IMG/VR virus record: IMGVR_UViG_3300020194_000756
Coordinates: 1 to 24,308 of that record
Length of the DNA: 24,308 nucleotides
From: a virus
Strand: one strand, 5' to 3'
The notes below the pieces were generated by a model, which saw only the letters and a program-made list of their open reading frames with translations, made no database searches and was not told where the DNA came from. This document shows, piece after piece, positions 1 through 24,308 of this stretch. Within the stretch, counting starts at the first letter, position 1. Each line of letters begins with the position of its first letter. Both the position numbers and the translations under genes were made by a program.

Positions 1-272
1 CCAGCTTCAATGTCTTTTTTCCAAATATCATATAACTGATCTTCATTGGTAATTACTTTACCCAAATCTCTTACATATCCAGGAACAGAAACATATTTAC
101 CTTTGTTTGGTCCTTCAGGAATAATAATACCTGTAGAATATACAGTAACTGGACGACCTTCTGAATCTCGACCAACTTTCCCAGATTTAATAGTGTCACG
201 ATGATATTTAACAATATTCTTTTCTGCTTCTGACAATGTCATCATGTGACGCGGCATATACATTTCAGCCAT
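1..272 (-). CDS. Partial phage protein, N-terminal 90 residues
   Basis: The reading frame opens with ATG at 272 and stays open to the left edge, so the C-terminus is missing. A good Shine-Dalgarno (AAGGGA) lies 6 bases before the start. The visible part begins MAEMYMPRHMMTLSEAEKNI and continues with a segment naming a variable post-translational style region (VYSTGIIIPEG, KYVSVPGYVRDLGKVI) and then acidic/basic residues. It is the last visible gene of the leftward operon, after the DUF6321-like gene with a 2-base gap. I do not recognise a family. Its place downstream of terminase and small structural genes suggests a virion or morphogenesis role, which is inference only. Confidence 0.75.
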   Translation of the reverse strand, partial: MAEMYMPRHMMTLSEAEKNIVKYHRDTIKSGKVGRDSEGRPVTVYSTGIIIPEGPNKGKYVSVPGYVRDLGKVITNEDQLYDIWKKDIEA

Positions 273-274
273 AA

Positions 275-547
275 TTATCCCTTTTTATGTTTATTAGCAA
301 ATGCTCTTGCTTCTGCTTTGTTACTAAAACCCCAAGCTTGTAATGCTTTCTTTAATCGTGTGGGTCTACCTTTTTCATCTTTTAAGGGACCAGACATACC
401 AGCAAAGCGTGCAGCAAAGCTGACACGACGGCCGTCAGTCCCAGAACTTTGTGGTGGTTTAAGATCTCCACCATCTTTACTTTCAAAGTGTTTACGTCCA
501 GCTTCATTTAATCCACCTTTAGGGTTTTGATATTTCTTAGCTACCAT
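275..547 (-). CDS. Small conserved phage protein, DUF6321-like
   Basis: This is a 90-residue basic protein. The segment NPKGGLNEAGRKHFESKDGG near residues 8-27, then LKPPQSSGTDGRRVSFAARF and GMSGPLKDEKGRPTRLKKAL, is a pattern I associate from memory with the small phage family DUF6321, common in marine and cyanophage genomes. The family has no established function. The ATG overlaps the stop of the upstream 167-residue gene (TAATG), which indicates translational coupling. It is followed by the partial gene at the left edge. The very basic composition would suit a DNA- or head-associated role, but this is not demonstrated. Confidence 0.75.
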   Translation of the reverse strand: MVAKKYQNPKGGLNEAGRKHFESKDGGDLKPPQSSGTDGRRVSFAARFAGMSGPLKDEKGRPTRLKKALQAWGFSNKAEARAFANKHKKG

Positions 548-1050
548 TACTCAGTCCAACTTATTATTATTTCCATTGCATGTGAATTGTTGTTTCCATC
601 TGCATTAGTTAACCTAAATAGGTAATTAGTTAATCCTTTAAGGATAATGTTATTACCGCCTACTTCACCGCCACCACCTTTTTTACCTACACCACCTGTG
701 AGTATTTCTTTCAATATCAATGAGCCTGTGCTAGAGACTGTAGGGTTAGCTAAAGCTACACCTGTGCTAGATAATGTGCTTGCGCGATTTCTGTTAATAA
801 TAGGTAATGATGTACCACCTGTCGCACTAGCACCTTCATACAAGTACCCGACTGCATTACCACTAGATAAACCACTAATTGTAAATACAGGATTCACTCC
901 AGAAGGAAAAGCAATCACAATATCAATACTAGATCCATCTGCTATTTTATTGTCGTAATCAGCAACTAATCCAGCACTAAATGCATGGCCTTCAATTAGC
1001 CTGACATGTTCAACACTTCTGGTAGGATATGCCCCTCTGTATTGTTCCAT
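547..1050 (-). CDS. Putative virion protein, beta-rich (hypothetical)
   Basis: A 167-residue protein without a signal peptide or TM segment. It is rich in Gly, Ser, Thr and Asn. An N-terminal segment (LIEGHAFSAGLVADYDNKI) is followed by a predicted beta-rich core, a Gly/Lys loop (GGVGKKGGGGEVGGNN) and a C-terminal strand ending AMEIIISWTE. This composition is typical of phage capsid-decoration or tail-accessory proteins, but I do not recognise a named family. It sits immediately after the 44-residue basic ORF and is coupled by TAATG overlap to the DUF6321-like gene, inside a block of morphogenesis genes. The structural role is inference from context and composition. Confidence 0.7.
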   Translation of the reverse strand: MEQYRGAYPTRSVEHVRLIEGHAFSAGLVADYDNKIADGSSIDIVIAFPSGVNPVFTISGLSSGNAVGYLYEGASATGGTSLPIINRNRASTLSSTGVALANPTVSSTGSLILKEILTGGVGKKGGGGEVGGNNIILKGLTNYLFRLTNADGNNNSHAMEIIISWTE

Positions 1051-1185
1051 CTATTTCTTTTTCTTTGGAAAACCAGCTAACATATTCTTGTAAGCTTTAG
1101 GTAATATTGTCGAGTCTTCTTTTGATCGACTTGTACCTTCTTTCTTACGCTTATTGATGTTGTAATATAATCCCTTAGATGCCAT
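1051..1185 (-). CDS. Tiny basic phage protein (44 aa)
   Basis: A short frame from ATG 1185 to TAG 1051. It begins MASKGLYYNINKRKKEGTSR and ends MLAGFPKKKK, so it is strongly basic. Small phage proteins beginning GLYYNI-KRK are common beside head and tail genes and have no assigned function. The ATG overlaps the TAA of the DUF6496-like gene (TAATG), and its stop sits just before the next ATG at 1050, so it fits the gapless operon exactly. Coding is supported by this fit rather than by length. Confidence 0.7.
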   Translation of the reverse strand: MASKGLYYNINKRKKEGTSRSKEDSTILPKAYKNMLAGFPKKKK

Positions 1186-1334
1186 TAGTATCCTTTTTTC
1201 TTTTGACCTGATTCAGACATAGCAATCGCAACTGCTTGTTTCTTATCAGTCACTTTCTTACCTGAGCCTGACTTGAGTTTTCCTTCTTTGTATTCTTTCA
1301 TAACCTTACGAACTTTCTTTTGCATTTTATCCAT
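1185..1334 (-). CDS. DUF6496-like small protein (49 aa)
   Basis: The frame runs from ATG 1334, overlapping the TGA of the upstream gene (ATGA), to TAA 1185. The sequence contains VRKVMKEYKEGKLKSGSGKK followed by VTDKKQAVAIAMSESGQKKK. This matches, from memory, the small DUF6496 pattern VM-E-K-G-L-SGSG-KVT-RKQAIAIALSEA found in many phages and bacteria. The function of the family is unknown. The neighbours are hypothetical morphogenesis genes. Confidence 0.8.
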   Translation of the reverse strand: MDKMQKKVRKVMKEYKEGKLKSGSGKKVTDKKQAVAIAMSESGQKKKGY

Positions 1335-2017
1335 CATACGAGCAACCCTTTCCCTAAAGATGTTTGACCAACTTGTAATCCACCAGTACCTAACTCTGGC
1401 AGTCCTGTTCCACCAGATTTACCAATTGGCCTAGCTTTTGCTGCTAAACCACCAGTAGCGCGAGATAATCTTTTTCTAGATGCTGTCATAGTTGCTGCTT
1501 CGCGCTTGACATCTTGTGTGCCTGATTTTGCTAATTTTGTAAGTTGTTTTAATTGATCCGCAGTTAAATAAGTTGTAGCAGAACCGACACCCTCAGGTCT
1601 AAATACATCGACCATTCTCGTGTCATATACTGGTTTTTTATTAATTCCTATACCTGTATAACTTGTTGGTTCAATCCCTTTAGGTGGGGTATAAAAAATA
1701 TAACCACTATGTTGACCAGGTAATTGATCTGTTAAATATGTTTTATCATAGTTTTGGTTAGCAGCTACTTGCATGTAACCTTTGGTACTTCTTTCCCCTA
1801 ATTCATATTGACCAGTGGCTGGGTTAAAGAACTCTAATGCTTTTTCTTGTGACCGATATCCTTCTTTAATAATCTTATCGATGGCTTGATTAAAGAATGC
1901 TTCAGACTTAAAAACATTCTTTTGACCGCCAAGTTGATCTAGGATGTCTGCTTTAATGCCAGGAACATCAGGAATAATTTTTCGAGCAACAGCTTGTTCG
2001 TAAGTAATGTTAGCCAT
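1334..2017 (-). CDS. Hypothetical phage protein (227 aa)
   Basis: The start at 2017 is decided by a strong ribosome-binding site (AGGAGG, 5-6 bases upstream). Residues 1-150 look globular, with alternating charged helices and aromatic residues (for example GYRSQEKALEFFNPATGQYE). A basic stretch, TASRKRLSRATGGLAAKARP, follows near residues 178-197, and a Gly/Leu-rich tail ends GQTSLGKGLLV. No catalytic motif or TM segment is visible. A disordered glycine-rich C-terminus like this is frequent in phage head-tail or internal proteins. It is encoded between the small MGG- protein and the DUF6496-like gene. The family was not recognised. Confidence 0.7.
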   Translation of the reverse strand: MANITYEQAVARKIIPDVPGIKADILDQLGGQKNVFKSEAFFNQAIDKIIKEGYRSQEKALEFFNPATGQYELGERSTKGYMQVAANQNYDKTYLTDQLPGQHSGYIFYTPPKGIEPTSYTGIGINKKPVYDTRMVDVFRPEGVGSATTYLTADQLKQLTKLAKSGTQDVKREAATMTASRKRLSRATGGLAAKARPIGKSGGTGLPELGTGGLQVGQTSLGKGLLV

Positions 2018-2018
2018 A

Positions 2019-2255
2019 TTAGCCTCCTAAAGTTTGATCTTCTTCATCAACACCTGTTTCTGGTGTGACACGTTGTGCCAATAACATACGCTTTCCACCA
2101 ACACGTCTTGCTTTTTGTGCTGCAGACATTTGTTCTGCTAATTCTCTTTTTTGCTCTTCAGCTGCTTTTCTTGCGCGTGCAGTTTCTTCACGCTGTAGGC
2201 GTAAAGCTTCATCAGCAGCGGACGTATCTGGCTTACCACCAATTAAACCACCCAT
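2019..2255 (-). CDS. Small coiled-coil phage protein with conserved MGG start
   Basis: A 78-residue protein with a start supported by GGAG 6 bases upstream and by TAATG overlap with the acetyltransferase-like gene. It begins MGGLIGGKPDTSAADEALRL. A long amphipathic helix (residues 15-50, rich in Arg, Glu, Gln, Ala) follows, then a tail with RMLLAQRVTPETGVDEEDQT and a final LGG. Short proteins with an MGG start, a charged helix and an LLGG-like end sit beside internal-virion and head genes in many podoviruses. Their exact role is unknown. A virion-associated function is inferred. Confidence 0.7.
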   Translation of the reverse strand: MGGLIGGKPDTSAADEALRLQREETARARKAAEEQKRELAEQMSAAQKARRVGGKRMLLAQRVTPETGVDEEDQTLGG

Positions 2256-2746
2256 TACAATCTCCTCATAATATATGTATCTTCCTTATCTGCGCTATAT
2301 TCTTTCATAGTTCCTTCCTCAATAAAACCTAATGACTTGGCCCAACGAACAGCACGATGATCATTACATTTTACTGTTATTTGTATACGATGTAAATTAA
2401 ATAATATCTGACAGCTATCAAAAAATGCAAATGCACCTTTTGTCATAGCTATTGGGTATCTTCTGGATTCCTGAGTAAACATAGACCACGCCTCACCCAC
2501 TCCTTTCCAGTGAAACATAACACCAAACACAGCGACAGGACGACGATTGACAAACGCAGTAATACTAGGACCGCAGTAAGATTGAAACACAAGAAACCGT
2601 TTTCTATCTTCAATCGTAATTGATTGAGATTCATACTCATCTATTCCTTTAAAATTATCTAAATGGCCTTCATGAAATGGTAGATAATATCCATTTTTAA
2701 CTTCAGGCATTGCTTTGAGTATTTTATCAACGTGAGTTAAAAACAT
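2255..2746 (-). CDS. GNAT-fold acetyltransferase-like protein, T7 gp13-like
   Basis: About 163 residues. The C-terminal half has the GNAT pattern: an aromatic-rich strand pair (PVAVFGVMFHWKGVGEAWSM), a helix, then LHRIQITVKCNDHRAVRWAK and SLGFIEEGTMKEY, as in acetyltransferases where the N-H-A-xxWAxxLGF segment contacts CoA. In T7-like phages the internal virion protein gp13 has this fold and supports morphogenesis. The gene follows and slightly overlaps terminase, consistent with a morphogenesis role. A GTG at 2755 is an alternative start; neither start has a clear Shine-Dalgarno. Whether it acetylates anything cannot be judged from the sequence. Confidence 0.75.
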   Translation of the reverse strand: MFLTHVDKILKAMPEVKNGYYLPFHEGHLDNFKGIDEYESQSITIEDRKRFLVFQSYCGPSITAFVNRRPVAVFGVMFHWKGVGEAWSMFTQESRRYPIAMTKGAFAFFDSCQILFNLHRIQITVKCNDHRAVRWAKSLGFIEEGTMKEYSADKEDTYIMRRL

Positions 2747-4289
2747 CGAAGTCACTATTTACTACAGTTTGTGAAATTAATGTATTCTGTGATAAGGCGG
2801 ACTTGGTCATCCGCTTATGTTCTCCGCCACCTAAAAGCAGATAACCAAATGCATCGCCAATGTGAGAATGTTCATTCTTATTTGGACTGTCTCTAAATCT
2901 TTCTTGTCCAGCACCAACACTCACTCGTTTAAAATGATAGCCTCCAGCGAGTGATTTACGTAATCTTTTGCAAGAAGTGTGTAATACAAGTCCAGGCTTT
3001 CCAGCAATCAATCGTTGCATCGGAGCAGCTGCTGCTTCACGTCTGACTTGGAAATTGTTTGATGGTGTAGGTTGTGCGCGCAAGCCTAAGGTACGTAAGT
3101 AATCAAATGCAGTGACTTCATAGATCGCATCTCGTTGCATACCCGCTGGGTCGCCCCATACCAGTATTTGTGCTTTAGGATATTTAGCATTTATTTCAGC
3201 TAAAAGTTGTGTGCCAAATCTTTCAAGACCCATATCTTCTGTCACAATTTCATGTAAGATTACCCAACGTCCATTATTGAGTCGTTGCCCAATTGCAGCG
3301 GCTGGTGTCAAACCAAAGTCAAGACCAATATGAATAGGTAGAGTGGGATCATAATCAACCTCAGAACTACTCATCATGTTGTCATCATACTCAGGCCATA
3401 CAGGCTTACCTTCTTGCACGTAAGTAAACTTACCTTCAGCATAACAACGAATCCAATCTAAGTTCTTACCACCCAACATTTGAGCATAATATCCGCCAGG
3501 TAAGTTCGATACGTTTTCTGCTTTAGGATTAATGGTCCACCAACGACCCCCTGAAAAAATATGATCATTCGCTTCTGGATTCTCAGGTAAATTTTCAGGA
3601 CTCACTTCGATGACACCGCCTGGCTGATGAAAGAAGTCCCAAGCATATTTACCTGTGATCGGCTCTTTTTGGCTTAAACGAAACCACCAATGGTCATCGT
3701 CCATGGGGTTAGTATCCATCCACACTCCATGCCAAGTCGGGCCACCATCCCGCTGTGTAGGATAGCGACCAACCCGATGAGTAAGACCATCAATAACAGC
3801 TTTTGGAAGTTCTCGTGCTTCATTGACCCATGCTCCTGTAAGTTCAAGTGACAATAATTTACGTACATCTTTAGGTTGGTCCAATGCCAGGAAAATCACT
3901 TCACAGTCTATACCCGCAGCATCACCGCGGGACGGGAGGCGAATGTGATGAGTGATTGGAGGTGTGTATAGCATCGGACCAAAAGTGTTTTCAGGAAATA
4001 ACTCTTGCCATGTCTTAATGGTTGTCGTCTTAAGTTCTGGGTACGAGTTCCTGACAATTACAAAGCGAGTATAGCGAATCCCATCAATCGGTGATGGTTT
4101 CTGTCTGACAGCTCTCATCATGATCTCAGCAGCACACGCATAGGATTTACCAGATCCAACAGGCCCCATAAGTCCGCGAACAAATGCATTACTTTGGAGA
4201 AATTTATAAGTTGTCCGTGCGCTACTAAAATCCAGATCAATGCCTGGACCCGCTAACTCTTTTTTACTACGTTCTTTTTTATTGCTCAT
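2727..4289 (-). CDS. terL: Terminase large subunit
   Basis: A 520-residue DNA-packaging motor. Walker A is GPVGSGKS at residues 42-49. The Walker B-like strand with its acidic end is LTGAWVNEARE at about 150-160. The C-terminal RNase H-like nuclease is marked by IHIGLDFGLTPAAAIG near residue 340, VWGDPAG near 390 and HSHIGDAFGYLLLG near 480, which are the usual acidic positions. Length and motif order are complete, so both ATPase and headful or site-specific cleavage activities are expected. The small subunit lies three genes upstream, with three small ORFs between them, an unusual spacing compared with the commonly adjacent terS-terL pair. Confidence 0.96.
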   Translation of the reverse strand: MSNKKERSKKELAGPGIDLDFSSARTTYKFLQSNAFVRGLMGPVGSGKSYACAAEIMMRAVRQKPSPIDGIRYTRFVIVRNSYPELKTTTIKTWQELFPENTFGPMLYTPPITHHIRLPSRGDAAGIDCEVIFLALDQPKDVRKLLSLELTGAWVNEARELPKAVIDGLTHRVGRYPTQRDGGPTWHGVWMDTNPMDDDHWWFRLSQKEPITGKYAWDFFHQPGGVIEVSPENLPENPEANDHIFSGGRWWTINPKAENVSNLPGGYYAQMLGGKNLDWIRCYAEGKFTYVQEGKPVWPEYDDNMMSSSEVDYDPTLPIHIGLDFGLTPAAAIGQRLNNGRWVILHEIVTEDMGLERFGTQLLAEINAKYPKAQILVWGDPAGMQRDAIYEVTAFDYLRTLGLRAQPTPSNNFQVRREAAAAPMQRLIAGKPGLVLHTSCKRLRKSLAGGYHFKRVSVGAGQERFRDSPNKNEHSHIGDAFGYLLLGGGEHKRMTKSALSQNTLISQTVVNSDFDVFNSR

Positions 4290-4440
4290 CGTCGATGTCT
4301 TTAAACTTCATGGTTGCAATTCGTCTGAGTTCTTGATTCTCTTTCCATAACGCATCAATAATTTCCATAACCCTTGAGTTATTCAGATGTGCCATAGCAA
4401 ACTCTTCTCGCAATTGCTCAATCATTGCTTTAAGTTCCAT
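4279..4440 (-). CDS. Small helical protein upstream of terL (53 aa)
   Basis: The frame runs from ATG 4440 to TAA 4279. It overlaps the end of the DUF3310-like gene by 11 bases and the start of terL by 11 bases. The product begins MELKAMIEQLREEFAMAHLN and ends FKDIDDEQ. It is almost entirely predicted alpha-helix with heptad-like spacing and is acidic overall, so it may form a coiled coil. No family is recognised. The tight overlaps on both sides and the absence of any other reading of this gap support it as a real gene. Confidence 0.7.
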   Translation of the reverse strand: MELKAMIEQLREEFAMAHLNNSRVMEIIDALWKENQELRRIATMKFKDIDDEQ

Positions 4441-4660
4441 CACGTTCCCTCACTTTCTTGCGAAGTCGTTGTAAGTAATAGTCTGCTTTATCAAGATCCT
4501 CAACTCCGTTCTTGAGCGCAAACCTCCAAACATACTTAATTACATTTGCTACACAAACTGCAATTATCCCCACCAGACCCATGGTTGCCGACTCGATAGC
4601 ATCAATACATTCCACTTTACCTTGTGTGTAATGCTTGGGTCGATTGACGTTATCATTCAT
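4430..4660 (-). CDS. DUF3310-like protein, T7 gp1.7-related
   Basis: A 76-residue protein with the characteristic DUF3310 layout: VNRPKHYTQGKVECIDAIES at the start, a central NVIKYVWRFALKNGVEDLDK, and a C-terminal helix ADYYLQRLRKKVRE. This N-PKHY / IECIDAIE / NAIKY-WR-K-G-EDL-KA-WYL-RL pattern is widespread in phages and includes T7 gp1.7, reported as a nucleoside monophosphate kinase that affects dideoxynucleotide sensitivity. The nucleotide role here is family-based inference. It overlaps both neighbours, between the small terminase and the large terminase. Confidence 0.88.
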   Translation of the reverse strand: MNDNVNRPKHYTQGKVECIDAIESATMGLVGIIAVCVANVIKYVWRFALKNGVEDLDKADYYLQRLRKKVRERDGT

Positions 4661-4841
4661 CTTTATCTATTCCTAATCTTCGTGCTGCTTCTTTTGCAAA
4701 CTTGTTGACCACTTCAAACTGTTGGTTAGGATTATCTAATACTTTTTTTATCCAACCTCTGTATCGGTCGTATCCCTGTACTCTTTCTGCTTCTTGTTTA
4801 ATAATAGCCATATATTTATCTCGTGATGCTTTATTCTTCAT
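4653..4841 (-). CDS. Small basic helical protein (62 aa)
   Basis: The longer frame opens at 4922, but the region before 4841 lies inside the upstream gene and reads as unlikely hydrophobic sequence. I choose the ATG at 4841, which overlaps the TerS gene by 11 bases, the same overlap seen elsewhere in this operon. The product begins MKNKASRDKYMAIIKQEAER and contains YRGWIKKVLDNPNQQFEVVN. It is helical and basic. The function was not recognised. Placement between terS and the DUF3310-like gene suggests a packaging or nucleotide-metabolism accessory, but this is speculative. Confidence 0.65.
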   Translation of the reverse strand: MKNKASRDKYMAIIKQEAERVQGYDRYRGWIKKVLDNPNQQFEVVNKFAKEAARRLGIDKDE

Positions 4842-5250
4842 TGTCAATTGTTTCGGGTGCTTTAATATTAATACCAATGACAGACGGTCGATCTGAATCA
4901 TCAGGCGTATCCAGCAAGCCACTGGCTTTGGCTAACAGTCTTAAAGTCTGTACCTTGTCCCATAACTCAATCTCAATCTCTCCTGTCTTCGGATTGGTCT
5001 TGATTCTTTTAATCGCTTGCATGGCATGTTCAGGAATATCCTTACTAGCTTTGACTTGAACATTGCCTTCTTCATCCCAACTCATGATGTCTGATAGTTT
5101 TGTATTTGCCATACACAGCAACGAGTAGGCCACGGCCTCTCGATTTGCTGCGATGGTTGTACTCCGTTCTAAGTTCTTTTGTAAAGCTCTGACACCGCCA
5201 TAGCCTGACAAACTTGGAATCGGTTTATTTTTGTTTTTAGTTTCACTCAT
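4831..5250 (-). CDS. terS: Putative terminase small subunit
   Basis: A 139-residue protein. The C-terminal half has GEIEIELWDKVQTLRLLAKA followed by SGLLDTP. This matches the end of Terminase_2-type small subunits, where a helix of the form LKDKLKALELLGKYLGL closes the domain. The N-terminal half has no obvious helix-turn-helix, but helices at residues 28-52 and 72-85 could bind DNA. The location three genes before terL supports a packaging role as the DNA-recognition subunit. The start ATG overlaps the TGA of the upstream gene (TGATG). Confidence is moderate because the family is very divergent. Confidence 0.6.
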   Translation of the reverse strand: MSETKNKNKPIPSLSGYGGVRALQKNLERSTTIAANREAVAYSLLCMANTKLSDIMSWDEEGNVQVKASKDIPEHAMQAIKRIKTNPKTGEIEIELWDKVQTLRLLAKASGLLDTPDDSDRPSVIGINIKAPETIDNEE

Positions 5251-5549
5251 CAGAAGGGTAGATCGTCTTCAACATCCATAAGTGAATCCGATGAGACCGA
5301 ATTCTGTACTGGTGCTTGTGGTGTGGAATTGGTACCCTGTTTAACTGGATTACCGATCTTAATCTTGTACCACTTGTTTCCAGAACTTTGTGAAACGTTT
5401 TCGTAGAGATTAATGTAGCATCGTGTTCCATCTGGTAGTAACACTTGGCCTTGGTAGTCGCCATGCCAATCCTCTGTCTTATCGTTGTTAACAAATAATT
5501 TGCCTTCGTTTTCTTTCAATTCTAACGGACGTTTATAATCTTCAGCCAT
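5250..5549 (-). CDS. SSB-like protein with acidic C-terminal tip
   Basis: A 99-residue protein. The N-terminal two thirds are predicted beta-rich (GKLFVNNDKT, GDYQGQVLLPDGTRCYINLY, KWYKIKIGNP), compatible with a small OB-like fold. A polar Gln/Ser/Pro linker follows and ends in MDVEDDLPF. That ending closely resembles the C-terminal tip of bacterial SSB (E. coli MDFDDDIPF), the peptide that docks partner proteins. It is encoded directly after RusA and before TerS, a context of DNA metabolism. Binding to ssDNA is inferred. The alternative is a non-SSB protein that mimics the tip. The start is supported by GGAAGAAG upstream. Confidence 0.65.
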   Translation of the reverse strand: MAEDYKRPLELKENEGKLFVNNDKTEDWHGDYQGQVLLPDGTRCYINLYENVSQSSGNKWYKIKIGNPVKQGTNSTPQAPVQNSVSSDSLMDVEDDLPF

Positions 5550-5919
5550 TATCTTCTTCCTTTTCTAGTTCATAAATATGGACGACGGCAGCGCCACCAT
5601 CCTTCGATTCACCGCGAGCAATTTCAATGTATTCAAATTGACTATCGTCATCATACACGTTAGCCTTCATGAGTGCATCTAGTATTGCTTTGAGTGTGTT
5701 GTCCAGATCAAACCTTCTTTTCGACCTGGGATGTATCATGACACTGACCCCAAGACTCTTATCACCAAACCCTTTGTACCCAGCTTTTCTGACTATAGCA
5801 TCTACCTCTTCGGTAAATTTTTTTCCAGCGGGAGAGATATACCTTCGCTTTCCCGATGCGTGCCAGTAGTTGTTTACACTGGGAGGATATGGCAATTCAA
5901 ATCTTAGTGTCGGTGTCAT
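5542..5919 (-). CDS. rusA: RusA-family Holliday junction resolvase
   Basis: A 125-residue endonuclease that cuts four-way junctions symmetrically. It shows the RusA signature: PYPPSVNNYW at residues 10-19, the catalytic aspartates in RRFDLDNTLKAILDAL (D71, D73, with K77 on the following helix), and ANVYDDDSQ (D91/D92 region). All key positions are present and the length is normal. It lies in the leftward operon directly after a ribbon-helix-helix regulator (ATGA overlap) and before the SSB-like gene. It probably resolves recombination or replication intermediates before packaging, complementing the YqaJ/ERF pair on the other strand. Confidence 0.93.
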   Translation of the reverse strand: MTPTLRFELPYPPSVNNYWHASGKRRYISPAGKKFTEEVDAIVRKAGYKGFGDKSLGVSVMIHPRSKRRFDLDNTLKAILDALMKANVYDDDSQFEYIEIARGESKDGGAAVVHIYELEKEEDNG

Positions 5920-6077
5920 AGTCGATTCAATCTCGCATTAATGTCTTTAGTACAGTAAGCTTTGATCGCATCGTTTATAATGCTCGCCTTAGTCTTCTCT
6001 TGCTCTTTCGCAGTCTTGCTTAATAACTCAACACTTTGAGGAGTAAGTCGAACTAAGAACGGTTTTAGATCACTCAT
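5916..6077 (-). CDS. Ribbon-helix-helix DNA-binding protein (53 aa)
   Basis: The frame runs from ATG 6077 to TGA 5916, with ATGA-type overlaps on both sides. The protein begins MSDLKPFLVRLTPQSVELLS: a beta-strand with alternating residues (KPFLVRLT), then a helix, and a second helix around KASIINDAIKAY. This is the Arc/CopG/MetJ architecture, in which a dimeric ribbon enters the major groove. Many phages encode such small repressors next to early genes. The target is unknown. The palindromes around 7130-7180 and 7628-7673 are possible operators, but no link is shown. Confidence 0.75.
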   Translation of the reverse strand: MSDLKPFLVRLTPQSVELLSKTAKEQEKTKASIINDAIKAYCTKDINARLNRL

Positions 6078-6339
6078 ACAAGTCTCCTACATATTTGTTA
6101 CGGACCTTTTTCTTCGGACGTCCACGACTCCGTACATCATTCTCATGTTCTTTAGCGACATCACGTTTACACATGGCAATCATTTTCAGATACTGACTGG
6201 CCCCTATCGTCTTCAAGCCATGCCCGTCAAAACCCTTAGTCATTTTCCAGTAACCACCTGGATCGGTAAACTTGTATTCCAACGGATTACCATCGTTGAA
6301 CTCATTACAGATGAGTTTATAGAATTCGCGTAATGTCAC
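6070..6339 (-). CDS. Hypothetical protein with AT-hook-like motif (89 aa)
   Basis: The start is GTG at 6339, overlapping the TGA of the 30-residue gene upstream. The body contains aromatic and glycine-rich segments (DPGGYWKMTKGFDGHGLKTI). Near residues 70-79 it carries SRGRPKKKVR, whose RGRPKKK core resembles an AT-hook, a minor-groove DNA-binding motif. It is followed by an RHH regulator and RusA, so a DNA-associated function is plausible. No enzymatic motif is visible. The family is not recognised. Confidence 0.65.
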   Translation of the reverse strand: MTLREFYKLICNEFNDGNPLEYKFTDPGGYWKMTKGFDGHGLKTIGASQYLKMIAMCKRDVAKEHENDVRSRGRPKKKVRNKYVGDLYE

Positions 6340-6428
6340 TTCTTCTTCCCAAAGATACGTTCAAAGTTCTCTTCAAACTTTTTACGATCCACTGGTCTTG
6401 GCGCACTGCCTTTTCCACCATCACTCAT
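6336..6428 (-). CDS. Tiny conserved phage protein GGKGS-RIFG (30 aa)
   Basis: A 30-codon frame from ATG 6428 to TGA 6336. It begins MSDGGKGSAPRPVDRKKFEE and ends ERIFGKKK. Very short phage proteins with GGKGS-RP near the start and a W/F-RIFG-K ending are common in T4-like and marine phages and usually escape gene callers. No function is known. It overlaps both neighbours by a few bases, in keeping with operon style, so I consider it real despite its size. Confidence 0.75.
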   Translation of the reverse strand: MSDGGKGSAPRPVDRKKFEENFERIFGKKK

Positions 6429-6610
6429 TTGATCTCCTTCTTCAGTAAACCTTCAGGTAAGTTTATATAATCCTCATGCAAGCAACTGGTATACTCTGCC
6501 TTTGGATAGTTCTTTAAAGCATATTCATTCGCTCTTGTACAATCTACAAAATGTCCCACGTATTGGGGGTGTTTCATTGTCATATATACAACAAGCACAT
6601 ACTCAAACAT
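6425..6610 (-). CDS. Small hypothetical phage protein (61 aa)
   Basis: A longer frame opens at 6661, but the ATG at 6610 follows an excellent ribosome-binding site (GGGAGGA, 5 bases upstream) and overlaps the previous gene by 8 bases, so I take it as the start. The product begins MFEYVLVVYMTMKHPQYVGH, then a helix with TRANEYALKNYPKA, then CLHEDYINLPEG. It looks like a compact alpha/beta domain. Similar small proteins with a strand, F-D-x3-CxxxAxxxN and an aromatic strand occur in many phages without assigned function. Confidence 0.7.
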   Translation of the reverse strand: MFEYVLVVYMTMKHPQYVGHFVDCTRANEYALKNYPKAEYTSCLHEDYINLPEGLLKKEIK

Positions 6611-7028
6611 CTTTTCCTCCCTCGATCTTGGTATAGCGTTTAATGTAGTTGATGTCTTCATTGTCCAACATGTAACCTTTTACATCATCCCACTTCACAC
6701 TACTATCATACACAATCCGTCTCAAGTTACCACGGATGCCTGGGTATGCCGATCTCGGTCTCATCTCTACATAACCTAACTTCATCAGTTTCTGTAGATG
6801 GTATTGTATCGTAGGATAAGTCACTTTGAGTTTCTCAGCTAACGTCCTAATGCCTACAATACTAAAACCTTGTTTGTTACAGTATCCAGCTAATACAGCT
6901 AATACTCTTAAGTTACCTGGAGTCACTTTCTGATCCAGCACTGCTTTAAATGGAATGACTACAAAGTACCTGTGATCTTTATTTCTTAGCTTTTGTATCT
7001 TAATTGATTCAGGTATCTTGTATTCCAT
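6603..7028 (-). CDS. Winged helix-turn-helix protein
   Basis: A 141-residue DNA-binding protein. A strand-rich N-terminus (residues 1-30) is followed by a winged HTH: TPGNLRVLAVLAGYCNKQGF as the first helix, GIRTLAEKLKVTYPTIQYHL as the HTH with the recognition helix, then LMKLGYVEMRPR as the wing. This resembles HTH_36/MarR-like domains used by phage replication initiators and transcription regulators. It is the first gene of the leftward operon. A promoter (TATACT at 7041-7036) sits so close that the transcript may be leaderless; no Shine-Dalgarno is visible. It may regulate the divergent promoters beside it. Confidence 0.8.
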   Translation of the reverse strand: MEYKIPESIKIQKLRNKDHRYFVVIPFKAVLDQKVTPGNLRVLAVLAGYCNKQGFSIVGIRTLAEKLKVTYPTIQYHLQKLMKLGYVEMRPRSAYPGIRGNLRRIVYDSSVKWDDVKGYMLDNEDINYIKRYTKIEGGKDV

Positions 7029-7035
7029 TAGAGTT

Positions 7036-7063
7036 AGTATATCTCAAATATACCTAAGTGCAA
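7036..7063 (-). promoter_or_regulatory. Leftward sigma70-type promoter
   Basis: Reading the minus strand: TTGCAC (-35, 7063-7058), a 16-base spacer, then TATACT (-10, 7041-7036). The expected transcription start is about 7029, one base before the ATG at 7028. It would drive the leftward early/packaging operon. Its -35 box lies only 3 bases from the -35 of the rightward promoter. Confidence 0.55.
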
Positions 7064-7066
7064 GTA

Positions 7067-7094
7067 TTGATTTAATCCTTGGTTATGCTAATAT
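7067..7094 (+). promoter_or_regulatory. Rightward sigma70-type promoter
   Basis: TTGATT (-35, 7067-7072), a 16-base spacer, then TAATAT (-10, 7089-7094). The expected start is near 7101, just before a GC-richer, structured, non-coding stretch. It is arranged back to back with the leftward promoter, so one bound regulator could control both. Confidence 0.55.
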
Positions 7095-7100
7095 GTATTT

Positions 7101-7290
7101 AACGGGGCCATTACCCAGCCCTCCCATCGGTAGATAGCGACCAAGGGAATAAACGTGTTTAACCGCAGAGATCTCTCCTATAGTAGTTTATAAAGGTATC
7201 GGGAATCGTGAAAGCGGGCGTACAGCATACTAGATAAACGAGAGCTATCCAGCTAAAGCTGTTTTCCGATAATACCTTTTTTTTATCGGG
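7101..7290 (+). ncRNA. Candidate structured non-coding RNA or regulatory leader
   Basis: About 185 bases without a convincing ORF lie between a promoter and an intrinsic terminator. Visible structure: AAAGGTATCGGGAA (7192-7205) pairs with TTTTCCGA..TACCTTT (7263-7279) through about 14 pairs including one G-U, with a 3-base bulge. Inside, TCGT/ACGA (7206-7209/7238-7241) and the hairpin CAGC-TAAA-GCTG (7250-7261) suggest a multi-branched fold. CTCTC plus GTTTAT could alternatively pair with ATAAACGAGAG. Upstream are a TAAAC/GTTTA dyad near 7151-7162 and the perfect palindrome AGAGATCTCT. It could be an sRNA, a riboswitch-like leader for 7379-7561, or an origin transcript. No known RNA family is recognised. 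Confidence 0.5.
7262..7290 (+). terminator. Intrinsic terminator, two alternative hairpins
   Basis: The eight-T run at 7277-7284 follows the 3' arm of the long stem formed with 7192-7205. The same segment can instead fold as CCGATAA (7266-7272) with TTATCGG (7283-7289). The two folds are mutually exclusive, as in attenuators. Confidence 0.5.
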
Positions 7291-7293
7291 TTA

Positions 7294-7339
7294 GGTTCTA
7301 TCTACTCCTAGATAACCACATGGCATGCTAACCGCATGC
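7294..7339 (+). promoter_or_regulatory. Two consecutive hairpins before the DUF1289-like gene
   Basis: Hairpin 1: TATCTA-CTCC-TAGATA (7299-7314), extended by GGT/ACC around a 2-base bulge. Hairpin 2: GCATGC-TAACC-GCATGC (7323-7339). They lie 40-85 bases before the ATG at 7379 and would sit in its leader if transcription reads through the terminator. No function is established. Confidence 0.4.
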
Positions 7340-7378
7340 ACCAATGATATATATATAACTAATGACCATGAGGACACC

Positions 7379-7561
7379 ATGCAAGAATCACCATGCACGT
7401 ATCAATGTAGATTAGAGTCTATAGACAATATCGAGTTGTGTATCTCTTGTGGTCGTACACGAGATGAGATTGTTAATTGGCGAGAGTTTGACCAGGTACA
7501 GAAAGATATCGTGTTTACACTGTGCAACCAACGTCTTTTGGAAAAACTGGGAAAAATTTGA
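7379..7561 (+). CDS. DUF1289-like Cys4 small protein
   Basis: A 60-residue protein. A longer frame starts at 7325, but the ATG at 7379 follows GAGGA and places the family's first conserved residues at the N-terminus, so I choose it. The pattern MQESPCTYQCRLE, then LCISCGRTRDEIVNW, matches DUF1289: SPC-x3-C near the start and C-x2-CGRT-DEI-W in the middle. C6, C10, C21 and C24 are positioned as a metal site. DUF1289 proteins are small, predicted Fe-S or zinc proteins of unknown role in proteobacteria, so the gene may be host-derived. It is the first gene of the rightward block. Confidence 0.85.
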   Translation: MQESPCTYQCRLESIDNIELCISCGRTRDEIVNWREFDQVQKDIVFTLCNQRLLEKLGKI

Positions 7562-7791
7562 GTGTAACAGATAGAGAGAAAGAACCCCCCCTCCCCCCCC
7601 GAAACCCCCTTGTTGCAAAATAACCACATGCGCGCATTTTGAGACTAGGCTTGTTGTATCTGCGCAACGTTGCTTTTTAATAGATGTTTGAGACACACAA
7701 AATAAACTAGTTATAAGTAACTGTCATTAATGGTGTTATGTATCAACCATAATGTAACATCCTGGTATTTATTCCATGATTAAAAAAGTGT
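7562..7791 (+). other. Non-coding segment with C-tracts and palindromes
   Basis: No credible ORF on either strand. It holds the poly-C tract (7585-7609) and perfect 10-bp palindromes ATGCGCGCAT (7628-7637) and GCAACGTTGC (7664-7673, followed by TTTTT). There is also AACTAGTT, and a dyad ATGGT/ACCAT around 7730-7751. The mixture of palindromes and a G/C strand-biased tract next to a promoter resembles a control or origin region. No classic iteron set is visible. Confidence 0.4.
7585..7609 (-). other. Putative G-quadruplex-forming tract
   Basis: The plus strand has C7, T, C8, GAAA, C5, so the minus strand reads G5-TTTC-G8-A-G7, which can supply four G-triplets with short loops. Such a tract is striking in an AT-rich genome. 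It lies 24 bases after the DUF1289-like stop, in the gap before the next promoter. Confidence 0.55.
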
Positions 7792-7821
7792 TTGACATAT
7801 AGATATCTTTTATGTTTAAAT
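7792..7821 (+). promoter_or_regulatory. Promoter of the small-gene cluster
   Basis: A consensus -35 TTGACA (7792-7797) is followed at 17-18 bases by a TTTAAA/TTAAAT -10 (7815-7821). It stands about 50 bases before the first repeated-leader gene and probably drives 7875 onward. The -10 is not consensus, so the exact start is uncertain. Confidence 0.5.
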
Positions 7822-7847
7822 ATACATAACGGCGCATGGCCGCCGCA

Positions 7848-7877
7848 TTTTATAAACTAAGAAAGGTATACAAAATG
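7848..7877 (+). repeat. Repeated gene leader, copy 1
   Basis: TTTATAAACTAAGAAAGG then TATACAAA and ATG (7875). The GAAAGG is the ribosome-binding site, but conservation extends well upstream of it. Identical over this core to copy 2. Confidence 0.75.
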
Positions 7878-8069
7878 ACACAATTAAAACAGATAGATCC
7901 AAATACACCTTATGTTATTATTGACGCGCATAATAATAATAAGATCATTGCACAATATAAATATAAGAATAGAAACCGCGCAAGATCATACGCGGATAAA
8001 CTTGATATGCAATATGGCGCATCAAGATATTATTGCCGTTTATTAAACACTTTAAACAATCATTTATAA
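7875..8069 (+). CDS. Small hypothetical protein, leader-repeat cluster (64 aa)
   Basis: The start at 7875 is set by the repeated leader with GAAAGG. An in-frame upstream ATG at 7836 would give 13 extra residues but lacks a ribosome-binding site. The product begins MTQLKQIDPNTPYVIIDAHN, then NNKIIAQYKYKNRNRARSYA, then DKLDMQYGASRYYCRLLN. It is basic, with a strand-helix pattern. It resembles small phage/plasmid accessory proteins, but no family was recognised. The next gene starts 19 bases after its stop, with the same leader. Confidence 0.7.
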   Translation: MTQLKQIDPNTPYVIIDAHNNNKIIAQYKYKNRNRARSYADKLDMQYGASRYYCRLLNTLNNHL

Positions 8070-8091
8070 ACTAAGAAAGGTATACAAAATG
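8062..8091 (+). repeat. Repeated gene leader, copy 2
   Basis: The same TTTATAAACTAAGAAAGG-TATACAAA-ATG as copy 1. It overlaps the last codons and stop of the preceding gene and leads to the ATG at 8089. Confidence 0.75.
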
Positions 8092-8286
8092 AAAGCAATA
8101 TTAATCAATCAATTAAAGACTAACGGTGAAGTTTATTTTAAGTTACAGCCTGATAATAGCGTGGTTTATACATTAAACCATTATGATAGATCAAGTAAAA
8201 CTTATTCAATAAGCCCCGTTACTGATATCAATAAAGAACGCTTTATCAAATCAAATAAGCCCGTTTTTATCGGGTTTGATTATTAA
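8089..8286 (+). CDS. Small hypothetical protein, leader-repeat cluster (65 aa)
   Basis: The product begins MKAILINQLKTNGEVYFKLQ, contains YTLNHYDRSSKTYSISPV and ends KSNKPVFIGFDY. It is predicted mostly beta-strand, with many Tyr/Lys/Asn residues and no TM segment. No family is recognised. A near-identical leader precedes it and a related one follows it, so the cluster looks built from cassette-like units. It may be an accessory protein acting on host functions. Confidence that it is a gene rests on the leader and tight spacing. Confidence 0.7.
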   Translation: MKAILINQLKTNGEVYFKLQPDNSVVYTLNHYDRSSKTYSISPVTDINKERFIKSNKPVFIGFDY

Positions 8287-8316
8287 TCATTTATAAACTT
8301 TGAAAGGTACAAAATG
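8287..8316 (+). repeat. Repeated gene leader, copy 3
   Basis: TCATTTATAAACTTTGAAAGG-TACAAA-ATG (8314), a variant of copies 1 and 2 with TTT for AAG and two bases fewer before the ATG. It shares the upstream TTATTAATCA with copy 4. Confidence 0.7.
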
Positions 8317-8517
8317 AAAAATACTAACTATCAACTTCACGGCGGTATAGAAAAGCATAGCGATGGATCATTTACTATTTATGGTTCATATTATGACTAT
8401 GCAATAGGTTCAGATGTTTTATATCATAAAAGATTTTATTACTTTGATATTTCAGAAGCCCGCAAAATAACTAAAGATCAACTTAGAAAATTAGCTAATA
8501 GAGGGGGCGCATTATGA
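8314..8517 (+). CDS. Small hypothetical protein, leader-repeat cluster (67 aa)
   Basis: The product begins MKNTNYQLHGGIEKHSDGSF, followed by a Tyr-rich beta segment (YGSYYDYAIGSDVLYHKRFY), then a basic helix EARKITKDQLRKLANRGG. Its TGA overlaps the ATG of the following 240-residue gene (ATGA), so the two are probably translationally coupled and functionally related. No family is recognised. Confidence 0.7.
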   Translation: MKNTNYQLHGGIEKHSDGSFTIYGSYYDYAIGSDVLYHKRFYYFDISEARKITKDQLRKLANRGGAL

Positions 8518-9236
8518 TACTTTATCAAGGAAAATCACTGATAGACGGCAAGCCTATTATGGCAATAGCTGTTAAAACTAGCAGCAATGCAAAAACGGGC
8601 AATATGATCCAAACTTATATAATGCGGTCTGATATTGATCCGCGCGATGCATCAAAAACGGGCGCGGACTATTCCATTTGCGGTGATTGTAAACACCGCG
8701 GACAAGCAACGGATGATCCAAACGCGAAACTAGCCAAAAATAGATCATGTTACGTGGTTATCGGACAAGGCCCTACTGGCGTATTTAAAGCTTATAACCG
8801 CGGCAAATATCCCATGGCAAATAATAACGATGACATATCAAACTTTGCAAAAGGCCGCATGGTTCGCCTAGGTACTTATGGCGATCCCGCGGCGGTTCCT
8901 AGTTATATTTGGGATAATCTATTAAAACATGCAAAAGGGCATACCGCTTACACCCATCAATCTAATATAAAAACAGCGGACGTCCGCCACGATTTATTTA
9001 TGACAAGCGCGGACTCATTACACGATGCGCGCATCGCCTGGCAAAATAAACGCCGAACCTTTCGCATCATTCACGTAGCTACAGAAAAACAATCAAATGA
9101 GATTATTTGCCCAGCTACTCCAGAAGGCGGCAATAAATCAGACTGTAACTCATGCGGACTATGTCAAGGCGCGCATGCTACAGCGCCTAGTATAGCTGTT
9201 ATTAAGCATGGCAGCGGCGCAAAATATATTCATTAA
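8514..9236 (+). CDS. Cysteine-motif phage/plasmid protein of unknown function (240 aa)
   Basis: The largest gene of this cluster. It has a first metal-like motif SICGDCKHRG near residues 54-63 followed by SCYV near 78, a conserved-looking GVFKAYNRGKYP segment, and a C-terminal ICPATPEGG-x-KSDCNSCGLCQGA (about residues 198-219). The Cys pairs at each end could bind zinc or an Fe-S cluster. Proteins with a CGDC-HR / CYV / AYKRGKYP pattern occur in phages and plasmids, but I cannot name a function with confidence. The codons favour GCG, CGC and CGG more than the recombination genes do, suggesting separate ancestry. Confidence 0.8.
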   Translation: MILYQGKSLIDGKPIMAIAVKTSSNAKTGNMIQTYIMRSDIDPRDASKTGADYSICGDCKHRGQATDDPNAKLAKNRSCYVVIGQGPTGVFKAYNRGKYPMANNNDDISNFAKGRMVRLGTYGDPAAVPSYIWDNLLKHAKGHTAYTHQSNIKTADVRHDLFMTSADSLHDARIAWQNKRRTFRIIHVATEKQSNEIICPATPEGGNKSDCNSCGLCQGAHATAPSIAVIKHGSGAKYIH

Positions 9237-9245
9237 GTGTTAACT

Positions 9246-9272
9246 AATAGCGGCTTTTAATAGGCTGCTATT
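9246..9272 (+). terminator. Stem-loop after the Cys-motif gene
   Basis: AATAGCGGC (9246-9254) pairs with GCTGCTATT (9264-9272) with one G-U, around a 9-base loop. No T-run follows, so this may be an mRNA-stabilising or partial terminator hairpin rather than a full intrinsic terminator. Confidence 0.4.
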
Positions 9273-9297
9273 GGATTAATACTTAGTTATTAATCAT

Positions 9298-9327
9298 TTT
9301 TATAAACTTTAAAAGGTACATATTATG
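9298..9327 (+). repeat. Repeated gene leader, copy 4
   Basis: TTTTTATAAACTTTAAAAGG-TACATATT-ATG (9325), preceded by TTATTAATCA as in copy 3. It is the most diverged copy but clearly the same element. Confidence 0.65.
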
Positions 9328-9486
9328 AAACTAACAGAAGCTAACAAGCAAGTTATTAAAAATATATTTAATGACTATTTAAACCAATATAAAGCCGCGG
9401 GAATTGCGCATAATGAAGCTATTCAATTTGCAATGCATAAGACAAGGCAAAATGCGGCTATCATGATTAATACTTATTTTAAATAA
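9325..9486 (+). CDS. Small helical protein (53 aa)
   Basis: The frame runs from ATG 9325, with AAAAGG 8-9 bases upstream in the repeated leader, to TAA 9484-9486. It begins MKLTEANKQVIKNIFNDYLN and ends NAAIMINTYFK. It is all-helical and basic and looks like a compact two- or three-helix domain. No family is recognised. It is followed after 12 bases by a membrane protein gene with a strong GGGGG-type ribosome-binding site. Confidence 0.65.
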   Translation: MKLTEANKQVIKNIFNDYLNQYKAAGIAHNEAIQFAMHKTRQNAAIMINTYFK

Positions 9487-9498
9487 AAGGGGGCTGTA

Positions 9499-9663
9499 AT
9501 GAATAACTTTGACCGTTACTTATCAGATATTAATTCTGAAATGTTACAAGATATAGCTAAAAAAAGGCGCATTAAAAATACCATTATGGACGTTTTAGGC
9601 GGCTTTATTTTGTTTTTAATCTTAGGAATAATCTCATATTATGTTTTAAACATAAATATATAA
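9499..9663 (+). CDS. Small single-pass membrane protein (54 aa)
   Basis: The frame runs from ATG 9499 to TAA 9663, with AAGGGGG upstream. The N-terminal 30 residues are charged (MNNFDRYLSDINSEMLQDIA, then KKRRIKN). A single hydrophobic segment GGFILFLILGIISYYVL (about residues 34-50) follows. The positive residues just before it predict a cytoplasmic N-terminus. No family is recognised. Small inner-membrane proteins in phage early regions often act on host envelope functions or superinfection, but nothing specific supports that here. Confidence 0.65.
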   Translation: MNNFDRYLSDINSEMLQDIAKKRRIKNTIMDVLGGFILFLILGIISYYVLNINI

Positions 9664-9675
9664 AAGGGGGTTTAA

Positions 9676-9801
9676 ATGGCAAATGATAACCAAACTTATT
9701 GCGGGTTTGAAAATGGACAAGATTGGATTGACGATCTGGCCATCGAAAATTACCTTCTCAATAGGGTCGAGATACCAAAAATTAACAAGGGGGCATCATG
9801 A
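9676..9801 (+). CDS. Tiny acidic protein (41 aa)
   Basis: The frame runs from ATG 9676, preceded by AAAAGGGGG, to the TGA at 9801, which overlaps the next ATG (ATGA). It begins MANDNQTYCGFENGQDWIDD and ends VEIPKINKGAS. It is acidic, with no TM segment or recognised motif. Its reality is supported by the good ribosome-binding site and the coupling overlap. Confidence 0.6.
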   Translation: MANDNQTYCGFENGQDWIDDLAIENYLLNRVEIPKINKGAS

Positions 9802-10046
9802 GAAAGCCAGGCATTTATATCATTCTCGGGGCCGTTATTGGCGCGGGAATCTATGATCTTGCAATTAATTTAAGGATATCTTATAATAGGGATACCCCTG
9901 AAGTCTATTGCAAAAACGGGGCATTGTTTGAACAAGTGCATAGAGATACCAAAATACTTGTAAAGACAAAACAAGAATGTTTAACAGAAACCATGAAAGG
10001 TGAACACAATGACAAAACAAGAAGAGAAAACTCTACTCAAAACTAA
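9798..10046 (+). CDS. N-terminally membrane-anchored small protein (82 aa)
   Basis: It starts at the ATGA overlap with the previous gene; AAGGGGG lies upstream. The N-terminus MRKPGIYIILGAVIGAGIYD is a positively charged start and hydrophobic segment, so it is a signal anchor. The rest is hydrophilic with two Cys (VYCKNGALFEQVHRDTKILV, then KQECLTE). Phage proteins with an N-terminal anchor and a CKNG-L-E-VH-D-T-L segment are known to me only as hypothetical. The C-terminal 12 codons overlap the following gene. Confidence 0.65.
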   Translation: MRKPGIYIILGAVIGAGIYDLAINLRISYNRDTPEVYCKNGALFEQVHRDTKILVKTKQECLTETMKGEHNDKTRRENSTQN

Positions 10047-10182
10047 GGTCAGACAACTCATTAACTATGTCTTTGAACTCGAAAGACGTGGCGAGATTTC
10101 AATGGATGACTGGTTTTCAATGGTCAATGATCTTGACAATTTCTTAGAACTACTAAACGAAAGGGAACACAATGGTCGGTAA
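10009..10182 (+). CDS. Small acidic helical protein (57 aa)
   Basis: A GTG at 10000 is possible, but the ATG at 10009 has GAAAGGTG at the right distance, so I choose it. It begins MTKQEEKTLLKTKVRQLINY and contains MDDWFSMVNDLDNFLELLNE. It is helical and acidic. It overlaps the start of the YqaJ-type gene by 11 bases, so it is part of the recombination operon. A role as an inhibitor or accessory of the nuclease would be speculation. Confidence 0.65.
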   Translation: MTKQEEKTLLKTKVRQLINYVFELERRGEISMDDWFSMVNDLDNFLELLNEREHNGR

Positions 10183-11134
10183 AGTCACACCGAACGACCA
10201 GTTATCCGCTTCTGAAGTACCTGTATTAATGGGTGCATCAAAGTATATGACGGTCAACGAACTACTAAAACAAAAGATGGATGTTATCTCAGGCATCGAT
10301 CCACCATTCACTAGCAATGAATCTATGGATTGGGGCAATAAGCTTGAAACTACCATCTTGAATGAATCATGCGCTAGGCTAGGGCTTGGCAATCCAAAGA
10401 CCACACACACGCAACCATATTTTCATAAGAAAATACCAATTGCATGCAGCCTTGATGGCACTGTCACAGGTGATGATCGAATCATCATGACAGACATTGA
10501 GAAAGGCATTGTGTGTGTCAATGGGGACGAGATACGCCTGGATGGCATGGGCGTAGTCGAAGCCAAACTCACTGCGCATGAAGTCGAGTCAGCAACAGAA
10601 CTCCCACTGTATCGTGGGCCATTGCAATTGCAAATGCAGATGGACATCACAGGTGCAAAGTGGGGTGCAGTGTGTGTCTTATATAAAGGCACAACTCTAA
10701 AAACTTTTGTATACCAACGCGACGAGGAAGTGATTGCTAAGATTCATGAAGCTGTCATTGATTTTCAACGACGCCTGGACAAATACAAAACCAACGATGA
10801 GGTGGAATGGTATGACATGGAAACGACCAAGGAAGCAGCATCGATCTTTGACCAAGCTGAAAAGGAAACGATTGTACTCGATGATGTAGAGGAAGATGTG
10901 AATAAAATCATAGAGTTACGTCAGATCCATGCAGACATCGAAGAGCAAATACAAAATCATGAGCTTAGAATCATGGATCGTATGCGCGACAATATGTATG
11001 CCATTTCAGGTCAATATAAAATCTCATGGCCAATGATCAATTATAAAGCGACACCTGAAAAGATCGTTCCAGCCAAGCCAGCGCGAACTGTGCGCCAATC
11101 TAAATTACGCATAAGGAGTGTAGACAATGGATGA
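10172..11134 (+). CDS. YqaJ-type recombination exonuclease
   Basis: A 320-residue nuclease of the PD-(D/E)XK superfamily, the partner of phage annealing proteins. Family landmarks are in order: SASEVPVLMGASKYMTVNEL (12-31), WGNKLETTIL (54-63, E59), the metal aspartate in CSLDGTV (D95), the catalytic V-E-A-K (E130, K132), and the helix LQLQMQMDITGAKWGAV (151-167, with Q152/Q154). A C-terminal helical region follows. It would resect linear dsDNA to give single strands for the ERF protein encoded two genes downstream. It overlaps its upstream and downstream genes by 8-11 bases. The fold assignment is strong; the exact polarity of digestion cannot be seen. Confidence 0.9.
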   Translation: MVGKVTPNDQLSASEVPVLMGASKYMTVNELLKQKMDVISGIDPPFTSNESMDWGNKLETTILNESCARLGLGNPKTTHTQPYFHKKIPIACSLDGTVTGDDRIIMTDIEKGIVCVNGDEIRLDGMGVVEAKLTAHEVESATELPLYRGPLQLQMQMDITGAKWGAVCVLYKGTTLKTFVYQRDEEVIAKIHEAVIDFQRRLDKYKTNDEVEWYDMETTKEAASIFDQAEKETIVLDDVEEDVNKIIELRQIHADIEEQIQNHELRIMDRMRDNMYAISGQYKISWPMINYKATPEKIVPAKPARTVRQSKLRIRSVDNG

Positions 11135-11312
11135 TTTACAGTACCTCTATGAAACGGTAGTACGTCAAGAGGAATATGAGCAAGATAAAAAAGATGATGA
11201 GATGTTTTTACAGATCATCAAGCGTCGAATCGTTGATAAACGTAGACGTAACCAATTAATATTAACTTACTTTGGAGAAAATTATGACAGAGAAAACTTT
11301 GGGGATTGCTAA
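11127..11312 (+). CDS. Small charged protein between exonuclease and ERF (61 aa)
   Basis: It starts 8 bases inside the end of the exonuclease gene and runs 29 bases into ERF. The product begins MDDLQYLYETVVRQEEYEQD and contains IIKRRIVDKRRRNQLILTYF, so an acidic helix is followed by a basic one. No motif is recognised. The overlap style fits the operon, though the last ten codons, shared with ERF, may not be important. Confidence 0.6.
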   Translation: MDDLQYLYETVVRQEEYEQDKKDDEMFLQIIKRRIVDKRRRNQLILTYFGENYDRENFGDC

Positions 11313-11748
11313 GGCTTTTGTCGAAGCACAAAAAGAGTTTGAAAAGACTGGATTAGAAGGCAAAAATCCACACTTTAGAAGCAATTATGCAAGACTCGAT
11401 GCTTGTGTTGCTGCGGTTAAACCAGCCTTAAACAAACATGGTATTGCATTAATACAAAAGACACACGAATGTGAGAATGGTGTCAAAGTAGAGACTATCT
11501 TTATGCATGAGACAGGTGAACAAATATCAGGTGGTTTATTGTATGTTCCTAGTGAACAACAGTCCCCGCAAAAGTATGGATCAGCTTTGACTTATGCGCG
11601 TCGATACAGCTTGCTGACTGCTTGTGGGGTACCACCTGAAGAGAAGTTAGATGATGATGCTGAAGTAGCAGAACAACCATACAGAGAAACAAAATCTATG
11701 GCTGAAAAACTACCACCATCAAAGGTGCTTGAAGTAAAAAAGTTTTAA
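11284..11748 (+). CDS. erf: ERF-family single-strand annealing protein
   Basis: A 154-residue recombinase. A TTG at 11272 is possible, but the ATG at 11284 follows GGAGAAAATT and gives the canonical N-terminus. The ERF core is complete: KNPHFRSNYARLDACVAAVK (27-46), ALNKHGIALIQ, METHxTGE-like HETGEQISGG (75-84) and SPQKYGSALTYARRYSLLTA (94-113). It anneals ssDNA produced by the exonuclease. The zero-frame product ends VLEVKKF at TAA 11746-11748, directly after the heptamer A AAA AAG. A -1 shift there joins it to the next ORF, giving a 234-residue protein. Confidence 0.93.
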   Translation: MTEKTLGIAKAFVEAQKEFEKTGLEGKNPHFRSNYARLDACVAAVKPALNKHGIALIQKTHECENGVKVETIFMHETGEQISGGLLYVPSEQQSPQKYGSALTYARRYSLLTACGVPPEEKLDDDAEVAEQPYRETKSMAEKLPPSKVLEVKKF

Positions 11749-11783
11749 GCCTCAATCTACCTGGCAAGGAACCGATTGAGGTT
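11721..11783 (+). promoter_or_regulatory. Candidate programmed -1 ribosomal frameshift signal
   Basis: Three elements are in order: SD-like AAAGGTG (11721-11727), the slippery heptamer A AAA AAG (11736-11742, read in zero frame as GTA AAA AAG), and a perfect 8-bp stem CCTCAATC (11750-11757) / GATTGAGG (11774-11781), extendable by G-U and A-U. The spacer is 7 bases and the zero-frame TAA lies within it. This is the architecture of E. coli dnaX. A -1 shift enters the frame of the 11799 ORF. Confidence 0.7.
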
Positions 11784-11798
11784 AAAGACAAGGATGCC

Positions 11799-11987
11799 AT
11801 GAAGAAGACTATGATTGAGATGTCACACAGAATCGGTAATAGTCAACTGCCACCTGAAGAAAAAGCAAAGAAGTTAACTGAATTCTTTGAGTTAAATAAG
11901 ATGGCACTCAGTGCATTAGGCCCTGATACATTCATGGATATTAAGAATGCGATCAGTGACATACTGAGAAAAATAAGCCAGGAGTAG
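11799..11987 (+). CDS. Downstream ORF, likely C-terminal extension of ERF by frameshift
   Basis: As an independent ORF it begins at ATG 11799 (MKKTMIEMSHRIGNSQLPPE), with AAGGA only 4 bases upstream, so weak independent initiation is possible. The same frame is open back to 11733 and continues ERF after a -1 shift, through VLSLNLPGKEPIEVKD and a further 62 residues. The extension is helical and charged, with LPPEEKAKKLTEFFELNKMA. No domain is recognised. It may modulate ERF oligomerisation or partner binding. It is followed by the next gene after 2 bases. Confidence 0.7.
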   Translation: MKKTMIEMSHRIGNSQLPPEEKAKKLTEFFELNKMALSALGPDTFMDIKNAISDILRKISQE

Positions 11988-11989
11988 TC

Positions 11990-12304
11990 ATGAACGTTAC
12001 TAAAGATCCATTATACGACAGGATGTTTGATCGAAGTTTTGCTGATGATGACTGGCGCGGAAGATTATTGCTTGGCATTTTAGAGAATGCCTTGCATGAC
12101 TTCCTAGGTTATCGATCACCGAAACTGTTAGTCGATCAAGCGGCACACTTTATCTATGATGACAATGTGATGTTTGAATTATGCATGGATGTACTCAACA
12201 TGGATAAAGATATATTTAGGGAGCGTATTGCTGAGATGAAGATGAGAGGCGAACGCTTAAGAAGAACCAGCGAAGGAAGTGGAGGTAATCATGTCAAAAA
12301 ATGA
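11990..12304 (+). CDS. Hypothetical helical protein (104 aa)
   Basis: It starts 2 bases after the previous stop (CAGGAG upstream). The product begins MNVTKDPLYDRMFDRSFADD and contains LLVDQAAHFIYDDNVMFELC followed by MDVLNMDKDIFRERIAEMKM. That second part resembles a short phage helical domain of the type 'A-FL-x-F-x-C-LLG-DPD-VRE-I', which appears in DNA-binding phage regulators and in hypothetical proteins. A basic tail ends the protein. The function is unknown; its position after the recombination genes suggests a DNA-metabolism accessory. Confidence 0.65.
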   Translation: MNVTKDPLYDRMFDRSFADDDWRGRLLLGILENALHDFLGYRSPKLLVDQAAHFIYDDNVMFELCMDVLNMDKDIFRERIAEMKMRGERLRRTSEGSGGNHVKK

Positions 12305-12443
12305 TGTGTTAGTCATTGTCATTATCCTGGCATTAGTCGGTTTCTCACATTACATTGGAGCGTGTGAAACCAAAAGAGTTTATTTACCCGACGGAACGAT
12401 GCAAATCTGTCGAGTATGTAAAGATGTAGTAATTTGTAATTAA
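12291..12443 (+). CDS. Tiny lipoprotein-like or TM Cys protein (50 aa)
   Basis: The frame runs from ATG 12291 (GGAGG upstream, 6 bases) to TAA 12443. The N-terminus MSKNDVLVIVIILALVGFSH is a signal or anchor. The I-G-A-C sequence at residues 22-25 resembles a lipobox, so C25 may be lipidated. The rest contains YLPDGTMQICRVCKDVVICN, with three Cys. Short phage proteins ending in YLPDG-x-C-x2-C-x-C are common and uncharacterised. It may act at the inner membrane. Confidence 0.65.
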   Translation: MSKNDVLVIVIILALVGFSHYIGACETKRVYLPDGTMQICRVCKDVVICN

Positions 12444-12459
12444 CTTTAAGGAAAACATA

Positions 12460-13182
12460 ATGAAACAAGTAAATCAAGTTTATAAAACCAATGATTACGG
12501 TATGTTTAAATACATTAACGGGAATCGTAACATCAATAAAAGTAATTTAAAGAGACTGATTAAGTCCATGAAAGAAAGGTACATCCCTGTGCCGATTATT
12601 GTCAATGAGAAGCATGAGATCATTGATGGTCAACATCGCTTTGAAGCGGCAAACTTTCTAGGCTTTGATGTACACTTTATCAAGATCAATAAGTTAGCAT
12701 TAGATGAGGTGCGCAGACTGAATGAGAACATGGCTAACTGGAACAATGGCAATAGACTACATTCATTCTGTGCGCTAGGCCATCCAGAATACATTAAGTT
12801 TAAACAGTTCATGCAAGAGACTGGATACAACTACAGTGCATGTATTGCATTGCTCGGTGGTAGTCCAACCCGATCAGGTGAATTAGGTAGGCAGTTTAAA
12901 TTTGGTACATTCAAGATCAAGAATTACAATCAAGCTTTAGAACATGCAAGACAGCTCGATCAGATTGGTCAATACTATCCAAACTATAAGAAGAGTCACC
13001 TACTAAATTGTATGATCAAACTATTCCATCACCCAGACTACAATCATAGTCGAATGATGCAGAAGTTAAAAGTACAATCTCATATGTTGCCGCAGAGTGG
13101 AGGGGAAGATACTTTCAGGAATGCAATCAGAGATATTTATAACTTCAAAGTGTCTAAAGCACAGAAGGTAGGATTCTTTTAA
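12460..13182 (+). CDS. ParB/Srx-like domain protein
   Basis: A 240-residue protein. Residues 1-85 have the ParB N-terminal-like fold: RNINKSNLKRLIKSMKERYI, then PIIVNEKHEIIDGQHRFEAA with the diagnostic DGQHR (56-60). These domains bind nucleotides, cut DNA, or act in DNA modification, depending on the family. The remaining 155 residues are helical and include NENMANWNNGNRLHSFCALG, with no ParB HTH, so a partition role is unlikely. It ends the first rightward operon: TAA at 13182 is followed at once by a strong terminator. It starts with AAGGAAAAC upstream. Confidence 0.85.
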   Translation: MKQVNQVYKTNDYGMFKYINGNRNINKSNLKRLIKSMKERYIPVPIIVNEKHEIIDGQHRFEAANFLGFDVHFIKINKLALDEVRRLNENMANWNNGNRLHSFCALGHPEYIKFKQFMQETGYNYSACIALLGGSPTRSGELGRQFKFGTFKIKNYNQALEHARQLDQIGQYYPNYKKSHLLNCMIKLFHHPDYNHSRMMQKLKVQSHMLPQSGGEDTFRNAIRDIYNFKVSKAQKVGFF

Positions 13183-13183
13183 C

Positions 13184-13210
13184 AAAGAAGGGGCGCAAGC
13201 CCCTTTCTTT
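13184..13210 (+). terminator. Bidirectional intrinsic terminator
   Basis: AAAGAAGGGGC / GCCCCTTTCTTT around a GCAA tetraloop (core GGGGC 13190-13194 / GCCCC 13199-13203), with one bulged T. On the plus strand it ends the ParB-like gene. Read leftward it lies right after the pqqA stop and ends in TTCTTTGTT, so it serves both strands. Confidence 0.85.
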
Positions 13211-13280
13211 ATTTGTTACATACGTACATTGTAACTTCGAAACCGAAACGCATTTCAGTTGCTGCTGGTTTAGTCCACAT
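13209..13280 (-). CDS. pqqA: PQQ precursor peptide PqqA
   Basis: A 23-residue peptide encoded from ATG 13280 (GGAG at 13290-13287) to TAA 13209. It begins MWTKPAATEMRFGFEVTMYV and ends C-N-K. This is the full length and pattern of PqqA (MW-KP, D/E-L/M-R, G-x-E-V-T-x-Y), including E15 and Y19, the two residues that the radical SAM enzyme PqqE cross-links and that become pyrroloquinoline quinone. PqqB, C, D, E and F are not in this window, so host enzymes would process it. It has its own promoter and terminator, and it opposes its two neighbours. A viral pqqA would increase substrate for PQQ and hence for PQQ-dependent dehydrogenases such as methanol dehydrogenase, which is inference. Confidence 0.93.
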   Translation of the reverse strand: MWTKPAATEMRFGFEVTMYVCNK

Positions 13281-13302
13281 AATAGTCTCCTAGTTAATTG
13301 AG

Positions 13303-13330
13303 ATTATAGTATGGCAGATATACATGTAAT
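13303..13330 (-). promoter_or_regulatory. Dedicated pqqA promoter
   Basis: On the minus strand: ATTACA (-35, 13330-13325), a 16-base spacer, then consensus TATAAT (-10, 13308-13303). The expected start is about 13296, leaving a short leader with GGAG. The consensus -10 is the best in the window and suggests strong expression. Confidence 0.7.
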
Positions 13331-13370
13331 ACAGGTATGACAAATACATGAATAAAGGATAAGGAAAAGT

Positions 13371-13859
13371 ATGAATGATTTTTTAACTGAAGGTAAGAAA
13401 GTAGAACAAGCATTTGCTGATGCTGAATTAAATGATGTGGTCTGGGCCACCAAAGAACAAGACATGTATGAGCATTGGGATGTTCAAGGTGTATGTGGAT
13501 GGATTGATACTGAGCCATTGAAGTTTGATGTCAAAGGCATGAAGCGATACAACAGACATGATACCAATACCATACAAAAATATACATGGATTGAAAGTAA
13601 GAATGTACATGGCAAGCCTGGATGGATTAAAGGCCTTGCAGATTACATTGTGTTTGAACGAGAAGATGCATGGGTCATTGCAAACAGAGAAGAGCTACGT
13701 GAATTAGTCAATGAGAAAGTCAAGGAAAAAAATTACAGCAAAGGAAAAGGTGTGTATCAGCTGTATACTCGAGAAGGTCGCCAAGATTTACTGACATTGG
13801 TACCCTTTAAAGACATTATTGCACTAGAATCTACATGGAATATGCCTAAATCGTTATAA
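13371..13859 (+). CDS. PD-(D/E)XK nuclease-like protein
   Basis: A 162-residue protein. The start has AAGGAAAAGT upstream. An N-terminal helix with an acidic residue (Y-E34-H-W-D37) is followed by a strand turning into LKFDVKGMKRYNR, where D53-V-K55 fits the D-x-K of PD-(D/E)XK nucleases. Then come YTWIESKNVHGKPGWIKGLA and DYIVFEREDAW, a strand pair seen in related phage proteins (W-E-x-N-x-G-x-GW-x-G-AD-I-F). It is probably a structure-specific or homing-type nuclease, or an inactive relative. It is a single-gene unit between the pqqA promoter and a convergent terminator. Confidence 0.7.
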   Translation: MNDFLTEGKKVEQAFADAELNDVVWATKEQDMYEHWDVQGVCGWIDTEPLKFDVKGMKRYNRHDTNTIQKYTWIESKNVHGKPGWIKGLADYIVFEREDAWVIANREELRELVNEKVKEKNYSKGKGVYQLYTREGRQDLLTLVPFKDIIALESTWNMPKSL

Positions 13860-13940
13860 AGATATGCAGAAAGAGCGTAGTTAAACGATCGTTATTTTCT
13901 GATAGGTTACCCTAGGCTGACATGAGATCGTGCAACAGAG

Positions 13941-13962
13941 AACGATTGTGTGGGTCGTTTTT
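13941..13962 (+). terminator. Terminator at convergent junction
   Basis: AACGA (13941-13945) pairs with TCGTT (13955-13959), followed by a T5 run ending at 13962. It stops rightward transcription at the convergent gene end. A perfect palindrome AACGATCGTT (13884-13893) followed by ATTTT lies 48 bases upstream and may help. Confidence 0.5.
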
Positions 13963-14185
13963 AGTGGGTGACCTTAGGTTTTGCATTAACGATGTACATA
14001 TCCATCCCTTCAGCATGTAAAAGAATAAAATCTGTCTCTTCATCTTCCGAGAACATAATCTTTACCATCGATTGATCACCTTCTTCTAAGACTTCGATGT
14101 TCCAAATCTTTTTACCAATGACTGAGTCAATTGCATTTGCTTGTTCGGAATCTAATTCAGAAATTACACTATCGTTTTCGTCCAT
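13961..14185 (-). CDS. Small acidic hypothetical protein (74 aa)
   Basis: The product begins MDENDSVISELDSEQANAID, contains KIWNIEVLEEGDQSMVKIMF and ends MYIVNAKPKVTH. An acidic N-terminal helix is followed by three or four predicted strands. No family is recognised. It overlaps the end of the metallophosphoesterase gene by 22 bases and is the last gene of the late leftward block before the convergent junction. Confidence 0.65.
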   Translation of the reverse strand: MDENDSVISELDSEQANAIDSVIGKKIWNIEVLEEGDQSMVKIMFSEDEETDFILLHAEGMDMYIVNAKPKVTH

Positions 14186-14868
14186 CGTCCACCATCCTTA
14201 AGTATCATTGGCATGAGTTTAGGTTGCCCCTCTATAATCATACCACAACCGATGATGAATCTGGATTTAAAATTCTTAGCATATTCAAATGCTAATTCTT
14301 TTTGATTGATGAGACATCCTGTTTGCATACCCCAGACAAGCTTGTCAGGATTAGAATAGTATTCAATCTTAAACTTAGAATGATAATGCCCCTGGACAGT
14401 ATTCATTCCATATTGCTGGGCCACCTTCATGACGTCAGCTGACATCCCATGCGTAAAGAAACAGCGCTGACCATCTGATAAAGTAACAGTGAAATCATCC
14501 ACCCATTTCCATCCAGGCCCTACTTGTAAGAATTCATTGTAGCTTTTTAGATACTCCAAACTCAAGCCATGGGCTACAGCTCGACGATAGATAAGTGATG
14601 AATGGTTTGAATGCACCAAGGTCATTTCAGGAAAAATTTTCTCTAACTCTTTTACATATTGTCTAGTAACTCTAAGTTCATCGCCAGGTGACTTCAAGTC
14701 TGGGTGATGATTATGAAAACTGATTGAGTGTTGATCGATCTCATCTCCAATATTGACAACGAGATCTGGTTTATATTTCTTCTTGAGTTGAGTTAAGAAT
14801 TCAAATGCATCAGGATGATGATAGGGTATATGCAAATCTGATATAACCAATACCGACTTGTAACTCAT
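14164..14868 (-). CDS. Calcineurin-like metallophosphoesterase
   Basis: A 234-residue hydrolase with the complete metallophosphoesterase ladder: VLVISDLHIPYHH (D11, H13), VVNIGDEIDQH (D42), LVHSNHSS (N88, H89), FFTHGMS (H140) and VQGHYHS (H161, H163). These bind two metal ions. Substrates of phage members include phosphodiesters, cyclic nucleotides and DNA ends, so no specific one is claimed. It is preceded by a 37-base gap with TATAAT-like sequence (around 14890-14900 on the minus strand) and the SprT-like gene. It might counter host nucleotide signalling, which is speculative. Confidence 0.9.
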   Translation of the reverse strand: MSYKSVLVISDLHIPYHHPDAFEFLTQLKKKYKPDLVVNIGDEIDQHSISFHNHHPDLKSPGDELRVTRQYVKELEKIFPEMTLVHSNHSSLIYRRAVAHGLSLEYLKSYNEFLQVGPGWKWVDDFTVTLSDGQRCFFTHGMSADVMKVAQQYGMNTVQGHYHSKFKIEYYSNPDKLVWGMQTGCLINQKELAFEYAKNFKSRFIIGCGMIIEGQPKLMPMILKDGGRWTKTIV

Positions 14869-14905
14869 AAGTAAGTTCCATGTTATGTGTTATATCTATT
14901 ATATA

Positions 14906-15256
14906 TTAAAGTTCTTGTGGGTCAAGGAAGTACATGGCACAGACTTGTTTGTTGTAGGCATCAAACTTCTGATTATGTTCAACGTATTCTTCAGACTTTG
15001 GATTGTCTAAATACATACGCATGTGAATCATCTCATGCAGTACGGTATAGATAACAGCTTCGAGGGTCTTACAATACTTGGTAGAGATGAGTATACGGTG
15101 CGGTTCAGGAGTGTACTCTCCGATACAATCATGATTGTAGACAACTTCAAACTCAACATGAATGCTATCAGGAAAGTCTTGGAATGGTTTATGAATACGG
15201 AATGTATTGTAAAGATGTTCAATGAAACTAACGGTTATAAATCCTTGCGCCTTCAC
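14906..15256 (-). CDS. SprT-like zinc metalloprotease
   Basis: A 116-residue protein. It contains AVIYTVLHEMIHMRMYLDNP with the HExxH zinc site (H74, E75, H78) and EYVEHNQKFDAYNKQ, whose H94 is the third ligand position of SprT-like domains. The start is GTG at 15256; no nearby ATG exists. SprT/Spartan proteins cut DNA-protein crosslinks; phage SprT-like genes are frequent and uncharacterised. It overlaps the endolysin gene by 29 bases. A role in clearing proteins from phage DNA or in maturation is possible. The family call rests on the metal motif and size. Confidence 0.8.
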   Translation of the reverse strand: MKAQGFITVSFIEHLYNTFRIHKPFQDFPDSIHVEFEVVYNHDCIGEYTPEPHRILISTKYCKTLEAVIYTVLHEMIHMRMYLDNPKSEEYVEHNQKFDAYNKQVCAMYFLDPQEL

Positions 15257-15668
15257 GATCGATTACCAACATCTGTCTTCGAGGTTCCGCACCTTCGGGT
15301 GGGAATGAGATGTGTATCCAGGAATCATATTCTAATATCAGTTGGTCAAAAGGAATAGAGGAGTCTGCGATTACCTCGAATACTCGTCCAACATGAGCAT
15401 AACGATCACAAGTGAAATCACAAGCAAGACCCATAATATGTTGGCTGGTCCTTTTAGATCCAAGAAGATCGTTGAGAGCTTCACACCTAAAACCACTACT
15501 AACAATAATAGGCAAACTATCAAGCTTAGTCCTAACAAGTTCCATTCCTTTCGCTAATGTTTTTAAGTTCTCCAACTGTATGTCGTTGGGTTTATTTATT
15601 ATACCATGACGTGCAGCTAACTGCGACCTCGTCATTTCTTCCAAGGTAAAGTGTTCTGATAACCTCAC
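15228..15668 (-). CDS. Peptidase M15A endolysin
   Basis: A 146-residue peptidoglycan peptidase. The N-terminus MRLSEHFTLEEMTRSQLAAR is the usual M15A opening. It is followed by LPIIVSSGFRCEALNDLLGS, the zinc motif SQHIMGLACDFTC (H77, D84) and DSWIHISF (H119 as third ligand). Length and motifs are complete. It cleaves the D-Ala-containing stem-peptide bond and lyses the host. The start overlaps the holin stop by four bases, forming the lysis cassette with the two small membrane proteins upstream. Confidence 0.92.
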   Translation of the reverse strand: MRLSEHFTLEEMTRSQLAARHGIINKPNDIQLENLKTLAKGMELVRTKLDSLPIIVSSGFRCEALNDLLGSKRTSQHIMGLACDFTCDRYAHVGRVFEVIADSSIPFDQLILEYDSWIHISFPPEGAEPRRQMLVIDREGARIYNR

Positions 15669-16060
15669 TGTGTTAGGCCCTTAGCCTTTTCCCAAGAGCG
15701 TAGACCCGCAAGGCCAAGTAGTGCAATAGTTAGTTCCATTAGTACATCTGTTTGTAGTTGAGGTAATACAGCATTGATGCCATACAAAGCTAACCCCCAT
15801 TGAAGTATCGGGTTAAGCACAAATATCCAAGCAAAACCAATACCGCACACCCACCCAAGGAAAGGACGCCAACCAGCAATAAACACGCTGCGATGATTAG
15901 CTTCGATCTTATTCGTCTCAGCCTGAGCGAGATTAATCTGTGCTGCATTGTCGATAAGAGCTTTTTCAATGTCTGCCTTTGCTTTCTCTTTGGCATTGTT
16001 ATCGGGTATTACTTTATCTAAGACAGAACTAACGACTGATATGATTGGACCCCACATCAT
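15665..16060 (-). CDS. Holin of the GTA/3TM type
   Basis: A 131-residue membrane protein. Residues 25-57 form a charged amphipathic helix (KAKADIEKALIDNAAQINLA). The conserved SVFIAGWRPFLGWVCGIGFA (57-76) begins the hydrophobic region, with further hydrophobic segments around 78-95 and 105-122, and the end LLGLAGLRSWEKAKG is typical. This is the holin family named for gene-transfer-agent release (GTA_holin_3TM). It forms membrane lesions that let the endolysin out. It is coupled to the endolysin (ATGA-type overlap) and to the upstream 44-residue TM protein. Confidence 0.88.
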   Translation of the reverse strand: MMWGPIISVVSSVLDKVIPDNNAKEKAKADIEKALIDNAAQINLAQAETNKIEANHRSVFIAGWRPFLGWVCGIGFAWIFVLNPILQWGLALYGINAVLPQLQTDVLMELTIALLGLAGLRSWEKAKGLTQ

Positions 16061-16191
16061 TTAGATGCAATCGCCTTCAACCAATCGCTCAACTTTATAA
16101 GGACACTCTTGATCATGCTTACGCTTGGCTTTCGGATAACTTCGTAGGCCACGAGTATCAAGATAACTATGAGTATATAGATCATCCACAT
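16057..16191 (-). CDS. Small TM protein in lysis cassette (44 aa)
   Basis: The frame runs from ATG 16191, with AAGGGG 6-9 bases upstream, to TGA 16057, which overlaps the holin ATG (ATGA). It begins MWMIYILIVILILVAYEVIR, one clear TM segment, and continues with an amphipathic, positively charged tail (SMIKSVLIKLSDWLKAIA). A longer overlapping frame (16061-16294) has no ribosome-binding site and poor composition, so I prefer this one. It could be an antiholin, pinholin or spanin-like element. The role is inferred from position. Confidence 0.75.
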   Translation of the reverse strand: MWMIYILIVILILVAYEVIRKPSVSMIKSVLIKLSDWLKAIASK

Positions 16192-16233
16192 TTTGTATTC
16201 CCCTTCTTAACATTTGACATAGTCTTGTTAACA

Positions 16234-16404
16234 TTATATTTTGCCAACAATAACAGATATTACAATAGCACCGAAGCCAGTCATGCATCCCCAAATAAGT
16301 TTACCAAGCATAGCTTCAAGACGATCAAGACGATAGTGCAATGTTGCATATCGTTCTGCACATAACTTCTCGTGGGCTGCTAGCTTTTCGTCTGGTGTCA
16401 TCAT
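16234..16404 (-). CDS. Small C-terminal TM protein in lysis cassette (56 aa)
   Basis: The frame runs from ATG 16404 (or 16401; AGGA lies upstream of both) to TAA 16234. The N-terminal helix MTPDEKLAAHEKLCAERYAT, then LHYRLDRLEAMLGKLIWG, has coiled-coil character. The C-terminus CMTGFGAIVISVIVGKI is a TM segment. Helix-plus-C-terminal-TM proteins of the XhlA-like type are common just before holins. It lies 5 bases downstream of the dioxygenase gene. A haemolysin-like or holin-accessory role is inferred. Confidence 0.75.
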   Translation of the reverse strand: MMTPDEKLAAHEKLCAERYATLHYRLDRLEAMLGKLIWGCMTGFGAIVISVIVGKI

Positions 16405-16409
16405 CAATC

Positions 16410-17525
16410 CTATTTAAAGTATGGTCCTACTAACCATGTTACGGCACTGTATCGAGTTCCTGTTGTTACTGGCTCAACACCATGTATCATATAACTAGGA
16501 AATACTAACACAGTTCCTTTGCTTTGTGGTGGATAAAATACTCTACCATCAGCGTTAATAAAAAACTTACCACCTTCATAATCATCATTCAAAAATGCCA
16601 AGCATGTGAGCTTTCTTGTCTCTTCACTATGACTATGAAACGTATCTACATGTTGAGTGTAATGTCCTTCTGGTTTATATATTAATAACTCAGTTTGATT
16701 AGAATGAGTTATATGATATTGCCACCAATACTGGTTTGCATTTAATCCTGTTGATGTTAGTGTGGCACCAATGCCTACATTTTGTGGCAGTATAACTCTT
16801 TTAACATCTCTAATTGTTTTATCTATTTCTCCAGTATTGTTACCAATGTATGGTGGTTCTTTATTTATACTGTCTTGTGAGTATGTGTTAATTAAGTTAT
16901 TGCAAAAGTCATGAGACAAATGATTATCAAATACAGCACAATTAGTTAATGTTCGTTCAGTAAGTGTATTTTTAGAGACACCTAATGACTGACGTTTATC
17001 ATACTTCCATTCAGCATGTGGTCCATCAGCATCTACATAATGTAAGAATACTTGTGCTTGCCATTGACCTTCAGTATACTTTTCTCGCCAATGCTCAACT
17101 TCCATGCCACGATACAAAACGGCATCACCTACTTGCATATCTACTTTGTTACCTTCCATGTAGATAGACCATACGTCACCTTCAAAACCTAGTGTAATGG
17201 TTGCTGATATTTCACAGGCTGGTCTGTCTTTATGCTTTACAAGTTCGTCACCAGGAGCATATAATCTTGCGTATGAATAAGTTGGATATAATCTTTTACC
17301 ACAATGTTTTTCAAAGTGTGGTAATAAGTCTACTAACAACTGGTCAAATGTCTGTGTTCCATGTACAGCTTCTGACTTTGGGCATTGTATATCTTTTACT
17401 GTACGTCCGTTTACAACTAAATCTTTTAATGCTTGTGTTAATTCTGCACAGTTTTGTTCGTCTAAAAAGCTTTTTAAATGTACATAACTGTTTTGTTGAA
17501 AACTATCAATGCTTGTTTGATACAT
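16410..17525 (-). CDS. Tandem 2OG-Fe(II) dioxygenase
   Basis: A 371-residue protein with two jelly-roll oxygenase domains. Domain 1 (about 10-170): YARLYAPGDELVKHKDRPAC (H98-x-D100) and MEVEHWREKY (H145). Domain 2 (about 195-371): LLIYKPEGHYTQHVDTFHSH (H292-x-D294), LNDDYEGGKFFI, FPSYMIHGVEPV (H348) and TGTRYSAVTWL (R358 for 2-oxoglutarate). Domain 2 is complete. In domain 1 the usual Arg about ten residues after the distal His is not seen at the matching place (GQWQAQ). Such enzymes hydroxylate proteins or nucleobases; beside a tail fibre gene, virion or host-protein modification is plausible. Confidence 0.9.
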   Translation of the reverse strand: MYQTSIDSFQQNSYVHLKSFLDEQNCAELTQALKDLVVNGRTVKDIQCPKSEAVHGTQTFDQLLVDLLPHFEKHCGKRLYPTYSYARLYAPGDELVKHKDRPACEISATITLGFEGDVWSIYMEGNKVDMQVGDAVLYRGMEVEHWREKYTEGQWQAQVFLHYVDADGPHAEWKYDKRQSLGVSKNTLTERTLTNCAVFDNHLSHDFCNNLINTYSQDSINKEPPYIGNNTGEIDKTIRDVKRVILPQNVGIGATLTSTGLNANQYWWQYHITHSNQTELLIYKPEGHYTQHVDTFHSHSEETRKLTCLAFLNDDYEGGKFFINADGRVFYPPQSKGTVLVFPSYMIHGVEPVTTGTRYSAVTWLVGPYFK

Positions 17526-17534
17526 AATATATTG

Positions 17535-17810
17535 TTATTCTGGATATGGTTCATCAACCTGTTTAGTATAGCATGATCCATCTTTGTAATACCATACATC
17601 TGCCATACACTCATCTGGACAATCTACCCATATTAATGTCGAATAAGTTTCAAATGTTTTGTTTGCATCAACAACTTCTGCAACTCTCATAGTATCTTCT
17701 ATTGTAGAATAATTTGGATCATATTGTTGTGTTTCTGTATTCCATGTCCAAGAGGAAATCCAAGTAACATTAGAAATTTCTGTTGTGCTAATTAATGCTT
17801 TTTTTGCCAT
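17535..17810 (-). CDS. Small tail-associated hypothetical protein (91 aa)
   Basis: It starts MAKKALISTTEISNVTWISS, contains MRVAEVVDANKTFETYSTLI and WVDCPDECMADVWYYKDGSC, and ends DEPYPE. Small proteins of the form MAKKALI...G-RVAEV-D-F-V-x-LFWVDC-D-ADxxYYD occur next to tail fibre or collar genes in many marine phages. They may be fibre chaperones or adaptors, but no function is proven. It lies 9 bases after the tail fibre gene, so they are probably co-expressed. Confidence 0.75.
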   Translation of the reverse strand: MAKKALISTTEISNVTWISSWTWNTETQQYDPNYSTIEDTMRVAEVVDANKTFETYSTLIWVDCPDECMADVWYYKDGSCYTKQVDEPYPE

Positions 17811-17819
17811 AATTTATCC

Positions 17820-20800
17820 TTAATATTCCACTATTACTACACCACCACCACCTGTTCTATTAGGAGCGGGTAAAGATGTTGCTGAAGCTCCACCAGCACC
17901 TCCGCCATATAATCCCCCACTATTACGTGACAATCCACCTCCACCTAATATAGAAGATCCACCAGTACCTCCTCCTTGAGTAACACCAGGACCTGTTTGC
18001 GGACCTGGAAATGTCACCACACCAGCACTACCAGCTTGACCATCTATATTGATCGATCCACCAGAACCAGCACCTCCAGTCCCACCTATATATGTACCTC
18101 CAGCACCTCCACCAGTTGCAGAACAATAAGCTCCAAATGAAGAAGTACCGCCTGTTCCAGTGCTACCTGATCCAATTGTAACAGTTACGTTAGTGGCACT
18201 AGGAAACGGTACAACTTCTATAGCTGCTCCACCAGCACCTCCACCTCCTCCTTGTCCAGCCATTGGAGCTGGTGTAGGTCCAAAGGTTCCTTGTAAACCA
18301 CCACCACCACCACCACCAATTACTGTCACTTTAACTTTTTCTACTGTTCCTGGATTTGTCCATGTGCCTGGTGAGGTAAAAACTTCTATGTTGCTAAAGC
18401 CACCACCAGCTGCTAAAGTAGTCCATGTCATTGTTCCGTCACCATCAGACGCAAGGTATTGTCCAGCAGTACCATTGCCTGATACATTTAATTCATCTGC
18501 ACCAACAGAGTTGTCTGCAATTGTAGATGCGTTTACTTCATTTAATGTTGCAAGAGATCCTAGGCCTAATGATGTTCTCGCAGTAGCACCTGATTCTGCC
18601 ACCCATGTTGATCCATTACCAACAATAAAGTTTCCGTCAGTGTTTGCTAATCCACCAATAGCAGTTAAGTCTGCATCTAATGGTTGCTTGCCATCTAGTG
18701 CTGTTTGTAATCCATCAACATTACTAATAATGTGATTGTGTGAATCGTCTGCAATAGTTACTGCAATAGATGTAGTTCCACTTCCTGACACATCACCTGA
18801 CAATGTGATTGTTTGGTTTGCAGTTAAAACATTAGCACCACCTTGTTGTAAGTTTCCTGTGAAGTTTGCAGTAACATCATCATACTTAGCTGTGTCTGCA
18901 TCATATCCTTGAACAGTTACACCGATGTCAGCATCAACTACGATAGTTGCATCATAGCCCTGTACTGTGGATCCGATGTCTGATGAAGTTAATATATTTG
19001 CATCATAGGCCTGAACAGTAGATCCAATATCTGTATCGACTAGAACATTACTACCACCATTCTGAAGAGTACCTGTAAAGTTAGCAGTAGTGTCATCGTA
19101 TTTAGCCGTATCAGCATCGTAACCTTGTACACTTGTACCAATGTCTGCTGACTTAAGTATGGTTGCATCATATGCCTGGACTGTTGATCCTATGTCTGAA
19201 TCTAGTACAGCATCAGATCCTAATGCTGTATTAACATCAGTTGCAGTAAGTGTTACAGCACCTGTTCTGGTGTTAAATGAAGTTACTGCTCCTGATGCTG
19301 AGAATGCAGCAGCTTGCCATGCAGATCCATCCCATACATAAAGTTGCTCATCAACTGTGTTGTAATATAAAGCACCAGTTGTAGATGTGGTTGGAGCAGA
19401 AGATGCTGCACCTAAATATGTATTTGCAAATGTCACTACATCAGATACATTATCTGAAACAGTTGTAATGTCATCACTGATAGGACCAAGTGCTGTGATC
19501 TCTGTTGATAATCCAGCCACTGTACCTATGTCAGCTGCATCAGCAACAACTGTTGTAATATCAGATGAGAGTCCAGCGACAGTTGTAACATTAGCACTAA
19601 TGCCAGCTACTGTTGTAACATCTGCAATATTGGTTGCGGTCGTATTGACATTGGCTATATTAGTTGCAGTGGTATTCACGTTAGCTATATTAGTTGCAGT
19701 GGTATTCACATTAGCTATGTTAGTTGCGGTAGTGTTAATGTTTGTTTCGTTTGCGTTGACTGCATTGATGTTAGTTTCATTCGCTGCAACGGCACTCACA
19801 TCTGCACTGATTCCAGCTACAGTATTTACATCAGCAATGTTCGTAGCTACTGTGCCTATGTCAGTTCCATCTGCTGCAACAGTAGTGACATCTGATTCAA
19901 TGCCAGCGACTGTAGTAACGTCAGCACTAATGCCAGCAACAGTATTGATGTTAGTTTGATTTTCTACAGAAGGTGTAAGTTGATACCAAGTTGTTGTGCC
20001 AAGGTCATATACTTTCATGACATTGTTTGTTGTATCAAAGTATAATGCGCCATCGGCTAATGCATTACCATCATTGTCTAATGTAGGATCACTAGCTTTA
20101 GCACCAAGGTATGCATCATCAAAGTTATCGAACACGGCTTCAGCCGCTGCTTGTGCGGCCTCTGCTAATCCTTGTGCTGTTTCTGCTCCAGTCTGTGCAG
20201 TCTCTGCATTTGTTTCAGCAGTCTCTGCTCCAGTCTGTGCTAACTCTGCGGCTGTTTGTGCAGTTTCGGCTAAAGCTTGTGCGGCTTCTGCTGCTGTTTG
20301 TGCGGCTTCTGCATCTGTGGCACTTGCTTCTGCTGCATCTGCAATATCTTGTACTGATTCAGCATCAACCAGCACTGCCCATTTAGCAGCATCTGCATTA
20401 GAGTCAATCGGTAATGATCCTGAAGATGTGTGTGCAGTAAGACAGATGTAAACGTTTTCATTGCTTGTGTCTTTAACTAAGTCACGCTTATTGTATTCAA
20501 CGCCAGATGACCAGTTTCCACGGTAGTCACCAACTTGTTCACCAATGGTTGGATTACCATCTGCATCAAACGCTAATGTTTTGTTAGCACGATCCACATT
20601 GTTTGGCAATGTCATATTCACTGTAGTAGGATCTGTATTAGGCGCACGTAATGCACGATCAGATTGTTCTTGAACTTGTTGTACAAAGATTGTTTGGCTA
20701 TCAAACTCATCGTTCAAGGATGTAGCGAAGAGTGGACCACCAGTTGTAAAGTCTGTTGTTCTTTGAATTGTTCTATCGCCAATGATTGTAATTCGATCAG

Positions 20801-21029
20801 ACGCAGTAGGCGTGCTAGGAACATTAGTGCCAGTCACAATCGTAACAGATCCAGTTCCATCTCCATCAATGGATACAGTATAGTCTGTGGTTAGAGTAAG
20901 TTCTGTGTAGTTAAAGTATACAGCAATGTCAGTCTGTGCTAATACTTCGAATTCAAATGCGTAAGGGCCTACACCAGCTGAACCAGTGTAAACTATACGT
21001 CTCGTTGTGCTTGATATGTCGATTGCCAT
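17820..21029 (-). CDS. T7-type tail fibre protein with polyglycine tip
   Basis: A 1069-residue receptor-binding fibre. Residues 1-170 are the T7 gp17-type attachment domain (MAIDISSTTRRIVYTGSAGV; SLNDEFDSQTIFVQQVQEQS). Then come a carbohydrate-binding-like module around GNWSSGVEYNKRDLVKDTS, an Ala/Thr/Glu coiled coil (AAEAAQALAETAQTAAELAQ), and a long run of NIANVNTTAT and TVAGISADV repeats. After that come DIGSTVQAYDA repeats, a collagen-free shaft (LDGKQPLDADLTAIGGLA), and a C-terminal domain of about 170 residues with many G-runs (GTWTNPGTVEKVKVTVIGGG; final GGGGVVIVEY). The glycine-rich tip resembles polyglycine-sandwich adhesins of other phages and probably contacts the receptor. Confidence 0.93.
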   Translation of the reverse strand: MAIDISSTTRRIVYTGSAGVGPYAFEFEVLAQTDIAVYFNYTELTLTTDYTVSIDGDGTGSVTIVTGTNVPSTPTASDRITIIGDRTIQRTTDFTTGGPLFATSLNDEFDSQTIFVQQVQEQSDRALRAPNTDPTTVNMTLPNNVDRANKTLAFDADGNPTIGEQVGDYRGNWSSGVEYNKRDLVKDTSNENVYICLTAHTSSGSLPIDSNADAAKWAVLVDAESVQDIADAAEASATDAEAAQTAAEAAQALAETAQTAAELAQTGAETAETNAETAQTGAETAQGLAEAAQAAAEAVFDNFDDAYLGAKASDPTLDNDGNALADGALYFDTTNNVMKVYDLGTTTWYQLTPSVENQTNINTVAGISADVTTVAGIESDVTTVAADGTDIGTVATNIADVNTVAGISADVSAVAANETNINAVNANETNINTTATNIANVNTTATNIANVNTTATNIANVNTTATNIADVTTVAGISANVTTVAGLSSDITTVVADAADIGTVAGLSTEITALGPISDDITTVSDNVSDVVTFANTYLGAASSAPTTSTTGALYYNTVDEQLYVWDGSAWQAAAFSASGAVTSFNTRTGAVTLTATDVNTALGSDAVLDSDIGSTVQAYDATILKSADIGTSVQGYDADTAKYDDTTANFTGTLQNGGSNVLVDTDIGSTVQAYDANILTSSDIGSTVQGYDATIVVDADIGVTVQGYDADTAKYDDVTANFTGNLQQGGANVLTANQTITLSGDVSGSGTTSIAVTIADDSHNHIISNVDGLQTALDGKQPLDADLTAIGGLANTDGNFIVGNGSTWVAESGATARTSLGLGSLATLNEVNASTIADNSVGADELNVSGNGTAGQYLASDGDGTMTWTTLAAGGGFSNIEVFTSPGTWTNPGTVEKVKVTVIGGGGGGGLQGTFGPTPAPMAGQGGGGGAGGAAIEVVPFPSATNVTVTIGSGSTGTGGTSSFGAYCSATGGGAGGTYIGGTGGAGSGGSINIDGQAGSAGVVTFPGPQTGPGVTQGGGTGGSSILGGGGLSRNSGGLYGGGAGGASATSLPAPNRTGGGGVVIVEY
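19620..19740 (-). repeat. 30-bp tandem repeats in the tail fibre
   Basis: Near-identical 30-base units (GTTGCAGTGGTATTCAC plus TTAGCTATATTA on the plus strand) occur about four times, encoding TATNIANVNT. The copies are almost the same at DNA level, which points to recent expansion or recombination of the fibre shaft. Confidence 0.75.
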
Positions 21030-21094
21030 AATAATCCTCTACTATATTTTACTCTTGTTAATATAAAATATCCACTAAGTGATATCTGATAATG

Positions 21095-23677
21095 CTAAAA
21101 ACCTGTAAATTGTTGCGATGGTTTAGTCAATAAAAACTCCTGATTGTAGTCTTTTTCCATTCTTTTCTCCATTCTCTTTAATACACCTGGATTCATAGTC
21201 TCCATCATTTGATATCCAATAAGATAATCAAATGCTGTTTTAGTATAGAACAGGTTTAAGAAAGGTATATTGGTAGATATCACTCGATACGCTTGTCGTG
21301 CAGCTTTATCACCTTCACCACTAACTCCGTATTTAATTCCTTGCAACACATCAAATGCACTTAATGGGACTGGGCCAAGCATACTTGCTGCAATGTCTGC
21401 ACCACTTCTTGTTTCCTGGAATAACACATCACCATATATACCCAAACCACCACCTTGTAAAAATGCGGCTGTCCATGTTTTAGCTTTTAATGGATCACGT
21501 GCAGATCGGCCTTTGAGTATGTCTTTAGCAGTCATGGATACATATCCAAGTAAAGCAGATGTTACTAACACTGAAGACACACCACTAATTGCTCTAGCTT
21601 TATTGCCCGCTCTCCAGAATGATGCTTCTCTAGATAATGTTTTGTATACAATAGACATTGGGAATGCTTTAAACTGTCCGATAAAACGAATAGCCTCACC
21701 AAGGTATGTACCCGCTAACAATCCTTGAGTCATCTTTGCTTTAATCTTTGCATCTGGTTCAATCACAGCGTAAGTAGACCTATCTAATAACATACCAGAC
21801 ACAGATGATTTAAACTTTTCTTTGATGATTCTAATCTCACGTTCACTTGCCTGTTTCAATCCAGCAATATTTAATGCTTGTTGATCAGTAATATTATCTA
21901 AGTTTCTAATGCTAATAAACTCTTTGCCATCAGCAGATCTTTCCATAGCGACTGATCGAATAACATCCCAGCGTGCTGCATCAATGTTATATTGATTGAA
22001 TAGATTCTTTAATGATGGATTTAATTGATCAAACTGGAGGTTCTTTTGTTTAGCAAAGTAATTTGCCATGCTTAACATTGCACCTTCTTTGAGAGTATTA
22101 GTCCACCAAGATAGTAAGTTGTATTTAAAGAATGTTCTTTGGACATTCGTCCAACCTTTAGATAAGTTATCACCAACCTGGAATCGTCCTGATATGTCAT
22201 ATATGGTATTGTCAGCCATAAAGCCTAAAGCTTCTGCAATCTCTTTCTTATCTTTACTGCTTTTTAATCTGAACAACGATCCTAATGCTTCAGCCATACC
22301 ACTCAAAAAACCTCGACCTTGGTATCTCATTTCAGCACCATACTGAGCTAAGTCAGATGCAGCACTAATGACAGCTCCACCAAGCTTAGCTGTACTAGCC
22401 ACAGTACGAGCTATAGCTGACCATCTGGCTAATGCAAATCCTTCAACAGAATAGATAGTACCATCAATAACGTCCATGTATTTCTTGTATTGACCACTAG
22501 ATACTTTACCAGCATCTTTACCTTGCTGGGCCATACGTGTTGCTACAGCTTTTCTAATCTTCTCAAAGTTCTGTGCGGGCTTGGTTCCTAATGTATCCAT
22601 AATACCAATGTTACGACCAGCAGTTGTTAAGCCAGAAAAGAATGATTCATTCAAGTTACCAACACCAAACATTTCATTATATTCAAACCAACTGTCTGCA
22701 TCTTTAAAGTGTAAGACTCGTTTCATCTCTGCTGATTTAGCAACGTTTTTTGTTGGCCTTGCACCAAAAGTAAACTCAGCACCATTAGATTTTAAGCTTT
22801 CATTACGCACAAGAGAGTTGTATGCAAACAACATAAACTCATCAATGTTGTCTGTATCAGCAAATGTTCTATCTTTATCTAATTTATCCATAACAAAATC
22901 CTTCCAGGCAGCAAAGTTCTTGTTATAGTTTTGATCGTATTTATTAGCTAATGCTGGATCTGTCGGTACATCTTGTTTGCCTAATACCTTTGCTGCATCA
23001 CGCACAAGATATGGATCATGAGATTGTCTGACCACATAACCCCAAAGTTTAGGAATGTTTGCACCACGATCATTAAGTTGTTGCCTGACCATCTCAGAGT
23101 ATTCATGCATAATCGTTGCAATCTTTACAATCTCTGGATTCTTTTCTGTGACTTTCGGTTTAACTCCAGCATCGGCTTCTGCTTTAGTCGGTTGTTGTGC
23201 TAATTCATACCATGTTCTAGCAATTCTTAATTGAGTATTTCTGTCGGCATTAGCAAATAACTTCTCTACACCAGCATCTCTAAGCTTTTTAGGAAATCCA
23301 TTAATCAATTGATTGACTGCCGCATGCTGTTGAACTGCTGCTGAGGCCCTAGCCCCTTTCTTCTGATCAGTTGAGCCAACCAGAATCGCTGTTAATCCTT
23401 CTTGTGGATTGTCTGGAAACTCATCTAACACGTAATCAACTAACTCTCTTCCTTTGATTTCATCTTCAATAGCATTACGTTTATTGATTTTACGTTGTAA
23501 TACAATCTGAGCTTGTACGTCTTTAGCAACTTTATCAACGTTAATTTCATCAATGCTACTTAGTTTAAGCTCAGCTTGTGCGATCTTAATTTGATTCAGA
23601 ATCTCATCTTTTTCAACAAAGCCGATAGATGACTTGTCTAGTAACTTTTCAACTCTTAATAAACATTTATCTGCCAT
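21095..23677 (-). CDS. Large internal virion/ejection-type protein
   Basis: An 860-residue, mostly helical protein, with GGAAGATAAG before its ATG. Visible parts: an N-terminal coiled region (residues 1-70), a central region with YTLEK-like helices, a hydrophobic stretch SSVLVTSALLGYVSMTAKDI near 700, then SMLGPVPLSAFDVLQGIKYG, and the end YQMMETMNPGVLKRMEKRME plus KPSQQFTGF. This C-terminal pattern (N-PG-LKR-EKR-x-P) is common in podovirus internal or ejection proteins. No lysozyme motif was seen. It probably leaves the capsid with the DNA to form the entry channel. The family name is uncertain. Confidence 0.75.
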   Translation of the reverse strand: MADKCLLRVEKLLDKSSIGFVEKDEILNQIKIAQAELKLSSIDEINVDKVAKDVQAQIVLQRKINKRNAIEDEIKGRELVDYVLDEFPDNPQEGLTAILVGSTDQKKGARASAAVQQHAAVNQLINGFPKKLRDAGVEKLFANADRNTQLRIARTWYELAQQPTKAEADAGVKPKVTEKNPEIVKIATIMHEYSEMVRQQLNDRGANIPKLWGYVVRQSHDPYLVRDAAKVLGKQDVPTDPALANKYDQNYNKNFAAWKDFVMDKLDKDRTFADTDNIDEFMLFAYNSLVRNESLKSNGAEFTFGARPTKNVAKSAEMKRVLHFKDADSWFEYNEMFGVGNLNESFFSGLTTAGRNIGIMDTLGTKPAQNFEKIRKAVATRMAQQGKDAGKVSSGQYKKYMDVIDGTIYSVEGFALARWSAIARTVASTAKLGGAVISAASDLAQYGAEMRYQGRGFLSGMAEALGSLFRLKSSKDKKEIAEALGFMADNTIYDISGRFQVGDNLSKGWTNVQRTFFKYNLLSWWTNTLKEGAMLSMANYFAKQKNLQFDQLNPSLKNLFNQYNIDAARWDVIRSVAMERSADGKEFISIRNLDNITDQQALNIAGLKQASEREIRIIKEKFKSSVSGMLLDRSTYAVIEPDAKIKAKMTQGLLAGTYLGEAIRFIGQFKAFPMSIVYKTLSREASFWRAGNKARAISGVSSVLVTSALLGYVSMTAKDILKGRSARDPLKAKTWTAAFLQGGGLGIYGDVLFQETRSGADIAASMLGPVPLSAFDVLQGIKYGVSGEGDKAARQAYRVISTNIPFLNLFYTKTAFDYLIGYQMMETMNPGVLKRMEKRMEKDYNQEFLLTKPSQQFTGF

Positions 23678-23678
23678 C

Positions 23679-24308
23679 TTATCTTCCGTTTAAACAATTG
23701 GTTAAATCTTTAATTGCTGCTTCTAAATCAGTAGACTTAGCTTGTGCTTCATCAAGTGCTTCTGATGCGGCTTGAATCTCTTTTGCATCTTCATCAAATC
23801 TTAACTCTGGACGTGCTTGACGTTTCTCTTCTAGTCTCTTCGTTAAGTTTTCTATTTCAATATCAAAGTCTGATTCTGTTTTATTGACTGTATTATTAAC
23901 AGCAGTTTTTTCTTGTTGGTCAATCTTTGTTTTTTCTGGTTTAACTCTGTTATTTGGTTTAGCAGAAGTATCAGATGATTGTTTTAATGTAGAGTCAGCA
24001 TCTACAATCGGTGATACATCAACTTCCTTTTCTAACAACAAGTCATTCAATGATTTTTCAAGCAATGTTTTTCTAGTCAGCGGATCAGTTCTTTCTAGAT
24101 CTCTCATGACAGCAGAGTTTTCTGGATAGTATGCTTTATATAGATTGATCTCAGCATCTCTTAAGTTAGGTGAATCTATGCCTAACTCTTCCCTAGCTCG
24201 TCTAACCTTTGCTTTAAATTCTGTTCTAATGGCAAGATCTGATAGTTTTCCAGAAGCCACATGTAATCCACCACCAAGGATTGATCCGAAGGTAATGTTT
24301 AAAAAACT
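23679..24308 (-). CDS. Partial internal virion protein, C-terminal part
   Basis: The frame is open to the right edge: residues upstream of a possible GTG at 24260 continue as SFLNITFGSILGGGLHV, a hydrophobic segment typical of internal virion proteins, so the GTG is probably not the start. The C-terminal part is hydrophilic: LSDLAIRTEFKAKVRRAREE, then ELGIDSPNLRDAEINLYKAY, a Lys/Asn/Thr/Asp-rich linker and a final coiled coil rich in Glu and Ala (EIQAASEALDEAQAKSTDLE). It ends 2 bases before the 860-residue gene. It is likely a partner in the ejection complex. The beginning is outside the window. Confidence 0.7.
   Translation of the reverse strand, partial: SFLNITFGSILGGGLHVASGKLSDLAIRTEFKAKVRRAREELGIDSPNLRDAEINLYKAYYPENSAVMRDLERTDPLTRKTLLEKSLNDLLLEKEVDVSPIVDADSTLKQSSDTSAKPNNRVKPEKTKIDQQEKTAVNNTVNKTESDFDIEIENLTKRLEEKRQARPELRFDEDAKEIQAASEALDEAQAKSTDLEAAIKDLTNCLNGR

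Follow-up and report, generated by a model that had tools for sequence, protein, structure and literature searches.

Probable programmed frameshifting at the end of a phage erf gene

A programmed −1 ribosomal frameshift site very probably lies at the end of the erf gene in the viral DNA analysed here (24,308 nt of IMG/VR record IMGVR_UViG_3300020194_000756, hereafter the window), so that this phage single-strand annealing protein would be made both as a core and as an extended form. The case is carried by comparison with related loci, which at the sequence level shows the site itself, a −1 frame that behaves as coding, a tail with no usable start of its own, homologues in which core and tail are fused in frame, and selection on the arms of a stem. 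The features concerned, all on the + strand, are:

10172–11134 (+): YqaJ/RecE-like exonuclease gene 5′ of erf, its product a likely ERF partner (PHROG 434, E 5e-31; Pfam YqaJ, 2.9e-7)
11284–11748 (+): erf, zero-frame coding sequence, 154 aa, predicted annealing core and product 1 (Pfam ERF, PF04404; PHROG 2324 and 155, Erf-like)
11721–11727 (+): SD-like AAAGGTG, 8 nt 5′ of the heptamer, a possible but weak upstream stimulator (−3.4 kcal/mol)
11736–11742 (+): slippery heptamer A_AAA_AAG, in phase (conservation in relatives)
11742–11987 (+): −1-frame tail, putative C-terminal domain (VLSLNLPGK...ISQE), giving product 2, a 234-aa fusion (homologues, substitution pattern, predicted fold)
11746–11748 (+): zero-frame stop TAA, 3 nt 3′ of the heptamer (stop position in relatives)
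11750–11757 (+): 5′ arm of the candidate stimulatory stem, CCTCAATC (fold; arm codons with no or almost no synonymous change)
11774–11781 (+): 3′ arm of the same stem, GATTGAGG (fold; synonymous-change analysis)
11799–11801 (+): earliest ATG of the −1 tail (its codon 20), lying within the conserved domain (TTA, TTC and others in relatives)

The erf product belongs to the ERF family by its match to PF04404 (E 1.6e-23, 83.8 bits against a gathering score of 25), and the order of exonuclease followed by erf is common to the window and the phage MEP301. The gene ends in GTA AAA AAG TTT TAA, and the spacer between heptamer and stem is TTTTAAG (11743–11749), which contains the TAA. From 11742 the −1 frame reads VLSLNLPGKEPIEVKDKDAM...ISQE and stays open for 81 codons up to a TAG at 11985–11987. 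The original prediction had described the SD-like stretch, the in-phase A_AAA_AAG, the TAA-bearing 7-base spacer and the perfect 8-bp stem, and each lies where it was placed; its count of 81 open codons was reproduced, and its product sizes of 154 and 234 residues match the predicted translations. Elsewhere in the window, on the minus strand, are genes for a 371-aa protein with a 2OG-Fe(II) oxygenase domain (16410–17525) and for a 1069-aa protein with a weak match to the carbohydrate-binding domain CBM_5_12 (17820–21029).

Ribosomes staying in frame would read one codon past A_AAA_AAG and terminate at TAA, which yields the 154-aa core. Some would slip back one base, both Lys-tRNAs re-pairing, a step probably aided in the clade of the window by the stem that starts after a 7-nt spacer, and perhaps also by the upstream SD-like stretch; reading 81 more codons, they would yield the 234-aa protein, with its C-terminal domain on a flexible linker. 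Both products presumably accumulate. Few heptamers are as shift-prone in E. coli as A_AAA_AAG, a property that reflects the shiftiness of Lys-tRNA with AAG in the A site (PMC4066793).

Conservation of the heptamer and of the shift layout

Relatives were collected by a tail search of viral contigs, which gave about 40–45 contigs with tail homologues, plus the cultured OM43 phage MEP301. The representative set holds 41 loci, 37 of them of the −1 type (window and MEP301 isolate included) and four in frame. Throughout the 37, the heptamer is followed by the tail in the −1 frame and by a zero-frame stop within 0–9 nt. An X_XXY_YYZ heptamer in the zero frame, as at programmed −1 sites, is present at 11736 and in 41/41 of these representatives found by tail homology (40 A_AAA_AAG, one A_AAA_AAA), against A_AAA_AAG at just 1/56 of the other Lys-Lys pairs in the same genes, so its retention exceeds chance. 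The codon preceding the two lysines is ATA, GTA, CCA, GCA or TCA; the residue varies (V/I/P/A/S) while the third base is constantly A. Lysine codons elsewhere in these genes comprise 377 AAA and 487 AAG.

MEP301 has an ERF 54% identical and a tail 32% identical to those of the window. Its site reads CCA AAA AAG GCA TAA, with the tail likewise in the −1 frame, coding GISLSLPGKDPI... The GenBank ERF (MW452941.1, 2654–3297; gp06, 133 aa) ends at the zero-frame stop, and the gap between it and gp07 holds the −1 tail; gp06 is probably an ERF annotated too short. Conservation in relatives, the check named by the original prediction, was thus borne out for the heptamer and the downstream frame, MEP301 included, but the 8-bp stem and the SD-like stretch proved not to be universal.

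The same layout emerges from a search made without tail information. A DNA pattern combining the ERF motif DDDGN, A6G and a nearby stop, which also returned non-ERF chance matches, recovered 11 ERFs with an in-phase heptamer and a zero-frame stop, and 11/11 carry a 79–83-codon −1 tail bearing an LPG[KR] motif. With a refined pattern, the results of which were pooled with the earlier loci and clustered at 60% identity, there are 64 ERFs in the shift layout (about fifteen clusters). The LPG motif is found in the −1 frame of 63 of these, the lone motif-less one being cut by the contig end, and tails reach at least 60 codons in 61; tails of the pattern-found ERFs include diverged sequences. The pooled set also contains 29 in-frame ERFs in four clusters, 28 of them with a −1 stop 2–4 codons 3′ of the junction, a count that is biased because the pattern itself demanded a heptamer with a stop close by, whatever the frame of that stop.

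The −1 frame encodes a conserved domain without its own start

The conserved tail block [STA]LxLPGK begins two residues 3′ of the slip, ahead of any start codon, and in all representatives the alignments of the tail to its homologues start at residue 1–3, 5′ of any ATG. As is characteristic of programmed −1 sites, there is thus a conserved −1-frame product lacking its own start codon: no ATG, GTG or TTG precedes the LPGK block in the −1 frame of the −1-type loci, locus L110 (2990–3010) being the sole exception. There, an ATG in the tail frame sits at the junction (TAATG, AAAAAAGTAATGA), which makes reinitiation by stop-restart coupling possible at that locus.

Differences in the tail frame number 2222, 1205 and 4612 at codon positions 1, 2 and 3, and single changes within the window clade are synonymous in 2651 cases versus 1025 non-synonymous; this third-position excess and this ratio indicate coding-type substitution. 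The tail matched no family in Pfam or PHROGs, a tail-profile search of genome contigs gave no match, and searches of phage collections with the tails of other relatives returned MEP301 alone or no match.

In the AlphaFold model of an in-frame relative (L121), a confident core is followed by a disordered segment (121–138) just 5′ of the slip site and by a confident C-terminal domain, modelled as a beta-hairpin and three helices (pLDDT about 95). The ERF core model matches Gp77 (9y6u) and, weakly, RAD52 rings. Modelled alone, the tail reaches a pLDDT of only 78 and matches, at 17% identity, the C-terminus of the SAK3 annealing protein A0A6J7X2S7 (Foldseek E 4.7e-3, TMq 0.89), although helical bundles match many things. 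PDB sequence matches of the tail were set aside as weak helical matches, as were the helical-bundle matches from VIA-align. Two facts stronger than those in the original prediction are that the tail constitutes a genuine C-terminal domain, which sister phages encode in frame, and that the in-frame genes retain the heptamer with a −1 stop close behind.

In lambda Red-beta, residues 1–177 suffice for annealing, and a small C-terminal three-helix bundle binds the exonuclease and perhaps SSB (PMC9512822). By analogy, core-only and core-plus-domain subunits may mix in oligomers, of which only some subunits would carry the domain that docks exonuclease or SSB.

Candidate stimulatory elements

Downstream structure is common but not obligatory at programmed −1 sites, and an upstream SD-like stimulator is optional. 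The stem region of the window folds at −21.9 kcal/mol (z −2.58) and contains a perfect 8-bp stem 7 nt 3′ of the heptamer; 36/2000 synonymous randomisations fold equally well. Across the window clade, the stem-arm codons show a synonymous rate of 0.0 versus 0.335 (permutation p about 0.0003), or 0.022 (p about 0.0009) when codon 6 replaces codon 3, and the loop codons vary as does the rest of the tail. This stem is specific to the window clade: it is eroded in L106–L113 and absent in the MEP301 group, and synonymous randomisation gave no excess structure for MEP301, L106, L111 or L113, which rules out a universal stem.

Other clades, with CTG as the codon for Leu-4, have a 5-bp hairpin (GCCTG-N7-CAGGC) 6–7 nt 3′ of the heptamer. 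Its five pairs are intact in 13/13 distinct sequences through G-U, U-G and G-C to C-G exchange, and its covariation score was reached by 0/500 shuffles, which is support rather than proof because possession of the hairpin was itself the criterion for including a row and few events underlie the exchange. Both structures lie within the 5–8 nt typical of programmed −1 sites, though not every clade has one. On the 5′ side, L106 and L108–L112 have a perfect 6-bp hairpin, CGGAAA-N3-TTTCCG, ending a few bases before the heptamer; in L111 this stem is kept with an altered loop.

The SD-like stretch is the weakest element of the window site, its −3.4 kcal/mol being equalled by 9–14% of in-gene positions depending on the background. 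Over 63 sites such stretches rank at a median of 13% of in-gene positions, enriched overall and weak in the window and many other loci. Some relatives have stronger ones (AGGGAG, AGGAG, GGAGGTG), strong cases being L101, L123, L228, L216 and L319.

In-frame relatives and exchange of frames

Among the relatives found via tail similarity, L121/L122, L123, L125 and L126 encode core and tail as one ORF (...PVKK|QYSLNLPGKDPI..., i.e. ...VKK|QYSLNLPGK). These loci keep A_AAA_AAG at the junction, where a −1 slip reaches TAG or TAA after two codons, and three of them have AGGGA 10–13 nt 5′ of the heptamer. The tree of fused proteins needs four changes of layout, three of which are forced by well-supported branches. 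Zero and −1 frame assignments thus appear to have been swapped at least three times, although core-tail recombination could mimic some of the swaps.

We tentatively suggest, at somewhat less than even chances, that selection maintains the pair of ERF forms itself, since the heptamer is kept while the shift flips between extending and truncating. Either configuration would give core-only and core-plus-domain subunits, and with them annealing rings with sub-stoichiometric domains for docking exonuclease or SSB.

Two more in-frame ERF lineages (L164, L179, L186, L193 and relatives; L213, L304) have YTFYIPGKDP and ITLEIPGKDP tails. Each carries A_AAA_AAG where core meets tail, and the −1 frame there closes after 3–4 codons, the orientation of dnaX; both were found by the heptamer pattern, so heptamer retention in them is a biased count. 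More distantly, L005 (2900–2960), L006 and L007 encode ERFs that share 58% identity with the window core but continue, in frame, into a different C-terminal part. Their core/tail junction holds an A9 run (GCT GAA AAA AAA ATG) with a shifted-frame stop a few codons on, and truncation by slippage is possible there.

Alternative explanations

The same fusion could arise from RNA polymerase inserting or omitting an A within the A6 run, followed by normal translation of the edited mRNA. One added A would yield identical residues, slippage in Thermus dnaX takes place on nine A (PMC3711429), and longer runs do occur among the relatives (A7 in L101, L319 and L345, besides the A9 of L005–L007). In nearly all loci, however, the run is just A6, whereas the slippage runs cited exceed seven (PMC3711429), and the G at the seventh position is kept in 40/41 representatives despite AAA being a common lysine codon in these genes. 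The X_XXY_YYZ phase, needless for polymerase slippage, is constant, and conserved or covarying hairpins stand at ribosome spacing. For these reasons we consider transcriptional slippage improbable and infer that the shift is ribosomal.

Translation of the tail as a separate protein, by reinitiation past the ERF stop, would agree with the contact between that stop and the tail frame and with the TAATG of L110. It is nevertheless very improbable in general: the other −1-type loci have no start codon before the LPGK block, restart at the window ATG (11799) is ruled out by its lack of conservation and its position within the domain, and the in-frame relatives make tail and ERF as a single protein. 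The existence of those relatives might also suggest that one base is simply missing, through sequencing or assembly error or gene decay, from a gene that is truly in frame. Some 40 independent contigs, along with a cultured phage, show the same layout across many diverged lineages, and substitutions in the tail frame are of the coding type; this refutes an error or pseudogene and leaves the account next to no credibility. Programmed −1 frameshifting, the reading put forward in the original prediction, is instead supported jointly by the conservation of heptamer and frame, the coding character of the tail and the in-frame homologues.

Comparison with known systems

The decoding mechanism is already known from dnaX, IS elements and tail chaperones. 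New, as far as we could find, are a −1 slip in the gene of a single-strand annealing protein and an exchange of roles between zero and −1 frames around a kept heptamer. That no ERF frameshift had been described, as originally supposed, agrees with the literature searched, PRFect paper included, where none was found for ERF or SSAP, although absence there is not proof; the paper on MEP301 is silent on both ERF and frameshifting. If the reading is true, annotation as truncated is wrong for many ERFs of uncultured phages and for that of MEP301, and ribosome slippage would determine the mixture of subunits in a recombination ring, as it does in clamp loaders and tail chaperones. The reading would also bear on a question raised for lambda Red, namely how a trimeric exonuclease partners an annealase ring with some twelve subunits (PMC9512822). 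Relatives with in-frame and swapped-frame layouts offer natural controls.

P22 Erf and the ERF proteins of PHROG 155 and 2324 share the core family and the architecture of a core plus a C-terminal part. Outside the window group, the ERFs examined encode any C-terminal part in one frame. The resemblance of the tail to the C-terminal domain of lambda Red-beta lies in predicted architecture rather than in sequence, a three-helix bundle after a flexible linker; the ERF domain would be optional via decoding and may bind exonuclease.

In the phage tail assembly chaperone gpG/gpGT and in IS3/IS911, a −1 shift before the zero-frame stop gives a C-terminally extended minor product. The −1 frameshift class that includes tail chaperones and IS elements has been described (PMC4066793, PMC3711429). 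The window shares this extending layout and differs in function, its gene encoding a recombination protein.

E. coli dnaX (tau/gamma) offers the closest parallel in the elements of the site, with A_AAA_AAG, an SD-like stretch 5′ and a stem 3′, and in outcome, a single gene yielding a ring-forming DNA protein both with its C-terminal domain and lacking it. The window site would work like dnaX, yet it is not a member of the Rfam dnaX frameshift element, an Rfam search with E up to 1 giving no match; gene, stem sequence and spacing are unrelated, and the shift extends the product where that of dnaX truncates it. The in-frame sister ERFs, in contrast, share the orientation of dnaX exactly, the −1 shift there truncating the protein.

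Follow-up and report, generated by a model that had tools for sequence, protein, structure and literature searches.

Phages of methylotrophic bacteria carry a 23-codon pqqA gene that probably supplies PQQ precursor to the infected host

Introduction

In the pathway to PQQ, one PqqA peptide is consumed for each PQQ molecule made, and PqqB-E act as catalysts, so that adding the substrate alone would be a sensible route to more PQQ. The Glu and Tyr of PqqA are the residues on which PqqE acts together with PqqD (PMC10906245). According to work cited in PMC7936290, when single pqq genes were overexpressed in Gluconobacter, pqqA was one of those that raised PQQ more strongly. Published genomes of Methylophilaceae hold 3-12 pqqA genes and typically a single set of pqqBCDE (PMC4109929), and the host therefore itself raises the dosage of the substrate. 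In the OM43 group of this family, xoxF is always the top-abundance transcript (PMC5120137).

Viruses are already known to carry pqqA. A Lake Baikal population, VP_266, assigned to a methylotroph phage, encodes one viral PqqA and a viral methanol dehydrogenase (PMC7678222), and pqqA, pqqD and pqqE are among the virus-encoded genes of a reservoir sediment (PMC13188868). The locus described here is like VP_266 in that a virus PqqA is proposed to raise methanol oxidation in a Methylophilaceae host. VP_266, however, is one metagenomic, T4-like population with a methanol dehydrogenase of its own, whereas the pqqA of the present, small MEP301-type phage is on its own, recurs in all five cultured lineages examined and bears a signature of selection. 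What is new is thus not phage pqqA as a kind but its breadth, convergence, conservation and systematic omission from annotation.

Results

The window analysed (24,308 nucleotides, IMG/VR record IMGVR_UViG_3300020194_000756) is a 24-kb fragment of a phage genome. On its minus strand, an ORF of 23 codons plus TAA at 13209-13280 encodes MWTKPAATEMRFGFEVTMYVCNK (codons 13280-13212, stop at 13211-13209). The length lies within the ~20-30 residues of PqqA, W2 and P5 are both present in the N-terminal part, and the motif GFEVTMY, with E15 and Y19, fits E-x-x-x-Y in G-x-E-V-T-x-Y. The peptide scored 42.4 bits (E 6.3e-11) with Pfam PqqA PF08042 and 45.1 bits (E 5.8e-12) with the NCBIfam equivalog TIGR02107, about twice the curated bit-score cut-offs of 21.1 and 20, respectively. 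Because both scores exceed the cut-offs, and the profile search of 14 control genomes gave no match above cut-off, the ORF is more than a chance resemblance. It shares with the PqqA family its length, W2, P5, G13, E15, Y19 and above-cut-off scores, and differs in having no linked pqqB-E. Translation, both profiles and conservation in relatives (below) confirm that 13280-13209 is a phage-borne pqqA, in agreement with the original prediction of a minus-strand, 23-residue PqqA ORF with E15, Y19 and a ribosome-binding site, for which a profile search had been proposed as the check.

A Shine-Dalgarno sequence, AGGAG (13287-13291, minus strand), lies 6 nt ahead of the ATG and is found upstream of pqqA in 45 of 46 distinct relatives. 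Downstream, a bidirectional terminator-like hairpin (13184-13210) is common to pqqA and a convergent gene for a ParB-like protein (12460-13182, plus strand; PHROG 12305, E 2.7e-33). Three terminator-like calls were observed against 0.3 in shuffles, and a hairpin with a T-run follows pqqA in 40 of the 46 relatives. A sigma-70-like consensus scan also pointed to a tentative promoter-like element, ATTACA-16-TATAAT (10/12 matches; 13303-13330, minus strand), with the -35 at 13330-13325 and the -10 at 13308-13303. Such sites are no commoner in the window than in shuffles, and since a match of at least 9/12 stands upstream of pqqA in just 12 of 46 relatives, we treat the window's promoter as weak evidence. 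General among the relatives are the Shine-Dalgarno sequence and the hairpin, not the promoter. A search of the relatives for a conserved leader upstream of pqqA found nothing common except the Shine-Dalgarno sequence, and an Rfam scan of the window gave no match to a known RNA.

The original prediction had also placed the gene in a phage. Terminase, endolysin and virion protein genes are present in the window, and complete phage isolates carry pqqA. The terminase large subunit (2727-4289, minus strand) is 87.8% identical to that of MEP301 across 100% of the query; the calcineurin-like phosphoesterase (14164-14868, minus strand; PHROG 221, E 9e-65) is 75% identical to the MEP301 protein and 50-64% to those of pelagiphages; and the window and MEP301 have 17 genes in common. 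Judged by this similarity, the window belongs to a MEP301-type phage of OM43 (Methylophilaceae). A 34-kb relative (G014, locus L250), whose neighbouring proteins are 100% identical, has one pqqA and no PqqE.

We searched 50,697 phage records with the window peptide (tblastn, E<=10). Twelve matched: nine isolates of Methylophilales/Methylophilaceae phages, one Manatee Spring podovirus and two Acinetobacter-labelled contigs. The last two (Acinetobacter phage MD-2021a) were dropped as bacterial DNA labelled as phage; the one examined, CAKLQF020000010.1, contains pqqABCDE as a bacterial operon and resembles a piece of host chromosome. In Venkman, P19250A, MEP301, MEP401, MEP402, four Melnitz strains and the Manatee Spring podovirus the peptide is 73-96% identical to that of the window. 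Pelagiphages with a related phosphoesterase are not among the 12 records, which argues against SAR11 or Rhodobacterales as the host; of the hosts suggested beforehand, a marine methylotroph such as OM43 stands and these two do not.

The pqqA-carrying phages form five lineages with few common genes: the window and MEP301; Venkman and the Manatee Spring podovirus; P19250A; MEP401/402; and the T4-like Melnitz, which was placed by deposited taxonomy (Kyanoviridae), the others being placed by gene sharing. The claim covers these five cultured methylophage lineages; MEP431-434 and MG-MtP1, which appear in the taxonomy, lie outside it. In each isolate pqqA has its own ATG and Shine-Dalgarno sequence, and there is one copy per genome in 29/29 positive records. 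Degenerate DNA patterns for the 23-residue peptide located further loci, with the core EMRFGFEVTMY in more than 120 IMG/VR contigs among the matches listed. Further tblastn searches with an enteric-type and two alphaproteobacterial-type PqqA peptides returned no additional phage isolates, although the searched records are very rich in phages of Klebsiella and Pseudomonas, groups in which PQQ makers occur.

To avoid bias, relatives of the window were fetched through the neighbouring phosphoesterase rather than pqqA (80 loci). The gene is present in 61 of 77 informative phosphoesterase-bearing records, MEP301 and the window included, and absent from 16 (L267, L268, L274-L277, L279, L280, L285, L289, L290, L292, L293, L295, L296 and L326). 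Along the phosphoesterase tree the presence/absence label switches just three times, and the records lacking the gene group in one region, which also includes three carriers. Lenient tblastn detected no pqqA remnants in the 16, and two of them, of ~35 kb, have no pqqA anywhere. In the MEP301-type lineage pqqA is thus clade-stable and dispensable: a 16-record subclade of close relatives without it means that it is not essential. Where present, it is flanked by phage genes in syntenic relatives.

The 60 pqqA loci comprise 38 distinct sequences encoding 22 peptides, with pS 0.52, pN 0.083 and pN/pS 0.16, and the peptides vary mostly at positions 4, 6, 10 and 21. Our search expression demanded W, G, E and Y, so the invariance of these residues is partly by construction, whereas the low ratio elsewhere is not. 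These substitution patterns indicate that the phage PqqA peptide is under purifying selection. Loss of E15, Y19 or the reading frame in related phages had been named as evidence against the gene; instead the MEP301-like relatives that carry it keep the peptide, and the one subclade lacks the gene as a whole.

In a genome collection, the core pattern occurs mostly in Methylophilaceae, including OM43, and in some other betaproteobacteria, among the matches listed. The PqqA of the OM43-type strain LSUCC0665, MWTTPAATEMRFGFEVTMYVCNK, is one residue off the phage peptide. All 120 of 120 sampled Methylophilaceae genomes have pqqA, in 1-12 copies each, with three in the OM43 genome checked. The phage gene resembles the solo pqqA genes of this family (PMC4109929), which encode the same peptide, stand alone without pqqB-E, have the same kind of ribosome-binding site and are often followed by a hairpin; unlike them, it is not chromosomal but present once per genome among phage genes.

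The remaining machinery was sought on both sides. PqqE scored 520.7 bits, above cut-off, in an OM43 genome (G037), where ORFs of PqqC/PqqD-like size (judged on size only) lie beside it, and the LSUCC0665 genome encodes PqqE and XoxF. In contrast, none of 30 virus records had PqqE above cut-off, and the ORFs of the host's PqqE locus had no homologues in the viral stretches searched. This bears out the proposal that the phage gives the substrate only and leaves the enzymes to the host.

One viral contig of 72 kb, IMGVR_UViG_3300025120_009955 (positions 33989-38783, L383:13989-18783), encodes a full-length XoxF as well as pqqA (at 41890). Its XoxF is 87.5% identical to OM43 XoxF and has the DYD motif, and the pairing adds support for a role in PQQ supply. 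The contig also encodes a ribonucleotide reductase, a head maturation protease, a formate-dehydrogenase-like molybdopterin oxidoreductase and curli-related genes.

A few IMG/VR contigs have other PqqA types above the profile cut-off, some adjoining phage genes, and pqqA capture may extend beyond methylophages. In enterobacterial-type viral contigs (L394, L406, L388, L390, L392, L393, L397, L398, L404 and L405, several of ~40 kb) pqqA is close to one end, at a distance of 300-450 bp. Its neighbour in L394 and L406 is the start of a TonB-receptor-like gene, followed by phage-like genes, as if a prophage had interrupted the pqq operon by inserting directly behind pqqA; the enterobacterial contigs in IMG/VR probably carry host flanks. 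Alphaproteobacterial-like PqqA occurs in viral contigs L387, L395, L396, L399, L402, L407 and L408, above the TIGR02107 cut-off where tested, and in L395 the gene is near a T4 gp32-like gene.

The original prediction was that automated callers would miss so small a gene. Five isolate records show no feature at the pqqA position, and those of the Melnitz strains and the Manatee Spring phage have a 'hypothetical protein' there, on the opposite strand where checked. Two such antisense entries, QZI94879.1 (Melnitz MZ577097, 76100-76195) and UOF77531.1 (MW202481, 2067-2195), are probably false genes. Auxiliary genes are listed in the published descriptions of MEP301, MEP401/402, Venkman and Melnitz, pqqA not among them, an omission probably due to gene callers skipping 23-codon genes. 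A PHROGs search of the window found no family matching pqqA, which helps explain why the gene is absent from phage annotation.

Discussion

We propose, with a probability of about 0.8, that the phage copy of pqqA is functional and serves as a substrate-only auxiliary metabolic gene, sustaining the PQQ supply of the XoxF methanol dehydrogenase. The gene lies in a phage genome, has a host metabolic homologue and bears the mark of selection, three of the features by which auxiliary metabolic genes are recognized. In infection, a short phage unit that has its own ribosome-binding site and terminator would yield the 23-residue peptide. Glu15 and Tyr19 would be cross-linked by the PqqD and PqqE of the host, and a host protease and PqqB/C would then complete PQQ. 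XoxF, the main energy enzyme of OM43, would in this way be kept in cofactor as host transcripts fail. From the genomic evidence we infer that infected cells express the gene, that host enzymes process its product and that the phage gains by it, and a PqqA shortage in the infected host is assumed, since the OM43 genome checked already has its three pqqA copies.

Small phage proteins often inhibit host enzymes, and the peptide could act as a decoy that occupies PqqD/PqqE of the host, or its PqqF/G protease, slows PQQ synthesis and so shuts down host metabolism. Binding and processing are alike compatible with the present evidence, but an inhibitor would be expected to drop the reactive residues, and the E15/Y19 region and C-terminal NK resemble host substrates. 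In two phage systems, moreover, pqqA occurs together with a gene for methanol dehydrogenase (the 72-kb contig and PMC7678222), which points to supply, and we regard inhibition as quite unlikely. Nearly as improbable is that the PQQ, or PQQ-like product, made from the peptide serves a use other than methanol oxidation, for instance as a signal or antioxidant during infection. The redox roles of PQQ do extend beyond dehydrogenases; among isolates, however, pqqA was found only in phages of methylotrophs, and the many Klebsiella and Pseudomonas phages are without it.

Solo pqqA is plentiful in host genomes and would be easily captured, and one subclade of relatives lost the gene or never had it, as might be expected of a passenger, host DNA taken up by chance and without function for the phage. 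Such a passenger would not readily account for a pN/pS of 0.16 at high pS, for recurrence in five unrelated lineages with the ribosome-binding site and hairpin kept, or for the lack of pqqA among isolates infecting other hosts, and we consider this reading very improbable. Host contamination or a misassembled contig deserves hardly any weight: host flanks can occur in IMG/VR contigs, as the enterobacterial matches probably illustrate, but pqqA inside complete isolate genomes refutes this explanation, and in syntenic relatives the gene sits between phage genes.

Provision of precursor to XoxF thus remains the preferred reading. Cyanophage auxiliary metabolic genes such as psbA are phage copies of host genes that feed the main energy pathway. 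Phage pqqA is likewise host-derived and would feed the host's main energy pathway, but its product is a consumed 23-residue RiPP substrate, not an enzyme or a photosystem subunit. We lean, with some reserve, towards a wider view in which pqqA is near-universal and convergently kept in tailed phages of obligate methylotrophs, PQQ precursor generally limits infection of XoxF-dependent cells, and phages carry only the consumed substrate, in a gene that ranks among the smallest auxiliary metabolic genes known. If the proposal is true, a phage steers a cofactor pathway by adding a ribosomal substrate alone, and processing of the peptide would put part of the coastal methanol oxidation by infected OM43 cells under the control of phages. 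As a point against the proposal, the medium used for OM43 culture contained PQQ (PMC9004378), and isolates may therefore have been obtained with PQQ present.

A further protein of the window (16410-17525, minus strand; 371 residues) ends in a 2OG-Fe(II) oxygenase domain (PF13640, E 1e-16). Other OM43 phages are reported to have auxiliary genes of this class as well (PMC10580990).
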